Assembly: GCA_016795365.1 (NCBI GenBank)
Contig: JAEUHN010000032.1
Location: 1-64,000 of the forward strand
Reading direction: 5' to 3'
From: Verrucomicrobiaceae bacterium
GTDB lineage: Bacteria > Verrucomicrobiota > Verrucomicrobiia > Verrucomicrobiales > Verrucomicrobiaceae
DNA: 64,000 nucleotides
Shown here: positions 1 through 64,000 of the stretch, piece after piece
Position numbering within the stretch: position 1 is the stretch's first letter
Layout: the number at the start of each line of letters is the position of its first letter
The notes under the pieces: generated by a model
What the model was told of the DNA's origin: nothing
Seen by the model: only the letters and a program-made list of their open reading frames with translations
Database searches by the model: none
Made by a program: the position numbers and the translations under genes

Positions 1-121
1 CTGTTCCGCTCCGGCCTCATCTCGCTACGCTCGATGAGACCTCCGCTCCGTTTGACAGCGCATCAGAACAACCCCACATCAACCACAACCAAAGGACGCC
101 GAAACTACATTTATGAGTGTC

Positions 122-1267
122 TCACTTCCGGGGGCAGGCCAAGTAGTCGACCACAACTTCGCCGGTCAGGGCAATGAAAGTTAGTTCGGAACCGAACCCC
201 CAGACCTGGATGGGGTAGTTCACGTGATCGGGTGGAGAACCAAGTGTTTCATATTGTCGCAGGAAGTGCTCGAACTCACGCTTTGGCATCCCGCTCAGCT
301 TTGGCAATCGCTGCTTGACCTCATCAAGGGACAGCCCTTCCTGCAATGGCAACTTGGCCTCCCCCATAGCAACAGACATCGGCCCGCCAATCGGCACCAT
401 CTTGTTCGCCACAACTTGATTCACAGCCTCCGCAAGAATGGCACCATACTTGGCAGCAAGTGAAGTGGCCTCCATATCGTTGCCACGGATGCGCGGCAGC
501 GGATTTGCATCGCCGCCGCAGTTCTGCACAAACATCGCGATGCTTCCAGCATAGTTCTTCTCCAATTCCAGTTGGGCAAACCCCGCATAGTCGCCGCTGA
601 TGGTCAAGCCACCCAGAGCCGTGGTGTGACACGAGTAGCCAAAGACAAGACCTCGGATTTGCTCTCCAGCCTTAATAGCAATAACGGGCACATCATGATC
701 GACTTGTCCTCCTAATGCCCGACTCTCAGCACCTCGCGATCGTCGGCGGTTAACGGCGATGCCGGCCAACCCTTGCTCAAAGGACAGCTCTACAGGTTCA
801 AGGTTCGCAATCGCCTGGCCAATCAGTTCGTCATACCACGCGTAGACTTGCTCCGTGTAGCGATCCTTCGTAGCGACTTCCTCTGGTGTGAGCTCATAGT
901 AAAGCCAGAGCACATCCTCGGTGACAGGACAGGAATGGTTGTGGGAGGAATTCAGAATCAACCGCTCTCGTGCGATTCCGTGCTTGGCCAGAGCCATGGC
1001 TGAAATGCGTGCAACCATCTTCGGACTGAGACCAACGAGATCAGCAGTAGTGAGCACTGCGGTGCTTCCTGTATCATCCCGCAACGCCAGAGCCTTGATC
1101 CAGATAGGATGCTCGACCCGATTGGATAGCCGTGTTTTGCCTCCGTAGCCAGCGAGCGGCACGGGCTCCTTGGGTGTGATGTTGACCTTTGCAAGACCTG
1201 CATCCCAACCTGCATGGACCACTCCACCAAGCAACGTCATCAAACAAGCGAGACACAGCGCCTTCAT
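122..1267 (-). CDS. Neutral/alkaline ceramidase-like secreted protein
   Basis: A 381-residue protein with a cleavable signal peptide (residues 1-19, ending VHA). The start of the mature part (GLAKVNITPKEPVPLAGYGG) is the typical opening of the neutral/alkaline non-lysosomal ceramidase family. A SSHNHS motif at about residues 107-112 and a SCHTT motif near residue 212 fit the zinc-binding histidines of that family, and FVQNCGGDANP is also family-typical. Neutral ceramidases hydrolyse the amide bond of ceramides, but the PVC members are mostly uncharacterised, so the substrate is unknown. It is shorter than many relatives (about 430-470). Its start lies 6 bases after the stop of the esterase gene at 1274-3361, so the two are probably co-transcribed. 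Confidence 0.8.
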   Translation of the reverse strand: MKALCLACLMTLLGGVVHAGWDAGLAKVNITPKEPVPLAGYGGKTRLSNRVEHPIWIKALALRDDTGSTAVLTTADLVGLSPKMVARISAMALAKHGIARERLILNSSHNHSCPVTEDVLWLYYELTPEEVATKDRYTEQVYAWYDELIGQAIANLEPVELSFEQGLAGIAVNRRRSRGAESRALGGQVDHDVPVIAIKAGEQIRGLVFGYSCHTTALGGLTISGDYAGFAQLELEKNYAGSIAMFVQNCGGDANPLPRIRGNDMEATSLAAKYGAILAEAVNQVVANKMVPIGGPMSVAMGEAKLPLQEGLSLDEVKQRLPKLSGMPKREFEHFLRQYETLGSPPDHVNYPIQVWGFGSELTFIALTGEVVVDYLACPRK

Positions 1268-1273
1268 ATCAAA

Positions 1274-3361
1274 TCATGGTTTGAGCAGCCACTCGACAGC
1301 AGCACTCCGTCCGCTCCCTTCGTCGCCCGTGAAGGCGGTCAGCTCGATGAACTTCGCACCAAAGACTTCCGATTTGTCGCCTTCGCCAGCGATCCAAAGA
1401 GCGTGTGGAGAATTGAGCGCGATCATGCCAGGAAGATCGAGATACTTGGCTCCGCCGGGAATTAACATCGGGTCACGGTAGTCGAGCAGCTTACCGAAGC
1501 GGAAGCCTTTCGTGTCAACGGCAGCGCGGACGATGGCTTCACCAGCGAGTGCGCGTGCGGCGATGGCGATGGGGCCTGCACTTTCCCAGCCTGCGAGGGA
1601 GATGTGGGCTGGATTCTTGTGTGAGCCAACCTTGCCGTTGCGCAGGAAGTTCACGAGCGAGAGCACATCATGCACGCGCTGGGCGAAGAGCGAGTCGTTG
1701 TAGCCGTGTGTGTAGCCGGCGAACTCGCGCGGATTCTTCACCACGCCGGTTTGCTGCACGCCTTGCTGGAAGAGGTCAGCGCAGAGCACGGTGGCTCCGG
1801 CGCTGACGAGTTGCAGCACGGCGGGATCAGTCACGGCGCCTTTGCCTTTGTCCGAGAGCCAGATGATGGCGCGGTCCTTGACTTGCTTCGGATACAGCCA
1901 CGAGACGCTAATGTCTTCATCGTGCGTCTTGTTTTGCAGCGTGCCGCTCATCTCGAGATACGCGCCGCGATCTTGTTTGTCAGCGAGCTTCCATTCGACC
2001 TCGCCAGCCTGCGCATACGTGCGGCCGATGAGCGTCTCGACGGCAGGGCGGATCACCTTCTGCAAACCCTCGTCCGTCGCGGCGGCGGCGCGCAGTTGCT
2101 TGTCGGAGTCTTCGGTGAACCACTTCAGTAGCTTGCGCTCGAAGTCGGGATCGCCTGCCTTAGGCGCAGGATGCTGCGCGTCCCAGACGGTGAGTTGCTC
2201 GCGTGTGAGCGGCTCGAAGTCGCGCTCGATGACAGGCGAGGGCTGGCCGAGTTTGAAGTGCTTGTTGAGGAAGGTGTAGAACGCGGAGCGTGTGACGGCG
2301 TTGTAGTTGTGCGGGAAGTGCTCGCCGCGCAGGAGGAAGACATCGTCCTTCTTGGCGTAGAACGAGAAGACCTTCTGCAAATCAGGGAAGCCTTTCGTGG
2401 CCATCTCCTTGGTCCAATCGTTTGCTGTGTTCATGCCCAACGGCTTCGGTGCGAATAGCGCGGCGAACTCAACATTGCCCGTGCCAATGCGCAGCAGGCT
2501 GGCGTTCTCGCACGTGCAGCCGCCTTGCATCGACGTGCTCACCATCACGACGGGGAAGGACAGCTTGATGCGATCATCAATCGCCGAGGTGAGCATCGTC
2601 TGCGTGCCGCCACCGCTCTCGCCGGTCATTGCGATTCGTGTCGCATCGACCTCTGACAGGCTCAGCAGGAAGTCGAGGCCGCGCACCGCATTGAGCAACT
2701 GCAGGCCCATGATGCACTGGTTGTGCGCCTCGGCCTGCGGGCTGTAGAAGCCCCAGTTCTCTGTCGTGTTCATCTCGGGCCTCTGCTTCGCGAAGGTGTG
2801 CACCACTTCGCGCGGGATCTGGATCGAGTCCGAGTCGCTGATCATGTCCCACTGCCACACGACGCAACCCATGCGTGCGAGCTGCACGCAGCGGCTTTGA
2901 TAAATGGAGAGCCCGCCCTTCTCGAATCGCTCCGCTCCGTCGGCGATCAACTGCCGCGTCTTCTCGGGTGTCGAGAGACCGAGGCGCGCATCCTGGGCAT
3001 GTCCGTGTGCCGACAAGACGCCAGGCACCTTACCTTTGATATTCTTCGGACGATACAGATTGCCGGTGGAGTAGAAGCCGGGGGCGCTCTCGAAATAGAC
3101 CTTCTCGATGGTGTATTCTTCGCGGTCGATCTTGCCGTGGATCACCGTATTAAGCGGCGTCTTCGTTGGCATCGGCCAAAGACCAGCGGCAACGCGGATG
3201 CGGGTCTTCACCTGCTCACTGCGTGCCTCCCATTCACTCAGCGAGTTCGGTGGATTGAACGGAAAGTAGCCGTTGAGATCCCTGAGCGGCTGGGTGCGGA
3301 TGTCGTCGGCGTGGACGGTGAGAGTTCCCAGGAGAGTGAGGAGGAGAAGTGTCAGTTTCAT
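1274..3361 (-). CDS. Secreted acetylxylan-esterase/dienelactone-hydrolase-like protein with two hydrolase halves
   Basis: The chosen ATG gives a 695-residue protein with a clear signal peptide (MKLTLLLLTLLGTLTVHA); the frame stays open 16 codons further upstream, but those residues do not look like a leader. The first half is an alpha/beta-hydrolase with a HGH motif (VLSAHGHAQD) and a GESGGG nucleophile elbow near residue 250, as in acetylxylan esterases and other Abhydrolase_7-type proteins. The second half again looks like an alpha/beta-hydrolase sheet with a degenerate elbow (AGWESAGP) in which the first Gly of GxSxG is replaced. That half may be non-catalytic. The ceramidase-like gene follows 6 bases downstream. 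Confidence 0.8.
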   Translation of the reverse strand: MKLTLLLLTLLGTLTVHADDIRTQPLRDLNGYFPFNPPNSLSEWEARSEQVKTRIRVAAGLWPMPTKTPLNTVIHGKIDREEYTIEKVYFESAPGFYSTGNLYRPKNIKGKVPGVLSAHGHAQDARLGLSTPEKTRQLIADGAERFEKGGLSIYQSRCVQLARMGCVVWQWDMISDSDSIQIPREVVHTFAKQRPEMNTTENWGFYSPQAEAHNQCIMGLQLLNAVRGLDFLLSLSEVDATRIAMTGESGGGTQTMLTSAIDDRIKLSFPVVMVSTSMQGGCTCENASLLRIGTGNVEFAALFAPKPLGMNTANDWTKEMATKGFPDLQKVFSFYAKKDDVFLLRGEHFPHNYNAVTRSAFYTFLNKHFKLGQPSPVIERDFEPLTREQLTVWDAQHPAPKAGDPDFERKLLKWFTEDSDKQLRAAAATDEGLQKVIRPAVETLIGRTYAQAGEVEWKLADKQDRGAYLEMSGTLQNKTHDEDISVSWLYPKQVKDRAIIWLSDKGKGAVTDPAVLQLVSAGATVLCADLFQQGVQQTGVVKNPREFAGYTHGYNDSLFAQRVHDVLSLVNFLRNGKVGSHKNPAHISLAGWESAGPIAIAARALAGEAIVRAAVDTKGFRFGKLLDYRDPMLIPGGAKYLDLPGMIALNSPHALWIAGEGDKSEVFGAKFIELTAFTGDEGSGRSAAVEWLLKP

Positions 3362-3518
3362 CGGACGAGAAGACAGTCGATGCCGAACATACGCAGACTG
3401 CGGGCGCATTGTTCGGAGACTCTGACTTCTGTCCGCCCAGTCTCAGCGTGCCCACGAAAAGAAGAGCCCGAGGCAGACCTCCGAAAAGTGCCTCTGGCCG
3501 CACCCGTATGATGCCACG

Positions 3519-4910
3519 ATGCTTCGTCTGCTATCAGGTTCCTCTTCGACGTCCCGCCTGGGACGGCGCGAGTTCATGCGCATTGGTGGGCTGGGACTTG
3601 GCGGACTTGGCTTGAGCGACTTTCTGCAGGCAAAGTCAGCCAACCCAGCCCTCAAAGACAAGTCCGTGATCTTCCTTTTCATGCACGGCGGACCATCGCA
3701 GTTCGAGACCTTCGATCCAAAGATGGACGCGGCAGCGGAGATCCGCAGTGCCACTGGCGAGATTCCCACGCGCCTCCCGGGCATCACGTTTGGCAGCACG
3801 TTTCAGAAGCTGGCCCGGCTCAATAACAAGTTCAGCATTGTCCGGTCCTTCGTCACGGGCGACAGCGTTCACGATATCAAAACCATCGTTGGCAAAGATA
3901 CGCTCAAGGCAAACCTCGGTTCTCTCTACAGCCGCATCGCAGGCCCTTTGAATCGTAGCACCGCTATGCCGACGAACGTGGCGCTGTTCCCCAAAGCCGT
4001 GGCCAAGGATGCCATGGAGCCATTCTTGAAGTTCGGCGATTTCACCTCCGGCGGTGACATGGGTGCTGCGTATCGACCTTTCGTTCCTGGCACAGGCAGC
4101 GGTGCTCAGGCGGATATGAGCCTATCGCTGCCAGTTCAGCGTCTGGAGGACCGTCGCGCCCTGCTTGCTTCGCTCGATCACTGGAAGCGCGAGATGGACT
4201 ACGGAGCCATCGTGGAGGACTTGGATGCGAATCAACAGATGGCGTTCGATATCCTTCGTCGCGGCGTGTCGTCGGCGTTCGACCTCTCAGACGAGGACCC
4301 CAGACTCATCGAACGTTACGACACCGCCCCACTGCTCCCACGCGACAAGATCAGCGCCGCTTGGAAGAACCTCCCGCACTATGCGGATCATGCGGCCTCG
4401 CTGGGTAAGCTCCTGTTGCTCGCCCGCCGACTGTGCGAAAGAGGAGCCGGCTTTGTGACCGTGACCACGAGCTTCGTTTGGGACATGCACGCGGACGTGA
4501 ACAATGCCCCCATGACCACGGGCATGGACTATGTGGGCAGGCCCTTCGATCACGCCGTCTCAGCCCTCATCGAAGACATCGAGGCACGTGGCTTGAGGGA
4601 CAAAATCATGCTCGTGTGCTGCGGTGAAATGGGACGCTCACCTCGAATCAACGTCAAAGGCGGGCGCGATCACTGGGGCAATCTCGCTCCGCTCATGATC
4701 TATGGAGGCGGGTTGCAGATGGGGCAGGTCATTGGTCGATCAGCACCCGATGGTGGGGAACCAGCGGATCATCCGATCAGCATTCCCGATCTCGTCGCCA
4801 CCATCATGCACACGTTGATCGACCTGGGTCAGGCTCGCTTGATTGATGGAATGCCTGCGAGCTTGCTCAGCCTGCTCGGCAAGGGCACTCCGATTCGCGG
4901 GCTTGTGTGA
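3519..4910 (+). CDS. DUF1501 protein with Tat leader
   Basis: A 463-residue protein of the DUF1501 family (alkaline-phosphatase/sulfatase-like fold). A twin-arginine motif (LGRREFMRIGGLGLGGLGL) around residues 14-32 indicates export by the Tat route. The body begins with the family-typical VIFLFMHGGPSQFETFDPK and carries the late motif LVCCGEMGRSPRIN followed by GRDHWG, which correspond to the metal-binding end of the fold. The biochemical role of DUF1501 proteins is not established. They usually pair with a DUF1549/DUF1553 cytochrome, but no such partner is adjacent here (the next one is at 30380-33523). It ends one base before the convergent ceramidase-like gene. Confidence 0.9.
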   Translation: MLRLLSGSSSTSRLGRREFMRIGGLGLGGLGLSDFLQAKSANPALKDKSVIFLFMHGGPSQFETFDPKMDAAAEIRSATGEIPTRLPGITFGSTFQKLARLNNKFSIVRSFVTGDSVHDIKTIVGKDTLKANLGSLYSRIAGPLNRSTAMPTNVALFPKAVAKDAMEPFLKFGDFTSGGDMGAAYRPFVPGTGSGAQADMSLSLPVQRLEDRRALLASLDHWKREMDYGAIVEDLDANQQMAFDILRRGVSSAFDLSDEDPRLIERYDTAPLLPRDKISAAWKNLPHYADHAASLGKLLLLARRLCERGAGFVTVTTSFVWDMHADVNNAPMTTGMDYVGRPFDHAVSALIEDIEARGLRDKIMLVCCGEMGRSPRINVKGGRDHWGNLAPLMIYGGGLQMGQVIGRSAPDGGEPADHPISIPDLVATIMHTLIDLGQARLIDGMPASLLSLLGKGTPIRGLV

Positions 4911-4911
4911 C

Positions 4912-6336
4912 TCATTTCACTTCGGCAGCCATCTCCAGCAGAGCGTCCACCATCTTGACCGAAGCCTGAGGTTCCAGATTGTTCGTGCCTGGCCAGGTCT
5001 CATAACCGCCGAGATCAAAGTGTCGCGGCGTGGGCATGTAGCCGTAGTAGCCATGCGCCAGCTCGACCATGAAGGACTTCGAGAACGGGCTGCGTTTCCG
5101 GAACTCCATGCCCGTTTCCGCAAAGGTTTCGCATGGTGTGGTGCCGATGCACACATCACCAATGCGAAGAATCTGCACAGGCGTCTTGGTCTCGGGACTC
5201 GCATTGGCCAGCCGCTGCACACGTCCGGCGTATGCGAGCGGCAGGTCGGCCTTGCCTTGGATGCGCGGCGTCTTTGCCTCTATGTCCTTTGCCCAGACGA
5301 TCAACTCCGGGCTGATCTTCCGCCATTGCACATCGAGTTCACGATACCGCGCCGCCAGCGGGGCCGCATTCTGCCAGGAGACTTTTGCCAGCGCCTCGTT
5401 CACCTTGGCCGCCAAATCCTCGGCCACATACCACATTTGCTCATACGGCTTCTTTCGTGGCTGAGGGTTGCGGAAGTTGATGTTGTTCGCATCACCGCTC
5501 GTGCCGTTCGCCATCATCGCCACAAACGGTGGATCATCTCCCCCACCCTGCTGCAATCGCTTCAGCGCCTCGCAATACATGCCGTAGTAGTCAGCCGAGA
5601 TGTGCCCCTCACCCACTCCGCCCACATAGTGCAGCGAGTAAGCCGAATACACGGAGATCAGCCGTCCGCCGGGCTCACGCAGGGCCATGAATGAAACCCT
5701 GGGATCAGGTTCACCCGCAGGCTCGACGAGGTTCGGGTTCCCGGCCCCGGGATTCATCTTCACCTTGTCGATCTTCCCAAAAGGATTCGGTGGCATTGTT
5801 CCCTCCTTGAGGAACCAGCGACGGATATGAACATGCTCGGGAACATCCACGGTGCCAAAAGCGATCTCCGCCGGCCGCAGCAGGTTCAGGGCACGCCTAA
5901 CACCATCAGCCACCCGACGAGCGACAAACTTCTGGTAATCCGTCAGATCATAATCCGACGAATACGTGCGAGGCGAGCCGCCGAGAGCATTGGTCGCGGA
6001 ATGCGTGTGCGTGCCTGAGATCAAAACATTGGCCGCTGGAATGCCCGTCTCCTTTTCGATCAATTCGCGCGCCTTCACAGAGAGGCTGCGATGAAGCCCA
6101 AGCAAATCGCACACCACGAGTGCCAGCTTCGTCTTGCCATCATCGAGCACCAGGCATCGCGCATGAAGCTCATCATGGATATGCGTGCAAGGAAACGGCA
6201 GGAAGCCGCCCACCACCTCGCCTCCGAGTTCAGGCGTGATATTGCTCGTAGCAGCTCCGGCCATCAGCGGTGCCTTGGGCACGTCAGCCGCACGAATCGA
6301 GAAAGCAAAAGCGAGGAGGAACAAGATGAAGCGCAT
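4912..6336 (-). CDS. Second neutral/alkaline ceramidase-like secreted protein
   Basis: A 474-residue protein with a signal peptide (MRFILFLLAFAFSIRA). After it come AGAATSNITPELGG and the zinc-site motif SGTHTHSATN at about residues 106-115, both typical of the neutral/alkaline ceramidase family. MMANGTSGDANN in the middle matches the conserved NGxxGD region. Full family length. It is clearly divergent from the one at 122-1267, so this is not a recent tandem copy. The substrate in PVC bacteria is unknown. Confidence 0.85.
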   Translation of the reverse strand: MRFILFLLAFAFSIRAADVPKAPLMAGAATSNITPELGGEVVGGFLPFPCTHIHDELHARCLVLDDGKTKLALVVCDLLGLHRSLSVKARELIEKETGIPAANVLISGTHTHSATNALGGSPRTYSSDYDLTDYQKFVARRVADGVRRALNLLRPAEIAFGTVDVPEHVHIRRWFLKEGTMPPNPFGKIDKVKMNPGAGNPNLVEPAGEPDPRVSFMALREPGGRLISVYSAYSLHYVGGVGEGHISADYYGMYCEALKRLQQGGGDDPPFVAMMANGTSGDANNINFRNPQPRKKPYEQMWYVAEDLAAKVNEALAKVSWQNAAPLAARYRELDVQWRKISPELIVWAKDIEAKTPRIQGKADLPLAYAGRVQRLANASPETKTPVQILRIGDVCIGTTPCETFAETGMEFRKRSPFSKSFMVELAHGYYGYMPTPRHFDLGGYETWPGTNNLEPQASVKMVDALLEMAAEVK

Positions 6337-6381
6337 GACTCCTCCTATACACCGCCGCAGCCTCGTTTATTCCAAGTCTTG

Positions 6382-7248
6382 TCACCCCTTCCTCTTCAGG
6401 ACTCGATTCACAAAGGTCTCGAGCGCCCCCGTCGCAGGATCATCGGGCAATCCAAGATCCGCATTGAGCTTGGTGTGGTTCGTGTCCTTGGCGCCGAACA
6501 CCGTTACCGGCACACCCGCCTGTTTGAGCACCGCTCCGAAGTGGACCGCCTGCGCCGTGGTGTCGGGATGGGCTGCCACATGGAGAATGAGAAAAGGCGG
6601 AATGTGCTTGTCCCCGCGCACATGAGTCACAGCGGAGAAGTCCTTATGCTTCGCAGGATCGTCCCCAAACTTCAGGCGATGACCATAGGTGGGCATCGGG
6701 AGTCCATGGACGCGATTCCGTGTCTCAGCGACGTCGATGATCGCTGGCACGTCATAGGTATCACCATCGACCGGAACACAACCGATCAACACCTCAAGCC
6801 CCACACCTTGCTCCTGAAGATAACGCTCATCCGTGCAGAGGATCGCAGCCAGCTGGGCACCAGCGGAATGGCCCGCCACCAGCACTTGCTTGGGATCGCC
6901 ACCATACTCAGCAATGTGCTTCTCCACCCAGCCAAACGCCTTGGCCACATCGCGAATCAAGGTGCCCATATCGACCTCCGGCAGTAGTCGATAGTTCGTG
7001 GACACGAAGACAAAACCTTTGTCCGTGAACCACTTCGGTTTCACCTGAACGCTCGTCTTGTCGCCCGCCTGCCAGCCGCCCCCGTGAATCCAGAAAAGCA
7101 CGGGCGCATCCTTCGCGTTCGGTGGCATGTAGATGTCCAGCACATGCCGTGCATGACCGTTTTCAACATACGGAATGTTGGACTTCAGAGTCTGGGCGAA
7201 CGTGCTCGAAGCGTAGGCTGCGATGGCGAGGATCAGGAGTCGTTTCAT
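6382..7248 (-). CDS. Secreted BD-FAE-type alpha/beta hydrolase (carboxylesterase-like)
   Basis: A 288-residue protein with a signal peptide ending TFA-Q near residue 18. It has the HGGGW oxyanion-hole motif ([14 protein letters not shown]), the nucleophile elbow AGHSAGA near residue 144, and a C-terminal His (DTNHTKLN). This arrangement is that of the BD-FAE / hormone-sensitive-lipase-like esterases that occur in many copies in PVC genomes. It probably cleaves acyl or acetyl esters on polysaccharides or small molecules; the substrate cannot be told. Stands 45 bases upstream of the ceramidase-like gene on the same strand. Confidence 0.85.
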
Positions 7249-7354
7249 GAGCGAGAGTGGACCAAAGGTGACCCGGCTACCAACGCTCCAGCTCGCTGGC
7301 TTTCCATCACGGATTAAAGGTCATCAGCAGCGGACACCGGGGCCAAGCACTGCC

Positions 7355-8098
7355 TCATTTGGATGGCAGATACTTCACCAGGTCCCGCATCGCGACCACC
7401 GTGCAGCCTTCGTCTTTCAGGTGCTGCATGTAGGCCTCGAACTTCGATGGATCGGTATTCACCCACGGGTGCTTGATGTCGGGCACTCCATGAAAAGTCA
7501 TCACGGCGATCTTGCCGTCACGAGCCTGCGCCACAGCCGCCTTGAACTGCTCCAGCGTGCTTTCAGGCTTGCCATCGAAGGCCTGCGGTGCCATGAGCGG
7601 ATCATCCTTCAGCGGATCGAACGCCTGGGCACCACCCGCTCTCGCGAGCAGATAACCACGTTCCCGCAGCAGCTTGACCGCAGCCTCGCTGGTTGCATAA
7701 CCCGGATAACAGAAACTCACCGGCTTCGGAATCCCGAACTTCGCGCATTGCTGCTCAATAAACTCCACATCACTTGCCAGCTGTTCCGCCTTCTGCTTGG
7801 CCACCCCAGCATGCTTTCGTGTATGGTTTCCGATCTCAAAGCCCTGGTCATGCAGCGCCTTGATCTCCTCCCAGGTCATGTAGTGCTCCTTGTCCACCAG
7901 GAACTCGAAGCCCTCGGTGATGAAAAAAGTCGCCCCAAACCCATGTTTCTTCAGCAGCGGTGCCACATAGCGAGCCTGGCTTGCGACCGAGTCATCAAAG
8001 GTCAGCACCACGAGCTTGTTCGGCACTGGCTCAAAAGCTTTCCCAGGCAAAGCGAAGAACACAATTAGAAGAGCGAGCAAGGCGGATGAACAATTCAT
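7355..8098 (-). CDS. Secreted polysaccharide deacetylase (NodB domain)
   Basis: A 247-residue protein from the chosen ATG (MNCSSALLALLIVFFALPGKA signal peptide); an ATG four codons upstream is also possible. The NodB domain shows motif 1 LTFDDS (catalytic base plus metal Asp) near residue 35 and motif 2 HTRKH (metal His pair) near residue 93. The third motif reads FCYPGYA rather than the usual RxPxG/Y form. Such enzymes remove N- or O-acetyl groups from chitin, peptidoglycan or xylan; the substrate is not evident. Stands alone between two gaps of about 110 bases. Confidence 0.85.
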   Translation of the reverse strand: MNCSSALLALLIVFFALPGKAFEPVPNKLVVLTFDDSVASQARYVAPLLKKHGFGATFFITEGFEFLVDKEHYMTWEEIKALHDQGFEIGNHTRKHAGVAKQKAEQLASDVEFIEQQCAKFGIPKPVSFCYPGYATSEAAVKLLRERGYLLARAGGAQAFDPLKDDPLMAPQAFDGKPESTLEQFKAAVAQARDGKIAVMTFHGVPDIKHPWVNTDPSKFEAYMQHLKDEGCTVVAMRDLVKYLPSK

Positions 8099-8219
8099 GG
8101 CAAAGCGCACAAAGCGTATTCAACGCAGCCATTGTTTCATCGCGAATGATTGGCAGACACGTTGTGATAACAAACACCTCCACTCACAGCAATCGCTGGC
8201 CCATGGGGAATGATAACCA

Positions 8220-9485
8220 TCAAATCGTCAGCGTCCCCGTGCTCGTCGCGAACGAACTGGCTTCGATGCCCATGTTTTGCAGCAGTGTCACGAACAGATT
8301 GCCCATCGGCGTGTTGTTCTTCGCATCGCCGGTGTGATGGCTGCCGTGCTTGAAGCCACCGCCGGCGAGCAGGAGCGGCAGGTTGTGCCAGTCGTGCGAG
8401 TTCGCGTTGCCGAGGTTGCTGCCGTAGAGCACGGCGGTGTTGTCGAGCAGGCTCTTCGCGCCTTCCTTCTTGGCCTTCAGTTTGGTGAGCAAGCCTTTGA
8501 GCGCGGTGAGTTCTGCCGTCTCGATCAAACGCAGCTGCGCGATCTTCTCGGGGTCCTGGCCGTGATGCGAGAGGTTGTGATGATCCGTCTTCACGCCTGG
8601 AATCGCGGGCACATCGCCGCGACCCTGCACCAGCATCGTAATGGCGCGTGTGCTGTCGGTTTGGAAGGCGAGCGGGATGAGATCGAAGAGCAGGTTCATG
8701 CGCCCAATGAGGTCCTTCTCGTCCTTGATGTCCTGCGGGGCTTGCGCATCCACCTTGGGTTTCGGCTTGTTCACCCAGGCCTCGGACTTTTGTAGGCGCA
8801 GCTCCATCTCGCGCACCGAAGTAAAATACTCGTCGAGCTTGTCGCGGTCGCCGGTGCCGAAACGCTTCTGCAGGCGCTTGGCCTCTTCACTCACGGCATC
8901 CATGATGCTGCGGCCTTCGTGCAGCTTGCGGATTTGTTGCTCCTTCTCCCAGGTCGAGCCGTCGAGGAAAAGTTTCGCGAAGACCTTCGATGGTGACGAG
9001 TCCGCCGGGATCATCACGCCGCTGCGCGTGTAGCTCTGGCTGCCACCGCCGCCGGTGTTGAACTGCAGCGACGGATAGCGCGTCTCGAAGCCGATCTTCT
9101 CGGCGATGAACTGATCGAGCGAGATCGTGTTGCGGAAGCCGCCGAGTCCTGGATGGCGAGCGCCCGTGAGCCACGTCATCTCCGAGGCGTGTCCATCGCG
9201 GCCGTTCTGATCCGGATGGCTGACGTTCGAGAAGACGGTGAAGTCCTTCCGATGCGCCTCGATCATCTTCAGGTAAGGCGTGACCGCATAGCCATCACCG
9301 CTGTCTGTGGGAAAGAAGTCCGGCCCATAGATGCCGAGCGACGCACAGATCGTCACCAAACGCTTGGGCGGCACGGCGTCAGGTGCAGCGAGTGCCTTGC
9401 GGCCCCACATGGCGTCGAGAAACGGCAGCGCGAGCGAGACACCCGTGCCTCGGAGAAACGTGCGACGTGAAAGGGGCGAGGACAT
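8220..9485 (-). CDS. DUF1552 protein with Tat leader
   Basis: A 421-residue DUF1552 protein. The leader SRRTFLRGTGVSLALPFLDAM is the standard Tat-type start of this family. The body has the family-typical KRLVTICASLGIYGPDFFP, SNVSHPDQNGRDGH and the late YGSNLGNANSHDWHNLPLLLAGG, which resembles the metal-site region of the DUF1501/sulfatase-like fold. Function is unknown. DUF1552 genes normally directly follow a DUF1592-type cytochrome gene as a pair; here that partner (10180-12645) is on the same strand upstream but a nucleotidyltransferase gene sits between them. Confidence 0.9.
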   Translation of the reverse strand: MSSPLSRRTFLRGTGVSLALPFLDAMWGRKALAAPDAVPPKRLVTICASLGIYGPDFFPTDSGDGYAVTPYLKMIEAHRKDFTVFSNVSHPDQNGRDGHASEMTWLTGARHPGLGGFRNTISLDQFIAEKIGFETRYPSLQFNTGGGGSQSYTRSGVMIPADSSPSKVFAKLFLDGSTWEKEQQIRKLHEGRSIMDAVSEEAKRLQKRFGTGDRDKLDEYFTSVREMELRLQKSEAWVNKPKPKVDAQAPQDIKDEKDLIGRMNLLFDLIPLAFQTDSTRAITMLVQGRGDVPAIPGVKTDHHNLSHHGQDPEKIAQLRLIETAELTALKGLLTKLKAKKEGAKSLLDNTAVLYGSNLGNANSHDWHNLPLLLAGGGFKHGSHHTGDAKNNTPMGNLFVTLLQNMGIEASSFATSTGTLTI

Positions 9486-9525
9486 ATTTTGAAATGACGA
9501 ATGCAGAAAGACGAAGCCTGTGAAG

Positions 9526-10137
9526 TCAGCCTTCAGGATCGTCGAGGATGAGGTGGAGGCGCGATGTCAGATCGGCGGGGAAACGATGGAGCCACGTCTC
9601 ATCGATCAACCCGACAGCCAAAAGATCGCGAAGGTGCATGCGGTCCTTGTCGCGGAAGGAAATGAGTTTCATCCGCACCAGATGCTCCAGCGGAATGAGG
9701 AGGAACCCTTCGCCCTCTTCCGTTTCATTCAGTTCAGGTGTTGGCTCGATTGCATCAGGCACCGGCTTCTCTCCAGCCCACAACACATGCACCGCATCAC
9801 GGACCTTGGCGTCGGGACCATCCAGAAAGACATCCATCGCCGCTGCTTTGCCGAGGGATGCGATGCGACGATGCACGAAGCCGGCGGCTTCCAGTGCCTC
9901 GCGGGCTTTATCAGCGTCTTCACGCCGAAGGAGAATGTCCACATCGCGCGTGTTGCGCACGGCGCTCGCATCCACACGCGACACCCACGCGGCCACGGCA
10001 TTTCCTCCGACTACCGCGTATCGCACGCCCAGCAGACTCAATGCGGACGCCGCACGCTCAAGGCGATCACGGACTTCATCAATGCCTTGGGCCATGCGTT
10101 TCCAGGAGACGGGTTGCAGAGCGATTGCGGTGCTCAT
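9526..10137 (-). CDS. Nucleotidyltransferase-fold protein (MNT-like)
   Basis: A 203-residue cytoplasmic protein with a nucleotidyltransferase core: a helix, then GVRYAVVGGNAVAAW (the GG/GS-type motif) at about residues 37-51, then NTRDVDILLRRED with the paired Asp residues (DxD) near residues 64-68, and a later strand with AAMDVFLDG. Relatives include minimal nucleotidyltransferases and AbiEii-like proteins used in toxin-antitoxin pairs, but no HEPN or antitoxin partner is adjacent. It interrupts the usual DUF1592-DUF1552 pair: the cytochrome gene ends 42 bases upstream and the DUF1552 gene begins 40 bases downstream, all on one strand. Confidence 0.65.
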   Translation of the reverse strand: MSTAIALQPVSWKRMAQGIDEVRDRLERAASALSLLGVRYAVVGGNAVAAWVSRVDASAVRNTRDVDILLRREDADKAREALEAAGFVHRRIASLGKAAAMDVFLDGPDAKVRDAVHVLWAGEKPVPDAIEPTPELNETEEGEGFLLIPLEHLVRMKLISFRDKDRMHLRDLLAVGLIDETWLHRFPADLTSRLHLILDDPEG

Positions 10138-10179
10138 GTCGGGCAGTGTGCCATGTCGTTGCGTGGAGCCAAGAGTTAT

Positions 10180-12645
10180 CTACTTCCTCCGAAATGTCTC
10201 GCTGAGCACCAGCTCCGTGACAAACGTCTTCAGCCCACCGCCTTGCTTGACGGACTTCGCAACGATGTCGGCGACGGCGGCTTTGTCGGCATACGTCGGC
10301 GCGGCACCGGTGGCGTAGGTGAGAAGCTTCTCGGTGAGGCAGCGCTGCACATCGGCAGGGCGGTCGAGCAGCAGCTTCTTGAAGTCGCGGATGCCGGTGA
10401 AGGTGCGTCCGTCGGCGAGCTTGCCGCTGGGGTCCACGTCGAGCGCGAGCTTGTATTGCCACACGCCTCGGTTCTCCACTTTGGCTGAGGGCTTGTCGCC
10501 TTTTTCTTTGCTGCGATAGCGATCACGCCAGCCGCCGATCACATCGAAGCTCTCCAGCGCGAAGCCCGGCGGATCAATCTTCGCGTGACACGCCGCGCAG
10601 GTCTCGGACGTGCTGTGCTTCGCCAAGATCTCGCGAATCGTGCTCGCGCCGCGAGTGTCCGGTTCCACGCCAGGCACGCCGGGCGGTGGTGGAGGCGGCG
10701 GCTGACCGAGCAGACGCTTCATCACCCAGCCACCTCGCAGCACAGGCGAGCTGACGGTGCCGTTGGCCGTGACTTTGAGAATGCTGGCCTGCGTGAGCAC
10801 ACCGCCGCGCACACTGTCGGCAGGCAAGCTCACGCGCACAAAATCCTCGCCCTTCGCCGCATCGGCACCGATCTCATAGTGCTGAGCGATGCGATGATTC
10901 AGCATCACGAAGTCGCTCTGGATGAAGTTCGTCACCGGCAGATCCTTGCGCAGCAACTCCGTGAAGAACGCCTCCGTCTCGCCCACCATCGCGAGCTTCA
11001 GCATCTCATCGAACTCCGGGTAAAGATTCGCGTCGGGCGAGGTCGCATCAATCGAGCGCAGATCGAGCCATTGCCCCGCGAAGTTCTTCACGAAGGCCTT
11101 GCCGTGCGGATCAGCAATCATGCGGTTGACCTGCGCCTTCAGCGTCGCGGGATCATGCAGCTTCTTCGCGGCGGCGAGCTTCATCAGCTCCTCGTCAGGC
11201 AAGGTGGACCACAGGAAATACGACAAGCGCGACGCCACCGCGTAGTCGCTGAGACGTGCTCCCGGCAGCTCATCGAAGAGCAGGAACTGCGGCGACGTCA
11301 GCACGCCGCGCAGACCAAACTTCGCCGCCTGCACGAAGCTCGCGCCTTTGGCCAGCGACTCCTGCGCGAGCTTCACAAAGCGATCCGCCTCGCCTGACTC
11401 CAACGGACGACGGAACGCACGCGCGGCGAAGGATTCGATGCAGGTCTTCAGCGACGCCGCAGGATCAGCAGGCTGAAGCTCGAAGCCGATGGCTTTTTCG
11501 GTGTCGCTGCGATTGTTGATCTTCTTCGGGTCAATCGGCACCACCGGCACACCGGGAAACAGTGCCTTCACCGATGGCGCAGGCCAGTTCTGCATCTCTA
11601 GCGGCCCTTCGATCTCGACCCACTGCACCGCGAGCCCGCGACCTTTAAAATCCTTGGTCGTGTCGGCGTCATTGAGTCGCTGCCCTTTCTCATCGTAGCC
11701 GATACCGAATGGCAGCAGCAGCAGGTGCTCGCTGCGATTGATGCGCGTGACCACCTCCACTACGCGCGGCTTATCGGGCGGCATATCCCACGCGCCGAGC
11801 AATCGTTTCCCCGCGCTGTAGTCGTTCGCGTAAATGCGCGCCGTGACCGGCTCGCCCGCGCTCTGATAACCATACGCGGACAAACGAATGCGATAGGTGG
11901 CACCGCGACGCAGCTTGAAGTTCGAGAGGCCGAGCCGGTAATCTTCGTCCGTGAACATCACGAGTGCGTCCGGCAGATCGCGGAAGACCACGCGCTTGCG
12001 GCTGTATTTTTTCTTCGGGTCATCGGGGGGCAAATCGGGCAGCGCCAGATTCTCCTGAATGCTCTTCTGATCCTTGTAGCTGAAGCGCTCCTTCTTCAGC
12101 TCGATCGGCATCCGCAAATCCACCGCCGCATCGAGCGCTGCATCGGCGGCCTCGAGATACTTCTCGATCTGCAACTGCGAGAAACGCAGCCCCTCAGCCA
12201 CGGTGTCAAAGCCGTGCATCGGTGTGTCTTCGGGCAGCAGTCCGGCGAGCGGCGTGTCGATCTGCAACAAATCGCGCACCGTGTTCTCATACTCGATGCG
12301 GTTCAACCGACGCGCCTGCGTGCGGCCTGCCGCCTTCTGCTGCGTGGCGCTCGTCTCGCGAAGCTGCTCATCCAGCACATCGAGAAACGCATCCGTCAGC
12401 CTTGTGTCGGGACGCGGTTTTCTCTTTGGCGGCATCTCGCCATCCTCCACGCTGTGATGCACCTTCACCCACTTCTCGAAGAGCGCCGGATCATTGAGGT
12501 CAAACTTCAGCGACGTGAGATCGAGCCCGCCCTTCTTCACCTCCGAGTCGTGACACTCCGTGCAGTGCTTGTCGAGAAACGTCATCAGCGCCGACGGCGT
12601 GGCGGCGGAGGCAAGGAGCGGAACGAAGATCAGCGCGAGTCGCAT
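10180..12645 (-). CDS. DUF1587/DUF1592/DUF1588/DUF1585 c-type cytochrome protein
   Basis: From the chosen ATG the protein has 821 residues with a signal peptide (MRLALIFVPLLASAA); the frame is open 19 codons further upstream without leader character. Order of parts: cytochrome-c motif CTECH near residue 27 with MPPKRKP as the likely distal ligand region, DUF1587 (RRLNRIEYENTVRDLL), a carbohydrate-binding-like middle, DUF1592 (LRGVLTSPQFLLFDE), DUF1588 (ILKVTANGTVSSPVLRG), a second CAACH haem motif, and DUF1585 at the C-terminus. This is the standard PVC protein that partners DUF1552. Probable periplasmic redox protein in polymer degradation; the reaction is unknown. Confidence 0.9.
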   Translation of the reverse strand: MRLALIFVPLLASAATPSALMTFLDKHCTECHDSEVKKGGLDLTSLKFDLNDPALFEKWVKVHHSVEDGEMPPKRKPRPDTRLTDAFLDVLDEQLRETSATQQKAAGRTQARRLNRIEYENTVRDLLQIDTPLAGLLPEDTPMHGFDTVAEGLRFSQLQIEKYLEAADAALDAAVDLRMPIELKKERFSYKDQKSIQENLALPDLPPDDPKKKYSRKRVVFRDLPDALVMFTDEDYRLGLSNFKLRRGATYRIRLSAYGYQSAGEPVTARIYANDYSAGKRLLGAWDMPPDKPRVVEVVTRINRSEHLLLLPFGIGYDEKGQRLNDADTTKDFKGRGLAVQWVEIEGPLEMQNWPAPSVKALFPGVPVVPIDPKKINNRSDTEKAIGFELQPADPAASLKTCIESFAARAFRRPLESGEADRFVKLAQESLAKGASFVQAAKFGLRGVLTSPQFLLFDELPGARLSDYAVASRLSYFLWSTLPDEELMKLAAAKKLHDPATLKAQVNRMIADPHGKAFVKNFAGQWLDLRSIDATSPDANLYPEFDEMLKLAMVGETEAFFTELLRKDLPVTNFIQSDFVMLNHRIAQHYEIGADAAKGEDFVRVSLPADSVRGGVLTQASILKVTANGTVSSPVLRGGWVMKRLLGQPPPPPPPGVPGVEPDTRGASTIREILAKHSTSETCAACHAKIDPPGFALESFDVIGGWRDRYRSKEKGDKPSAKVENRGVWQYKLALDVDPSGKLADGRTFTGIRDFKKLLLDRPADVQRCLTEKLLTYATGAAPTYADKAAVADIVAKSVKQGGGLKTFVTELVLSETFRRK

Positions 12646-12708
12646 GAGGCGGGTAAAAGGGCACAAACCTGACCGCCCGCAACTTCCGACCAGCAACCGC
12701 ACGGTAGA

Positions 12709-13539
12709 TCACCTCGGCTTCAAATACTTGTCGAAGAACCCAAGCACCAGCGGGCGCAGGTCGCGCTGCTTTGGTTGCAGATGAAAGGTGTGCGGAGCGC
12801 CGGGAATGATCTCTAATTGGTAAGTTGCGCCCGCAGCTTTCATCGCGTCGGCGAGGGCTTGGGAGTCGGCCACGTTGACGGTGGTGTCGGCGTCGCCGTG
12901 GAGGATGAGGAGCGGGGGATCGTTGTTGTCGATGTGCGTGCGCGGATCGGCTTGCTTGTAGAGGTCGGTGGCTTCGGCGCGCGACTTGCGGAACATCGAA
13001 ATGTCGCGCTGCTCGAACCAAAGCACCGGGCCGTAGAGATCGACAGCGGATTGCACGCGAGTGTTGCCTTCACCGGGCGGATCAAGTTCGCCGCCGCACA
13101 GGCCGACCATCGCGGCGAGATGGCCGCCAGCGCTGCCGCCGATGACACCAATGTGATCCACGTCGATCTGCAATCGCTCCGCATTCGCACGCAGCCAGCG
13201 CACCGCCGTTTTGCAATCGTGCAAGTTCTGCGGCCACGTCGGTTCCTTGCCTTCCTTGTAAGCGAGCTTGTAGTCGATGCTCATGCCGACGTAGCCATGG
13301 AGCGCGAGCGTGGTGCCTATGTTGATCTCGCGCGCGGCACGCTTCTCACCACCGGACCAGCCGCCGCCATGAATGATGAGCACGGCAGGGAACTTCTGTC
13401 CGGGCTTCGGATTCGCAGGCAAATACAAGTCCGCCTTCTCTTTGCGTCCGGCGCCGAGGTAGTCGACGTCGTGCTCGGTGCGGATGTCATCAGCCGCGAT
13501 GGCTGCGGTGGCGAGGAGGAAGAAGAGGAGATGCTTCAT
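12709..13539 (-). CDS. Secreted BD-FAE-type alpha/beta hydrolase
   Basis: A 276-residue protein with a signal peptide (MKHLLFFLLATAAIA). It has HGGGW (LIIHGGGWSGGEK) near residue 56, the nucleophile elbow GGSAGG (GVIGGSAGGHLAA), the Asp region LLILHGDADTTV and the His in GAPHTFH, i.e. a complete esterase triad. The strong conservation of the four elements makes a working carboxylesterase likely; the acyl substrate is not known. It lies 15 bases after the start region of the sialidase-like gene on the same strand and 63 bases before the DUF1592 gene start, so a polycistronic run from about 16.8 to 8.2 kb is possible. Confidence 0.85.
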   Translation of the reverse strand: MKHLLFFLLATAAIAADDIRTEHDVDYLGAGRKEKADLYLPANPKPGQKFPAVLIIHGGGWSGGEKRAAREINIGTTLALHGYVGMSIDYKLAYKEGKEPTWPQNLHDCKTAVRWLRANAERLQIDVDHIGVIGGSAGGHLAAMVGLCGGELDPPGEGNTRVQSAVDLYGPVLWFEQRDISMFRKSRAEATDLYKQADPRTHIDNNDPPLLILHGDADTTVNVADSQALADAMKAAGATYQLEIIPGAPHTFHLQPKQRDLRPLVLGFFDKYLKPR

Positions 13540-13554
13540 GGTGCAGGGAAAGGG

Positions 13555-14817
13555 TCACGCCTTCGGCTTCAAGAGCAACACGTTCGCACGCTCGATCCAG
13601 CCTTTGCGGAGGTCCATGCGGAACCAGCCGTCGGTGTTCTTGCGGTTGATGCGGCAGCCGCTTCGCGGGCCGGGAGATTTGAGATCATATTGCGCCCAGG
13701 TCTTGCCTTTGTCGGACGACCAGATGATGCCGTTCTGATACGGCGATGCGGGTGCGCAGTGGGCGGCGATGAAGATGCCGTCCTGATGCAGCATGATCGC
13801 GGACTCGTAGCCGGGATTGAAGAGCATCGCGTGCTTCGTGGGATCGGTAAAGTCCTTCGGATCGCAGGTGAAAATGCCGCGGTCGTAGCGGTTCGCGAGC
13901 GCGGGGCCGTTCGCGTCGGCGATCCAATACATCTTGCCGTCGATGAAGTTCATGCCGCCGGCTTTGAAGCGCGAGTTCGAGTCCACGGAGATGAGATGCT
14001 TCCAGTCCCACTTGTCGGACTTCGCGTCGTAGGTTCCGCGTAGCCAGTGAACCTCCTTGCCATCCCCGCGATCAATGTCGCCGGTGCAGGCGTAGAAGGC
14101 GTTCTCGGCCGCGTGATAGGTGACGTTGTGAACGTGGCGAGCGAAGAGCGGGTTCGATGGATCGCCGAGCAGCGGCGTGTCGGGCGGCGCGCCTTTTTGC
14201 TGCATCTTTGGATTCACGCCGAAGGCATACGCGAGCTTCACGGTCTCGCCGTTGTCGGTGGAATAGTAGATGTTCACCGGCACGGCACCGCCAAGCACGT
14301 TGCAGTAGTTGCCCCACACGATCATCTCCTTGCCGTTCACGTCGAAGCAATGCTCGCCATCGAGCGCGTGGAAATACCAGCCGGGCTGATCGGGCTTTAC
14401 CGGCTTGTGCGGCAGGTAGTCGGTGCCGTCGGGACACTTCACGATGATCTCGCGATGTGTCTTGAGATTGTCCGTGCTGAGGAACAACCGCTCGCGCGTG
14501 GCGAACAGGATGTTCCCGTTCTTCATGAGGATGCTCAGCGTGATGTTCTGCGCGTCTGCGAACTCGGCTGTGTGCGGCCACGTCTTCCCGTTGTCCTCCG
14601 ACAGCATGATCTTCGTGCCCTGAAACGCGAACGCCTTGTTCTCGCGCTGCGTGTCGATGTAAGGCTCGTCGGGTGACTGAATGCGCCAGATGAAATGCTC
14701 GTTCTCGCCCGAGAGCGGCAGGGGTTGCTCGGGTTCGGTGGCGGCAGCGAAGGAACGAACGCTTGGCTGCACAAGGCTGCACGCGGCGGTGGTGAGGAAG
14801 TGGCGGCGAGTGGGCAT
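13555..14817 (-). CDS. Sialidase/BNR-repeat-like secreted protein
   Basis: From the chosen ATG (MPTRRHFLTTAACSLVQPSV, a Tat-like leader) the protein has 420 residues. The body contains several Asp-box-like turns: LSEDNGKTWPH, LSTDNLKTH, YSTDNGETV and WSSDKGKTWAQ, marking a beta-propeller of the BNR/sialidase type. No clear arginine triad can be pointed to, so enzymatic sialidase activity is not claimed; it could be a glycan-binding or glycoside hydrolase propeller. It ends 15 bases before the BD-FAE esterase gene and starts 64 bases after the cytochrome-STN gene stop. Confidence 0.7.
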   Translation of the reverse strand: MPTRRHFLTTAACSLVQPSVRSFAAATEPEQPLPLSGENEHFIWRIQSPDEPYIDTQRENKAFAFQGTKIMLSEDNGKTWPHTAEFADAQNITLSILMKNGNILFATRERLFLSTDNLKTHREIIVKCPDGTDYLPHKPVKPDQPGWYFHALDGEHCFDVNGKEMIVWGNYCNVLGGAVPVNIYYSTDNGETVKLAYAFGVNPKMQQKGAPPDTPLLGDPSNPLFARHVHNVTYHAAENAFYACTGDIDRGDGKEVHWLRGTYDAKSDKWDWKHLISVDSNSRFKAGGMNFIDGKMYWIADANGPALANRYDRGIFTCDPKDFTDPTKHAMLFNPGYESAIMLHQDGIFIAAHCAPASPYQNGIIWSSDKGKTWAQYDLKSPGPRSGCRINRKNTDGWFRMDLRKGWIERANVLLLKPKA

Positions 14818-14881
14818 GGTTGGATGAATGGTGACTCCACTACGCGGTGAGCAACGCTGAGTGTTCAGCAAGCTATGAGGC

Positions 14882-15544
14882 TCAAGGCTTCGCTGGAGCA
14901 ATGATCGCCTTCTCGCCTTCCCATCGCAGCGTGAGATTGCCGCAAAGCACGAGGTAATCGAGCGCCTCGTTCAGCGGGCCGTTCTTGAACGTGATCGAAA
15001 GCCTGGGTTCGTTCTTCGGAGCGGTGTAGGCGATCTCGATCTTCGCTTCCTTCGCGATGTCGGCGAAGAGCTGAGCGGCAGGCTGATCGCGGACATCGAG
15101 GGTGACGCGGATGTCTTTGGGCGACTTGGCTTTTGCGGGAGCGGCGACAGCGAAGGTGCGCTTGGGCAGCACGGCAGGAAGTTCATGCGGCGCACCGGCT
15201 TGAATCCAACGGCGCACGACATCTTTCTCCTCGCCGGTTAGCGGTGGAGTCTTCGGATGATCGTCGGGTGGCATCTCGCCTTCATTGACGAGGCGGAAGA
15301 GTTCTGACTTCTGAGGCTTGCCGCGAATGACGTAGTCCTCGTTGTCGGCCATGCGCTTGAGGTCGAGCACGTAGCCGAACTTGCCCTCCGGCTTCTTGAG
15401 CTGGCTGCCGTGACACTCGTTGCACTTGTGCTCGAAGATGACGTGGACGTTACCCGCGAGATCGAGTGCCTTCTCTTTCGAGACGGGCTGTTGAGCATTG
15501 GTCGCCACGATACTGGCGACAAGGAGAAGAACGATGCGTTTCAT
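14882..15544 (-). CDS. Secreted c-type cytochrome fused to an STN-like domain
   Basis: A 220-residue protein with a signal peptide (about residues 1-17). A single haem-binding motif CNECHG lies near residue 41, with GEMPPDDHP near residue 89 as the likely distal Met region, as in planctomycete-type cytochromes. Residues about 145-217 form a different module: IRVTLDVRDQPAAQLFADIAKEA, LSITFKNGPLNEALDYLV and LTLRWEGEKAIIAP match the pattern of the secretin/TonB short N-terminal (STN) fold. The start codon overlaps the stop of the upstream sulfite-oxidase-like gene by 4 bases, so the cytochrome is probably its translationally coupled electron acceptor. Confidence 0.75.
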   Translation of the reverse strand: MKRIVLLLVASIVATNAQQPVSKEKALDLAGNVHVIFEHKCNECHGSQLKKPEGKFGYVLDLKRMADNEDYVIRGKPQKSELFRLVNEGEMPPDDHPKTPPLTGEEKDVVRRWIQAGAPHELPAVLPKRTFAVAAPAKAKSPKDIRVTLDVRDQPAAQLFADIAKEAKIEIAYTAPKNEPRLSITFKNGPLNEALDYLVLCGNLTLRWEGEKAIIAPAKP

Positions 15545-16782
15545 GCAACGACCTCAAACCTCCTCACTTGAATGCCGTTCTTGCCGGTCTTCTGCAAAGG
15601 TCGCGGCTCGGGTTGAGCGAATCCGTTCAGGTCCACACTGCGTGCGCGGACTTCGTAGCGGCCGGGCTTCAAGTCCTTGATCATCGCATGATACGAGCAC
15701 ATGCCGTAGCGCGGTGGCCACGTTAGCGGCTGGCCACGTTGCGGGTCAAAGGCGAGCACTTGATTCGGGTTGATGCCCTTGGGTAGCACGCTCTTCCAGT
15801 CGGGTTGCGCTTCGAGTTGGCAGGGCATCCATGCTGTGTTTAGCAGTTCGTCCGCATCATCCGCGAGCGGCTGTGGCTCGCCTTCGATGCGACGTAGCCA
15901 ATACTCCACGCGTTGCACGCCGCTGAGTCCGCTGATGACCTGGCCGGTGACGAATACCGGATTGCCTGCGGCGATCTTTTGTCCGTCGAGACTCTTGTCC
16001 ACATACGCCGCCGTCTTCAGGAACGAGTCAGGATCATTGTTGCCGCTCGAATAGGTGTCGTTGTTGCGCGCATCGTTGGTGACGAAGATGTGCTGCAGCC
16101 ACTTGATCGATTTGTAGCCATGCGACCACGGCACAATCATGCGCACCGGTCCGCCACGCTCCAGCGACAGTGGCCTGCCATTCACTCGGTAGGCGAGGAA
16201 GACCGGCAGATCGCCGGGCGCGGTCTCGAAGCACTGCGTGTAGCTCACGGATGATTTGAAGACCTGCTTCGGATCATGGTTGTGATAGCCCCAGAAGTAG
16301 ATGCGGCGCACGTTGTTCATCTTGCCGCAGAGCTTCAGCACCTCGCGCAAGGGAACGCCTGTCCATACGCCCTGCCCGAGTGGCGTGTCGATGTTCAGGC
16401 ACTGCATCGCCTTGAGAAAGTGAACCGCGTGCTTCTTGCCCAGCTCCATCAGCGTTGGCAGATCGAGCGCGGTGCCGTCGGCGATGGTGAGCGACTTCTG
16501 CAAGGTCGCTGGCACCTTCGTGTGCGGATCTTCGATGAACGCATCCGCCGTGATCTCACAGCGCCAGGTGTCAGATGTGAGGCGTGCGTTAATGAGTGCC
16601 TCGCCTGTGAGCGTGTGCGGCTTAGGCGTGCCACGCGAGACATCGTAGAAGTCGAGGTCAGGCGTGAGGATCGGGTGCAACTTCGGTGCCACGACTTCAG
16701 CTTTGGCCACACTTGCGGCGGCAACGCCAAGCGCCGTGGTGCGGATGAACTGACGACGTGAGAGAGAAGAGGGTCGGCTCAT
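15541..16782 (-). CDS. Sulfite-oxidase-family molybdopterin oxidoreductase
   Basis: A 413-residue protein with a Tat leader (SRRQFIRTTALGVAAASVAKA), as expected for an enzyme exported with its molybdenum cofactor. A Cys in LKAMQCLN (residue 128) is in the place of the Mo-ligand Cys of the family; GVPLREVLK, the YGY/WGYHNHD region and ERGGPVRMIVPWSHGYKSIKWL match the molybdopterin-binding core. The C-terminal part (GVQRVEYWLR, GRYEVRARSVDLNG) is the dimerisation domain. Members oxidise sulfite or reduce related oxo compounds. The coupled downstream cytochrome (4-base overlap) recalls SorAB sulfite dehydrogenase, but a sulfite substrate is inference. Confidence 0.85.
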   Translation of the reverse strand: MSRPSSLSRRQFIRTTALGVAAASVAKAEVVAPKLHPILTPDLDFYDVSRGTPKPHTLTGEALINARLTSDTWRCEITADAFIEDPHTKVPATLQKSLTIADGTALDLPTLMELGKKHAVHFLKAMQCLNIDTPLGQGVWTGVPLREVLKLCGKMNNVRRIYFWGYHNHDPKQVFKSSVSYTQCFETAPGDLPVFLAYRVNGRPLSLERGGPVRMIVPWSHGYKSIKWLQHIFVTNDARNNDTYSSGNNDPDSFLKTAAYVDKSLDGQKIAAGNPVFVTGQVISGLSGVQRVEYWLRRIEGEPQPLADDADELLNTAWMPCQLEAQPDWKSVLPKGINPNQVLAFDPQRGQPLTWPPRYGMCSYHAMIKDLKPGRYEVRARSVDLNGFAQPEPRPLQKTGKNGIQVRRFEVVA

Positions 16783-16836
16783 GGCGGTGTGTGGTTTGAT
16801 TTCGAGCCGTGATCCTAACGAAGCGATGTCGCAGAG

Positions 16837-18336
16837 TCACCGATAATCCGCGCCGCTCAGACTCTTCAGCACCGATTGCTGCCAGTCGCGCATCTCGCCT
16901 TGCAGCTTCTTCGCGAGGTCGGGTTCTTTGGCAAAAAGGTCGGTGTTCTCGGCGGGATCAGCGACGAGATCAAAGAGTTCGAGCTTCGCTTTGCCGTCCT
17001 TCGACTCGTGGATCACGAGCTTGCTGTTGCCATCAATGATCGCACGGGCTCCGAGGTAATCGTCGTCCGTGATGGGTGGCTGGCGGAAGTTGTTGAAGTC
17101 GCGCGTGGCCTTGCCGCCAGCGAGTTTCGCGAGCGGCGTGGTGCCTTCCTGGAGCTTGGGATCAATGTAGGGCTCGGGCGCAGGCTTCGCGCGTCGTAGG
17201 TTGTTGTAGCTGTATTCCCAGAAGTAGAGCGGCTTCGTGCGTGCGGTCATCTGGCCATCGAGCAGCGGTATCAGATCAATGCCATCAATGGGTCGCTGCG
17301 GCAGTGCTTGGCCCGTGAGCGCGGCGAGTGTGGGGAGCAAATCGCTCGTCGTCGCGCGCACGTCGGTGGTTCGCGGTTTCGGGATGCGTGCTGGCCATTC
17401 GATGAGGCCGGGCACCAGGATGCCGCCGTCATACATCTCGCCTTTGACGCCGCGATGAGGTCGCACGAGCGAGCCGTCGGCGGAGGTGCCGTTGTCGCCG
17501 CAGTAGAAGACGAGCGTGTCGTCGCGCAGGCCGCTTTGCTTCAGATGCGCGCGCAGCTTGCCGATCGCGCGATCCATCGCCGTGATCTCCGCGTAGCGCT
17601 CTCGTAGCACCTCGCCCTGCGGACGCGTGACAGGAGCGCCGGTTTCATTCGACGTGAGCTTCACCTTCTTAGTCGCATACTTTGCAGGCAGGTCGTCGTA
17701 GAGCGCGAGGTCCTGCGGCAGACCGCTATACGGCTCATGTGGCGAGCCGAACCACACGACCGTGAAGAACGGTTTGCCCTGCTGCTTCGTCTTGTCGATG
17801 AAGCGAATCGCCTCATCAATCAGCACCTCGGAACTTTCGCCTTTGAAGACTTCGGGCGGACCACCGTTGCGCGAGAGCGACGGGTTCAGCTCGAAGAAGT
17901 TGTCGTGCGATAGCCACTCATGGAACCCCATCTTGCCCGGGCACACCGGCGACTCCGCTTTCACGGCACCGACATGCCATTTGCCAAAGTGCGCGCACTG
18001 ATAGCCCGCCTTGCTCATGAGATGCGCAATGGTGAACTCCTCGGGCCTGAACGACCAGCCCGGCGCAAAGGTGCCCATGCGATTCGGATGCCGACCTGTG
18101 AGGAAGCTCGCGCGCGTGGGCGAGCAACTCGGATGCCCGGCATAGAAGTTCTCCATGCGCAGACCGGTCGCCGCGATCTCATCGAGCACTGGCGTCTTCA
18201 CATGCGGGTGCCCGTGATAACCCGTCTCCTCCCAGCCATGATCATCGCCCATCATGAGGATGACATTTGGCGGCGATGCAGCTTGCAGTGCGAAGGTGAA
18301 CAAAGAAGAACAGAGAAGCAGAAAGCGTGGGTTCAT
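16837..18336 (-). CDS. Secreted sulfatase (arylsulfatase A type)
   Basis: From the chosen ATG the protein has 499 residues with a signal peptide (MNPRFLLLCSSLFTFALQAA). The metal motif NVILMMGDDHGW opens the mature protein and the sulfatase signature CSPTR lies near residue 71; its Cys is the one converted to formylglycine. MGDDHG..., GKWHVG and FYCGDNG are further conserved active-site stretches. It should hydrolyse sulfate esters, most likely on sulfated polysaccharide. No sulfatase-maturing enzyme is in the window. Its closeness to the sulfite-oxidase-like gene (54 bases downstream) suggests, but does not prove, linked sulfur metabolism. Confidence 0.92.
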   Translation of the reverse strand: MNPRFLLLCSSLFTFALQAASPPNVILMMGDDHGWEETGYHGHPHVKTPVLDEIAATGLRMENFYAGHPSCSPTRASFLTGRHPNRMGTFAPGWSFRPEEFTIAHLMSKAGYQCAHFGKWHVGAVKAESPVCPGKMGFHEWLSHDNFFELNPSLSRNGGPPEVFKGESSEVLIDEAIRFIDKTKQQGKPFFTVVWFGSPHEPYSGLPQDLALYDDLPAKYATKKVKLTSNETGAPVTRPQGEVLRERYAEITAMDRAIGKLRAHLKQSGLRDDTLVFYCGDNGTSADGSLVRPHRGVKGEMYDGGILVPGLIEWPARIPKPRTTDVRATTSDLLPTLAALTGQALPQRPIDGIDLIPLLDGQMTARTKPLYFWEYSYNNLRRAKPAPEPYIDPKLQEGTTPLAKLAGGKATRDFNNFRQPPITDDDYLGARAIIDGNSKLVIHESKDGKAKLELFDLVADPAENTDLFAKEPDLAKKLQGEMRDWQQSVLKSLSGADYR

Positions 18337-18463
18337 CTGCGCGTCGAACGACGGCAAATGGATCAGTCGTGCATGGACGTGCAGAATTGTTTGCCACCGT
18401 CCCCCATCTTTCGACGAGGGGTCAATCTCCAGAATGAAGACAAAGTGAGGCCACTAGCGCTGT

Positions 18464-20050
18464 ATGAAGTTCACAGCCCCATTCGCAGATCCCCTCATGA
18501 GCACGCCTTCACCCCTCCCAGACGACGCAGAGTTCTCGCGTCGCGGCTTCCTGAAAACCTCAGCCACGGCGGCGTTTGGTTCTGGCATCGCCTTCGCCCA
18601 GACATCCCGAGGTCAACCCGCCCCTGCATCCAAGTCCACCATCATCGCGATGGAGAATGCGAGACCCGGTTCACTCGACTGGCAGTTGACCCGCGTGCGC
18701 CTGGACAAGACCGGTGGCTTTCGCTCGCCGGACATCGAAGGCTACTGCTCGCACCAGTCTGTGAAGGCGGGCGAGAAGCTGGACATCTTCGTCAACACCA
18801 AGGCCAAACGTTTCACCCTGGAAATCTTCCGCACCGGCTACTATGGCGGCTGCGGCGCACGACTGATGAGCACGCTCGGACCCTTCGATGGCAAGGCACA
18901 GACGATCCCGAAGCCGGTGGGCGACAAACGCCTCGTCGAATGCCGTTGGGAGCCTGCCACGACGATCACCATTCCAAGTGACTGGGTGAGCGGTGTTTAC
19001 CTCGGGCGTCTGACCACCATTCCAGACTCCGCAGACGAACCTTACTGGCAGAGCTATGTGGTCTTCATCGTGAAGGATGAACGTCCGGCGGACATACTCG
19101 TGCAGTGCAGCGACAACACCTGGCAGGCCTACAATCGCTGGCCGGACAACTACTCCGTTTACACCGATCCACGCGGCAATCAGGGTCCATGGTCCGAGGT
19201 GAGCTTCGACCGCCCTTATGCGAAATATGCGCAGATCTATGAGAACCCGCAGTCTCTCGGCTCCGGCGAATGGCTGTGCTTTGAGTTCCCGATGGCTTAC
19301 TGGCTGGAGCAGCATGGCTACGACGTGAGCTACTGCTCCAACAGCGATCTCATGACGCCAGACCGAGGGCTGAAATGCAAGGCCTTCCTCAGTGTGGGTC
19401 ACGACGAATACTGGGACATTCGCCAGTATCACAGCGTGGTGAAGATGCGCGATGCGGGCGTGAACCTGCTCTTCTTTTCTGGCAATGCTGTGTGCTGGGT
19501 GACACCGATGCGCGCAGGATTCGATGGCCGAGAGAACCGCATCATGTTCCGCGGTGGTCCTTATGGAGGCGACTACAAGTATGCCGTGGATCGCGAAGCG
19601 CAGTGTGGCCCCTTCCCTGAGCGTGGACCCGATGAAGGCTACCTGATGGGTGCACGCAATATCGACCCTGTGAATGGTGGCGGCGACTGGGTGTGCGCCA
19701 AGCCGGAGCATTGGATCTTCGAAGGCACTGGCATGAAGAAAGGCGACACCATTCCTGGACTCATCGGCTGGGAGTATCATGGCGATCCTCCGGCAATCGA
19801 AGGACTCGAAGTGGTAGGTGCAGGCACCGCGTTCCAGGGCGGAAAGGTGCCGCAGCAGTGGGCGGCCACGATTTATCCCGGGCCGAAGGGCAACTTCGTT
19901 TTCAATGCCTCGACCATCTTCTGGTGCCAGGGACTGAGCCATCCACCAGGGCACATGCTGCCATGGTCGCACTGGTCACGCCCGCATGGTCCCGACGAAC
20001 GCGTGCAGCGCATCACGCGCAATCTCGTGGACCGCGCAGTCAAGGGATAG
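18464..20050 (+). CDS. N,N-dimethylformamidase large-subunit-like protein with Tat leader
   Basis: A 528-residue protein. A twin-arginine leader (FSRRGFLKTSATAAFGSGIAFA) lies at residues 24-45; a second ATG at 18497 would shorten the N-region, but the first has the better upstream purine stretch. The body matches the C-terminal beta-subunit domain of N,N-dimethylformamidase, with FRTGYYGGCGA, TWQAYNRWPDNYS, FLSVGHDEYWD and FFSGNAVCW. In the known enzyme this domain holds the mononuclear iron site that hydrolyses dimethylformamide; the PVC versions are widespread and their substrate is unknown. It ends 3 bases before the convergent kelch gene. Confidence 0.8.
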   Translation: MKFTAPFADPLMSTPSPLPDDAEFSRRGFLKTSATAAFGSGIAFAQTSRGQPAPASKSTIIAMENARPGSLDWQLTRVRLDKTGGFRSPDIEGYCSHQSVKAGEKLDIFVNTKAKRFTLEIFRTGYYGGCGARLMSTLGPFDGKAQTIPKPVGDKRLVECRWEPATTITIPSDWVSGVYLGRLTTIPDSADEPYWQSYVVFIVKDERPADILVQCSDNTWQAYNRWPDNYSVYTDPRGNQGPWSEVSFDRPYAKYAQIYENPQSLGSGEWLCFEFPMAYWLEQHGYDVSYCSNSDLMTPDRGLKCKAFLSVGHDEYWDIRQYHSVVKMRDAGVNLLFFSGNAVCWVTPMRAGFDGRENRIMFRGGPYGGDYKYAVDREAQCGPFPERGPDEGYLMGARNIDPVNGGGDWVCAKPEHWIFEGTGMKKGDTIPGLIGWEYHGDPPAIEGLEVVGAGTAFQGGKVPQQWAATIYPGPKGNFVFNASTIFWCQGLSHPPGHMLPWSHWSRPHGPDERVQRITRNLVDRAVKG

Positions 20051-20053
20051 CCA

Positions 20054-21049
20054 TCAGGGTTTCCAATCGTCAGGCAGGTGCAGTGACCACACCTCGTTCG
20101 AGAGCGGACGAGCGTGCCCGCCTGCGACCCAGAGTTTGTCTTTGAACACAAACACGGAGTGCTCATGGCGAGCCTTCCAGCAGGTCTTGGTCTCAAGGCG
20201 CTGCCAGGTCTTTCCATCGGTGCTGTGCCAGACGTCGCCGAAGTTGTCTTTCTCCTTGGACCATCCACCGAGCACCCATATGCGCCCACGATAAACCGAT
20301 GCACTGAACCACAGACGAGGAGCCCAGGGTGCGGCGTCGGTTTCACAGATCCACGTGACACCATCGGAAGATGACCACACATCATTCTTCGTGTGGTAGG
20401 TGGGCACGTAGTTGCCTCCACCGATGACATACATTCTGTCGCCCAATGTGACGGCTTGATGATAAGCACGTGGCGACCACGCAGCCTTGGCGGTCTCGAG
20501 CTTCCAGTCCTTGCCATCGGCGGAGGACCACACGTCGTTCTTCAAGCTGGTATCATTGCCGAAGTAGTAGTCCTCCGTGCCACCGAGCACCCACAAGCGC
20601 CCTCGATGCTCGAGCAAACCTCCCGCAAGTCGCGGCGACCATCCCGCCTTGTCGGTCACTTGGGTCCACTGAATGCCATCGGCGGAGAACCACACGGCAT
20701 TGCTCGCCGAGTGCCCCGGCAGCCGACCTTTATACCAACCACCCATGATCCACATGCGGTCGGAGAAGGTGAGATTCATCGGCAGATCGCTGTGCAGCCA
20801 AGGAGCTTCCAGGACGCGCTTTTGCCAGACTTTGCCATCCGATGAAGACCACACATCGCGCGGTGGCGCTTCATACGATTGGAACCATCCGCCACCGATC
20901 CAGAGCTGATCGCCAAACACCCACTCGGCCTGGGAGTCGCGTGCCTGCCATGGTGCATTGCCTTCGAGCTTCCAGTCAGGCAAGGCCTCGGCCCCGAGAC
21001 GGACGTTTGCCGCCAACATGATGATCAAGAACCAGCCGAACAATCTCAT
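20054..21049 (-). CDS. Secreted kelch-type beta-propeller protein
   Basis: A 331-residue protein with a signal peptide (MRLFGWFLIIMLAANVRLG). At least six repeats follow a pattern such as DVWSSADGKDWKLETAKAAW... followed by LGDRMYVIGG, each with the double-Gly and the Trp/Asp-rich turn of kelch or galactose-oxidase central-domain blades. One propeller would fill the whole mature length. No copper-site residues of galactose oxidase can be assigned, so a binding or scaffolding role is as likely as catalysis. Confidence 0.75.
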   Translation of the reverse strand: MRLFGWFLIIMLAANVRLGAEALPDWKLEGNAPWQARDSQAEWVFGDQLWIGGGWFQSYEAPPRDVWSSSDGKVWQKRVLEAPWLHSDLPMNLTFSDRMWIMGGWYKGRLPGHSASNAVWFSADGIQWTQVTDKAGWSPRLAGGLLEHRGRLWVLGGTEDYYFGNDTSLKNDVWSSADGKDWKLETAKAAWSPRAYHQAVTLGDRMYVIGGGNYVPTYHTKNDVWSSSDGVTWICETDAAPWAPRLWFSASVYRGRIWVLGGWSKEKDNFGDVWHSTDGKTWQRLETKTCWKARHEHSVFVFKDKLWVAGGHARPLSNEVWSLHLPDDWKP

Positions 21050-21078
21050 GAGCACAACATTGATGGTTTGAGAGAACG

Positions 21079-21897
21079 TCAGCCAACGGGACTCCAGTAG
21101 TAACCTGGAGGACCAAAGGTGAGCGGGATCTGGAGCTGTCGCTCATGATCAGGCAGTTCGTGAGGGCGCTCGCAGGGCTCGAGCAGCGCGGCACCTGCAC
21201 TGTAGAGCGCCTCCATCGACTGGCGGAAGTCCACGATGTCTGCGAGTCGTTGGTTGGCACTGGCCCAGGCCTCGTAGTGTTTGAAGGTCTGCGGGATCGG
21301 AATCATGGCGGTGCTGGAGCGCTTGCGATCCAGTTCATACCATTCCCTCAGGAGGTCGCTGGTGACCTCGGCAGCGACCGTCGGTGCTACAGACGTCTCA
21401 TCAGCATCGAGCCACGCGACGAACTGATCCAAGGTCCGCGGCACACGGCGATGGCGATTGGCCTCGGCGAAGATCCTTTGCAGGGTCTGCCGCTGTGGGG
21501 CCGAGATGGAATCCGAAGGGCGAGTTGCCTGCGCTGCGATCAATCGCCGCTTGCCACTCATTCGCCAGAACGCCTGACCACGAACCACGAGGCGTCCGAG
21601 AGCTTCCTCGAACCAAGTTCGCAACGGTTGGGGCAGCGACTTCTCGAGGCGAGCCGGCGGAACCGGTGCCTGAAGCTCCGCGATCCTTGAGGCCAAGGCA
21701 GCCGAGCACAGATCAAGCGGTGCCCGAGCTGCATACGCGGTGGTCTTGCCCTGAGTGAAGGCGAAGACCTGACCACTTTGCGCGAGGGACTCCAGTTCCT
21801 TCTTCGCCTGACCGGGCTTGGCCTTGGCCAGTCTGGCAAGTTGGACTGCAGTGAGTGGCAGCGTCTGCTGACGAAGAACTTCGAGAAGTGCGGACAT
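21079..21897 (-). CDS. Conserved hypothetical protein with N-terminal winged-helix-like region
   Basis: A 272-residue cytoplasmic protein without signal or membrane segments. Residues 1-58 (LLEVLRQQTLPLTAVQLARLAKAKPG..., then LESLAQSGQVFAF) have the helix-helix-helix-wing pattern of a winged-helix DNA-binding domain. The rest is helical and Arg-rich (RTWFEEALGRLVVRGQAFW, LLREWYELDRKRSSTAMIPI) and ends in a Pro/Gly-rich tail. I do not recognise the family. It lies 48 bases downstream of the phosphodiesterase gene on the same strand and may be co-transcribed with it. Confidence 0.6.
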   Translation of the reverse strand: MSALLEVLRQQTLPLTAVQLARLAKAKPGQAKKELESLAQSGQVFAFTQGKTTAYAARAPLDLCSAALASRIAELQAPVPPARLEKSLPQPLRTWFEEALGRLVVRGQAFWRMSGKRRLIAAQATRPSDSISAPQRQTLQRIFAEANRHRRVPRTLDQFVAWLDADETSVAPTVAAEVTSDLLREWYELDRKRSSTAMIPIPQTFKHYEAWASANQRLADIVDFRQSMEALYSAGAALLEPCERPHELPDHERQLQIPLTFGPPGYYWSPVG

Positions 21898-21945
21898 GTC
21901 GAGGTAACGAAAGCGACCGAATCAATCGAGCACCAAACGTGACGT

Positions 21946-23346
21946 TCAGAGGCCGACCTTTTGATAGCCGTGCCCTGTGACGCAATGGCTGTAGAGATGT
22001 CCAAAAACCTCGACCGCACGGATGGTGGCGGACTTGGGCAGTGACGGCAAATCGCCGATGACGACCGGCCAGTCCTGAGGATCGGCTGGACGACGTCCGT
22101 GACTGCCGCGCACCAGCATGGAATCCAGCGGGATCACGTTCATGAGCATCCTCATGCCGAGCATCTTCTTCGCAAGTTTCGCGGCGATCTTGAGCTTGGG
22201 GAACTTGATCGCTGGGTCGAGGAAGAGTTCCACAGGGTCGTAACCGCACTTGCGATGAATGTCCACGCAGCGGGCGTAGTCGGGTGCTTTGCGATCGTCG
22301 AGCCAGTAGTAATACGTGAACCAGGAATGGTCGTCAGCGATGGCGATCAAATCCCCCGAGCGCTCGTGATCAAGCCCCGCGAGGAACTTTTGCTGCTTGG
22401 CCATGACCTCTCCCACACCCGGCACAGCGGCGACCACATCGCGCACCTCGTTCATCAAGGCGGGGTCCTGGACGTAGATGTGGGCCAGCTGATGATCGGC
22501 GATGGCAAAGACTTTCGATCCGCCAAGGTCGATGGCTTCAGTGCCGAGCTCGTCTTTGATAGAGATCCATCCTTTCTCACGGAAGACGCGATTCAGATGC
22601 ACGGGCCGATCAACGTCAGTGATGCCATATTCACTGAGCAGCACCACCTTGATGTGTCGGGTCTCGTAGAACTTGATGAGATCGCCCACCACATCGTCGA
22701 TGTCGGCGAGCGTTTGAGTGATGCCCTTCATGTCGAGGCCGAGCCTCTGGAGATCGTAATCGAGGTGAGGCAGGTAAACGAGCGAGAGACTGGGCCAGTG
22801 CTTTTCCTCAACCCACTTCGCCGACTGGGCGATCCAGAGAGTCGATTTCAAGTCGGCCCCCGGACCCCAGAAGCTGGGAAAGGGAAAAGGTCCGAGGTCC
22901 TTCTTGATCCGCTCGCGCATGCCCATGGGCTGGGTGTGAACGTCGAACACCTTGCGCCCATCGGCTGGATACAAGGGGCGAGGCGTGATGGCGTAGTCGG
23001 CGGACGAATACATGTTGAACCACCAGAAGAGCTTCGCGCAGGTGAACTCGGGATCATGGCGACGAAGCGCCTCCCAGAGCTTCTCGCCGCGCACGAGGTG
23101 GTTGCTTTGCTTCCAAAAGCGATGCTCCGCATAATCGCGATCATACCAGCCATTGGCCACGATGCCGTGATCGCGTGGCGCACGTCCGGTGAGATAGGTG
23201 GACTGCACCGTGGAAGTAACAGCGGGCAAAGCGGGATCAATGGTGGCCAGCCGGTTGCGTTCCATGAACGCTCGAATCTTGGGCGTGGCATTGCCGATGA
23301 GCCTCGTGGTGAGGCCGACGACGTTGAGGACGGCGGTGCGCTGCAT
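21946..23346 (-). CDS. Alkaline-phosphatase-fold phosphodiesterase/nucleotide pyrophosphatase-like protein
   Basis: A 466-residue protein of the type I phosphodiesterase/nucleotide pyrophosphatase family. It starts with LNVVGLT and carries PAVTSTVQSTYLTGRAPRDHGIVANGW, where the Thr in VTSTVQ is the likely nucleophile region, then LLSEYGITDV and ITDVDRPVHLN as metal-site strands, and DDHSWFTYYYW. There is no signal peptide, so it acts in the cytoplasm. It resembles the EboF-type protein of ebo clusters, but no other ebo gene is nearby. The substrate is unknown. The DUF3307-like membrane gene lies just upstream on the same strand, 6 bases away. Confidence 0.75.
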   Translation of the reverse strand: MQRTAVLNVVGLTTRLIGNATPKIRAFMERNRLATIDPALPAVTSTVQSTYLTGRAPRDHGIVANGWYDRDYAEHRFWKQSNHLVRGEKLWEALRRHDPEFTCAKLFWWFNMYSSADYAITPRPLYPADGRKVFDVHTQPMGMRERIKKDLGPFPFPSFWGPGADLKSTLWIAQSAKWVEEKHWPSLSLVYLPHLDYDLQRLGLDMKGITQTLADIDDVVGDLIKFYETRHIKVVLLSEYGITDVDRPVHLNRVFREKGWISIKDELGTEAIDLGGSKVFAIADHQLAHIYVQDPALMNEVRDVVAAVPGVGEVMAKQQKFLAGLDHERSGDLIAIADDHSWFTYYYWLDDRKAPDYARCVDIHRKCGYDPVELFLDPAIKFPKLKIAAKLAKKMLGMRMLMNVIPLDSMLVRGSHGRRPADPQDWPVVIGDLPSLPKSATIRAVEVFGHLYSHCVTGHGYQKVGL

Positions 23347-23352
23347 GGAGCG

Positions 23353-23754
23353 CTAATGAACCCAGGCGGCCCAGATCGCAACCACGTAGGCGGCCTTGCT
23401 CAAGTAGTGCAGCGCCTGATCAGCATTGAAGTCGGTCTTGCCATCGCACTTCACCAGATCAATGAACCAATGGAGGATGAACTCCGCGAGGGCGAGCAAC
23501 CAGGCCATTTTCAGAGAGCCAAGGATGATCCAGACGCATCCGGCGTGAACGAGCGAGTGCGCGGTCAGCACATGAATCCACATGCTGCTCGGCTTGCCCG
23601 TGTCGGTGTCCTTGGGGACGAGATGCCGGTTTTTGTTGGTCGCCATGAACTGGCTCTGCCAGGCGAAGTCCGCGAATGCATGGCCGATGGCCAGGGCAAA
23701 GAAGAGGATGAGGCCATCCCCCCAGGACAGCGGCAGCTTCGCAAGATCAAACAT
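23353..23754 (-). CDS. DUF3307-like integral membrane protein
   Basis: A 133-residue protein from the chosen ATG (MFDLAKLPLSWGDG). The frame is open a further 94 codons upstream, but that part runs into the divergent gene at 23917 and has no coding character. Three to four hydrophobic segments are visible. The first contains ALAIGHAFADFAWQSQFMA and the second SSMWIHVLTAHSLVHAG, which are the His/Asp-containing segments typical of DUF3307. A third is LALAEFILHWFIDLVKCD. The function of the family is not known. It ends 6 bases before the phosphodiesterase gene start. Confidence 0.7.
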   Translation of the reverse strand: MFDLAKLPLSWGDGLILFFALAIGHAFADFAWQSQFMATNKNRHLVPKDTDTGKPSSMWIHVLTAHSLVHAGCVWIILGSLKMAWLLALAEFILHWFIDLVKCDGKTDFNADQALHYLSKAAYVVAIWAAWVH

Positions 23755-23916
23755 GGCTGCCAACCTGAGCGGAGGCTTTCCCCGATGCAAACGGAAAGGC
23801 GATGTTGAATTGACCATTCCCAGGACGCGGCCTTGCAAAGGCTTCTCATGGTAATCACGATGTGATTCAGGCTTCGACATTCCCCGGAGGCTGGGCTTTT
23901 TTCGGACCTCAACTTC

Positions 23917-24834
23917 ATGCCCCCGATTGGTCGCCTCACACTCGATGAATGGACCTCCCGCGCCGATGCTCATGCGGCTCGCGTGGCTCCGTGGTGCGAT
24001 GCCTTTGTGGATCGACGCAGCCGCGGCCAGAAGCATCCGGTGGATGACTTTCTCTTCACCTACTACAACTTTTCGCCGGCCAAGCTGAAGCAGTGGATGC
24101 CCTCGCTACACGAGGAGCTGGAGGTCAGCGAAGCCACTCTGGAGGCTCATCCGTGGCTGCGCAACCGCTGGACCATCATTGATGATGGCGTGCTTCGAAT
24201 GGACGCAAACAAGGTCGATGAAGCCGTGCGCCGCGCGGCGGCCTTCATCGCCAGCCTGAGCGCAAGCATCCTTGCGCGACCGGCTCGACTGCGGTGCTTC
24301 GGCCTGCATGAGTGGGCCATGGTTTATCGTCTCACGCCTGAGCAGGTCCGGCACAGCGGCTATCGTTTGCGACTGCCACCAGAGGCGATCTCGGCGTTCG
24401 TCGAGGGGCAGACGATCTGCTGCTCTCACTACGATGCTTTCCGCTTTTTCACCCCCGATGCAGCACCTTTGAACACCCTTCAGCCGACCCTCGATTCGCG
24501 CATCGACAACGAGCAAGGTGCCTGCCTGCACGCGAACATGGATCTCTACAAATGGGCTTACAAGCTGTGGCCGTGGTGTGGCTCCGACCTAATCGCCGAC
24601 ACCTTCCTCCTGGCCCTCGAAGGAAGGAATCTCGACATGCGCGCGAGCCCCTATGAGTTGAGTGACATGGGCTATAATCCGGTGCAGGTGGAGACAGAGG
24701 AAGGTCGCCAGCAATATGTGATCGAACAGCAAGCCCTGGCCGCCAAGGCCATCCCGGTGCGTGAACGCGTGAGAGAAACGGCGGCACAAATCTGCGCAAT
24801 TCCGGCATTGCCAGTCGAGGCACGTGCAGCGTAG
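23917..24834 (+). CDS. Conserved protein of the family often labelled '3-methyladenine DNA glycosylase'
   Basis: A 305-residue cytoplasmic protein. HPVDDFLFTYYNFSPAKLKQW near residues 40-60, CFGLHEWAMVYR, RLPPEAISAFVEGQ and SHYDAFRFFTPDA are characteristic of a conserved family common in Actinobacteria and found in PVC bacteria. Database entries often call it 3-methyladenine DNA glycosylase, but no helix-hairpin-helix or Alk-type fold signature is seen, so I treat the function as unknown. The conserved His, Asp and Tyr residues in those motifs look like a catalytic or metal site. A single-TM protein gene starts 9 bases downstream. Confidence 0.7.
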   Translation: MPPIGRLTLDEWTSRADAHAARVAPWCDAFVDRRSRGQKHPVDDFLFTYYNFSPAKLKQWMPSLHEELEVSEATLEAHPWLRNRWTIIDDGVLRMDANKVDEAVRRAAAFIASLSASILARPARLRCFGLHEWAMVYRLTPEQVRHSGYRLRLPPEAISAFVEGQTICCSHYDAFRFFTPDAAPLNTLQPTLDSRIDNEQGACLHANMDLYKWAYKLWPWCGSDLIADTFLLALEGRNLDMRASPYELSDMGYNPVQVETEEGRQQYVIEQQALAAKAIPVRERVRETAAQICAIPALPVEARAA

Positions 24835-24843
24835 CATCACGCC

Positions 24844-25596
24844 ATGGACACTCCTCAATCCCCCGCCCCGAAGAAAGGTCTCTCAGGTCTCGCTATCGCA
24901 GGCATCGGCTGCGGGGGCTTGATCGTGCTGGTCATCATCGCCGTCTTTGTTCTCGCAGGAAAGGCCTGCACCAAGATCAACGAAGTGGCCGGAGATTTTC
25001 AGAAGAACCCCGCCAAGGCGGCTGCCATGCTCGCTCTGAAGTTCAATCCCGAGGTCGAGGTGGTCAGCACCGACGACACCAAGAACGAGATCACCATTCG
25101 CACCAAGAAGGATGGCAAGACGATGACGATGTCCTTCGAAGACGTGGCCAATGGCAAGTTCACCATGACCGACAGTGAAGGCAAGACGGTGACCATTGAT
25201 GGATCGAATGCAGCCAATGGCGGCGGCATCGTGATGAAGGGTCCTGATGGAGAGACTGTCATCGGTGGCACCTCGACCAAACCGCTTCCAGCCTGGGTGC
25301 CGGCTTATCCTGGCCTCACCGTCCAGCAAGGGGGAATGACCTCTGAACAGAATGGCAAGGTCACAGGAGTGAGTCTGGCCGAGTCGGCTGATCCCGTGAC
25401 CAAGGTGAAGGATTTCTACGAGGCGAAGCTCAAGGAAGCCGGGTTCACCACCGAGGCCAACGTCGCATCCGTTAATGGTGCCGATTCCGCCAACGTTTCT
25501 GGCAGCAAGGACACCCCCTCACAGAAAGTGAACGTCGTCATCACGGCCACCGATGGAAAGACGACTGTGGCCATTCAATACGAAGGAGCCAAGTAA
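24844..25596 (+). CDS. Single-span membrane-anchored protein, function unknown
   Basis: A 250-residue protein. A short cytoplasmic N-terminus is followed by one strong membrane span (residues about 15-39, LAIAGIGCGGLIVLVIIAVFVLAG). The outside part has a repetitive beta-rich stretch around residues 75-140 (ITIRTKKDGKTMTMSFEDV, FTMTDSEGKTVTIDG, IVMKGPDGETVIGG) that looks like short hairpin repeats, then a compact C-terminal domain (VTKVKDFYEAKLKEAGFTTE) reminiscent of small domains for stress or lipoprotein anchoring. I do not recognise the family. The next small gene starts 1 base after the stop, so the two are an operon. Confidence 0.7.
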   Translation: MDTPQSPAPKKGLSGLAIAGIGCGGLIVLVIIAVFVLAGKACTKINEVAGDFQKNPAKAAAMLALKFNPEVEVVSTDDTKNEITIRTKKDGKTMTMSFEDVANGKFTMTDSEGKTVTIDGSNAANGGGIVMKGPDGETVIGGTSTKPLPAWVPAYPGLTVQQGGMTSEQNGKVTGVSLAESADPVTKVKDFYEAKLKEAGFTTEANVASVNGADSANVSGSKDTPSQKVNVVITATDGKTTVAIQYEGAK

Positions 25597-25597
25597 G

Positions 25598-25894
25598 ATG
25601 AAGTTACGTTACGTCGCCCTTCTCGTGCTGGTCCTCCTCGCGGCTGGCCTCGCGATCACCAACCCCAACGAGAGCCAGTATCGCGCCCATGTGCAGGAGC
25701 GTGAAGGCCTGCTGGGCACTCTGGGTCTCGGACTCGCCGACCTGCTGAGCAAGGACGCCAGCAAGGGCATTCATCGAGACAACTACTTCGTCGCCAGCAA
25801 GTTCTACATCGGCGGCGATGGGCTGCTGCCCCGGCAAGACCTTGCCTGGGGACTCGGTGGCAAGTTTTGGGAGATCGAGCAGCGGCGGAAGTAA
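25598..25894 (+). CDS. Small signal-anchored protein, DUF4359-like
   Basis: A 98-residue protein whose ATG lies 1 base after the stop of the upstream membrane protein gene. A signal peptide or anchor (MKLRYVALLVLVLLAAGLAI) is followed by TNPNESQYRAHVQ, the pattern by which DUF4359 proteins open. The C-terminal part FYIGGDGLLPRQDLAWGLGGKFWEI is short and beta-like. The assignment to DUF4359 rests on the N-terminal pattern only. No function is known. Confidence 0.6.
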   Translation: MKLRYVALLVLVLLAAGLAITNPNESQYRAHVQEREGLLGTLGLGLADLLSKDASKGIHRDNYFVASKFYIGGDGLLPRQDLAWGLGGKFWEIEQRRK

Positions 25895-25903
25895 CGCTCG
25901 CCC

Positions 25904-26452
25904 TCAGTTCAACTCGGGAGCTTCCGGCATCTTGGCGATCAGTTCATACTTCGGGCCGAGATCGACGAGAATATCGGACCATAACGACGCCGGATCGTCG
26001 GCCGTCATGATCACTGCCTGAGGCGGTGCAACGATCCAAGAACTGCGCTTCAACTCGCGTTCAAGCTGACCTTCCGACCATCCGCTGTAGCCAACGAATG
26101 CCCGGATCTCATGACCTTGTTCAAGGAAGTGCGCGGCGTCATCCACTGAGAGATGCGTGCGGCACTTGAGGGTGTTGTGCTTGTTGCTCCAGCCCAGGGA
26201 CACAAAGGACAGCTTGTCCGTGCCCACGGGTCCTCCGAGAAAGACCGGCACTCGACCAAGCGGACGCATCTCCTTGTCAGAAAGCAGATCGGCCACCGTG
26301 CGCTGAAGCGGACGATTCAGGATGTAACCAAACGCTCCTTCTTTGTCTGAATGCGCCGCGAGGTAGAGCACCGTGCGGGAGAAATTGGGATCACGCATCA
26401 ACGGAGCAGCCAGAAGAAGCGAGCCACGAAGGGAAGGACTGATCAAGGACAT
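25904..26452 (-). CDS. YqgE/AlgH family protein
   Basis: A 182-residue protein from the ATG at 26452 (MSLISPSLRGSLLLAAPLM); an in-frame TTG at the very end of the upstream gene would add 23 residues without family character. The core motifs are all present: LLLAAPLMRDPNFSRTVLYLAAHSDKEGAFGYILNRP, VFLGGPVGTDKLSFV (shown in part) and FVGYSGWSEGQLERELKR. YqgE/AlgH proteins are conserved small proteins once called transcriptional regulators; their role is not settled. It lies 65 bases after the parvulin gene and is probably in its operon. Confidence 0.9.
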   Translation of the reverse strand: MSLISPSLRGSLLLAAPLMRDPNFSRTVLYLAAHSDKEGAFGYILNRPLQRTVADLLSDKEMRPLGRVPVFLGGPVGTDKLSFVSLGWSNKHNTLKCRTHLSVDDAAHFLEQGHEIRAFVGYSGWSEGQLERELKRSSWIVAPPQAVIMTADDPASLWSDILVDLGPKYELIAKMPEAPELN

Positions 26453-26517
26453 GACGTGACCGGAAGAGGGTGTGTAAACTGATACTACGTCTGTGGACAA
26501 TCCGCGCGCGACTTCAT

Positions 26518-27408
26518 TCAATGACAGTCACAGGCTCCATTTGATGGATCCGAATCCTCGATCGCGGCCGCGGCTTTGAGTTGCTCGACGAAGGCGTTGA
26601 ACTTGGTGTCGCGAGACTCCTCGATCAGTCGGGCTCGCACGATATCCTTGATCTCTTCCAGCGGCACGGGAGCGGACGGACGCCGACCGGTGACCTTGCA
26701 GATGTGAAACCCCAACTGCGTGGTGAAGACCGGACTGATCTCTCCTTCCCGCATCGAGAAAGCGATGGTCTCGAACTCTTCCATGAACTCGCCGCGCTTG
26801 AACCAACCGAGGTCGATCTGCTGCTGCTCGTTACCCCGATGCTCCTCCGCGAGCACGGCAAAGTCTTTTCCACCCATCAGCTCTTCGCGGATCTCGCGCA
26901 TCCTGGCATACACCTCGGCCCGGCTCTTGGCCCCTTCCATGCTTTTCGTGATGTGACTCGCGCAGATATGCTCCTCGGATTTGAAAGCCTCGATGTTCTT
27001 GTCGTAGAACGCCTTCAGTTCCTCATCGGTGGGATTGGGCTCATCGCCATAGACATCGCTCAGCATCTTGTCCATGCGCACGCCGCTCGCCACGTTGCCA
27101 CGCACCAGACTCAGGTCGCGCATGGGCATGCCGATCTTGAGGAAGAACTGGTCTTCACCACCCGCTTCCTCGATCAGCTTCGCCAGCCTCGTATCGATCT
27201 CCTCATCGGACACGTCAGGAATGCGCTTCAAGGCCTCCTGATTGAGCAGCACCCGTGCCGTGATGTTGTCCTTGGCATATCCCTGAAACTCAGGATCACG
27301 CTCGCAACAGGCCACCTGCAGAGTGCGCTCGTAGTGCCCCTTGATCTGCCGGAACTCGGCTTCAATGATTTCCTCGTCGATGGTTTCGCCGTTGATGATA
27401 AGTGCCAT
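26518..27408 (-). CDS. Parvulin-type peptidyl-prolyl isomerase (PpiC/SurA-like) without signal peptide
   Basis: A 296-residue protein. The N-terminal half is a SurA-N-like helical chaperone region. The parvulin domain runs from about residue 145 to 250, with EEHICASHI, EEHRGNEQQQIDLGWFKRGEFMEEFETIAF and FTTQLGFHICKVTGRR. Unlike SurA or PrsA it has no leader, so it appears cytoplasmic. It is also unusual in Cys: VACCERDPEF near residue 35 and a C-terminal GACDCH, which could bind a metal. Upstream 113 bases separate it from the divergent carboxypeptidase gene. Confidence 0.88.
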   Translation of the reverse strand: MALIINGETIDEEIIEAEFRQIKGHYERTLQVACCERDPEFQGYAKDNITARVLLNQEALKRIPDVSDEEIDTRLAKLIEEAGGEDQFFLKIGMPMRDLSLVRGNVASGVRMDKMLSDVYGDEPNPTDEELKAFYDKNIEAFKSEEHICASHITKSMEGAKSRAEVYARMREIREELMGGKDFAVLAEEHRGNEQQQIDLGWFKRGEFMEEFETIAFSMREGEISPVFTTQLGFHICKVTGRRPSAPVPLEEIKDIVRARLIEESRDTKFNAFVEQLKAAAAIEDSDPSNGACDCH

Positions 27409-27521
27409 TCAGCACCGTGGCGGCGAGGCCGCCGAATGCAACGGCAGACTGCGATCGCACGGGTGCGACAACGGGTTTGCAAGACACGCGGCCTTGTCCC
27501 AGTTTCAGCCACCCTCCTCCA

Positions 27522-28418
27522 ATGATGCCCGGAAAGCTGTCCTCTCTCTTTGCCTGCATATCTGTCATGATGCTGTCCGCGTGCGCAGCACCTCCCGCAG
27601 CGTTCACTCCCGCCACGATGCCCGTGACCGCAGTTCCCCAGTCACCAGCGCAGTCCCACTACATCAAGGCGGCCTCGGCACCTGTGATTCGTGCCGCCAG
27701 TTATCTCCTGGTGGATGCGAACACAGGCATTCCGATGGTGGCTCACAATGCTGATGCAAAGCGCGCCGTGGCCAGCACTCAGAAGATCATCACCGCGATG
27801 GTCGTCCTTGATCAAGGCAATCTCGATGACCCCGTCACCGTGAAATCCAGCGATGTGAATGTGGAGCCCACGCGACTCGGCATTCGCCCTGGCGAAACCT
27901 ACACGCGCAGGGCTCTGCTTTATGCCTTCCTGGTCAAGAGCGCGAACGACATCGGCAAGGCGCTCGCCCGCGACGTCGCTGGAAGTCAGGAGGCTTTCGC
28001 TTCGATGATGAACGCGAAGGCGCGTTCGCTCGGGATGAGTTCATCCTACTTCGTGAATCCCCACGGCCTCACCGAGGGCGGCCAGCATAGCACCGCACGG
28101 GACATGGCGCGTGCGGGCCTCGCCGCCTGGCGCTACCCGATCATTCGCGATGCCGTCCGCCAGCAGTATCACACCTTCCGGTTTGCCAGTGGAAAGAAGA
28201 TCACCCTGCATAACACCAATGAACTACTGGGCCAGATGCCCGAGTGCAATGGCATGAAGACGGGTTACACCAATGCCGCCGGACGCTGCCTCATCTCCTG
28301 TGCCACAAGCGGCGGGCGCTCCGTCATCCTGGTTCAGCTTGGGACAAAGACCAAATACATCTGGGACGATGGACGCATCCTGATGAGTTGGGGCCTACGT
28401 CAGCTAGGGCGTGGCTGA
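27522..28418 (+). CDS. D-alanyl-D-alanine carboxypeptidase, lipoprotein (DacA/PBP5 family)
   Basis: From the ATG at 27522 the protein has 298 residues. The frame is open 40 codons upstream, but that part overlaps the divergent gene start and is Pro-rich noise. The leader MMPGKLSSLFACISVMMLSAC ends in a lipobox, so the mature protein is probably lipid-anchored. Penicillin-binding motifs are complete: STQK (SxxK) near residue 80, SAN (SxN) near residue 140 and KTG (MKTGYT) near residue 243. It should trim the terminal D-Ala of peptidoglycan stem peptides. The C-terminal PBP5 extension domain is absent. Confidence 0.9.
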   Translation: MMPGKLSSLFACISVMMLSACAAPPAAFTPATMPVTAVPQSPAQSHYIKAASAPVIRAASYLLVDANTGIPMVAHNADAKRAVASTQKIITAMVVLDQGNLDDPVTVKSSDVNVEPTRLGIRPGETYTRRALLYAFLVKSANDIGKALARDVAGSQEAFASMMNAKARSLGMSSSYFVNPHGLTEGGQHSTARDMARAGLAAWRYPIIRDAVRQQYHTFRFASGKKITLHNTNELLGQMPECNGMKTGYTNAAGRCLISCATSGGRSVILVQLGTKTKYIWDDGRILMSWGLRQLGRG

Positions 28419-28507
28419 TGCCCAAAATAATTTCAGACCCCAACAGCCGATGTTTGAATAAACCAGCGAGTGCCCATATCAATAGCCCCGGACACCCCTC
28501 CAAAATT

Positions 28508-28864
28508 ATGAAAAACATTCTCACCTCATTGCTCTGCGCTTCGTCGCTCTTCACCCTCGCCTCCTGCGCAGGCGGACCCAACACCCAAACCGGAGCAGTG
28601 CTCGGTGGCCTTGGCGGCGCTGCCGTCGGCGGTATCATTGGCAACCAAAGCGGTCGCGGCCTCGAAGGCGCAGCGATCGGAGCTGGCCTCGGCGCCCTCG
28701 GCGGTGCAGCAATCGGCAACTCCCAGGACCAGCGCAACGTGCAGCGCCAGCAGCAATACTATCAGCAACAGCCGTATCAGCAGCCTTACCAGCAACCCCA
28801 GCCTTATGGCCGTGATCCGTATGGCCGCCCCGTCGATGCTTACGGTCGCCCGATCTACCGCTGA
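28508..28864 (+). CDS. Small glycine-zipper lipoprotein
   Basis: A 118-residue protein. The leader ends LASCAGG, a lipobox. Residues 28-72 form a glycine-zipper membrane segment (AVLGGLGGAAVGGIIGNQSG, then AAIGAGLGALGGAAIGN), as in YMGG/OmpA-associated outer-membrane lipoproteins. The tail is Gln/Tyr/Pro-rich (repeats of QQPY) and ends with repeats of DPYGRPVDAYGRPIYR. Function unknown; the type is often induced by envelope stress. A strong terminator follows at 28896. Confidence 0.85.
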   Translation: MKNILTSLLCASSLFTLASCAGGPNTQTGAVLGGLGGAAVGGIIGNQSGRGLEGAAIGAGLGALGGAAIGNSQDQRNVQRQQQYYQQQPYQQPYQQPQPYGRDPYGRPVDAYGRPIYR

Positions 28865-28895
28865 TCGAAGCCACCAGCCTCACAACTAGCCTTTG

Positions 28896-28931
28896 AAGCC
28901 CTGGACTCCTTGCGAGTTCAGGGCTTTTCCT
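28896..28931 (+). terminator. Rho-independent terminator after the glycine-zipper gene
   Basis: A 13-base-pair stem (AAGCCCTGGACTC pairing with GAGTTCAGGGCTT, one G-T pair) around a 5-base loop, followed by TTTTCCTTTTT. It ends the plus-strand transcript and sits just before the stop of the convergent DUF1501 gene. Confidence 0.85.
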
Positions 28932-28933
28932 TT

Positions 28934-30358
28934 TTAGGCAAGCACTGGCTTGATCACGTTGCCTGCGATGCCCGTGAGCCGCATGTCCAGCCCCTGGGCC
29001 TTCACGGTCAGTCGTTTGTGATCCACGCCCATGAGGTGAAGCATCGTGGCGTGCAGATCGTGAACACTCACCACGTCCTGCACCGAGCGATAGCCGAGTT
29101 CATCGGTTTCCCCGTGACTGAATCCCCCCTTCACACCGCCACCCGCCGTGAAGACGGAGAAGGCCAGGATGTGATGGTCGCGCCCCGTTCCCTGCCCCAT
29201 CGGCGTGCGCCCGAATTCCCCACCCCAGAGGATGAGCGTGTCATCGAGCAGACCGCGTTGCTTGAGATCCGTGATGAGGGCAGCCGTGGCTTTGTCCACG
29301 TCTTCGGCTCCCATCTTCATGCCTTCGACGATGCCGCCGTGATGATCCCAGGCGCGATGATAGAGCTGAATCATCCGCACGCCTCGCTCGGCAAGGCGGC
29401 GTGCCAGCAGACAGTTCGAGGCGAATGATCCATCGCCCGGCTGCTTCACGCCATACATGTCCAGTGTTGCCTGAGTTTCCTTGCTCATGTCGGTGAGGTC
29501 GGGCACGGAACTCTGCATCTTAAACGCCATCTCATACTGGGCGATGCGAGTGGAGATCTCAGGATCGACGCGCTCCTCGGCCAGGATGCCATTCAGCCGG
29601 TTGACCTCATCCACGATCTGCCGCTGCGTGCTCTGGCACACCCCATCGGGACTGCCGAGGTAGTGAACCGCATCGCCCTTGGACTGGAACTGAATGCCCT
29701 GGAACTTGCTCGGCAACAGACCGCTCGACCACTGCCGCGCAGAGACCGGTTGCTGACCCGTTCGCCCAGCCGATGTGAGCACCACGAAACCCGGCAGTTC
29801 CTCAGTCTCGCTGCCGAGTCCATACAGCAGCCACGATCCCATGCTCGGACGGCCTTTGATAATGCTGCCCGTGTTCATGAAGGCGTGAGCCGTGTCATGA
29901 TTGATCTGCTCGGTCTGCATCGACTTGATCACGCACAGCTCATCGGCCGCGCCACGAATGTGCGGAAACAACTCCGAGATCATGAGCCCCGATTTGCCCG
30001 AGGGCTTGAAGTCACAAATCGGTCCCCGCGCCTTGAGCACGGCGTTTTGCAACTGCGCCAGCTGCTGCCCCTTTGTGAACGAGTCTGGGAACGGCTTGCC
30101 ATCCAGCTCTCGCAGCTTCGGCTTCCAGTCGAGCGTCTCCAGATGCGATGGTCCGCCAGCCATGCAGAGGTGAATGATGCGCCGCGCCTTGATCGGAGCG
30201 TGCGGCTTTTGCAGCACTCCCGTCCAGCGATCCGCGGCCTTGGCTTGATCCATCAGCGAGGCAAGGGCCACACCGCCGAGCCCGAGGGCTGATTGCGTGA
30301 GAAAGGCCCGGCGTTTCACGCTGAGATCGAAGGCTTCCTGATCGAAGTAGGCTTTCAT
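28934..30358 (-). CDS. DUF1501 protein, partner of the adjacent PSD1 cytochrome
   Basis: A 474-residue DUF1501 protein. The leader reads VKRRAFLTQSALGLGGVALASLMD, a Tat-type signal. Family-typical stretches are IIHLCMAGGPSHLETLDWKP, HAFMNTGSIIKGRPSMGSW, MIQLYHRAWDHHGG and LILWGGEFGRTPMGQGTGRDHH, the last carrying the metal-site residues. The gene follows the PSCyt1-DUF1549-DUF1553 gene by 21 bases on the same strand, the classic PVC pair. Reaction unknown. Confidence 0.93.
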   Translation of the reverse strand: MKAYFDQEAFDLSVKRRAFLTQSALGLGGVALASLMDQAKAADRWTGVLQKPHAPIKARRIIHLCMAGGPSHLETLDWKPKLRELDGKPFPDSFTKGQQLAQLQNAVLKARGPICDFKPSGKSGLMISELFPHIRGAADELCVIKSMQTEQINHDTAHAFMNTGSIIKGRPSMGSWLLYGLGSETEELPGFVVLTSAGRTGQQPVSARQWSSGLLPSKFQGIQFQSKGDAVHYLGSPDGVCQSTQRQIVDEVNRLNGILAEERVDPEISTRIAQYEMAFKMQSSVPDLTDMSKETQATLDMYGVKQPGDGSFASNCLLARRLAERGVRMIQLYHRAWDHHGGIVEGMKMGAEDVDKATAALITDLKQRGLLDDTLILWGGEFGRTPMGQGTGRDHHILAFSVFTAGGGVKGGFSHGETDELGYRSVQDVVSVHDLHATMLHLMGVDHKRLTVKAQGLDMRLTGIAGNVIKPVLA

Positions 30359-30379
30359 GGCTGAAAAGAAGTTCGAGGG

Positions 30380-33300
30380 TTAGTAGCGCGTGATCGTCTC
30401 GTGCAAGTTCAGCACCACTCGCGCCACGGAGGTCCAGGCCGCGAGTTCCTTAGCATCCTCGGCAGGCGTCGCCTTCAGGCCCACCTGCATGAGCTTGCCA
30501 GCATCCGAGCATCCATCAGCAAACTGCTTCCGCTGACTGGCCAGGAAGCTGAGCAGCGATTGGAGTTCCTTCTCCTTCGGCAAACGCGCCAACGCGATCT
30601 GGAAGGCATGCTGAATGCGATCCTTGTCCCCGCTCTTGCACTCCGCGATGATCTTGGAAGCAAAGACACGCGCCGCCTCCACGTAGCTCGGATCATTGAG
30701 CAGTGTGAGTGCCTGCTGGGGAGTATTGGAAACACTGCGAGCACAGACGCATTCGTCGCGATTCGGCGCATCGAAGTTCGCCAGCATCGGATGCAGGAAG
30801 GTGCGCTGCCAGTGCATGTAGAGGCCGCGCCGCCACTGACGATCATCCATGTCAGCAACGTAGTCGCGATTCGGGAACTGGAGGTTCGCGTAGTAGCCTG
30901 CGGGTTGATAAGGCTTCGCACTGGGGCCGCCGATTTCCAGGTTCAGTAGCCCGGCAATCGCCAGCGCATTGTCACGGACAAACTCGGCATCCAGGCGACG
31001 CGGATTCTGCGAGGCCAGCAGACGGTTGTTCGGGTCCACGTCGCGCAAGTCCGGGCGCAGGTTGCTGTCCTGACGATAGGTGGCGCTCATCACGATCAGC
31101 TTGATCATGTGCCGCACATCCCAGCCTGAGTCACGGAATTCGGCGCCCAGCCAGTCGAGCAGTTCCGGGTGCGACGGCGGCTCGCCTTGAGCCCCGAGAT
31201 CATCCACCACAGCGGACAATCCATTGCCGAAGAACTGCTTCCAAAGCCGGTTCATCACCGCGCGAGGAGTCACCGGATTCTCCTTCGAGCAAAGCCACTG
31301 CGCGAGGTCGAGACGGGTGTGCTTCGGATCGGCGGTCGCCGTCTTCCCGGGCAAAAAGTGCGGCGTCGCCGGTGCACGAACCTCACCGGTTTCATCCTGC
31401 CAGTTGCCACGAGCCAGCACCCGGATGGTCAGAGGCTCCATGCGCTGAGTCACCATCGTATGGGCGCGACCTTCACGGCATTCAAGGATCTGCGCGGTCA
31501 GTTTCTTGTAACTGGCCAGGGCTTCGGGATTCCAGCCCGTGCTGGTGAGGTAGGCCGCACGAGCTTGCGGCTCGGTGTTCGTCAGCAGCCGCGGAAGCTC
31601 CTTCAACCACTCATCGGCACCGGCGAGCATGGGCGGAGCAAAGGGCGACACGGACACCCGAACGCAACCCGCGAGATTGCCCTCGATCTTCACCTTCAAG
31701 ACATCGCCCTCGGCAGCTTTCAAAGGGTGATCCAGCCACCAGATGGAACTGTGCGCCTGGTTCCATTGCGAGGCCGAGGTCTTCCAGCCAGTCTGAATGC
31801 CGATCAGTTCGTCACCATCGGCAAACCGAGGCTCCTTCAGCGCCGAGTCCGCATAACGAATCGCCACAGGCAATCCTTTGCCGCCCTTCGGTTGGAATGA
31901 GGCGGACACCTTGAGCAAGGCACTTGTCTGAGCACCACCGCGCAGGATGCTGCCCTTGTGCAGAGCATCAGGGAGCAACTCGATCCGCACCGCCGCGATA
32001 TCACCCACGGGCAGCCGCAGGCGCACCTCGGTATTGTCCGCCGGCGAGGGTTCAAACACGATCCGCCCATCGTCCTTGCTAGCGAATGGCACCTTGCTCG
32101 CAGCCTTCGCCTTCGCAGTCACTTGGGCCGCAGCCTTCGCGGCCGCCTTCGCCTCCTTGCCTTTCGCAGGAGTCGCCGCACTCACACTGACGTCCGGCCT
32201 CGGCGTCAGCCAGCCCGAGGGGTTCTCCGCGAGGAAGGTCCGCGACTTCGTCAGCCAGCCCTCGAAGGCCGCCTTGGCACCCACATCCATGTCGAGCAAC
32301 TCGCTGGCCTGGCACACAGCGCGAGCACGCTGCTTCTGGAGGCTTTCGATGCGCGCCTTGAGGTAAGGGCTTTCCACCTCGATCTCGGGCGGGAAAGGAT
32401 GGTCATTGGTCCAGCCCTTCAGCTCAGGGTTCGGCGTGTAGCCGTAGTCCGCATACACGCCCCACTGTTTCACATCGGCAAAGAAGGCCTGGAGCGAGTA
32501 GAAGTCGCGCTGGGTGATCGGATCATACTTGTGATCGTGACACTCCGCGCAGGTGAAGGTGGCTCCCAGCCAAGCCCCGGCGACCGTGCGCACGCGCTCG
32601 CCACCATACTTCGCCAGATACTCCTTCGCCTGCGCACCGCCCTCGCGCGTCATCATGTTCAGCCGGTTGAAACCCGTAGCCGTGAGTTGCTGCGGCGTCG
32701 GGTTCGGCAGCAGATCGCCAGCCAACTGCTCCTTGGTGAACTGGTCGAATCGCTTGTTCGTCGCGAAGGCATCGATCACGTAATCGCGATACGGGAAGAT
32801 GCGCTGATTCTGATCACCATGGAAGCCCACCGTGTCTGCGAACCGCGCCACATCCAGCCACCACACCGCCAGGCGTTCACCGTAGTGCGGCGAGCGCAAC
32901 AAACGATCCACCAGCGCTTCGTAAGCCCCCTCGCGCTCGGTTTCCCAGGCCTTCACAAACGCATTCACCTCGGCCACCGATGGCGGCAATCCCGTGAGAT
33001 CGAGGGATACCCGACGAATCAGCGTCCGCGGATCGGCTTGTTCCGAGGGCTGCAAGTTCTTCTCCGCCAAGGTCGCGCGAATGAAGGCATCAATCGCCGA
33101 GGCCGTCTTCTCAGCCTTCGGCACCGGCGGCTTCGCCAGCGGCGTGTAGGCCCAGTGCGCCTCGTAGTTCGCGCCTTCGGCGATCCACTGCTTGATCAGT
33201 TCCTTTTGCGCCGGCTTCAGCACCTTGTGCGTGTCTGGCGGCGGCATCAGATCATCCTCATCATCGGTCAGGATGCGGGCGATGAGTTCACTGTCCTTGG

Positions 33301-33523
33301 GGTTGCCAGGGATGATCGCCTTCGCTTCGATGGCAGCCTCGCGTTCATCCAGGCGAAGGTCCGCCTCGCGATGCTTCGGGTCCGGCCCGTGACAGTAGTA
33401 GCAGTTCTCCGAGAGGATCGGACGGATGTCGCGGTTGAACCGCACCTTGCCAGCTGCCTGCACGACAGAGGAGGCGAGCAAGGAGCCGGCCGTCAGACAG
33501 GCAAGGAAACGCGTGGTGTTCAT
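30380..33523 (-). CDS. PSCyt1-DUF1549-DUF1553 (PSD1) giant cytochrome protein
   Basis: A 1047-residue secreted protein with a signal peptide (about residues 1-23). Order of parts: PSCyt1 cytochrome-c domain with CYYCHG near residue 42 and the distal region DDLMPPPDTHKVL; PSCyt2/DUF1549 (RRVSLDLTGLPPSVAEVNAF, LAVWWLDVARFADT..., CAECHDHKYDPITQRDFY); an Ala/Lys-rich linker near residues 450-480; a carbohydrate-binding-like middle; and DUF1553 (AVMNRLWKQFFGNGLSAVVDDLGAQGEPPSHPELLDWL..., ANFDAPNRDECVCARSVSNTPQQALTLLN). A redox or degradative role in polymer use is inferred for the family. It heads a two-gene operon with the DUF1501 gene. Confidence 0.93.
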   Translation of the reverse strand: MNTTRFLACLTAGSLLASSVVQAAGKVRFNRDIRPILSENCYYCHGPDPKHREADLRLDEREAAIEAKAIIPGNPKDSELIARILTDDEDDLMPPPDTHKVLKPAQKELIKQWIAEGANYEAHWAYTPLAKPPVPKAEKTASAIDAFIRATLAEKNLQPSEQADPRTLIRRVSLDLTGLPPSVAEVNAFVKAWETEREGAYEALVDRLLRSPHYGERLAVWWLDVARFADTVGFHGDQNQRIFPYRDYVIDAFATNKRFDQFTKEQLAGDLLPNPTPQQLTATGFNRLNMMTREGGAQAKEYLAKYGGERVRTVAGAWLGATFTCAECHDHKYDPITQRDFYSLQAFFADVKQWGVYADYGYTPNPELKGWTNDHPFPPEIEVESPYLKARIESLQKQRARAVCQASELLDMDVGAKAAFEGWLTKSRTFLAENPSGWLTPRPDVSVSAATPAKGKEAKAAAKAAAQVTAKAKAASKVPFASKDDGRIVFEPSPADNTEVRLRLPVGDIAAVRIELLPDALHKGSILRGGAQTSALLKVSASFQPKGGKGLPVAIRYADSALKEPRFADGDELIGIQTGWKTSASQWNQAHSSIWWLDHPLKAAEGDVLKVKIEGNLAGCVRVSVSPFAPPMLAGADEWLKELPRLLTNTEPQARAAYLTSTGWNPEALASYKKLTAQILECREGRAHTMVTQRMEPLTIRVLARGNWQDETGEVRAPATPHFLPGKTATADPKHTRLDLAQWLCSKENPVTPRAVMNRLWKQFFGNGLSAVVDDLGAQGEPPSHPELLDWLGAEFRDSGWDVRHMIKLIVMSATYRQDSNLRPDLRDVDPNNRLLASQNPRRLDAEFVRDNALAIAGLLNLEIGGPSAKPYQPAGYYANLQFPNRDYVADMDDRQWRRGLYMHWQRTFLHPMLANFDAPNRDECVCARSVSNTPQQALTLLNDPSYVEAARVFASKIIAECKSGDKDRIQHAFQIALARLPKEKELQSLLSFLASQRKQFADGCSDAGKLMQVGLKATPAEDAKELAAWTSVARVVLNLHETITRY

Positions 33524-33623
33524 AACGAGGGTTGGCTCGGGTTACGCCCAGCCGCCGTCTCGCCTTGCAGTCAAGGCAGCCCAGGCGCAGTGGAAAACAA
33601 GCCAAGTGAAGCCATCCGACATG

Positions 33624-34427
33624 TCAGGGCGCGTGCTTGAGCAGGAAGTCCACGATCGGCGCCGGGTCCTTCAGACTGTGCGGATGATGATCCCCCCCAG
33701 GCTTCACGATCATCTCCATCACACCACCCATCGCCTCATAGCGCTGCTTCACGATGGCAGAGTTCTCCGCCAGCGGCACCACCTGGTCCGCATCCCCCAC
33801 CACCGCCAGGATCGGGATCTTCCCCTTCGCCAGCGGCGCCAGGTTATCGATCGGGTTCAAGGCGTAAGCCTTCGCCGCTGCATCGTCCTTCAGCCCATAG
33901 ACCTCCTTGCACCGCGTCCAGTCACCCGGAGATCCCTTGCCCTTGCCGAAGCCCGCCGGCCAGCTCTTGAAGTCACACACCGGCGCATCCAGGTAAAGAC
34001 CAGCCACCCGCTCCGGATTCAGCGCCGCATAGTTCAGGGCGAAGAGCCCCCCGCGACTGAACCCCTCGAGCACCACCTTCGCGTTGAGTTGATAGGCCTT
34101 CATCATCTCCTCGTGAAACACCCTCATGTGATCCGTCGCGATGGGCGCGCCATACTGATTCGTCATCGTCGTGTAGGCCACATGCCAGCCCTTCGCCAGC
34201 AGCGCCAGATCCGCCTGCGGCTCATGGCCGAAGAACTCCGTGCGCCAGATCCACGGCTTGCCCGCCGCCGCCACCTTCGGCACCACCAGCCAGCTCTTCC
34301 GGCCCGCCACCTGGAAATCAAGCCGGTCAAACCCCTGCCACTGCGACTTCATCGGCTCCTCGGCCCCCAGCCAGCCAGAGCCCACCGCCATCACCACCAT
34401 CAGAGAGAGAAAAGAAACACGAGTCAT
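33624..34427 (-). CDS. Secreted alpha/beta hydrolase
   Basis: From the chosen ATG the protein has 267 residues with a signal peptide (MTRVSFLSLMVVMAVGSGWLG). It shows an alpha/beta-hydrolase pattern: WIWRTEFFGHEP, the nucleophile elbow EGFSRGGLFA (GFSRGG) near residue 124, the acid region IPILAVVGDADQVVPL and the His in GGDHHPHSL. The whole triad is in place. Close to other short secreted hydrolases of PVC bacteria that have no known substrate. Confidence 0.8.
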   Translation of the reverse strand: MTRVSFLSLMVVMAVGSGWLGAEEPMKSQWQGFDRLDFQVAGRKSWLVVPKVAAAGKPWIWRTEFFGHEPQADLALLAKGWHVAYTTMTNQYGAPIATDHMRVFHEEMMKAYQLNAKVVLEGFSRGGLFALNYAALNPERVAGLYLDAPVCDFKSWPAGFGKGKGSPGDWTRCKEVYGLKDDAAAKAYALNPIDNLAPLAKGKIPILAVVGDADQVVPLAENSAIVKQRYEAMGGVMEMIVKPGGDHHPHSLKDPAPIVDFLLKHAP

Positions 34428-34583
34428 GCCCACCTCTACGACCGAGACGCCCGGAACTCGCACGCTTTCAAGCGACCCAGACAATTGCTCGCACTTGAGT
34501 CCTTGGTCAGGATAGCGTTGCGCTCACACCTCCTTTTCTGGTAGAAGCTCACATCGTTCGGCCCAAGATAAGAAACGATTGGA

Positions 34584-34928
34584 ATGACCATCGAACCCAC
34601 CTGCTCTCAAAGGAAGACGCCATTTCTGAGTAGGCCGAGTTGGCAGCGCTTGGCACACGCGGTGTTTTACACCTTCCTCACGCTAACCTTGGTGCTGGGT
34701 TTCTTGGGAATGGTGACAGCTAGGTTTGGCCCCTTCCGAGGAACGTTTTTGGATTTCTATCTGGTCAGCACTGATGGGTTTCGAAATGCCATTGGTGTCA
34801 CCGGATTGGCGTCCCTTCTTGGGTTTTGGATAGCCTGGATCGTTTGCCCGGAATTGAGGCATCGACATCGTTACATGAGCCTCTTCATCTTCGCGATGAC
34901 GCTACTTGGCTTGGCCACGCCCGGTTGA
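34584..34928 (+). CDS. Small membrane protein, unknown
   Basis: A 114-residue protein with three hydrophobic segments (AVFYTFLTLTLVLGFLGMV, NAIGVTGLASLLGFWIAWIV and YMSLFIFAMTLLGLA). It resembles no family I know. Codon use is less GC-biased than in the neighbouring catabolic genes, fitting an accessory origin. It opens a run of three small membrane-protein genes on the plus strand. Confidence 0.5.
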   Translation: MTIEPTCSQRKTPFLSRPSWQRLAHAVFYTFLTLTLVLGFLGMVTARFGPFRGTFLDFYLVSTDGFRNAIGVTGLASLLGFWIAWIVCPELRHRHRYMSLFIFAMTLLGLATPG

Positions 34929-35035
34929 GATCGTGCCGACAGCGCCGACGGAAACACCTTACTCAAGACAGAACACCAGACACTGTGCCGATTGTGACAC
35001 TGCGAAACAAGACGGCCTAAGGCAGGCCCGCCACC

Positions 35036-35413
35036 ATGAGCTTTTGGACCAACAAAGACAGATCAACGATCCTCTCAGACGCAGAGGAATTGGCTCATAC
35101 GCCGGAGCGGAGCCCGTGGACAAAGTATATCCTGGGCTTCTTCGTTCCATCCGCACTGGTCATTTACAGCCTGTATTCGATCAACCGTGGAAGTATCACA
35201 CTGCCCGGCAGCCGAGGCTCGATGACCATCACTGGTGACGACGTCACTCTCCTGGCCGTCGCCTACGTTGCCTTGGCCGTTTTCCTCCACTGCCACTGGG
35301 TCTGGTGCCTTCATGAGCGCCTCTGGATTTACGCCGGACGCCTGAAGGTCGGCAGTTTGCTAGTGTTCCTCCCATGCTTCCTGGTCGTCATCTACCATCA
35401 GCTAGGCTTTTGA
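35036..35413 (+). CDS. Small membrane protein, unknown
   Basis: A 125-residue protein. Hydrophobic segments at about residues 30-48 (YILGFFVPSALVIYSLYSI), 70-90 (LLAVAYVALAVFLHCHWVWCL) and 103-122 (VGSLLVFLPCFLVVIYHQL). No family recognised. It lies 107 bases after the previous small membrane gene and 145 before the next. Confidence 0.55.
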   Translation: MSFWTNKDRSTILSDAEELAHTPERSPWTKYILGFFVPSALVIYSLYSINRGSITLPGSRGSMTITGDDVTLLAVAYVALAVFLHCHWVWCLHERLWIYAGRLKVGSLLVFLPCFLVVIYHQLGF

Positions 35414-35558
35414 TCACTTCCACCTGCCGAAGGCTCAGAAACACGGACCGATCATGTCCCACCAAGTCGGATGCGATCAATGGCTATCATGCCATCCATC
35501 CCGTCATCAGCCCTTCCCACGCTCCGTCACCTGATCCGAAGCAACATACCGCGCCCCC

Positions 35559-35804
35559 ATGCCCGCCCACCCCAAGCATCCAGACATCAGCATCGAGTCG
35601 CTCGAAGGTTACACGGAGGACGCCGAGAGCCGGAGAGCATTCTTGCGGTCCCACTACGGCATCGTCTGGCTCGCGGCGGGAGGGTTCGTGATCATCGTTA
35701 GCGGCATGGTGTTCGGCTACCTCAGGACGGACCGGTATGGAGAGCTTGCGGTGGTGGCGTGCCTGGGAGCGATGTTTCTCGGCCTCGGTCGCGCCTACCG
35801 ATAA
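35559..35804 (+). CDS. Small two-span membrane protein, unknown
   Basis: An 81-residue protein with a charged N-terminus (ISIESLEGYTEDAESRRAF) and two membrane segments (IVWLAAGGFVIIVSGMVFGYL, LAVVACLGAMFLGLG). No family recognised. A further short frame of 38 codons follows at 35834-35950 (MQAYRNTSAPEG...), too short to call with confidence. Confidence 0.55.
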   Translation: MPAHPKHPDISIESLEGYTEDAESRRAFLRSHYGIVWLAAGGFVIIVSGMVFGYLRTDRYGELAVVACLGAMFLGLGRAYR

Positions 35805-35985
35805 CGCCGCGCAGCACACGCACCGGCAAACCGATGCAGGCCTACCGCAATACCTCGGCCCCGGAAGGGGTGGTCGAGATGATCTACGTCGATCACGAAA
35901 GCCGGACCTACTTCCGCCACACCTTTGCGGTTCCTTCGACCGGCGATTGATGCGGCTTGGGACGCCAAAGCCTGGCCTTGGAGTT

Positions 35986-36546
35986 TCACCGCCGCAGCGC
36001 CGTGATCAGTTCATCCACCTTGTCGAGGAGGGCCTGCATCTGGGCCGCGTTGTAGGTGCCGTCGGCGGACTGGCCCAGGGTGTTCACGCTGTTGGTGTTG
36101 CTGCTCGTCGTGGTGATCTCGGCGGCCAGGGCGGCGGCGGTCACCTCGCCGTCGGTGCCATTGGTGCCGTCCACTCCCCGTGGAATCGCGAAGGTGAAAT
36201 GCACATTGGTGCCATCGAAGCTCACGCCCACCGTCGCAGGCTCGCCGGGGTTCAGCGTGGTCACCGAGTCCACCACCGCCGTCGCAAAGGGCTGCCCTGG
36301 GTCCCCCATGGTGCCTGTGGGGCCGATCTCCCCCTGCGGGATGGCAAAGGTGAAGTGCAGGGTGCTGCCGATCACGTTCACACCGGCGGTGGCGGGCGAG
36401 CTTGGCGGCAGCGTCGTGATGCTGTCCACCTGCGCATCGGAGACGGTGAGGATGGCATCGATGAGCGCCTTCAGCCCGTTGAGCTGACTGCGCATCTGCA
36501 CGGCGTCGAGCGGCGTGCCTTCTTGGGGGAGAGTGGGATCGAACAT
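35986..36546 (-). CDS. Collagen-like/tail-fibre-like protein
   Basis: A 186-residue protein with no leader. The middle has two copies of a unit with the pattern 'SxTTLxPxxPAT(A/V)GVxxxGxxxHFTFAIPxG', followed by short Gly-x-y runs (GPTGTMGDPGQP and GTNGTDGE) like collagen triplets. The C-terminus is a heptad-like helix (NAAQMQALLDKVDELITALRR) that could trimerise. The layout matches phage tail-fibre or filament-tip style proteins, but no phage genes are adjacent. On the same strand as the protein at 37105, 558 bases away. Confidence 0.6.
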   Translation of the reverse strand: MFDPTLPQEGTPLDAVQMRSQLNGLKALIDAILTVSDAQVDSITTLPPSSPATAGVNVIGSTLHFTFAIPQGEIGPTGTMGDPGQPFATAVVDSVTTLNPGEPATVGVSFDGTNVHFTFAIPRGVDGTNGTDGEVTAAALAAEITTTSSNTNSVNTLGQSADGTYNAAQMQALLDKVDELITALRR

Positions 36547-36730
36547 GATGGGAAAGGGTGAAGGGTCGAGGTGTGCGTTTCATGGTAGCCCCGTTGCGCC
36601 GCAACGGGTTGCCCGGTGGACACGCGGGGCGAAAGAGTGAGCGAGAGGCGATGGCGGAGCGCGCATCCCCAGGCACGGCGTGACTGGACGACTATGGGGG
36701 GCGCCGCAGCTTGGGGGTGGTTCGTTGGAG
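36547..36730. other. Intergenic stretch left of the 43-bp repeat array
   Basis: No supported gene. The stretch is GC-rich, contains the short repeat GTTGCGCCGCAACGGGTTGC region near 36590-36610 (a self-complementary TTGCGCCGCAA), and leads into the tandem repeats that begin at 36731. Confidence 0.4.
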
Positions 36731-36945
36731 CTTTCGGGTGCCTCATCGCAGCCTCCGGGCTCCGATGTCCGAGGTTTGGGGTGCCTCATCGCAGCCTCAG
36801 GGCTCCGGTGCCGGAGGTTTGGGGTGCCTCATCGGAGCCTCAGAGCTCCGGTGTCGGAGCTTTGGGGTGCCTCATCGGAGCCTCGGTGCACCCGCGTCGG
36901 AGGTTTGGGGTGCCTCGTCGGAGCCTCAGGGCTCCGATTGACCAC
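36731..36945. repeat. 43-bp tandem repeat array, five copies
   Basis: Units begin at 36731, 36774, 36817, 36860 and 36903, exactly 43 bases apart. Each contains a core like TTTGGGGTGCCTCATCG followed by AGCCTCAGGGCTCCG. Because 43 is not a multiple of 3, the array cannot code a protein repeat in one frame, so the open frames across it are not genes. Sequence beyond the array to 37104 is GC-rich and holds no gene I can support. Confidence 0.9.
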
Positions 36946-37104
36946 CTCCACGGCTCCGACGAGGGTCCTCCAGGGTGCCCAGGGGGGTCCTCGGAGGACC
37001 CCCTCCCCCACCTCCGAGCACCCCTTTCCGAGCCAAAAAGGCGCTAAATCGCGCATTTTTGCGAAAAAGAGCCCCCTGGGCGGGCGGACGGGGCCGCCAC
37101 GACC

Positions 37105-37695
37105 TCACGGCGGCGTTGGGGCCGGTTCTGGCTCCGGGTCGCCCGCTGCGCCGGGGAAACGCTCCTTCAGGTCATCGTAGATCGTGTCCGCCCCAGGCAC
37201 ATCCCGCCGGGCCGCCTGCCGCACCGTTTGGTAAAAGGACAGGTCCGCCATCCAGATCTCGTTGCCCACCAGCAGCAGGCTGTCGTCCAGCTTCTCGCAC
37301 AGCTTTTTCGCCTCGCGGAACAGGTCCGCCAGCACCAGTCGCAGCGCCCGATCCTTCGCCACCTCCGCCGGATCGACGAAGGGTGGCACCAGATTCGGCG
37401 CCGTGGCCATGTAGCTCGCGCACTGCTCGTCAAAGGCCAGGGAGGTGGCCCCCAGCTTCGGCAGCGACATGCGCTCGTCCTTGGTCAAGTTGATGAGGAA
37501 GGGCAGCAGAGCATTGATCTCCGTGAGCTTCGTCAGGATGGCCGTCTTGTTGGCTGCGGTCACTTCAGCACTGATGCGGTTGTCGTTGGGCATGGTGTTA
37601 GGTGGGTTGGTCGGGTTCGCCACGCCATTCCACACGGCCCCCGGTGTGGAGGAGTTCCACACCAGTCCGGAGTTCCATGTCAGCGGCGTCGGCAT
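37105..37695 (-). CDS. Conserved orphan protein with WNSG repeats at its N-terminus
   Basis: From the ATG at 37695 the protein has 196 residues; the frame is open a further 19 codons. The N-terminus has a WNSGLVWNSSTPGAVWNG repeat. The body is helical: AILTKLTEINALLPFLINLTKDERMSLPK, then a NLVPPFVDPAEVAKD turn, then LFREAKKLCEKLDDSLLLVGNEIWMADLSFYQTVRQAA. I have seen this helical pattern in unnamed proteins of PVC bacteria and Bacteroidetes, but it has no known function. The tail is a Pro/Glu-rich string (DPEPEPAPTPP). Confidence 0.65.
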   Translation of the reverse strand: MPTPLTWNSGLVWNSSTPGAVWNGVANPTNPPNTMPNDNRISAEVTAANKTAILTKLTEINALLPFLINLTKDERMSLPKLGATSLAFDEQCASYMATAPNLVPPFVDPAEVAKDRALRLVLADLFREAKKLCEKLDDSLLLVGNEIWMADLSFYQTVRQAARRDVPGADTIYDDLKERFPGAAGDPEPEPAPTPP

Positions 37696-37890
37696 GGTGA
37701 ACTCATCGGCCACCGATCCATGCGCGCGCGTTCGATATACCGAACGCCTCACCGACCGCGGCGAAGCCCTCGGTGATCTCGGTGTTCTCCGTGGTTAACA
37801 TGGATTGAACCCCGGAGGGCACCGGGCCTCACGGAGGCGTTATCCCTCGTGGCATCAGGTTTGGTGCATAGCCCCAAGGGCTTGCCTCTC

Positions 37891-38060
37891 CCAGCGAAGG
37901 GTTGGCGCGCAGCGCCTACCCTGGACAACCAACGATGATCGCCCCCAACTCCAAAGGAGTTGCGTCACAGACTCCGCCGCCGGTGACGGAACTCCGTTGG
38001 AGTTCGATTCAACGTGCGTCCCGATTCCAGGGTAGCGGCTTGGCCGCAACCCTTCGCTGG
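37891..38060. repeat. REP/BIME element A (gene-less copy of the RAYT repeat unit)
   Basis: Two 34-base arms in inverted order, 37891-37924 (CCAGCGAAGGGTTG...CTACCCTGG) and 38027-38060 (CCAGGGTAGCGGC...TTCGCTGG), enclose two hairpins, AACTCCAAAGGAGTT at 37947-37961 and AACTCCGTTGGAGTT at 37990-38004. The same arm-hairpin-hairpin-arm order occurs at 49056-49226 and, with a transposase gene inside, at 48058-48687. A further short direct repeat with GAACCCCGGAGGGCACCG occurs on both sides at about 37807 and 38141. Confidence 0.85.
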
Positions 38061-38186
38061 GAGACCGAAGGCCCTTGGCCTTCAAGACCCTCACGGCTGG
38101 GAATCACCAATCGTGATGACGCCACGTATCCGATGAATGGAACCCCGGAGGGCACCGAGCCTCACGGAGGCTTTCCAACGGCCTCG

Positions 38187-38498
38187 TCAAGCTCCCGCCG
38201 CCCGCCTTTGCAGCCATCCCATCGCCAGTTGGGGCAGACCGCCCGGCACCATGCGCAGGGCCGCCTCCAGCCGCAGCATCACCTCGAAGGTGGGCGAGTG
38301 CTCCCCATGCTCCAGCCCGCAGAGGTAGGACTTCGTCAGCCCCGCCTCGCAGGCCAGCTCACGCAGAGACCAGTTCCTCTCCCGTCGCAATCGCCGCACC
38401 ACCTGCCCGATCATCGCATTGAGCGGATGCCGCCCGATCGCCTTCCACCAGATTCGCCCCTGCGGGACGACCGACTTGTTGCTGCGCTTCTGTTTCAT
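38187..38498 (-). CDS. XRE-family helix-turn-helix regulator
   Basis: A 103-residue protein from the ATG at 38498. The HTH lies at about residues 31-85: IGQVVRRLRRERNWSLRELACEAGLTKSYLCGLEHGEHSPTFEVMLRLEAAL. This is the standard XRE pattern. The N-terminus is basic. In its 3' part it runs close to the repeat region. A regulator of the nearby accessory genes is plausible; a controller of the type IIG enzyme 0.7 kb away is possible but unproven. Confidence 0.8.
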   Translation of the reverse strand: MKQKRSNKSVVPQGRIWWKAIGRHPLNAMIGQVVRRLRRERNWSLRELACEAGLTKSYLCGLEHGEHSPTFEVMLRLEAALRMVPGGLPQLAMGWLQRRAAGA

Positions 38499-38863
38499 GG
38501 TTGGAAACCCACGGCTCGCCCCCCACGGCGGAACGCTCAGCATCGGTCTCTCTCATCTCATCCCCAACGCTCCCTCCTCGTGTCCACCACGCCTGCATCG
38601 CCATCCCTGTGTGAGAGTCCGACATCCTGAGGTTACTACACAAAAAGACAGCGGCGTGTGATGAAGGGGGCGGAAGATTTTTGGGGGCGCTCGCCATTAG
38701 GACAGGCGGTCACGAGGGGACGGGTTCCGGTGTCGGGATGCGACACACTACCGGGCGGGAGCCTTCCGTGGACTGAAGTCCTCGGCTACCTTCCGTCGTC
38801 GCTACGCGACGAAGAGGGCTGCGCCGTCGTCTGCCTATCTGCCTATCAGCCCTTCTCCCTCTG
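38499..38863. other. Intergenic region with hairpins, no gene
   Basis: Holds no supported gene. Two short hairpins are visible: GGACTGAAGTCC (38770-38781) and TCGTCG-CTACG-CGACGA (38796-38812). They look like part of another interspersed repeat rather than a terminator, since no T-run follows. Confidence 0.5.
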
Positions 38864-39238
38864 CTAGCGCAAGGGCTCGCCCACGGCGTAGCGTGCGGGC
38901 AGACGGCGATAGATCACCGGGTGCTCACGCTGGAGAAATGCGGCCAGCCAGTGGCGCATGAAGGCGTGGAGACGGTCGCGCCCGGCGGTGCCGGAGAAAC
39001 GGCGGCGGTTGCTGTCGGTGGCAGCGATGACTTCACGCGCATGATGCAGCAGCGCCAATTCTAGCGTGGCGAAGTTGAGCTTGGTAGGGCGCAGATGCGC
39101 CGCCAGTTCCTCCATCACGGTGCTGGACACGGCGTCCAGGACGAGTGGTGCCAGGAAGTCATGGCTCGCCTTCGGGCGCGTCCGGCGTTGGGCATCAGGA
39201 GCGCGGCGGGTGGAGGTCTTGCGGTGGAGCTGAGTCAT
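38864..39238 (-). CDS. Small basic protein translationally coupled to the type IIG enzyme
   Basis: A 124-residue protein; its ATG overlaps the stop of the restriction-modification gene by 4 bases (39235-39238), so translation is likely coupled. The N-terminus is very basic (HRKTSTRRAPDAQRRTRPKASH). The body is helical (LVLDAVSSTVMEELAAHLRPT, FATLELALLHHAREVIAA, LHAFMRHWLAAFLQREH). No known domain. It could be an accessory or modulatory factor for the enzyme. Confidence 0.65.
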   Translation of the reverse strand: MTQLHRKTSTRRAPDAQRRTRPKASHDFLAPLVLDAVSSTVMEELAAHLRPTKLNFATLELALLHHAREVIAATDSNRRRFSGTAGRDRLHAFMRHWLAAFLQREHPVIYRRLPARYAVGEPLR

Positions 39239-42200
39239 GGCGGTGGTGGGTTGGATGTGGACCGTGTCGGCAGCGCTTCGGCACCGTAGGCGGGCGGTGT
39301 TTCCTGGAGGAACATCATGTGCCGGTTGCTGCCGCCATAGGAGCGCGGCGCGGGATCTTCATCGTCATCCGTGGCAGACGTATCGCCGGGCGCTTCGGAC
39401 GGCGCGACGTCAGTGGTTGCCGCAGCGGTGCCCTCGACCAGCGCGATCTCTTCGGGCGTGAGACCGTAGAGGGCATAGACTTCCTGGTCGATGCGCTTGT
39501 CCGTGGCAGCGATCTGGCGATCCAGCGCGGTCTGCTCGTGCGGCGTCTTCGCAGCGGCGCGGTCCTGGTGCAGTTTCAACATCTGCTCCACCAGCTTCAC
39601 GATGAGGTCGTGCGCCGCTTGGTCGGCTTTGTTCTTTGGGTCCAACCGGGGAATAGGTAGAGCCTGCATATAGTTCAACTTCAAACGCAAGCGCCCACCC
39701 CTCGCTGAATCACCGAGCACTGGACAAGTATTTCGGAGGAAGTAGAAAGATGCTGACGAGTTCAGGATGCCAAGCAGCCAGAGATCTCCGGTGGGTATGA
39801 CAAAGGTAGTGTCTGCTGGATAATGGCCATCCCGATCCAACGCAAAGCGGCTTTCTTTCGCAATGTCAGGGTAAATGATTTTGAGGCTCTCATAGTCGGG
39901 AACATAGCGTTCCTGAGGCTGCTGAAGCTCATACCATTCCTGCTGGGTCGCACGGCCCTCTAGGCGCCGCTTAAATTGCTCAAGATGATTGAGCACACTC
40001 TCGCATCCGATGACATCCACACCGTGTGGCGTATAGATCAAGAATCGGTTGCTAGCGCGAATGTGGTAGTGACGCACATCATCTCCAACTAGATAAGGTT
40101 TGATCAAGCGGGCGACACACGGGCTCTGATCGATCAGTCTATCACGTGTGCTTCTGTCTATTACAAAAGCAGCAACAAGCCCGGTCTTTATCCCGTAACG
40201 GATCGCCCCTCCTACATAGGATTCCAGCGGCATGCCGCGACTCTGAAGCTTTTTCAACAGCAGGTCCCGTGAACTATCGACCAGTCGCCATTCAGCTCCA
40301 TCAAGCTGGCTTGATTGAATACAGCAGCCTGTGCTCTTAACTCGGGCAATCAACTCATCCGCGTTACCTTGAATCGCGATGAAATCGTCTTTGGACATCC
40401 CGTCCAGCACTCGGAACACATGTGGCTTTGGGGACTCTGTTCGAACCATTTCCACGATCACGGGAAAGGTTGCGGCACCTCGGAAGACGGGAAGTTCCCC
40501 AAAGTCAACAATCGCTTCAATCCGGCTACCTGCCCTGACCACTGCTCTTAGATTTGAGCCATACTTTGATCGCAGCCATTTGTTTGAAACGATCACACCG
40601 TAACGTCCTTCCGTTCGGAGCAGTAGCAGCGACTTCTCAATAAAGTATACATAGAGATCGGTGCGCTCATCATGGCTTGCGTATGCAGAAGCGAGGTAAC
40701 TTTTGAGTTCCTTGAAAAGCTCCATGCGCACATACGGCGGATTGCCAATCACCGCATCGAAGCCACCGCGCTTCATGATCTCGGGGAAGCCATCCTTGCC
40801 ATCCCAATCGAAGACGTTGAGGCGCAGGTGGGCTTCGGTATCCATCTCGGGCAGGCCGGGCTGGGCGTAGAAGTCGGAGGCGATGAGGGAGTTGCCGCAT
40901 TTGATGTTGTCGCCCAGGTCGGGGAGGACGCGCTCGTGGATGAGCTCGCGCTGCACGGTCTGAGCGGTTTCGCCTTCGAGCACCTTGAGGAGCAGAGAGA
41001 GCTTCGTCACCTCCACGGCCTGGCTGTCGATATCGACGCCGTAGATGTGGGTGAGGAGGATGCGCTTCCGCTCGGTGGTGGTGAGCGCCCAGCCTCCTGC
41101 GGCGGCCGCGACGAGCTTGGGCATTTTGCCTTTGGCATGGGTCTCGGGATCGTGCGTGGTGTAGTAGCGGTGATACCAGTCGAGCAGGAACTGATACGCG
41201 CCGATGAGGAAGGAGCCGGAGCCGCACGCGGGATCGAGCACGGTGAGCTTTTCGATTTGCTTCGGCGTCTTCGACTCGATCAGCGGGCCGACGGTTTGCC
41301 GCACGATGTAATCAACGATGTAGGTGGGTGTGTAGAAGACGCCGCCGGCTTTCTTGACCTCGGGCTTGTCCTCGACCTGGGCGCGATGGCCAGCGGTGAG
41401 GGTGATGACCTTGCCGAGGAACTGCTCATACACCTGGCCGAGGATGTCGGCGCTGAGCACGCTGAACTCATACGGGCTGGCGGGGTAGTAGAGGCTGGTG
41501 ATGATGCCTTTGAGCAGCTTGTCATCAATGACGAGGTGCGGCGTGAGGGTGTCGATCTCCTCATGGCGGCCTTTCTCAGCACGGAAGTGGAAGAGGCCGG
41601 AATTGTAGCGGTCGTCGGCCTGCTGGAAGAGCTTTACTAATTCGGGGTAGATGGCCTTGGCCTCGGTGGCGCGCTTCAGCCGCTCGTAGTCCTCGATGCC
41701 GCGATCCTCGCAGATGCGGAGGAAGATGATGCGGTCGAGGATGCGCTGGACGGCGAAGTTCAGCTCGCGCTGGGTGAGGGCGGGATTGCGCAGGGCGAGG
41801 TTGCGCGCGAGATCGGCACGCCAGCCCTCAATGGTGGCAAGGAAGTCGGCATCGACCTCGGCGGTGCCGCGCTTGCCTTTGTTCGCAGCGGCGAATTTGT
41901 CGAAGGAGCCTTTGAGGATCGCCTCGCGTGAGAAGATGGAGGCGATGAAATCCCATTTCTCCACATACTCATCGAAGCGGCAGTAGAAGATGCGAGCCTT
42001 GGACGCGGGATCGTTCGGCTTGGGCTTGATGCGCGTGTCGTAAATGGCGAACTCCTCGAAGTCGCTGAGGATGGAGAGCGGCAGCTTGGCGCTCCAGGCG
42101 TAACGACGGAGCTGGTAGGCGGGGGAGATGTCGTCTTTGATGCGGACGCTGGGCTTCTTCGCCTCCAGGAAAAACTTGCGCGTGCCACCGATGCGGAAGC

Positions 42201-42432
42201 CGTAGTCGGGTGCCTTCACCGCGCCGCCGACTTTGACTTGATCCTCGTGGATGACGTCGCGGTAGGCCTCGCTGTAGCCTGCGGCGTTGTCGATGTCCCA
42301 GCCGAGGAGTTTGAAGAAGGGATCGAGGAAATCGCGGCGAAGCTGGGTCTCGTTGTAGCTGCCGGACTTGTAGGCGTCGATGTGCTCCGCAAAGCGGGTG
42401 ACAAGTTCCTGGAGGGTTTGCGGGGAGGACAT
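39235..42432 (-). CDS. Type IIG restriction-modification enzyme (nuclease, N6-adenine methyltransferase and specificity domain in one chain)
   Basis: From the ATG at 42432 the protein has 1065 residues. Order of parts: an N-terminal PD-(D/E)xK nuclease at about residues 45-110 (APDYGF..., FFLEAKKPS as the ExK strand); a helical connector; an N6-adenine methyltransferase with motif I VLDPACGSGSFLIGAY (near residue 400) and motif IV VIGNPPYVRME (near 590); and a C-terminal target-recognition region (GILNSSASFYFLRNTCPVLGD, LKLNYMQALPIPRL). This is the layout of type IIG/IIL enzymes, which cut and methylate with one polypeptide. The target sequence cannot be read off. Confidence 0.88.
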   Translation of the reverse strand: MSSPQTLQELVTRFAEHIDAYKSGSYNETQLRRDFLDPFFKLLGWDIDNAAGYSEAYRDVIHEDQVKVGGAVKAPDYGFRIGGTRKFFLEAKKPSVRIKDDISPAYQLRRYAWSAKLPLSILSDFEEFAIYDTRIKPKPNDPASKARIFYCRFDEYVEKWDFIASIFSREAILKGSFDKFAAANKGKRGTAEVDADFLATIEGWRADLARNLALRNPALTQRELNFAVQRILDRIIFLRICEDRGIEDYERLKRATEAKAIYPELVKLFQQADDRYNSGLFHFRAEKGRHEEIDTLTPHLVIDDKLLKGIITSLYYPASPYEFSVLSADILGQVYEQFLGKVITLTAGHRAQVEDKPEVKKAGGVFYTPTYIVDYIVRQTVGPLIESKTPKQIEKLTVLDPACGSGSFLIGAYQFLLDWYHRYYTTHDPETHAKGKMPKLVAAAAGGWALTTTERKRILLTHIYGVDIDSQAVEVTKLSLLLKVLEGETAQTVQRELIHERVLPDLGDNIKCGNSLIASDFYAQPGLPEMDTEAHLRLNVFDWDGKDGFPEIMKRGGFDAVIGNPPYVRMELFKELKSYLASAYASHDERTDLYVYFIEKSLLLLRTEGRYGVIVSNKWLRSKYGSNLRAVVRAGSRIEAIVDFGELPVFRGAATFPVIVEMVRTESPKPHVFRVLDGMSKDDFIAIQGNADELIARVKSTGCCIQSSQLDGAEWRLVDSSRDLLLKKLQSRGMPLESYVGGAIRYGIKTGLVAAFVIDRSTRDRLIDQSPCVARLIKPYLVGDDVRHYHIRASNRFLIYTPHGVDVIGCESVLNHLEQFKRRLEGRATQQEWYELQQPQERYVPDYESLKIIYPDIAKESRFALDRDGHYPADTTFVIPTGDLWLLGILNSSASFYFLRNTCPVLGDSARGGRLRLKLNYMQALPIPRLDPKNKADQAAHDLIVKLVEQMLKLHQDRAAAKTPHEQTALDRQIAATDKRIDQEVYALYGLTPEEIALVEGTAAATTDVAPSEAPGDTSATDDDEDPAPRSYGGSNRHMMFLQETPPAYGAEALPTRSTSNPPPP

Positions 42433-42788
42433 ACGAACGCTGTTGTGGCGGAAGGCGGGCGCGGGGTCAAGCGTAGGCAATGACGGGATCGCGGAAGGGC
42501 GAGGCAGCTGATCAACGTCCAGACTTTTTGCCTGGGACTTTTTGCCCCTTCTGTGCCGCCAAGAGGCCGGAGGCCTCCAGATAAAATGCCAAGATAAAAT
42601 GCCAGGCATGAATAGCCGCACCGCCACGCGTTGGACCAAAGGCACCGACGGCACATGGCATCATCACGAAGTCATGGGTATCATGCAATTTGTGCCATCT
42701 TCGCTTAACAACTTCATAGGCCGCTCGGCGAAAGGTGTTAGGCACTCGGGCGGAACCGCATTTTGGCAACTTATGAAGAATCGCGAGT
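42433..42788. other. Divergent intergenic region
   Basis: Lies between the type IIG gene and the hypothetical gene at 42789. It includes a small direct repeat of about 13 bases (AGATAAAATGCCA twice near 42580-42605). A 60-codon plus-strand frame from 42607 shows no protein character, so I call no gene. Confidence 0.4.
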
Positions 42789-43454
42789 ATGAGTGATGAA
42801 CGAATTACATATCTACAAAAACCAGGGCTAGGGGAGATCTTTCGAGAGCAGTGGTCTCCAGGCGTGTTTGGTGAATGGACGGCACTCATTCCATCACCTT
42901 TCGCGTCCACCTGGGATACTCTCTACCTACACGCATTTGGCTCGTTCTATACTGCCGCAGATCGGATGCTAGATCCGGTCAAGCTTGAGTTTAACAACAG
43001 CGACCCAACCGGGCCTAATAACATTCAGTCTTCGTCGTGGCTCGCGCTAACAGCCAAAGCCTCGGACGTTGAGCAGGAGTGCCTTGGTGCTTTACATCAA
43101 ATGGTAAACGCAAGAATCGACTGGGAGATAGAGGACTCGGTGTTCGAGTCTGAACGCAACAATCTGATCGAAGGAGTTGCACAGCGATGCGCACGTCAGT
43201 TGGACCAAGTGTGCCACCAAACACGATTGCGATGCATTACCCTTTTTGTAGAGTCACACGAAGGTAAGTCGTTCTATCAGATTCGCTTCGCTTGGAGCTG
43301 GGATGAAGATCGTAGCGTCAGTCTTCTGTTCTGGAATCAGAAGTGTCTAGGGGGGAAACTTGCGTCCTTTCAAGACGATTCCCGGCTTCACGCTTTCTTG
43401 CCAGGCGGACCCATGCATGAATCATTCACTCTTGATACCACCATTGACCGGTGA
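42789..43454 (+). CDS. Hypothetical protein upstream of the RHS remnant
   Basis: A 221-residue protein with no leader or membrane segment. Mixed alpha/beta content, e.g. LTAKASDVEQECLGALHQMVN and CITLFVESHEGKSFYQIRFAW. The codon use is less GC-rich than that of the flanking genes. It lies just before an RHS core fragment, so an orphan immunity protein of a lost Rhs toxin is possible, but no family signature proves it. Confidence 0.45.
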   Translation: MSDERITYLQKPGLGEIFREQWSPGVFGEWTALIPSPFASTWDTLYLHAFGSFYTAADRMLDPVKLEFNNSDPTGPNNIQSSSWLALTAKASDVEQECLGALHQMVNARIDWEIEDSVFESERNNLIEGVAQRCARQLDQVCHQTRLRCITLFVESHEGKSFYQIRFAWSWDEDRSVSLLFWNQKCLGGKLASFQDDSRLHAFLPGGPMHESFTLDTTIDR

Positions 43455-43480
43455 AGATTGTAAAATGAATCCACGCGCCA

Positions 43481-43905
43481 AACAATGGAAGTGTGGTAAC
43501 CAATGGCAACGTGGATGTGTATGACTTTGAGAACCGGCTCATCCTTCGCACCAAAGCCGACGGCACCGTGATCGACTACCTCTACGATGCCAACGGCCAG
43601 CGTGTGCAGAAGCAAAAAAGTAGTCCAGGGCTTCCGCCCGTCACGCATGGATACTTGATTGACTCTCAAAGCCCCAGCGGCTGGCCACAATGCGTTGCCG
43701 AGGTTCAGTTCACAGGAAGCGCCACCAGCGCACCGAATCCTTTCATCCTTCAGCCTTCATCATTCATCCTTTCGGCGACCTACACCTACGGTCCCCAAGG
43801 TCCCATCAGCCAATGGACTGCCACCCAAGGCGAGCACTACTTCCTGCTCGACGCCCATGGCAGCGTCCGAGCGCACACGGATGCCACAGGCATCGCCCCT
43901 TTTCC
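43481..43905 (+). pseudogene. Truncated RHS-repeat protein fragment
   Basis: Coding character begins at about 43481 without a proper start (an in-frame stop lies at 43466). The peptide has RHS/YD-repeat features: DVYDFENRLILRTKADGT, then IDYLYDANGQRVQK, then TYTYGPQGPISQW and YFLLDAHGSVRAHTDATG, the strand just before the Rhs core autoproteolysis or tip region. The match stops at about 43905, where the 3' end of hrpA begins on the other strand. The core is thus a remnant of one Rhs gene, with both ends lost. A repetitive insert of FILQPSSFILS at 43740 comes from the GGATGAA-type microsatellite. Confidence 0.8.
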
Positions 43906-43909
43906 CTCG

Positions 43910-46900
43910 CTACACCATCATTGCCTCGAGCTTCTTGGGTGACACGCTTTGGGCGGTGCCCAGCTCGGGGGCGAAGACTTGGACGCGATACTCTTCGAGC
44001 ATCCAGCGGAAGGTCTCGTGCTGCGAGACGGGCACGTATTGCGTCCAGCCATCGAAGTCGCGGATGAGGTCGGCTTTCGCGGCGTCTTTGTCCGGCGCAT
44101 ACGAGGCGCGTTCAGCGCGGACTTGCATCGCACGGAGGTAGCGCGGGAGATGCTGAAGCTGCTCGTGCGGTGTGACGGCGATGAGGTTAGCTGGCATCAG
44201 TCGCGCGAGGTCTTGATCGAAACCGGGGTAGCGTTTCGGCGAGGCGATGAGCTTCTGCTTCCAGTCCTGCGCCTGCTTCATGAGATCGCCGACGCGATGC
44301 GCGAGCGCAGGCAGCTCGCGGCGCACCTTGTCGCACATCTCGGTGAAGCGCTTCTGCGTCAGCGGCAGCAGCGGGTTCAGTCGCAGAGCAAAGCGGACGA
44401 TGTGCTCGTGCGCGTCCTTCTGGAGTTGATCGGGCGCGGCTTTCGCCGGGGCTGCGGAGAGCGCTGACAGCGCGGCGAGTCCACTGAGCGGTGCGGCCTT
44501 GGGCGAAGCACCGGAGCCGAGGTGCTTCAGTTCCTTCCACAGCCAGGCGAGGTCTTTACTCAAGGCGGTCTCCGCGAGCTTGCGAATGGCTGCGGGCGTA
44601 TGCTTCTCCACCTCGGCCTTCGTCTTGAACAAGCGCAGATCGACCTCGTTCTCGCGCACCATCAGGCCGGGGTAACCGAGCACGGGCACGCCGCCGCCGT
44701 CTTCGACGAAGAGGGACTCGGGCAAGTCACCGAAGGACCACGACGACAAGGCGTAGCGTTCGACGCGTTGCACAGTCTTCTCCCACGCATCGGACTTGGG
44801 CGCGGCTTGTTTCACGGCCTTGCGCACCTCGTCGAGATCGCGGCTCGCGACGACGGAACCCTTCTTGGAATCGACGACTTCCACGCGGGGTTGCAGATGC
44901 TTCGGCACGCTCATCGGCGGCCAGTCGCTGTGCTTCACCTCAATGCGATAGCGTCGCGTGAGATGCAGAGCGAGTGCGGGGAGGAAGTCGGCCCGACCGG
45001 GATTGAACTCGGCAGCGATCTCCTTGGCACGCTGCTCGATGGGCATGAACTGACGGCGGAACTGCTTGGGCAGGGCGCGCAGCAGCACCTCGATTAACTC
45101 CTCGCGAATGCCGGGCACCATCCACTGGATTTGACCAGAGGTGAGATGTTCGGCCACGGAGGCGGGCACCTTCACGGTGACGCCATCGCTCTCTTCGCCG
45201 GGATCATAAGCATAGCTCAATGGCAGCACGGTGGTGCCAAAGGAGACCTGATCGGGGAAGGCATGGAGATCGACGGCGAACTCGGCATCGCCGATAAGGT
45301 CCTGCTCAGTGGCGCAGAGGAAGTTGGGTTCCTCCTTCACGCGCTCGTTCACCAGTTTGTTGAGGTCGTGAATGGAGGACACGCGCTCGATGCGCTTCTC
45401 GTAGAAGCGATACAAGGCCTCGGCCACGTTCCAGGCGCGCGTGCTGCGGACTCGCGTTAATGAGGTCTCGATCTTCTCGCGCAGCTTCTGGTTCTGCTGG
45501 TAAAAGCGATGCGTGATCGGCGTCTCGTTGTCGATCAGCGCGCCACGGATGAAGAGCTGCGTGGCAGCCACGGCGTCCACTTTCACGTAGTCGATGGACT
45601 GCCGCTTCACCTCCAGCCCATGCAGAATGTGGCGCTGCAGCACGAGCACGCGCATCGACTTCTCATCGTAGCGCGGCTCGCTGTATTTGAACTGCATCAA
45701 GTGCGCGCCGAGTTCCGCGATCCAGTTCGGGTCCACCTTCGCCACGGTGCGGGCGAAGAGCTGCGACGTGTGCACGATCTCGCCTGCGACGATCCACAGC
45801 GGTTGCTTCGACTTGTCCTGCCCAGGCTTGGCTGGGTTCTTCTTGTCGCGGCGCTCGTAGAGGTTCGAGCCGGGGAAGAGCGTCACCTCGCGGTTGCCTC
45901 CTGCCTTGTAGAGATTGCGCTCCTGCTTCATCGCGATGTGGCCGAGCTGGCCGGACAAGATGCTGCGATGGATCGCGTCGTCGTTGGAGGCCTTCGATTC
46001 GTTCGGCAACGACTCGCCTTCATCGCGAATCGTGTCGCTCAGTTGCTTCCACACATCGCGCCACTCGCGCATCCGAGTGAACGAGAGGTAGTTCGCTTTG
46101 CAGAACTTCCGCAGCGCATTCGTGCTGCCTTTGCCACCGCCTTCGGGCGAGGCCTGCCAGATGCGCAGGAGCGTGAGGAAGTCGGAGTCGGGGCACACAA
46201 AGGCCTTGTGCGCGGCAGCGGCGCGTTCACGGCCTTCCTCGGGTCGCTCGCGCGGATCGGGAATGCTCAGGCCGGCTGCGATGATCAGCATCTCGGGCAG
46301 CGCCTTCTCCTTCTTCGCCTGGATCAACATGCGGCCCAGCGTGGGATCGAGCGGCAGGCGCGCGAGTTCGCGACCGAGCGGCGTCATCTCCTCCGTCTCG
46401 TTCAGCGCACCGAGTTCATGCAGCAACTGATAGCCGCTGCGGATGGACGCGTGCGCCGGTGGATTGATGAAGGGGAAGCTCTCGATGTCGCCGAGCTTGA
46501 ACGCCATCATGCGCAGGATCACTTCGGCCAGGTTTGCGCGCTGAATCTCGGGCATCGTGAACTTGTCGCGCGCGTCGAAGTCCTCCTTCGTGAACAAGCG
46601 AATGCACACACCGTCCTGCACACGACCTGCCCGGCCCGCGCGTTGGTTGGCGCTGCTTTGCGACACCGCTTCCACCGGCAGACGCTTAGTGCGCGTGCGC
46701 GGATTGTAGCGGCTGATGCGGGCAAGGCCGGTGTCCACGACGTAGCGAATGCGCGGGATGGTGATGGAGGTCTCCGCCACGTTCGTCGCGACCACGACTC
46801 TGCGTTTGCGCCCTGGCGCGAAGATACGCTGCTGCTCGGCGGCGGGCATGCGACCGAAGAGGCCGAGCACTTCGTAGGACGAGCCGAGCCGACCTTCGAG

Positions 46901-47623
46901 CAAGTCGCAGGTCTCGCGGATGTCGCGCTCCGTTGCCATGAAGACGAGCACATCGCCCTCGTGCGTTTCGATCAACGCGTCTTCCACACTGCTCGCGGCG
47001 GCCTCGATCAGGTCGGCGTCATCATCATTGGCCACCGGCGCGTAGCGCACCTCGACCGGATAGAGACGACCCGAGACCTCGATGATCGGCGCGTTGTCGA
47101 AGTGCGCCGAGAAGGCCTGCGTGTCGATGGTCGCGGAGGTGACGAGCAGCTTCAGATCGGGGCGCTTCGGCAGGAGCGTGCGCAGGTAGCCCAGGAGGAA
47201 GTCGATGTTCAGTGACCGCTCGTGCGCTTCATCCAGGATGATCATCGAATACGCGCGCAGCATCGGATCGCTCTGAATCTCCGCGAGCAGGATGCCATCG
47301 GTCATGAACTTCACGCGCGTGTCGCGGCTCGTGTCGTCATTGAAGCGCATCTTGCACCCCACCTCGCGGCCCCACTGCACGCCGAGTTCTTCCGCGACGC
47401 GCTTTGACACACTCATCGCCGCCACACGACGCGGCTGCGTGCAGCCGATCTGCCCGCGCAAGTTTTCGCCTGCGGCTTCGAGACACATCTTGGGCAGCTG
47501 CGTCGTCTTCCCCGATCCCGTCTCGCCCGCGAGAATCACGACCTGATGATTTCGAATGGTCGCCACGATCTCCTCACGGCGGGCCGTGATAGGCAGGTCG
47601 GCGGGGTATTGAATCGGAGGCAT
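43910..47623 (-). CDS. hrpA: ATP-dependent RNA helicase HrpA (DEAH family)
   Basis: A 1237-residue protein. Walker A GETGSGKTTQLPK near residue 35, DEAH (ILDEAHERSLNIDF) near residue 130, SATID (motif III), QRAGRAGR (motif VI) near residue 330, then the helicase-associated and OB-fold domains and the long DUF3418-type C-terminus (residues about 600-1237, ending EEYRVQVFAPELGTAQSVSPKKL). Full length for HrpA. It unwinds RNA and, in E. coli, rescues stalled ribosomes and aids mRNA processing. The stop lies among the RHS remnant on the other strand. Confidence 0.95.
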   Translation of the reverse strand: MPPIQYPADLPITARREEIVATIRNHQVVILAGETGSGKTTQLPKMCLEAAGENLRGQIGCTQPRRVAAMSVSKRVAEELGVQWGREVGCKMRFNDDTSRDTRVKFMTDGILLAEIQSDPMLRAYSMIILDEAHERSLNIDFLLGYLRTLLPKRPDLKLLVTSATIDTQAFSAHFDNAPIIEVSGRLYPVEVRYAPVANDDDADLIEAAASSVEDALIETHEGDVLVFMATERDIRETCDLLEGRLGSSYEVLGLFGRMPAAEQQRIFAPGRKRRVVVATNVAETSITIPRIRYVVDTGLARISRYNPRTRTKRLPVEAVSQSSANQRAGRAGRVQDGVCIRLFTKEDFDARDKFTMPEIQRANLAEVILRMMAFKLGDIESFPFINPPAHASIRSGYQLLHELGALNETEEMTPLGRELARLPLDPTLGRMLIQAKKEKALPEMLIIAAGLSIPDPRERPEEGRERAAAAHKAFVCPDSDFLTLLRIWQASPEGGGKGSTNALRKFCKANYLSFTRMREWRDVWKQLSDTIRDEGESLPNESKASNDDAIHRSILSGQLGHIAMKQERNLYKAGGNREVTLFPGSNLYERRDKKNPAKPGQDKSKQPLWIVAGEIVHTSQLFARTVAKVDPNWIAELGAHLMQFKYSEPRYDEKSMRVLVLQRHILHGLEVKRQSIDYVKVDAVAATQLFIRGALIDNETPITHRFYQQNQKLREKIETSLTRVRSTRAWNVAEALYRFYEKRIERVSSIHDLNKLVNERVKEEPNFLCATEQDLIGDAEFAVDLHAFPDQVSFGTTVLPLSYAYDPGEESDGVTVKVPASVAEHLTSGQIQWMVPGIREELIEVLLRALPKQFRRQFMPIEQRAKEIAAEFNPGRADFLPALALHLTRRYRIEVKHSDWPPMSVPKHLQPRVEVVDSKKGSVVASRDLDEVRKAVKQAAPKSDAWEKTVQRVERYALSSWSFGDLPESLFVEDGGGVPVLGYPGLMVRENEVDLRLFKTKAEVEKHTPAAIRKLAETALSKDLAWLWKELKHLGSGASPKAAPLSGLAALSALSAAPAKAAPDQLQKDAHEHIVRFALRLNPLLPLTQKRFTEMCDKVRRELPALAHRVGDLMKQAQDWKQKLIASPKRYPGFDQDLARLMPANLIAVTPHEQLQHLPRYLRAMQVRAERASYAPDKDAAKADLIRDFDGWTQYVPVSQHETFRWMLEEYRVQVFAPELGTAQSVSPKKLEAMMV

Positions 47624-47630
47624 TGACGAA

Positions 47631-47690
47631 AGGATGAAGGCGGAAGGATGAAGGATGAAGGCGGAAGGCGGAAGGATGAAACCAGAGCGC
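47631..47690. repeat. Short GGATGAAGGCGGAA-type tandem repeats
   Basis: A run of GGATGAA and GGCGGAA units lies just upstream of hrpA. The complementary unit also occurs inside the RHS remnant at 43741-43777, near the hrpA 3' end. Such microsatellites are common in PVC genomes and readily expand and shrink. Confidence 0.75.
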
Positions 47691-47821
47691 GGTGCGATGA
47701 GCAGCGTCCGCTTCGCTTAAAGGCAGGACACCCGCCGCGACAAGGAAGTCTTTGCGTTCAGCTCCGCTCATCCGCCTTCGTCGCTGAGTGATGTCGTGGG
47801 AGGTGTCGTCCTTCGTGTCTC

Positions 47822-47905
47822 ATGTTCAATGATTTCCTGCGCCCCTGTCTTGAAGGCCACAGGCCTTCGGTCTCATAGCGAAGGGTTGCGGCGCGACGCC
47901 CCGTC
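47822..47905. repeat. Partial REP arm left of the RAYT unit
   Basis: Holds GCCCCTGTCTTGAAGGCCAC and then AGCGAAGGGTTGCGGC, the left arm and its outer flank, but the CTACCCTGG end is replaced. The intact version of the same flank and arm is at 48019-48090. Together with the microsatellite this fills the gap between hrpA and the RAYT gene. Confidence 0.7.
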
Positions 47906-48057
47906 TTCGATCCCCCACCCCGCAGGTTGATGCCTGAACTCCAGCACCGATGCGATGACTCGTCCGCCGGTTCATGTCTGAAAAGGTTTTGCCCATGGCT
48001 ATCATCTTCGATAGTTTCCGGAGCCCCTGTCTTGAAGGCCACAGGCCTTCGGTCTCA

Positions 48058-48687
48058 TAGCGAAGGGTTGCGGCGAAGCCGCTACCCTGGAATCCCAACG
48101 GGTTGTGATCCCAACTCCAAAGGAGTTGCATCAACGGCTCCATCAATCCCACACATACCTCTCGTCCCAAGCCATCCCATGCCGACGTAGCAAGGCGCGG
48201 AATTCATCCTGAAATGAGAGCCGTGCGTGGTGTTTGTCTTGGTGCTGGATGTATCGCACCACACTGGGAATGGATGACTGGCTGACGGAGAATGCACCAT
48301 ATCCCTGCTGCCAATGGAAGTCGGTGAGTGCGGGGAACCTTTCTTTCACCCAAAGACTGGAGGCGCGTTTCAATTCCTTCACCCAGTCCGCAACACAAAC
48401 CGTGCGTGCCATTCGGCCCAGTAGATGAATGTGATCGACATGGCCGCCTACGATGAGGGTGGGACAGTCCAGTCGGGCGCTCACGCCGCCCAGGTAATGA
48501 AAGACTTCGTTCCTCACCGTGATGTCCTGGAACCAAGCCGTCCGGTCCTTGGTAGAGAACACCAGATGTGTCACCAGGTTGGCGAGAGATTGTGGCATGG
48601 GGCGAAGCGTTGACGGAACTCCTTCGGAGTTCAAGATCGTTGTCAACGGTGTGAACCAGGGTAGGCGCTGCGCGCCAACCCTTCGCT
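48058..48687. mobile_element. RAYT unit: REP arms and hairpins enclosing a Y1 transposase gene
   Basis: Left arm 48058-48090 (GCGAAGGGTTGCGGC...GCTACCCTGG) and right arm 48656-48687 (CCAGGGTAGGCGC...ACCCTTCGCT) are inverted copies. Just inside are hairpins AACTCCAAAGGAGTT (48113-48127) and AACTCCTTCGGAGTT (48617-48631). Between them lies the transposase gene. The arrangement is that of a REP-associated tyrosine transposase with its own REP substrates. The tandem neighbour at 49056-49226 has the same ends but no gene. Confidence 0.85.
48143..48598 (-). CDS. REP-associated tyrosine transposase (RAYT, IS200-like Y1 HUH family)
   Basis: A 151-residue protein from the ATG at 48598; earlier in-frame codons only translate the REP hairpin. 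The HUH motif HIH lies in GGHVDHIHLLGRM near residue 60. The catalytic Tyr is in VVRYIQHQDKHHARLSF near residue 117, with the Q-x-x-HH context that marks RAYTs, and the tail ends FRALLRRHGMAWDERYVWD. RAYTs nick REP DNA and are thought to spread REP elements without being ordinary insertion sequences. It sits exactly between two inverted REP arms. Confidence 0.9.
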   Translation of the reverse strand: MPQSLANLVTHLVFSTKDRTAWFQDITVRNEVFHYLGGVSARLDCPTLIVGGHVDHIHLLGRMARTVCVADWVKELKRASSLWVKERFPALTDFHWQQGYGAFSVSQSSIPSVVRYIQHQDKHHARLSFQDEFRALLRRHGMAWDERYVWD

Positions 48688-49055
48688 ATGAGATGGAAGC
48701 CCTTCGGGCTAGCCACCCGGCTGGATGGCACGCCGTCGGGTGTGAATCAAAAATCAACGAGGCGTCCGATGAGTCACCTGTTCGAGCAACCGCAGCTCTC
48801 AATACCGCATGGACTGTTCCTGCTCGCCTAAATGCACCGTGAGGCCTCCCGACCTGTTCCCCACCGCTCCAACCCGACAGGTTGAACCGCTCCCGAGTCT
48901 CTCGACCGACTCAACCGGACAGATCGAAGCCTGAACTCCAGCACCGATGCGATGACTCAGCCGCCGGTTCGTGTCTGAGGAGGTTTTGCCACTGGCTCTC
49001 ATGCTTGATGATTTCCTGCGCCCCTGTCTTGAAGGCCACAGGCCTTCGGTCTCAT

Positions 49056-49226
49056 AGCGAAGGGTTGCGGCGAAGCCGCTACCCTGGATATCGCATGCAA
49101 AGACGAACCACGAACACCAACGGTGTTCCGTCCCCAACCGCGCCTGTCGTGACGCAACTCCTTCGGAGTTGGTGAATCCATCCATCGGTCGTTACCAGGG
49201 TAGGCGCTACGCGCCAACCCTTCGCT
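49056..49226. repeat. REP/BIME element D (RAYT unit without the gene)
   Basis: Arms 49056-49087 and 49195-49226 enclose hairpins AACACCAACGGTGTT (49113-49127) and AACTCCTTCGGAGTT (49156-49170). Outer flanks also match the RAYT unit: left 48929 onward resembles 47932 onward, and right 49226-49445 resembles 48687-48905. So a segment of about 0.5-1 kb is present twice in tandem, once with and once without the transposase. Confidence 0.85.
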
Positions 49227-49446
49227 ATGAGACGGAAGCCCTTCGGGCTACTCACCTAGCCGGATGTCGCGACGTAGGGTGTGAATCACATATCAACGAG
49301 GCCTCCGATGAGTCACCTGTCCGGGCAACCGCAGCCCTGAACACCGCATGGACTGTTCCTGCTCGCCTAAATGCACCGTGAGTCGTCCCGATCTCTCCCC
49401 ACCGCTCCAACCCGACAGGTTGAACCGTTCCCGAGTCTCTCGACCG

Positions 49447-49890
49447 CTTTTCGGACGACCCGAAACTCATCCTGGAGATTCCGAACCCATTTTCCGACGA
49501 CCCGAAACTCGTCCTGGAGACTCCGAACCCGTTTCCCGGCGACCCGAAACTCATCCTGGAGATTCCGAACCCATTTTCCGACGACCCGAAACTCGTCCTG
49601 GAGACTCCCAACCCGTTTTCCGGCGACCCGAAACTCGTCCTGGAGACTCCCAACCCGTTTTCCGGCGACCCGAAACTTGTCCTGGAGACTCCGAACCCAT
49701 TTTCCGACGACCCGAAACTCGTCCTAGAGACTCCGAACCCATTTTCCGGCGACCCGAAACTCGTCCCGGAGACTCCGAATCCGTTTTCCGGTGACCCAAA
49801 AGTCGTCCTAGAGACTCCGAACACGTTTTCCGACGACCCGAAACTCGTCCTAGAGACTCCGAACCCGTTTTCCGGCGAGCCGAAATGATG
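49447..49890. repeat. 42-bp tandem repeat array, about ten copies
   Basis: The marker CCCGAAACTC begins at 49459 and recurs, with small changes, every 42 bases to 49879. Each unit reads like CCCGAAACTCGTCCTGGAGA followed by CTCCGAACCCGTTTTCCGGCGA. Because 42 is a multiple of 3, both strands stay open (a PETRPGDSEP-type repeat on plus, a SRTSFGSPENGFGV-type repeat on minus), but neither frame has a start region or upstream signals. I regard it as a non-coding minisatellite, or at most a decayed repeat protein. Confidence 0.85.
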
Positions 49891-50127
49891 TCAAGGCCGC
49901 GGACCCCATGAACGCTTTTCCAGCCCTGCCACCCCGGACCACGCCACCACCGCTTGACTTCCCGTTCCCCTTTCCCTTAGATCGAGCATCTCCAAAAAGT
50001 CGGCCTCCCAACGATGAGATCCTCCGTTTCCGCCTGCCTCACCCCGATTCATCCACCCAAAACGGTGGGCGAATCTGATTCGCCCACAATGAAGTGTGGC
50101 TAAACAACGTTGGGGCAAGCATTCGCA

Positions 50128-51084
50128 ATGGCCACTCTCGACATCCCCAAATTGTTCCGGGACTCAGCTCAAGGCCTCAGGGACGCCCGTGAACGGTGTA
50201 TTCAGGTTCACGGAACAGATATTCGTGCAGCCGGAAACGAAGTTGAGATTGCCGTCCGACAGTTCTTTGAACGGATACTTCCAGAACGCTTCTGCGTAAC
50301 GCATGGGCACCTAATCGACCGGAACGGGACCGTAAGCCCGCAGCTCGACTTGATCATTTCAGACAACACGGGCCTCCCGTCGCTTTTGACCACCGCAGAT
50401 GGAACCCGTTACATCCCAGTCGAATCTGTGTTCGCCATTGCCGAAGTAAAGTCCACCTTCTATCGAGCGAACCAGCCCATAAGTAGCTTCTCAAGAACTC
50501 TCAGAACGATCCGAGAGAATATGGTGCGTCCGCTGGAGAAGAACACCGCCTTCGATGGGCTTCAAGATTCGACGCTTATGCGTGATTTACTGCACGGGAG
50601 CCCGCATCGCTACCTCAACCCTCTCTTCTCGTTTATGATCTTCGTAGATCATGGCGACGTCTCTGAGCAGGCTCTAGACTCTGAGTTGGTAAACAACTGC
50701 GATGAAGATTTACCCGGCATGATATTGCTCCTGAACCAAGCAGTGGTTTTCTATGCTCGAAAGGGGGAACCATCCCTCTCTTTCGAGAAGTATCCATCCC
50801 TGGTGCATAGCGACGAGCACGCTTGGCATGTGTCACCTCTCGCGGGTGATTCGGAGACTGGGTCACTCGAAGGGAATCACTTGGGGGTTCTTTACTATGC
50901 CCTTGTCGCCCATCTTAACCAATCACTTTTGAAGCCCCCTGATCTGCGCTCTTATTTTGCCAGTATGCTTGTTGGGCAGAGATCGACCACCCGAGAGATT
51001 CAAAAGCCCCAGCAAGGCGTCGCACCACAACCCGCAGCCCTTTCCGAGACGAATTTCCCGGGATCACCACCACCCTCAACCTGA
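50128..51084 (+). CDS. DUF6602 protein with PD-(D/E)xK nuclease-like core
   Basis: From the ATG at 50128 the protein has 318 residues; a TTG at 50110 would add six. The core is DUF6602: NEVEIAVRQFFERILPERF, VTHGHLIDRNGTVSPQLDLII and YIPVESVFAIAEVKSTF. The Asp of QLDLII and the AEVK strand give a D...ExK nuclease-type active site. Such proteins occur in accessory and defence contexts; the target is unknown. The C-terminus has a low-complexity tail (QPQQGVAPQPAALSE). Confidence 0.75.
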   Translation: MATLDIPKLFRDSAQGLRDARERCIQVHGTDIRAAGNEVEIAVRQFFERILPERFCVTHGHLIDRNGTVSPQLDLIISDNTGLPSLLTTADGTRYIPVESVFAIAEVKSTFYRANQPISSFSRTLRTIRENMVRPLEKNTAFDGLQDSTLMRDLLHGSPHRYLNPLFSFMIFVDHGDVSEQALDSELVNNCDEDLPGMILLLNQAVVFYARKGEPSLSFEKYPSLVHSDEHAWHVSPLAGDSETGSLEGNHLGVLYYALVAHLNQSLLKPPDLRSYFASMLVGQRSTTREIQKPQQGVAPQPAALSETNFPGSPPPST

Positions 51085-51153
51085 GTCGCAGCCGCGCTCC
51101 CGGCGGTGGGCGTGTGGACTTCAACGTCCGACCAACCCAACTAGTCATTCGTA

Positions 51154-51753
51154 ATGCCTGACGACGAAGATGATTTCGATTTTGACGATGTGGACGACGA
51201 CTTCGAGTTGCCGACGACGGATTCGCCATCCGGCTTGCACCCTCTCAATACCTACGGCCATGCACTTCTGGCTCGTATTTTGCCGACCACTACCGAGTCT
51301 GTCCACGACTGGGCGTCCCGACTGAGGGAGAACGTTCCCCAAGTTCGTTTTGGCCAAGTCCTGACATCGCAGCTTCGTCATGAGATCGAAGCGAAACTTG
51401 GACAGACCATTCCAGAACCTCTTGACGCCATCTGGGCAGCAGCACCCGGCATATTCCTCGACTACGACTCATTTCTTTGGTCGCCAGAAAGCTTCCTGAA
51501 GGAGAACTCTCTCTATGAGGATCACATGCCTGAAATTTTTGGCACGATGGTCTTTTTCGGCGGCTTTGATGGTTTCAATGGGGCTGTTTCTTTGGATGGC
51601 ATTGATCCAACCGCCTATTACTGGAGTCATGAGGAGGGCTTCACCGGTCAGAAGTGCCCAGATATAGCGAGCTACGTAGCTGAGCACATCGCCTGGTATG
51701 CGACTACTTTTCAGCCGTTCTGCTTTGAGCACGGCTACGTTCCCGAACCATGA
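51154..51753 (+). CDS. SMI1/KNR4 (SUKH)-like protein
   Basis: A 199-residue protein with a very acidic N-terminus (PDDEDDFDFDDVDDDFELP). The rest resembles the SUKH superfamily: IPEPLDAIWAAAPGIFLDYDSFLW, FGTMVFFGGFDGFNGAVSLDGIDP and CPDIASYVAEHIAWYATTF. SUKH proteins mostly act as immunity proteins against secreted polymorphic nuclease toxins. No toxin gene lies next to it, so it would be an orphan immunity gene; the family call is by pattern only. It follows the DUF6602 gene by 69 bases. Confidence 0.55.
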   Translation: MPDDEDDFDFDDVDDDFELPTTDSPSGLHPLNTYGHALLARILPTTTESVHDWASRLRENVPQVRFGQVLTSQLRHEIEAKLGQTIPEPLDAIWAAAPGIFLDYDSFLWSPESFLKENSLYEDHMPEIFGTMVFFGGFDGFNGAVSLDGIDPTAYYWSHEEGFTGQKCPDIASYVAEHIAWYATTFQPFCFEHGYVPEP

Positions 51754-51879
51754 GCAGCAATCGTCCGCAACCAAGGGCGAACCAAACGGATGCAAGCAAC
51801 GGTTCGAAGGCTAGACGCCTTGGCTGACCGGACGGAGAGAAGTTGCTTCCAGGGGACGCCTGTCCGATCAATCCCGACC

Positions 51880-52320
51880 ATGTCGTGCCCCATCGAAAAC
51901 ATCACCGTGCGCGAGCTGGCGACGGACGAGTTGCCGCTGATCCTGCCTTTGATCGAGAAGCACAACGCGAAGATTGCGCCGGAGGAGTTGCGGCGTCGGC
52001 TCGGGGCGATGATTCCGCATGGCTATCATTGCATCGCGGCGTTCATGGAGGGCCGCGTCGTGGGTGTGGCGGGCTATTGGTTGGGCGCGCGGTTCTGGTG
52101 CGGGGAATACATGGACGTGGACAACGTGGTGGTGGACGAGACGCTGCGTTCCCGCGGCATCGGCGATCAGCTCATGACGTGGCTGGAGGCCAAGGCGAAG
52201 GACCTGGGCTGCCAGTGTGTGGTGCTCGATAGCTACGTGACCCTGGACCGTGCGCACCGGTTCTACTTCCGGCGCGGCTACCACATCCCCGGCTTCCACT
52301 TTTACAAGGCGGTCGAGTAG
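51880..52320 (+). CDS. GNAT-family N-acetyltransferase
   Basis: A 146-residue protein from the ATG at 51880; the 30 codons before it have no family character. The GNAT core is plain: VGVAGYWLGARFWCGEYMDVDNVVVDE, then the acetyl-CoA loop LRSRGIGDQLMTWLEAKA, then VVLDSYVTLDRAHRFYFRRGY. The acceptor substrate is unknown. Confidence 0.85.
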   Translation: MSCPIENITVRELATDELPLILPLIEKHNAKIAPEELRRRLGAMIPHGYHCIAAFMEGRVVGVAGYWLGARFWCGEYMDVDNVVVDETLRSRGIGDQLMTWLEAKAKDLGCQCVVLDSYVTLDRAHRFYFRRGYHIPGFHFYKAVE

Positions 52321-52422
52321 TGTCGCGCGGGTCGCTACAACGCGAAGTGGAACGTTGAGTGAGTTGTTACAGGCATTTCACTGTCAGAACCCGGGATTCG
52401 AGACCAACGTGCTCACAGCCCT

Positions 52423-54354
52423 ATGAAAACACGTTCCTCCATCGCCGTGATCCGGTGTCTGACGCTGCTCACAGCGTTCCTGGGAGCGAGCCTGTTCGCA
52501 GCCTCGCAGCCGATAGTGGTTCGCCTGAACGAACCCGTGGAGCTTCAACTGCCCGACACGGAGCCGCTGGACCTCAACACGGAATCGTTTCAATGGCTGA
52601 AGAACGGACGCGCGATCCCTGGAGCCACCTGGATCAGCTACACCCTCCCCGCGGAGGCGATGACTGAGTCCGGCAGCTATCAACTGGCGATCACCGGGCC
52701 CATGGGGCGACGCCTCGTGAGCGTGGCAACGGTGGCGATGCTGCATCCGATCGTGGTGAGTGCTGGCAACTTCGCCGCCCCTGGCAAACCTTTCTCCCTC
52801 AAGGCGCAAGCCGCAGGGGCCGGGCTGACTTATCGGTGGTTCGCTGACCAGGTGGAATTGCCCGGCAAGAAGACGGCCTCGATCTCAGTCATTCCGCCCT
52901 CGCTCGGCACGCACATCTATCGCTGCGAGGTCACGCTCGGCAATGCCACCGCTGTGACCGAATGGCTGACCATCGACGTCATTGACGCGACTCCCTTGAT
53001 TCAAAATGTCCCGGAACCTCTCGATCTGATGATGGGCATCCCTTTCTATCACCTGCTGGGATCGAGCCCTGAGGGAACGTATTTTATTAGCGGGGTGCCA
53101 GGACTGAAGGTGGACCCGGCTTCAGGTGAGATCACGGGGTTCCCCACCAGAACGGGGCGCTTCCTGCTGCGGATGTGGGCACGGAACGTGGTGGGCGATG
53201 GACCTGCCGAAGAGGTGCCGGTTTTTGTTCGCGCCGTGCCTAACGACCTGACTGGCACTTACATCGGCACCATTCCGCGCTACTCGGTCTTCAATGATGA
53301 TCTGGGTGGCTCCTACGAGATCACTGTCACACGAGCCGCCACGTATTCGGGCAAGGTGGTGCTGGGCACGCGCACCTTCCGCATGGCGGGCCGGTTTGAC
53401 ATCGGGTTTCAAACCACGCTCGTGGCCAACGCGGTGCCTCTGAAGGACTCGAGCGGATTCGAGGTGACTGCCGATATTACCCTTGGAAAAGCCGAGAGCG
53501 ACTATGATCCCTACTCGATCGTGCTGCTCAATGGCGAACAGGGCAGTCTGTGGGCGTCGGCCGGATACAAGGCCATTCGCCCCCAGAGCACGCTCGTCGG
53601 ACGATACAACTCGGCGATCGGCATTTGGAACCCCAGCGACCAGTCTGACACCACGCCGAACGGATTTGGGTTCGCCACCTTCGTGCTCACTGCCACGGGA
53701 CAAGTCACCGGCGCTGGACGATGGAGCGATGGCACGCCCTTTACTTGCGCCACGATTTTTCAGGGATCGTTCGGACCGGTGTTCAAGGCGACGCATCAGA
53801 ACACAGGCTCCATCCTGGGACTCGTGGGTTTTGATACGACCGAGGATGGTCCTCCGACCTGCAGCGCCATCGTTGACAGCCTCAAGCAAGCCAACGCCGA
53901 AGCCACCAGCTACCCCGATGGCTGGCCGGTGATCGACTTCCTCATCACCGGGGAGAAGTATGTTCCGCCTGGGCCCGGCCAGCGTGTGCTGGGTCTGCCC
54001 GCAGGATCGCCGAATGCGGCGTTCCGGTTCGTGGGCGGGGACTTGCAGGAGAAGGATGAGCTGGCCGTCCCGCTGACCATCACGCCGACCAACTACCGAC
54101 TCGCTCCGACAGATCCGCCAGGCCTGACGCGCGGCTTTTGGATGTCCCTGAACAAGAACACCGGGCAAGTCTCGGGCGGCTTCAGCTCCTATGAGCTGGT
54201 CAATGTGCTGAGCGTGCCACTTCCGCCAGCACCGAAGATCACATTCAGCGGCCTCCTGCTGCCGAGGCAAGGCACGGGCCCCGGATACTTCACGGTGTCA
54301 CGCCCAGGACAGCCTTCGTTCAAGACGGGGCAGATGCGGCTGTCGCAATTCTGA
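52423..54354 (+). CDS. Large secreted protein with Ig-like domains
   Basis: A 643-residue protein with a signal peptide (cleavage after LFAAS, about residue 28). Two Ig-like domains cover residues about 28-190 (FQWLKNGRAIPGATWISYTL, SGSYQLAITG; LTYRWFADQVELPGKKTASISV, THIYRCEVTLG), followed by a putative Ig/cadherin-like segment (LIQNVPEPLDLMMGIPF, GLKVDPASGEITGFPTRTG), a pattern found in many PVC surface proteins. From about residue 275 a repeated beta-rich domain (GTYIGTIPR, GSYEITVTRAATYSGKVVLG) closes the protein. Probably a surface or biofilm adhesin; ligand unknown. Sits alone, 102 bases after the GNAT gene. Confidence 0.8.
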   Translation: MKTRSSIAVIRCLTLLTAFLGASLFAASQPIVVRLNEPVELQLPDTEPLDLNTESFQWLKNGRAIPGATWISYTLPAEAMTESGSYQLAITGPMGRRLVSVATVAMLHPIVVSAGNFAAPGKPFSLKAQAAGAGLTYRWFADQVELPGKKTASISVIPPSLGTHIYRCEVTLGNATAVTEWLTIDVIDATPLIQNVPEPLDLMMGIPFYHLLGSSPEGTYFISGVPGLKVDPASGEITGFPTRTGRFLLRMWARNVVGDGPAEEVPVFVRAVPNDLTGTYIGTIPRYSVFNDDLGGSYEITVTRAATYSGKVVLGTRTFRMAGRFDIGFQTTLVANAVPLKDSSGFEVTADITLGKAESDYDPYSIVLLNGEQGSLWASAGYKAIRPQSTLVGRYNSAIGIWNPSDQSDTTPNGFGFATFVLTATGQVTGAGRWSDGTPFTCATIFQGSFGPVFKATHQNTGSILGLVGFDTTEDGPPTCSAIVDSLKQANAEATSYPDGWPVIDFLITGEKYVPPGPGQRVLGLPAGSPNAAFRFVGGDLQEKDELAVPLTITPTNYRLAPTDPPGLTRGFWMSLNKNTGQVSGGFSSYELVNVLSVPLPPAPKITFSGLLLPRQGTGPGYFTVSRPGQPSFKTGQMRLSQF

Positions 54355-54441
54355 TCGCTGGGTGCCTTGGCTGCTGACAGTCCATGAGGGTCCAGGCTTG
54401 CAGTGGAGCCCGTCCTCGCGCACACACTGCCTCTCTATTTC

Positions 54442-55341
54442 ATGCCCGACATCGTGACTTCCCCTTCCCTGCTGCTAGCGAATGACTGGCAGGATTATCA
54501 ACTGCTCGACGCAGGCGACGGCATGAAGTGCGAGCGCTGGGGAGAGTTCACCCTTGTGCGTCCTGATCCGCAGATCATCTGGCCCCGGCGCAATGGCAAG
54601 GCCTGGTCCGGGTGGGATGCCTTTTACCATCGAAGCGAGAAAGGTGGCGGGCGATGGGAGTTCCGCCGCACGCTGCCGGAATCATGGACGGTGCGCTACA
54701 AGAAGCTCGCCTTCCAGATTCGCCCCACCAGCTTCAAGCACACCGGGCTGTTCCCTGAGCAGGCGGTGAACTGGGACTGGTGCAGCACGAAGATCTCTGC
54801 CGCACGGGAACAAGGACGGGACGTTAGCGTTCTCAACTTGTTCGGCTACACCGGAGCCGCGAGCGTTGCCGCCGCTGCCGCCGGAGCGCAGGTCTGCCAT
54901 GTGGATGCGGCGAAGGGCATGGTCGATTGGTGTGGCGTGAATGCCGAGGTGTCCGGCCTGCGCCGCGACAGCATCCGCTACATCGTGGACGACTGCGTGA
55001 AGTTCGTCCGGCGCGAGGTAAAGCGAGGCCGCCGTTACGACGCGCTGATCATGGATCCGCCCAGCTACGGACGTGGTGCCAGTGGTGAACTCTGGAAGCT
55101 GGAGACCCACCTTTGGCCCCTGCTCAAGGAGTGCCGCGATGTGCTGAGCGATCGCCCGCTGTTCTTCCTCATCAATGCCTACACCACCGGCCTTTCACCC
55201 TCGGTGCTGGCCAATCTTTTGTCCGAACTCATGCACGATCACGCCGGAACGGTCACGACGGGTGAAGTGGGGCTCCCCATTCAGGCGGATGGCAAGGTGC
55301 TGCCCTGCGGCATCTACGGACGCTGGTCCATGAACGGATAA
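54442..55341 (+). CDS. Class I SAM-dependent methyltransferase (RlmI/RlmL-type Rossmann fold)
   Basis: A 299-residue protein from the ATG at 54442 (a GTG 13 codons upstream is also possible). SAM-binding motif I is VLNLFGYTGAASVAAAAAGA near residue 129, then VDAAKGMVDWCGVNAEVSG; the catalytic-loop motif is ALIMDPPSYGRGASGELW near residue 208. This is the pattern of rRNA large-subunit methyltransferases such as RlmI, without the N-terminal PUA domain. The substrate is likely RNA but is not known. Confidence 0.8.
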   Translation: MPDIVTSPSLLLANDWQDYQLLDAGDGMKCERWGEFTLVRPDPQIIWPRRNGKAWSGWDAFYHRSEKGGGRWEFRRTLPESWTVRYKKLAFQIRPTSFKHTGLFPEQAVNWDWCSTKISAAREQGRDVSVLNLFGYTGAASVAAAAAGAQVCHVDAAKGMVDWCGVNAEVSGLRRDSIRYIVDDCVKFVRREVKRGRRYDALIMDPPSYGRGASGELWKLETHLWPLLKECRDVLSDRPLFFLINAYTTGLSPSVLANLLSELMHDHAGTVTTGEVGLPIQADGKVLPCGIYGRWSMNG

Positions 55342-55400
55342 ACGATCAACAACGAGGCAGACTGATGCGACGATGGGGCGTTCGCCATCTTCTGGTGACA

Positions 55401-55432
55401 ACGAAAAGCCCGCAGCCTTTCGACTGCGGGCT
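55401..55432 (-). terminator. Rho-independent terminator of the hsp20 operon
   Basis: A 9-base-pair GC-rich stem (AGCCCGCAG with CTGCGGGCT) around an 8-base loop at 55407-55432, followed on the minus strand by TTTTCG. It comes 24 bases after the last hsp20 stop. Confidence 0.8.
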
Positions 55433-55455
55433 CCGGGCATGGATTGGCGACTCCT

Positions 55456-55839
55456 TTAGTTGACCGCGATTTGTCGAGGCTTGGCCGCCTCGCGGATGGG
55501 CAAGGTGATGACCAGCACGCCATCGGTGAACAGGGCACTGAGCCTGTCCTCGTCGATCGGCGCATTGAGGCGAAGGCGGAGGGCATAGCCGAGGTCGTTG
55601 AGTTCACGATGGAGCGGCTTCCAGGAACTGGGGGCCGGTTCGCGCCGGGCAGCTTCCACGGAGAGGACGTTCTGATCGAAGCCGATGGTCACGGCATCTT
55701 TGGGAACGCCGGGCAGCTCGACTTTGATAGTGTAAACCTGGTCCGACGCGCTGGTGGAGTAGCGTGGCTTGCGCAACGCTTGCTCATTGCCAACAGGAGC
55801 GGACGGGGCGGTGGTAGATGGAGTGCAGCAGGTAGTCAT
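55456..55839 (-). CDS. Small heat-shock protein (Hsp20), second gene
   Basis: A 127-residue protein. The alpha-crystallin domain runs from about residue 33 to 122: YTIKVELPGVPKDAVTIGFDQNVLSVEA..., then LRLRLNAPIDEDRLSALFTDGVLVITLPI. The N-terminal arm is short, Cys/Thr-rich and divergent (MTTCCTPSTTAPSAPV). It is shorter and more divergent than the first Hsp20. It follows the first gene by 36 bases and is probably in the same sigma-54 transcript; the two may form mixed oligomers that hold unfolded proteins. Confidence 0.9.
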   Translation of the reverse strand: MTTCCTPSTTAPSAPVGNEQALRKPRYSTSASDQVYTIKVELPGVPKDAVTIGFDQNVLSVEAARREPAPSSWKPLHRELNDLGYALRLRLNAPIDEDRLSALFTDGVLVITLPIREAAKPRQIAVN

Positions 55840-55875
55840 GGCAGGTTTCAGAAGGTTCAGGGTTGGGGGCTGGAT

Positions 55876-56310
55876 TTAGTTCACTTCGATGGTGCGGAGC
55901 TTGCGGTGCTCCTGCTTGGGCAGGGTGACCGTGAGGAGACCGTTGTCGAGCTTGGCCGAGATACGATCTTCGGCTACGCTGTCAGGCACGGAGACCGAGC
56001 GACTCAGGCTGTAGGACTGCTCGTCCTCGCCTGACTTTTCGCGCTTCTCAGCCGTCACGGTCAGCATGCGGTCGCGAAGCTCGAGCTTCACATCCTCCTT
56101 CTTCACGCCCGGGATCTCGAAACGTGCATAGAAGTTGTCAGCGTCCTCATAGACGTCGGTGGCAAGGCGGGCCGGGACGTTAGCTCCGAAGAAGTTGCCC
56201 ACATCGAACAGGCTGCCGAAGGCAGGAAATCCTGCAAAGGGGTGGCGGAGCCATTCATCGAAGTCAGCGACACGGGCAAGGTTGGCGGGGTTGGGGCGTG
56301 TGAGTTTCAT
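55876..56310 (-). CDS. Small heat-shock protein (Hsp20), first gene
   Basis: A 144-residue protein from the ATG at 56310. A Pro/Phe-rich N-terminal arm (HPFAGFPAFGSLFDVGNFFG) leads into the alpha-crystallin domain (YARFEIPGVKKEDVKLELRDRMLTVTAEKREK..., SRSVSVPDSVAEDRISAKLDNGLLTVTLPK), and the conserved C-terminal end (RKLRTIEVN) is present. An ATP-independent holdase chaperone. A consensus sigma-54 promoter lies about 70 bases upstream of the start (56373-56388). Confidence 0.93.
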   Translation of the reverse strand: MKLTRPNPANLARVADFDEWLRHPFAGFPAFGSLFDVGNFFGANVPARLATDVYEDADNFYARFEIPGVKKEDVKLELRDRMLTVTAEKREKSGEDEQSYSLSRSVSVPDSVAEDRISAKLDNGLLTVTLPKQEHRKLRTIEVN

Positions 56311-56372
56311 GGTGTATTGGGGTTGTTGAGTTTGGGTTGATGGCGTTGTGATTTCAACGTGCTCACCACCCT

Positions 56373-56388
56373 TGCAAACCTCGTGCCA
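56373..56388 (-). promoter_or_regulatory. Sigma-54 promoter of the hsp20 operon
   Basis: Reads TGGCACGAGGTTTGCA on the minus strand, an exact match to the -24/-12 consensus TGGCACG-N4-TTGCA. The GG and GC are correctly spaced. Transcription would start about 12 bases after the GC, leaving a leader of about 50 bases before the first hsp20 ATG. Sigma-54 needs an enhancer-binding ATPase, so this would make the chaperones inducible by one; no such activator gene is visible in the window. Confidence 0.8.
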
Positions 56389-56537
56389 GCCCCTCCCCAC
56401 CGCTCTCCAAGCTTGTTAAATCAAGCCTCCTGGCGTTTTTCAACCCCAAAACAAAGCGCGCCATTAAGAGCCATAATAGCCCAATGACGCGCCAAGTTTG
56501 AATAGAACAATGAGTCAATTCGACTCTCTAATAGACC

Positions 56538-57266
56538 TTATGCTGCCAGCCAGATGTTGCTGAGCATGAGCACCTCACCCGTCCCCTTGCCCTCTCCCAC
56601 CGAACGAACCGCCTTGTCCAACATCACTGTCAGATCATCCGCCCCCACACCCACAGCTCGCACGCGGCAAGCCGCGAACGGCACCGCCTGCTGACCATTG
56701 ATCGGAGAGACCATCGCCGACGGCTTGCTCCACACGAATTGAGCCTGGCAGCCCGCCCCCTGGCACGCTGTCGCCAACGCCTCCGCCACACGACTCAAAG
56801 CCACCACGAGTCGATCGCGAGCCCCACGAGGATTCGTCGTTCCAGCCAGCAAAGCCACCGTCGTCACCTCTGTCACCTGCATCTGTGGAAAGGCTCGCGT
56901 ATCCTCCAGCAACTCCATCTGACGAATCTCAAAAGCCGCCCGCTGTGCCAAACCCAGCACCCAGGCATGGGCCGCCGCCATGGGCGTCAATGCCGCCGGA
57001 TCATCCACCACAAAGCCAGATCCCCTCACATCCGACGGAGAGCCCAGACACGCCATGCCGAGACGACGAAATTGCATCGCGAGCCGACCCGAAACACTGA
57101 GCATCTCCTCCCAGCGAACACGCCCGACCAGCGGAGCGATGGCCGCAGGCACATCGCTCGAAAGATTATTAAAGCTAGCTTTCGCAGCTTTGAAGACCAA
57201 ATCTGACAGGTCGTTGCCAGCAGTTTGAGCCAAGGAGACAGATTGACGAAGGGAGGCCGGATTCAT
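56538..57266 (-). CDS. Unknown protein in operon with the HTH-DCD regulator
   Basis: A 242-residue protein from the ATG at 57266 (MNPASLRQSV); codons further upstream overlap the preceding gene. No leader, no membrane span. It is alpha-helical in its first half (SLAQTAGNDLSDLVFKAAKASFNN; RWEEMLSVSGRLAMQFRRLG) with a central conserved-looking region (MAAAHAWVLGLAQRAAFEIRQMELLED) and a beta-rich part (GCQAQFVWSKPSAMVSPINGQQAVPFAACRVRAVGVGADDLTVML). I do not recognise the family. The gap to the regulator gene upstream is 49 bases on the same strand, so the two are probably one transcription unit, with this as the regulated or effector gene. Confidence 0.6.
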   Translation of the reverse strand: MNPASLRQSVSLAQTAGNDLSDLVFKAAKASFNNLSSDVPAAIAPLVGRVRWEEMLSVSGRLAMQFRRLGMACLGSPSDVRGSGFVVDDPAALTPMAAAHAWVLGLAQRAAFEIRQMELLEDTRAFPQMQVTEVTTVALLAGTTNPRGARDRLVVALSRVAEALATACQGAGCQAQFVWSKPSAMVSPINGQQAVPFAACRVRAVGVGADDLTVMLDKAVRSVGEGKGTGEVLMLSNIWLAA

Positions 57267-57315
57267 GAGCGAGAAGGGTGGGCGTGGTGAATGAAGGTGT
57301 TGAGGTGAGGGAAAT

Positions 57316-58113
57316 TCAGACGTGCACCAGGGACTCCTGGGCGAGGTATTCGAAGGAGACGGACAAGCACGGATCCCCAGCACGAAGAGGCAGATCCATG
57401 GGTCCCAGGTTGATCAAACCAAAGGTCAACTGACCAACCGAGCCCGGCTCACGCAGCCGGTGGCAAAACAACTGCACAAACCCCGTCGCAAAAGGATCCG
57501 TGAGACCATTGACCACCACACGCACGCGACCATGAAGCTTCAGATCTTCGTGCGTGTGAAACTCCACCATCTGACCGCGCTTGAGGACCAAGCCTTTGGT
57601 CAAATCATGATCCACCCCAACCTCGGAACCAATCGAGCGAACGGTCGCCACAGAACCAAAGGTGAGCAGCAGGCTCGTCTGCAGAAGACGCTCGCGATGA
57701 GCCTCCTGCCTCAAGTCCAGCCCATCGATCTCGACCGCCCCGCCATTGATCGCCTCTTCGATCTCGTGCGCCACAAGCACATGCGCACCACGCAGATCGA
57801 GCGAGTTATAAAGCTCCTCCCTCCCCTGCTCCAACAGCTGACGACGCCCCTCCGGGCTGCTTTTCCACATCTCGTGTGCCGTCTGGATTCCCGTCCAGAA
57901 ATCCGGCTCCACATTGAGCAACGACTTCAGCTTCATCTTCAAATCCATGCTCAACGGATACTTCCCGTTGATGATCCCATTCAGGTAGGGGCGTGTCAGA
58001 CTGAGCTTTGTCGCCGCCTCTGTCTGATTCAGATTCCTGGCCGCAAGCAAGTCGGCAAGCGTGCCCCCCACCGACTTGGGAGCCCCTTTTGATGCACTGT
58101 TTGTCGTAACCAT
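57316..58113 (-). CDS. HigA-type HTH regulator fused to a dCTP-deaminase/dUTPase-fold domain
   Basis: A 265-residue protein from the ATG at 58113. Residues about 18-75 are a HigA-type XRE HTH (LADLLAARNLNQTEAATKLSLTRPYLNGIINGKYPLSMDLKMKL..., then EPDFWTGIQTAHEMWK). From about residue 108 to 260 the chain follows the dCTP-deaminase (Dcd) fold: AHEIEEAINGGAVEIDG at the start (compare DRDIEAWLDEGRLSI in E. coli Dcd), then LKRGQMVEFHTHEDLKLHGRV and VGQLTFGLINLGPMDLPLRAGDPCLSVSFEYL, matching the strand around the catalytic Glu (IVLEFYNSG). By that alignment the Glu is Gly232, so a nucleotide-sensing, non-catalytic role is inferred. Confidence 0.75.
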   Translation of the reverse strand: MVTTNSASKGAPKSVGGTLADLLAARNLNQTEAATKLSLTRPYLNGIINGKYPLSMDLKMKLKSLLNVEPDFWTGIQTAHEMWKSSPEGRRQLLEQGREELYNSLDLRGAHVLVAHEIEEAINGGAVEIDGLDLRQEAHRERLLQTSLLLTFGSVATVRSIGSEVGVDHDLTKGLVLKRGQMVEFHTHEDLKLHGRVRVVVNGLTDPFATGFVQLFCHRLREPGSVGQLTFGLINLGPMDLPLRAGDPCLSVSFEYLAQESLVHV

Positions 58114-58134
58114 GCGTCTGTTTAATCTTACATG

Positions 58135-58201
58135 TGTCTTGTGTAAAGACAAAAAGAGCATTTTTCTTAATTCATATTAACATATTATTAACATATGTTA
58201 A
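58135..58201 (-). promoter_or_regulatory. AT-rich control region of the HTH-DCD operon with operator-like inverted repeats
   Basis: Contains TGTCTT-N5-AAGACA at 58135-58151, close to a plausible promoter (-10 TAAGAT about 12 bases before the start region and TTTGTC 17 bases further up), and a perfect 14-base palindrome TTAACATATGTTAA at 58188-58201 preceded by a half-copy TTAACATATTA. The segment is far more AT-rich than the neighbourhood. XRE regulators often repress themselves through such sites. Confidence 0.6.
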
Positions 58202-58301
58202 ATAACCTTTATTCCTTATTAGAAAAGCCTTTCCAGTCACTAGCCACCCTCCAACACGTTCAGTTCTTCACACTTCTCATCAGAGCAGCAGACTATTTTT
58301 T

Positions 58302-58326
58302 GTGTCAGACCCACTCTATCTGACAC
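58302..58326. promoter_or_regulatory. Inverted repeat upstream of the MnmM-like gene
   Basis: GTGTCAGA and TCTGACAC are perfect 8-base arms with a 9-base spacer, 69 bases before the methyltransferase ATG. It could be an operator or a weak hairpin; nothing more can be said. Confidence 0.45.
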
Positions 58327-58394
58327 CCCATCAGCAAAACTGGCTCCACTGACCAAAAACATTGCTCTGCACGCAGGTTCAGACACCGTGACCA

Positions 58395-59003
58395 ATGGCC
58401 GCTCCCGACCCTCATGCCCTGCCCACGTCCGTTGATTTTGCCCACGCCTTGATCGAAACGCGGGTGAACCCTGGCGACTGGGTCGTGGATGCCACCGCCG
58501 GCAACGGACATGACACCCTCTTCCTGGCACGGCTCGTGACACCCGCAGGACGAGTCTTCGCCTTCGACATTCAAGCCGAAGCCATCACCAGCACCCGTGA
58601 CCGACTTGCCGCCGCCGATGCCCTGTCCGCCTGCACCTTGATCCACGCCAGCCACCACCAGCTCGCCTCACAACTGCCTCCCGAAGCAGCCGGCCGGTTG
58701 GCCGCCATCATGTTCAACCTCGGCTGGCTGCCCGGGCACGACAAAGCTTGCATCACCCAGACAGACACCACCCTCGCCGCCGTGCAGGTAGCCTTGGAAT
58801 GGCTGCGCCCAGGCGGACTTCTCACCATCGTCGCCTACCCCGGACACGCTGGCGGCGATGTGGAATCGCAAGCCATCGCCCTCTGGGCCAGCTCGCTCCC
58901 TTCCAACTCCCACGAAGTCCGCCACCTCCGCCCCGCCAATCGCCAAGGCAAAAGCCCCGAATGCTGGGCTATCCGAATGCGACCCACGGGCCAGGACCGC
59001 TAG
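58395..59003 (+). CDS. MnmM/YtqB-like SAM-dependent methyltransferase
   Basis: A 202-residue protein. SAM motif I is VVDATAGNGHDTLFLARLV near residue 30. The family-specific stretch is IMFNLGWLPGHDKACITQTDTTLAAVQVALEWLRPGGLLTIVAYPGHAGG, shared with YtqB (PF06962), which was identified as MnmM, the methyltransferase that completes mnm5s2U in tRNA in bacteria lacking bifunctional MnmC. The assignment fits a verrucomicrobium but activity on tRNA is inferred. A tRNA-Arg gene follows on the other strand. Confidence 0.8.
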   Translation: MAAPDPHALPTSVDFAHALIETRVNPGDWVVDATAGNGHDTLFLARLVTPAGRVFAFDIQAEAITSTRDRLAAADALSACTLIHASHHQLASQLPPEAAGRLAAIMFNLGWLPGHDKACITQTDTTLAAVQVALEWLRPGGLLTIVAYPGHAGGDVESQAIALWASSLPSNSHEVRHLRPANRQGKSPECWAIRMRPTGQDR

Positions 59004-59197
59004 ATCGAATGCCGAGCCAGAGTTCACAGCCTACCGACAGTTGGTCTGAACTTCCATTGCCGGCCGAGGCGACAATCACTCCGTCGAAGGCACCTGCCGG
59101 TGCTCTTGACGAGCGCAGCCTCTCTCCATCAAGGGTTCCGAGGCCTTGTTACACCGGGTGAGATTCCCCTTTTTCCTCGTGATCTCGCCACGCCAAC

Positions 59198-59269
59198 TAT
59201 CCCCGACAGGAATCGAACCTGTATTTAGAGTTTAGGAAACCCTCGTTCTATCCATTGAACTACGGGGAC
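59198..59269 (-). tRNA. tRNA-Arg(CCU)
   Basis: Minus-strand cloverleaf of 72 bases. Acceptor GTCCCCG pairs with CGGGGAT (one G-T pair), anticodon arm AGGGT-TTCCTAA-ACTCT has anticodon CCU, and the T-arm is CAGGTTCGATTCCTG. The discriminator is A and no CCA is encoded. An integrase gene begins 109 bases past its 5' end, so this gene marks the edge of a mobile island. Confidence 0.92.
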
Positions 59270-59377
59270 GGAAGACTTGATTTACAAGGAAATTGAGGCG
59301 GCTGGATGAGCTTTCATTTGCAAATTATACGTTCAAATTATACGGTAGGAGTCGGCAGAACCAAAACCGGCCACCCC

Positions 59378-60481
59378 ATGACGGAACCCACCAAGACTTG
59401 GACACCCACGAAGTATCCTCGGCTGTATAAGCACCGCTCCGGCACCTACTATGCAAGAGTCTCTGCCGGAGGCAAGGAGACGTGGCGCAGCCTCAAGACA
59501 AAGCTGCTTTCGGTTGCTCGCCAGGAGCTTGATGAGAAGCAGAAGGACGCGGAGCAACGCGCAGAACTCAACCCCGAGAAGCCGCTTGGGGAGAAGCTGA
59601 CCACCGCCGAAGCCTTCGTGATTCGTGAGAAGCAGATCGCCAACAACCCCGCCATCAAGAAGTCCACCAAGCACTACCTGTCTCAGATTATGTTAGCCCT
59701 CAAGCGCAGTTGGCCCACGCTGGAGCGCACCGAGTTGAGCAAGATCAGCGTAGAGGAGTGCGAGGCATGGGCGGGGCGTTGCGCCAAGCGCATGTCCCCC
59801 ACTCGATTTAACGCCATGCTCAGCATGGTGCGTTCTCTGTTTGACATTGCAATTCAGAAGGGATGCCGTCGCACCAATCCGGCAGCCAAGCTGAAACGTC
59901 TTCGTGTCCGCTTCAAGGAGCTGTCCCACATCCTTCCCAGCCGCTCGCAGTTCTCCGCCTATGTTCAGACCATTCGGGATGCAGGCGGTAGGTTCTCGAA
60001 TGATTGCGCCGACTATGTCGAGTTCTTGGCTTACACCGGAGTGAGGCGAGGAGAGGCACCGTGGATTCAGTGGCGTCACTGCGACTTTGCCAAGGGCGAG
60101 ATTGTCATTGAGGGCAATCCCGAGGACGGAACGAAGAACCACGAAGTCCGCCGCGTGCCCATGATTGCCGCCGTTCGAACCCTGCTTGAAAACATCCGCA
60201 AAGAACGCCCTTCATGCGCACCCACTGACAAGGTGCTGAGCGTCACGATGGCAAAGAACGCCATGGACCGCGCTGCTCAAAAAAATCAAATCGCCCGCTT
60301 CACTCATCACGATTTGCGGCATCTTTTCGCGACGGTTTGCATCGAGTCAGGCGTTGATATACCGACTGTCTCGAAGTGGCTTGGTCACAAGGACGGGGGA
60401 GCGCTCGCAATGAAGGTTTACGGCCATCTGCGGAATGAGCACTCGCTGGCTGCTGCGACGCGCGTGTCTTTCGCTGCTTGA
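59378..60481 (+). CDS. Tyrosine recombinase/integrase next to tRNA-Arg
   Basis: A 367-residue protein from the ATG at 59378; the frame is open 24 codons upstream. An N-terminal arm-binding region (RLYKHRSGTYYARVSAGGKETWRSLKTKLLS) resembles the AP2-like/arm-type domains of phage integrases. A core-binding domain covers residues about 80-170. The catalytic domain has YTGVRRGEA (Arg I), HHDLRHLFAT (H-x-x-R), WLGHKDG and the Tyr in MKVYGHL. It faces away from the tRNA. Probable integrase of the island. Confidence 0.9.
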   Translation: MTEPTKTWTPTKYPRLYKHRSGTYYARVSAGGKETWRSLKTKLLSVARQELDEKQKDAEQRAELNPEKPLGEKLTTAEAFVIREKQIANNPAIKKSTKHYLSQIMLALKRSWPTLERTELSKISVEECEAWAGRCAKRMSPTRFNAMLSMVRSLFDIAIQKGCRRTNPAAKLKRLRVRFKELSHILPSRSQFSAYVQTIRDAGGRFSNDCADYVEFLAYTGVRRGEAPWIQWRHCDFAKGEIVIEGNPEDGTKNHEVRRVPMIAAVRTLLENIRKERPSCAPTDKVLSVTMAKNAMDRAAQKNQIARFTHHDLRHLFATVCIESGVDIPTVSKWLGHKDGGALAMKVYGHLRNEHSLAAATRVSFAA

Positions 60482-60752
60482 CCGCCGACGCCCAGTTCTT
60501 CGCGCCAGACGACGTTTTGTTGCCCTTGGCACTGTCACTGCCAGGCTTGGGCTTCCTCACCTTCGCTCCGGCTCCGACGTAGCGCCCAGCCTCCTTCAAA
60601 AGACGATCCACCTCGCTCTTGGGAATCAGTGCGCGCCCCAGGTCAGTCACAGCCCAGACCTTTCCCGCATAAAGTTGCCGGTATGCCCAAGTGCGCTCCT
60701 TGCCAAACAAAGCGGCGAACTCAGTGGGCGTGTAGGTTACTTTGTCCGCCAT
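60300..60752 (-). CDS. Excisionase-like small HTH protein overlapping the integrase 3' end
   Basis: A 150-residue frame. The first half has a winged-helix/excisionase pattern: TYTPTEFAALFGKERTWAYRQLYAGKVWAVTDLGRALIPKSEVDRLLKEAGR, as in MerR-like Xis proteins. The C-terminal half is basic and low in structure (KVRKPKPGSDSAKGNKTSSGAKN...) and lies antisense to the end of the integrase gene, so its real extent is uncertain. Its 5' end is 35 bases from the left inverted repeat at 60788. Confidence 0.65.
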   Translation of the reverse strand: MADKVTYTPTEFAALFGKERTWAYRQLYAGKVWAVTDLGRALIPKSEVDRLLKEAGRYVGAGAKVRKPKPGSDSAKGNKTSSGAKNWASAVKQRKTRASQQPASAHSADGRKPSLRALPRPCDQATSRQSVYQRLTRCKPSRKDAANRDE

Positions 60753-60787
60753 GGGAGCTTTTCAAAGCGCTGTTGGACTATGAAACC

Positions 60788-60809
60788 GTTTCATGGGATT
60801 CTGTTTCAC
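60788..60809. repeat. Left 22-bp inverted repeat of the recombinase module
   Basis: Starts GTTTCATGGG and ends TCTGTTTCAC. An exact reverse complement lies at 61431-61452, on the far side of the recombinase gene. Immediately to its left is TGAAACCG, which makes the palindromic core TGAAAC-C-GTTTCA (60781-60793). Confidence 0.95.
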
Positions 60810-60851
60810 TACACTACAACGTCCGAACCGGTCATCAACGAGGAAATCCGA

Positions 60852-61418
60852 CTACTTCCACGTTCTTTGGATTAGAGTTCTCTCTTCGTCATCCCTTACG
60901 TCCAGATAGATGGCAGTAGTGGCCGATTGGGAATGGCCGAACCAAAGTTGCAGCAAGTTCAGTGGAATCTTAGCAATGGCTCCTCGTATTCCGAAAGCAT
61001 GTCGAAGCCCTTTTGCCGTGGCGTGAATACCAGTGATTTCCGCTGCGTTCATCACTCGCTTGATGATTCTCCAGCCGGTCGTTCGAGAGAACGCCCACAG
61101 TGGTCCTTCACCCCCTTGATCAACAAGATTTCGCAGGGCTGACAGCAATGAATTGGGCACCGGAATCCGCCTGAACTCCTTACGTTCACGCTTTTTCAGC
61201 GAGCGGATACGAATCACTCCAGTGGCATGATCGATGTCTTGGGCAGTCAGTGACAACGCCTCAGAAATTCTCATTCCAGTGTAGTAGATAGTCGTGCAGA
61301 AGAGCGCTTCAGAGCGGCACAATCGTCGGCAGCACTTCAAGAATCTTCGACCTTCCTCTTGGGTCATGTATTTGCGCCGTCCTTCAGGGTCATAGGCGCT
61401 GTAGTTCTTTCGGCTCAT
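60852..61418 (-). CDS. Short tyrosine recombinase enclosed by inverted repeats
   Basis: A 188-residue protein from the ATG at 61418, preceded by a strong Shine-Dalgarno GGAGGTGG (61423-61430). It consists almost only of the catalytic domain: YYTGMRISEALSL (Arg I), GLRHAFGIRG (LRH; the usual His before Arg is a Lys), LWFGHSQSATTAIYLDV (GH and Tyr). Small size and absence of an arm-binding domain resemble FimB/E-type inverters and integron-like recombinases. It is surrounded by perfect 22-bp inverted repeats, so its own segment is the likely substrate. Confidence 0.88.
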   Translation of the reverse strand: MSRKNYSAYDPEGRRKYMTQEEGRRFLKCCRRLCRSEALFCTTIYYTGMRISEALSLTAQDIDHATGVIRIRSLKKRERKEFRRIPVPNSLLSALRNLVDQGGEGPLWAFSRTTGWRIIKRVMNAAEITGIHATAKGLRHAFGIRGAIAKIPLNLLQLWFGHSQSATTAIYLDVRDDEERTLIQRTWK

Positions 61419-61430
61419 GGGTCCACCTCC

Positions 61431-61452
61431 GTGAAACAGAATCCCATGAAAC
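61431..61452. repeat. Right 22-bp inverted repeat, containing the start codon of the next gene
   Basis: Exact reverse complement of 60788-60809. The ATG of the secreted protein at 61446 lies inside it, and the recombinase Shine-Dalgarno ends just at its left edge. Confidence 0.95.
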
Positions 61453-62468
61453 TGGTTCACAAATCGTTAACGCCCTGCGCTTTGGTGGTCTGCCTGTTAG
61501 CTACATGCGCCATTGAGCCTACGACATGCTTTGCCCAAGAACTGATTCGCTTTGCGTCCTTCGATCCTACCAAGGGCTTCAAGCCAGCTCAAACCAACCT
61601 CACGGACATCTACCTTCAAATGGCCGCGAGCCTGGAATGCTACGGAAGTCCCGAGCCATACATCCGGCATATTCAGCGGGAGCACCAGCGCATTTCTTTT
61701 CTGTATGAGCAGAAGTCGGGAAAACCGCTCCCCAACCAGATGCCTTCCCACATGACGGAATCCTATATGGACAAGCTTGTTCAGAACTGGACCTCGCTCT
61801 CTCAGCCATTGAAGCTGGATGCTCTTGCCAAAGAAGCAGGACGCAGCGTCCGCGAGGCGATCTTGGGACCACGCATGACGGGAACAGTCGTCATTGAGAT
61901 TTTCAATCACCACCAAGCAGAGCTGGCCAAGCAGATGCGTGATGAGCCTCACGCGCCATGCAGCTTTGAACAACTCCAATCCCAACTTTCCACGATGCTT
62001 GCGTTTGATGTTTCACTGCCAGAAATGAATGGCAAGAAGCCCGAACGTGCTGAAGCAATTGTTGCCATCGTGGCTCAAGAAAAAACGCTTAGCGCGACTG
62101 AGCGTAAAGAATATGCAAGCCTGCTCAGCCATGACAAGTTCAGCAAAGCTGAGTTCACAGAACTCGACCATTTCTACAGCACTGCCCATGACAAACTCAC
62201 AGCAACGGGCAAAAGCGAGATGAGCAAACGTGTTTGGGCTGGCACACACCAAGCGGAGCCAGACCACACGCGCCTGGATGCGATCAACTCGGCTCAGGTT
62301 TTCCGAAGCGAACTTGCTGCGACGCTTGCAAGAATAGATGCTGTCGCCAAAAAAGAGAAGGCAGCGGTCATCAAGGAGGTTGTGACTGGAGTGTTTATTG
62401 ACCTTGGAACCTTGGCTCAGGCAGAGCTTGCAATCGCGATTCTGGAATCAGCGATAACCAAGCGTTAG
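61446..62468 (+). CDS. Secreted protein with a conserved island domain (shared with the gene at 62465)
   Basis: A 340-residue protein from the ATG at 61446, with a signal peptide (KSLTPCALVVCLLATCAIEPTTCFAQ). It is helical, with residues about 215-280 containing LSATERKEYASLLSHDKFSK and AEFTELDHFYSTAHDKL, followed by GKSEMSKRVWAGTHQAEPDHTRL. The same pattern occurs in the convergent gene at 62465-63322. No family recognised. The start codon lies in the right inverted repeat and lacks a Shine-Dalgarno, so expression may depend on the orientation of the recombinase segment. Confidence 0.7.
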   Translation: MKLVHKSLTPCALVVCLLATCAIEPTTCFAQELIRFASFDPTKGFKPAQTNLTDIYLQMAASLECYGSPEPYIRHIQREHQRISFLYEQKSGKPLPNQMPSHMTESYMDKLVQNWTSLSQPLKLDALAKEAGRSVREAILGPRMTGTVVIEIFNHHQAELAKQMRDEPHAPCSFEQLQSQLSTMLAFDVSLPEMNGKKPERAEAIVAIVAQEKTLSATERKEYASLLSHDKFSKAEFTELDHFYSTAHDKLTATGKSEMSKRVWAGTHQAEPDHTRLDAINSAQVFRSELAATLARIDAVAKKEKAAVIKEVVTGVFIDLGTLAQAELAIAILESAITKR

Positions 62469-63322
62469 TCTCCAAGAGCTTTTGTGCTCGCAGCGTTGCC
62501 TTTGAGTTGTGGCAGTGGAGGGGTGAGATTGGTCAGCAGCAAATCATCTGGCTTTAGGTCAGCCTCACCGGCAGCATGGGAGACTTTCGCGTTAGATTCA
62601 GGGCTTGGCGCGGCTGCAATGTGGTTCAAGACCTTTGATACTTCGCTTGGCGAATTCAACGTTACCGATTCCGACTTCACGGCTTCTGACCGGAGTGAAA
62701 CATTTTCCGTGAAAGACGGCCGCGCTAGAATTTTGAAAGCCGCATCTCTTCTTTGGCCCTCCCATGCATCTTTGAAGTCGTTGCGGTCTTGTGGCTCAAT
62801 TTGCCGGAGGTTTTGGTCTCTGCCTTCCTCGTGGCGCAGGACTTCATACAGTCGTTGCGCTTCCCTCTCTTTGACGGCTCCAGGCAGTTCATTGAACTGA
62901 TACTCACCACGCCGCACGCCTTCCCACACACGATGGCTCATTTCTGCTTTGCCGTCATCACTCAAGCGATCCCATGTGTTCGTGTAGAACCTATCCAAAC
63001 GATCAAACATTGTTTTGGTGAAGAACTCGCATTGGAGGAAGGACGCGAATTCCTGTTTCTCTGAGAGGGACAACGCAGCTTCACGCTCGGCAGCGGCAAT
63101 CGCCGCAGTCGCAACCTCTTGCTCATGCTTGCGTTCAAATTCTCGTTGTTCTCTTTCCTCGGAGCGTTCGACACCGACAAGCTGACCTTGCGCATCCGCA
63201 AGGGCTTTCACCAGCATGCTGGTGGTTGCGGCGCTCACGCCGCCACCAAGAAAAATACTCATTTGCAAGTCACTGATCAGTTTGCTGAGCCGATGCAGTT
63301 CAATCTTGTTTGTTTCCGACAT
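62465..63322 (-). CDS. Cytoplasmic protein with the same island domain
   Basis: A 285-residue protein from the ATG at 63322, with a GGGAGG ribosome site upstream. Order: an N-terminal hydrophobic patch (LQMSIFLGGGVSAATTSMLVKALADA), a Glu/Arg-rich coiled-coil-like stretch (SEEREQREFERKHEQEV), then the shared domain (LSLSEKQEFASFLQCEFFTK, FDRLDRFYTNTWDRLSDDGK, AEMSHRVWEGVRRGEYQFNEL), and a low-complexity tail ending LPQLKGNAASTKAL. It overlaps the convergent secreted gene by 4 bases. No known family. Confidence 0.7.
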   Translation of the reverse strand: MSETNKIELHRLSKLISDLQMSIFLGGGVSAATTSMLVKALADAQGQLVGVERSEEREQREFERKHEQEVATAAIAAAEREAALSLSEKQEFASFLQCEFFTKTMFDRLDRFYTNTWDRLSDDGKAEMSHRVWEGVRRGEYQFNELPGAVKEREAQRLYEVLRHEEGRDQNLRQIEPQDRNDFKDAWEGQRRDAAFKILARPSFTENVSLRSEAVKSESVTLNSPSEVSKVLNHIAAAPSPESNAKVSHAAGEADLKPDDLLLTNLTPPLPQLKGNAASTKALGD

Positions 63323-63433
63323 GGTGAAACCTCCCGAGCTACGAGTATAGCACCGAACTGTTGCAGTTTTATGACAGCCACTCAAAAAAATGCTGCCAAA
63401 CTTTTAAGTGTGGTGAACCGCTGACATTGGAGG

Positions 63434-64000
63434 CTAGTAGCTTACTTTGAAAGTTGGCGAGTCTTCTGGCTTCGTTCTTCTCCGATCATAGAGGCGCGTG
63501 GTGGAAATGTTGGCATGCCCCAGCCATTCCTGAACTTTGGCGATGTCCGCCTCGTGATCGAGCGCATTGGTGGCCGCAGTGGCCCGCAGACCATGCACAC
63601 AGACCGCGCGGGGTTCGAGGCCGAGTTGACGCGCATACTTGCGCACCACGTCCTTGTAAATGCCGTGCCCCGTCAGGGCTTTTTCGAGCGATCCTGACGA
63701 GTTCTTGATCGGGCGAAAGAGTGCGCTCTCGCCTTTGTTTCCATGACCTGAACGCTCCAAGTATTCGCTGATTCGTTGCGAGCTGTGGGGATGCACCGGC
63801 ACGAACCGAATCTTGCCGCCTTTGCCCTGCACTCTGAAGTGCATCACACCACGGCGTGATTGCAGATCGCCGACCGCGAGGGAGCAAAGTTCCGCTCGCC
63901 GCAGACCATGAAACAAAAGCACCGAGAGAATCGCACGGTCACGTAGTCCCTTGAGCGTATCACCGCGAGGCGCTTCCAGAATGGACTTCGCCTCCGCGTC
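63434..64000 (-). CDS. Tyrosine recombinase, XerC/D-like, cut by the window edge
   Basis: At least 188 residues; the frame runs off the right edge, so the N-terminus is missing. The catalytic domain is complete: RAILSVLLFHGLRRAELCSL (Arg I), KGGKIRFVPVHP (Lys strand), CVHGLRATAATNAL (H-x-L-R) and WLGHANISTTRLYDRR (GH, Tyr). It is the third tyrosine recombinase within 4.7 kb. Its upstream part beyond 64000 would decide its length and family. Confidence 0.9.
   Translation of the reverse strand, partial: DAEAKSILEAPRGDTLKGLRDRAILSVLLFHGLRRAELCSLAVGDLQSRRGVMHFRVQGKGGKIRFVPVHPHSSQRISEYLERSGHGNKGESALFRPIKNSSGSLEKALTGHGIYKDVVRKYARQLGLEPRAVCVHGLRATAATNALDHEADIAKVQEWLGHANISTTRLYDRRRTKPEDSPTFKVSY

Follow-up and report, generated by a model that had tools for sequence, protein, structure and literature searches.

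The window, the whole 64,000-nucleotide stretch analyzed here, contains towards its right end part of a mobile island. A tRNA-Arg(CCT) gene (59198-59269, reverse strand) marks the island edge, and next to it lies the island integrase, a tyrosine recombinase of 391 residues (59306-60481, forward strand). To its right are an excisionase-like gene encoding a 150-residue HTH_17 protein (60300-60752, reverse strand), a small tyrosine recombinase gene that we call REC (60852-61418, reverse strand), a gene for an exported helical protein of 340 residues (SEC; 61446-62468, forward strand), a gene convergent with it that encodes a cytoplasmic protein (CC; 62465-63322, reverse strand), and a XerC/D-like recombinase of the island (63434-64000, reverse strand) that continues to 64459, beyond the window. 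ArdC, TrwC relaxase and T4SS-DNA_transf/TraG-D_C coupling-protein domains are encoded on the same contig and, with the integrase and the tRNA-Arg gene, make an integrative mobilizable or conjugative element the probable host; an integrase, a relaxase and a coupling protein, as such an element would carry, are all present. A search of the contig for att repeats of the tRNA-Arg region of at least 16 bp gave none, and the contig seems to stop before the island does. Beyond the window the island continues (contig C13 of G000, 64000-104860, L019-L021; G numbers denote genomes) with a ParA-like gene in addition to ArdC, the TrwC relaxase and the coupling protein, and RHS-like reading frames recur at 66981-74354. 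We note in addition that the excisionase-like and integrase genes share about 180 bp (60300-60481) at their 3′ ends, on opposite strands, an arrangement also seen in G003 and G106.

The predicted SEC product consists of an N-terminal membrane or signal segment and an all-helical body (a confident model, pLDDT 83); it has no fold match in the PDB at E<0.001 and no convincing match in Pfam, NCBIfam, PHROG or PADLOC. CC is a conserved partner that follows SEC in most loci, and a middle domain is common to CC and some SEC proteins. Repeated palindromic, operator-like sequences of the GGAACAATGTTC type precede SEC in G008 and G024 (L095 6048-6450, L096 5965-6380).

The original prediction for this region described perfect 22-bp inverted repeats enclosing only a tyrosine recombinase, with a start codon lacking a Shine-Dalgarno sequence inside the right repeat and a xis-like gene reading away from the left one, and these elements are all borne out. 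The segment at 60788-60809 (GTTTCATGGGATTCTGTTTCAC) is the exact reverse complement of that at 61431-61452 (GTGAAACAGAATCCCATGAAAC), and the two enclose a single gene, REC, whose 188-residue product contains a Phage_integrase domain (Pfam, E 3.9e-21). The right repeat contains the SEC ATG (61446), which is immediately preceded by CCACCTCCGTGAAACAGAATCCC and lacks a Shine-Dalgarno sequence, and the ATG of the excisionase-like gene is 28 bp beyond the left site, facing the outward promoter predicted below. Extending the repeats to 29 nt (60781-60809 and 61431-61459, 93% identity) gives the longest inverted pair between positions 59500 and 63000, and the pair occurs only once in the whole 6.74-Mb assembly. 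Judging from five more genomes in which the same repeats flank an orthologous gene at a spacing of 620-622 nt, the pair is not a product of chance.

Comparison with these relatives resolves each repeat into a 28-bp site with two 11-bp arms around a 6-bp spacer. The XIS-side site (60781-60808, reverse strand) has the arms TGAAACCGTTT and ATTCTGTTTCA and the spacer CATGGG (60792-60797), and the SEC-side site (61432-61459, forward strand) has the arms TGAAACAGAAT and AAACTGGTTCA and the spacer CCCATG (61443-61448), the last three bases of which are the SEC start codon. In all six genomes of the window's family that have the unit, the SEC start is likewise inside the spacer. It had been proposed that a TGAAAC/GTTTCA palindrome forms the core site, and this part of the prediction does not stand: the 13-bp palindrome TGAAACCGTTTCA (60781-60793) merely spans the outer arm and spacer of the 11-6-11 site.

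Inverted sites built as TGAAACAGAAT-spacer-ATTCTGTTTCA, or on a variant of this pattern, are present at most loci with a REC homologue. Among the 26 loci for which both sites could be identified, the central 6 bp of the paired sites show no mismatches in 156 positions, compared with 63 of 543 in the arms; in three loci (G139c, G211 and G180) there are 6-9 arm mismatches, yet the spacers are identical. The spacer count is somewhat favored by the procedure, as the 3′ site of some diverged pairs was recognized partly by its spacer match. From one locus to another the spacers vary (CATGGG, GCTAGT, GCAGGG, AGACC, ACGC and others). A crossover region that is identical within a locus and not among loci is a signature of strand exchange by tyrosine recombinases.

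The REC active-site residues are R, K, a lysine replacing the box-II histidine, R, H, H and Y, so that the catalytic set is complete, and the R, K, R, H, H and Y residues are invariant across 34 REC homologues. The gene is under purifying selection, with dN of 0.07, dS of 0.80 and dN/dS of about 0.09 in comparison with G003. The NCBIfam model for tyrosine-type DNA invertases PRK09871 matches REC with an E-value of 5.7e-9 and only 36 bits, against a cut-off of 222, and PRK09870 gives 22 bits against a cut-off of 221; REC scores so far under the PRK09871 cut-off that it is not a FimB/E equivalog. Its best relatives of solved structure, by sequence, are 4a8e, 5dcf, 1a0p and 5hxy. The box-II histidine of most tyrosine recombinases is a lysine or arginine in all 34 homologues (KGLRH in the window's REC). 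The REC start is separated from the SEC-side site by a leader (61419-61431, reverse strand) that carries a GGAGGTG ribosome-binding site. In the loci of the window's family, the window included, no promoter for REC was found on this side, and an external promoter upstream of the SEC-side site that could drive REC is present in some loci of a second family, f2 (G134, G155, G162a and G162b).

We surveyed the window's family (f1), two other families of the same order (f2 and f3), and more distant genomes. REC is present in six of 68 genomes of the window's family, its own genome counted, and the five relatives encode proteins 68-89% identical to the window's REC; all five have the site-REC-site unit with SEC alongside, and most also have the excisionase-like gene. 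REC homologues are present in 20 of 387 sampled genomes of the order, with four more genomes of the class recovered through a phylum-wide sample, and SEC is found in 15 of the 387, in 13 of which REC adjoins it. Further family-level searches of f2 and f3 gave no additional loci; viral contigs contained neither REC relatives nor the site pattern, and phage records yielded only remote integrases. Homologues of about 45% identity are encoded near parA/rep genes on the Acetobacteraceae plasmids NZ_CP029178 and NZ_CP134884 (L062, L064) and are possibly resolvases. Flanking inverted repeats were absent around the three such plasmid homologues that were checked, which suggests that the plasmid genes do not share the layout of the switch. 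In most f2 loci a conserved 74-residue protein of unknown function (MTI..IIGENGP..E.CNGG.CPA) is encoded divergently from REC, in the position that SEC occupies in f1 and f3 (L052-L060; for example L056 4676-4972). Large co-directional genes that are type I restriction-like follow 260-450 bp downstream of the unit's outward end in G134 (L055 1810-4869) and G136 (L060 1608-4870), raising the possibility of a phase-variable restriction system; these genes were named by reading the sequence, with no family search.

Evidence that the segment has inverted comes from G003, which belongs to the same genus and is, according to the tree, the window's closest relative. Between its 622-bp segment and that of the window, identity is 79% in inverted and 33% in direct comparison, whereas the 600-bp flanks are collinear, with the left flank 63% identical in direct and 36% in inverted comparison and the right flank 57% and 38%, respectively. 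Four of the five f1 relatives share the window's arrangement, with the 5′ end of REC beside SEC, and G003 is the inverted one. In both orientations the outer arm TGGTTCA keeps to SEC and the inner arm TGAAACAGAAT keeps to REC, a partition that is expected if crossover occurs inside the spacer. The flip happened on a short branch, given the close relationship of the two genomes. The two orientations have been seen only between sister genomes, not within one population, the G003 assembly is fragmented and probably metagenome-assembled, and since the opposite orientation is found in only one locus with both SEC and REC, a rare historical flip remains possible.

In most loci the interval from the REC stop codon to the 3′ site contains a promoter-like sequence that points outward. 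In the window it lies at 60811-60838 on the reverse strand, with a -35 element TTGATG (60833-60838), a 16-nt spacer and a -10 element TAGTGT (60811-60816) that is 2 bp from the site; in most f1 loci, likewise, about 2 bp separate the end of the -10 element from the site. Across 22 loci the outward score exceeds both that of the reverse strand (Wilcoxon p 1.5e-4) and that of shuffled sequences, and because the loci are related these pooled p values are optimistic. The window's own copy matches weakly, with p 0.11 in the comparison with shuffles, and the stronger matches of relatives include TTGAGA-17-TACAAT in G003 and TTGAGA-17-TATTAT in G013. The promoter-like sequence faces the excisionase-like gene in the window and SEC in G003, from which we predict that SEC is OFF in the window's orientation and ON in that of G003. 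All of these promoters are matches to consensus sequences and there are no RNA data, but a conserved outward promoter at the 3′ end of REC is the likely mechanism of the switch. In the G003 orientation the SEC start codon is 16 bp after the -10 element, so that transcription of SEC, which is itself inferred, would give a very short mRNA leader; such a leader fits the absence of a Shine-Dalgarno sequence, although this too is an inference.

We think it probable that the unit at 60781-61459 is a self-encoded inversion switch, within which catalysis by REC, activity of the promoter and regulation of SEC and the excisionase-like gene are inferred. REC would bind the two inverted 28-bp sites and exchange strands within the 6-bp spacer, flipping its own gene together with a promoter that sits just inside the segment, beside the 3′ end of REC, and transcribes outward across the adjacent site. 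In the window's orientation this promoter would be aimed at the excisionase-like gene (leftward from 60752), leaving SEC (61446) without a promoter, and in the orientation of G003 it would start a short-leader SEC mRNA. The SEC ATG, being part of the spacer, would therefore be restored intact after each inversion. The invertible switch originally predicted is thus largely supported, by the inversion in G003, the spacer identity of 26 site pairs, the catalytic residues of 34 homologues and the dN/dS of REC; the prediction had pointed to related genomes as the place to look for the opposite orientation, and it was there, with collinear flanks, that it was found. The outward promoter as the likely mechanism, the position of the ATG in the crossover spacer itself and the excisionase-like gene as the alternative target go beyond that prediction. 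As far as comparison of genomes can support it, an inversion unit is well supported; ongoing switching and an effect on SEC or the excisionase-like gene remain unshown.

Several other explanations deserve consideration. The unit is compact, homologous units are found in unrelated contexts in other families, and some of them enclose cargo genes, all of which might be expected of a minimal mobile element, a recombinase with terminal inverted repeats, that inserts elsewhere and for which G003 represents a second orientation of insertion. The unit is single-copy in its genome, however, neither a target duplication nor an empty site has been seen, the outer arm remains with the flank, and sites that are inverted rather than direct yield inversion and not excision. 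In loci that have both SEC and REC the unit is in a fixed position, with the SEC start in or next to a site, and since it is at the same place beside SEC in every such locus we regard cut-and-paste movement as very unlikely. The orientation of the sites also bears on the proposal that REC serves the island as a resolvase or dimer-resolution recombinase, with the inverted sites being operator-like binding sites. The plasmid homologues of about 45% identity, which are beside parA/rep and without flanking inverted repeats, speak for such a function, but resolution requires direct sites and the enclosed segment is inverted in a relative, so that we give this proposal hardly any weight.

It could also be that the window and G003 preserve two old alternative states of a switch that is dead in most lineages, in keeping with the orientation shared by all loci but one and with the window's weak outward promoter. 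A relic of this kind is difficult to reconcile with purifying selection on REC, with catalytic residues kept in 34 homologues, with spacers that are identical between copies despite arm drift, or with a flip on the short branch between closest relatives, and we consider it quite unlikely. Somewhat less easily set aside is the suggestion that REC inverts the segment but that what matters is REC itself or the excisionase-like gene, through control of island excision, with SEC being incidental. Of seven loci checked, six have the excisionase-like start no more than about 65 bp beyond the site, and in five of these six, all except G003, that gene is the one faced by the outward promoter. Nevertheless, the partner retained in two families is SEC, whose start is within or close to the site, whereas REC has no adjacent excisionase-like gene in G011 and in most loci of f3. 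Moreover, in two of the 15 SEC genomes (G008 and G024), in which no REC was found, an XRE-type HTH gene (a Pfam HTH_3 match in G008) adjoins SEC and not the excisionase-like gene. A putative repressor gene in the place of the REC unit argues that the role of the unit at that position is control of SEC, and an exclusive role in excision seems to us rather unlikely.

If the unit is an inversion switch, its relatives may have wider roles. In four genomes of Verrucomicrobiota the sites are farther apart and enclose REC together with genes that match models of anti-phage systems: LmuA/B/C-type genes (Lamassu, ABC-3C) in G155 (L056 4942-9480), GajA and GajB (Gabija) in G162 (L057 4954 to G162:C41:263842, L107), Ppl in G184 and PDC-S01 in G139, with L050 1811-5584 and L044 3701-5591 listed for the last two segments. 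In G155 and G162 promoter-like sequence abuts the outer side of the REC-proximal site, so that inversion could swap REC and the defense genes in front of this outside promoter, a prediction that, like the rest of this picture, is made from sequence alone. Complete anti-phage systems inside segments with the same sites offer a testable route to phase-variable defense. It is possible, although we would not yet call it probable, that a family of self-inverting cassettes on islands across the Verrucomicrobiota selects which neighbor is expressed, that in conjugative-type islands the alternatives of an excisionase-like and an exported protein correspond to leaving as against staying and display, and that whole defense systems carried by the segments of relatives are phase-variable. 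This suggests that islands may choose stochastically between mobility-related and exported-protein states.

In an open-access literature search we found no description of a switch of this kind in the Verrucomicrobiota, which does not prove that none exists. The cps1 inverton of Akkermansia is an invertible element in the same phylum that controls a surface product, with both orientations observed in reads (PMC13343947). It differs from the REC unit in its repeat motif (CGGATT..AATCCG) and its locus, and the main text of that report names no recombinase. REC shares its fold family with the catalytic domains of XerA, XerC and XerD, unlike which it has no N-terminal core-binding domain and has lysine or arginine in place of the box-II histidine.

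The Hin protein of Salmonella is a serine recombinase that acts at 26-bp hix sites with a Fis-bound enhancer. As in the Hin/H-segment, REC is inside its own segment between inverted sites, with promoter-like sequence at the end pointing outward, a site and REC layout found at 26 loci; unlike Hin, the REC unit has a tyrosine recombinase, 28-bp sites with 6-bp spacers, a location on a mobile island and a target start codon in the spacer. Hin has been named as the example of the recombinases that are occasionally encoded inside the segment they invert (PMC5903667). If our interpretation is correct, the unit is a tyrosine-enzyme counterpart of Hin, carried by mobile islands in a phylum that has been little studied, and its regulated start codon is within the crossover region. 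The similarities to fimS and its recombinases FimB and FimE are of another type, namely a tyrosine recombinase reduced to a catalytic domain of about 190-200 residues, short inverted sites and, as predicted for the REC unit, an invertible promoter that controls an exported product; fimS is 314 bp long (PMC9993118) and, unlike the REC segment, contains no recombinase genes. With a Hin-like layout, a fim-like enzyme, scores below the invertase cut-offs and lysine or arginine in box II, the REC unit would work like both of these systems while being a member of neither.
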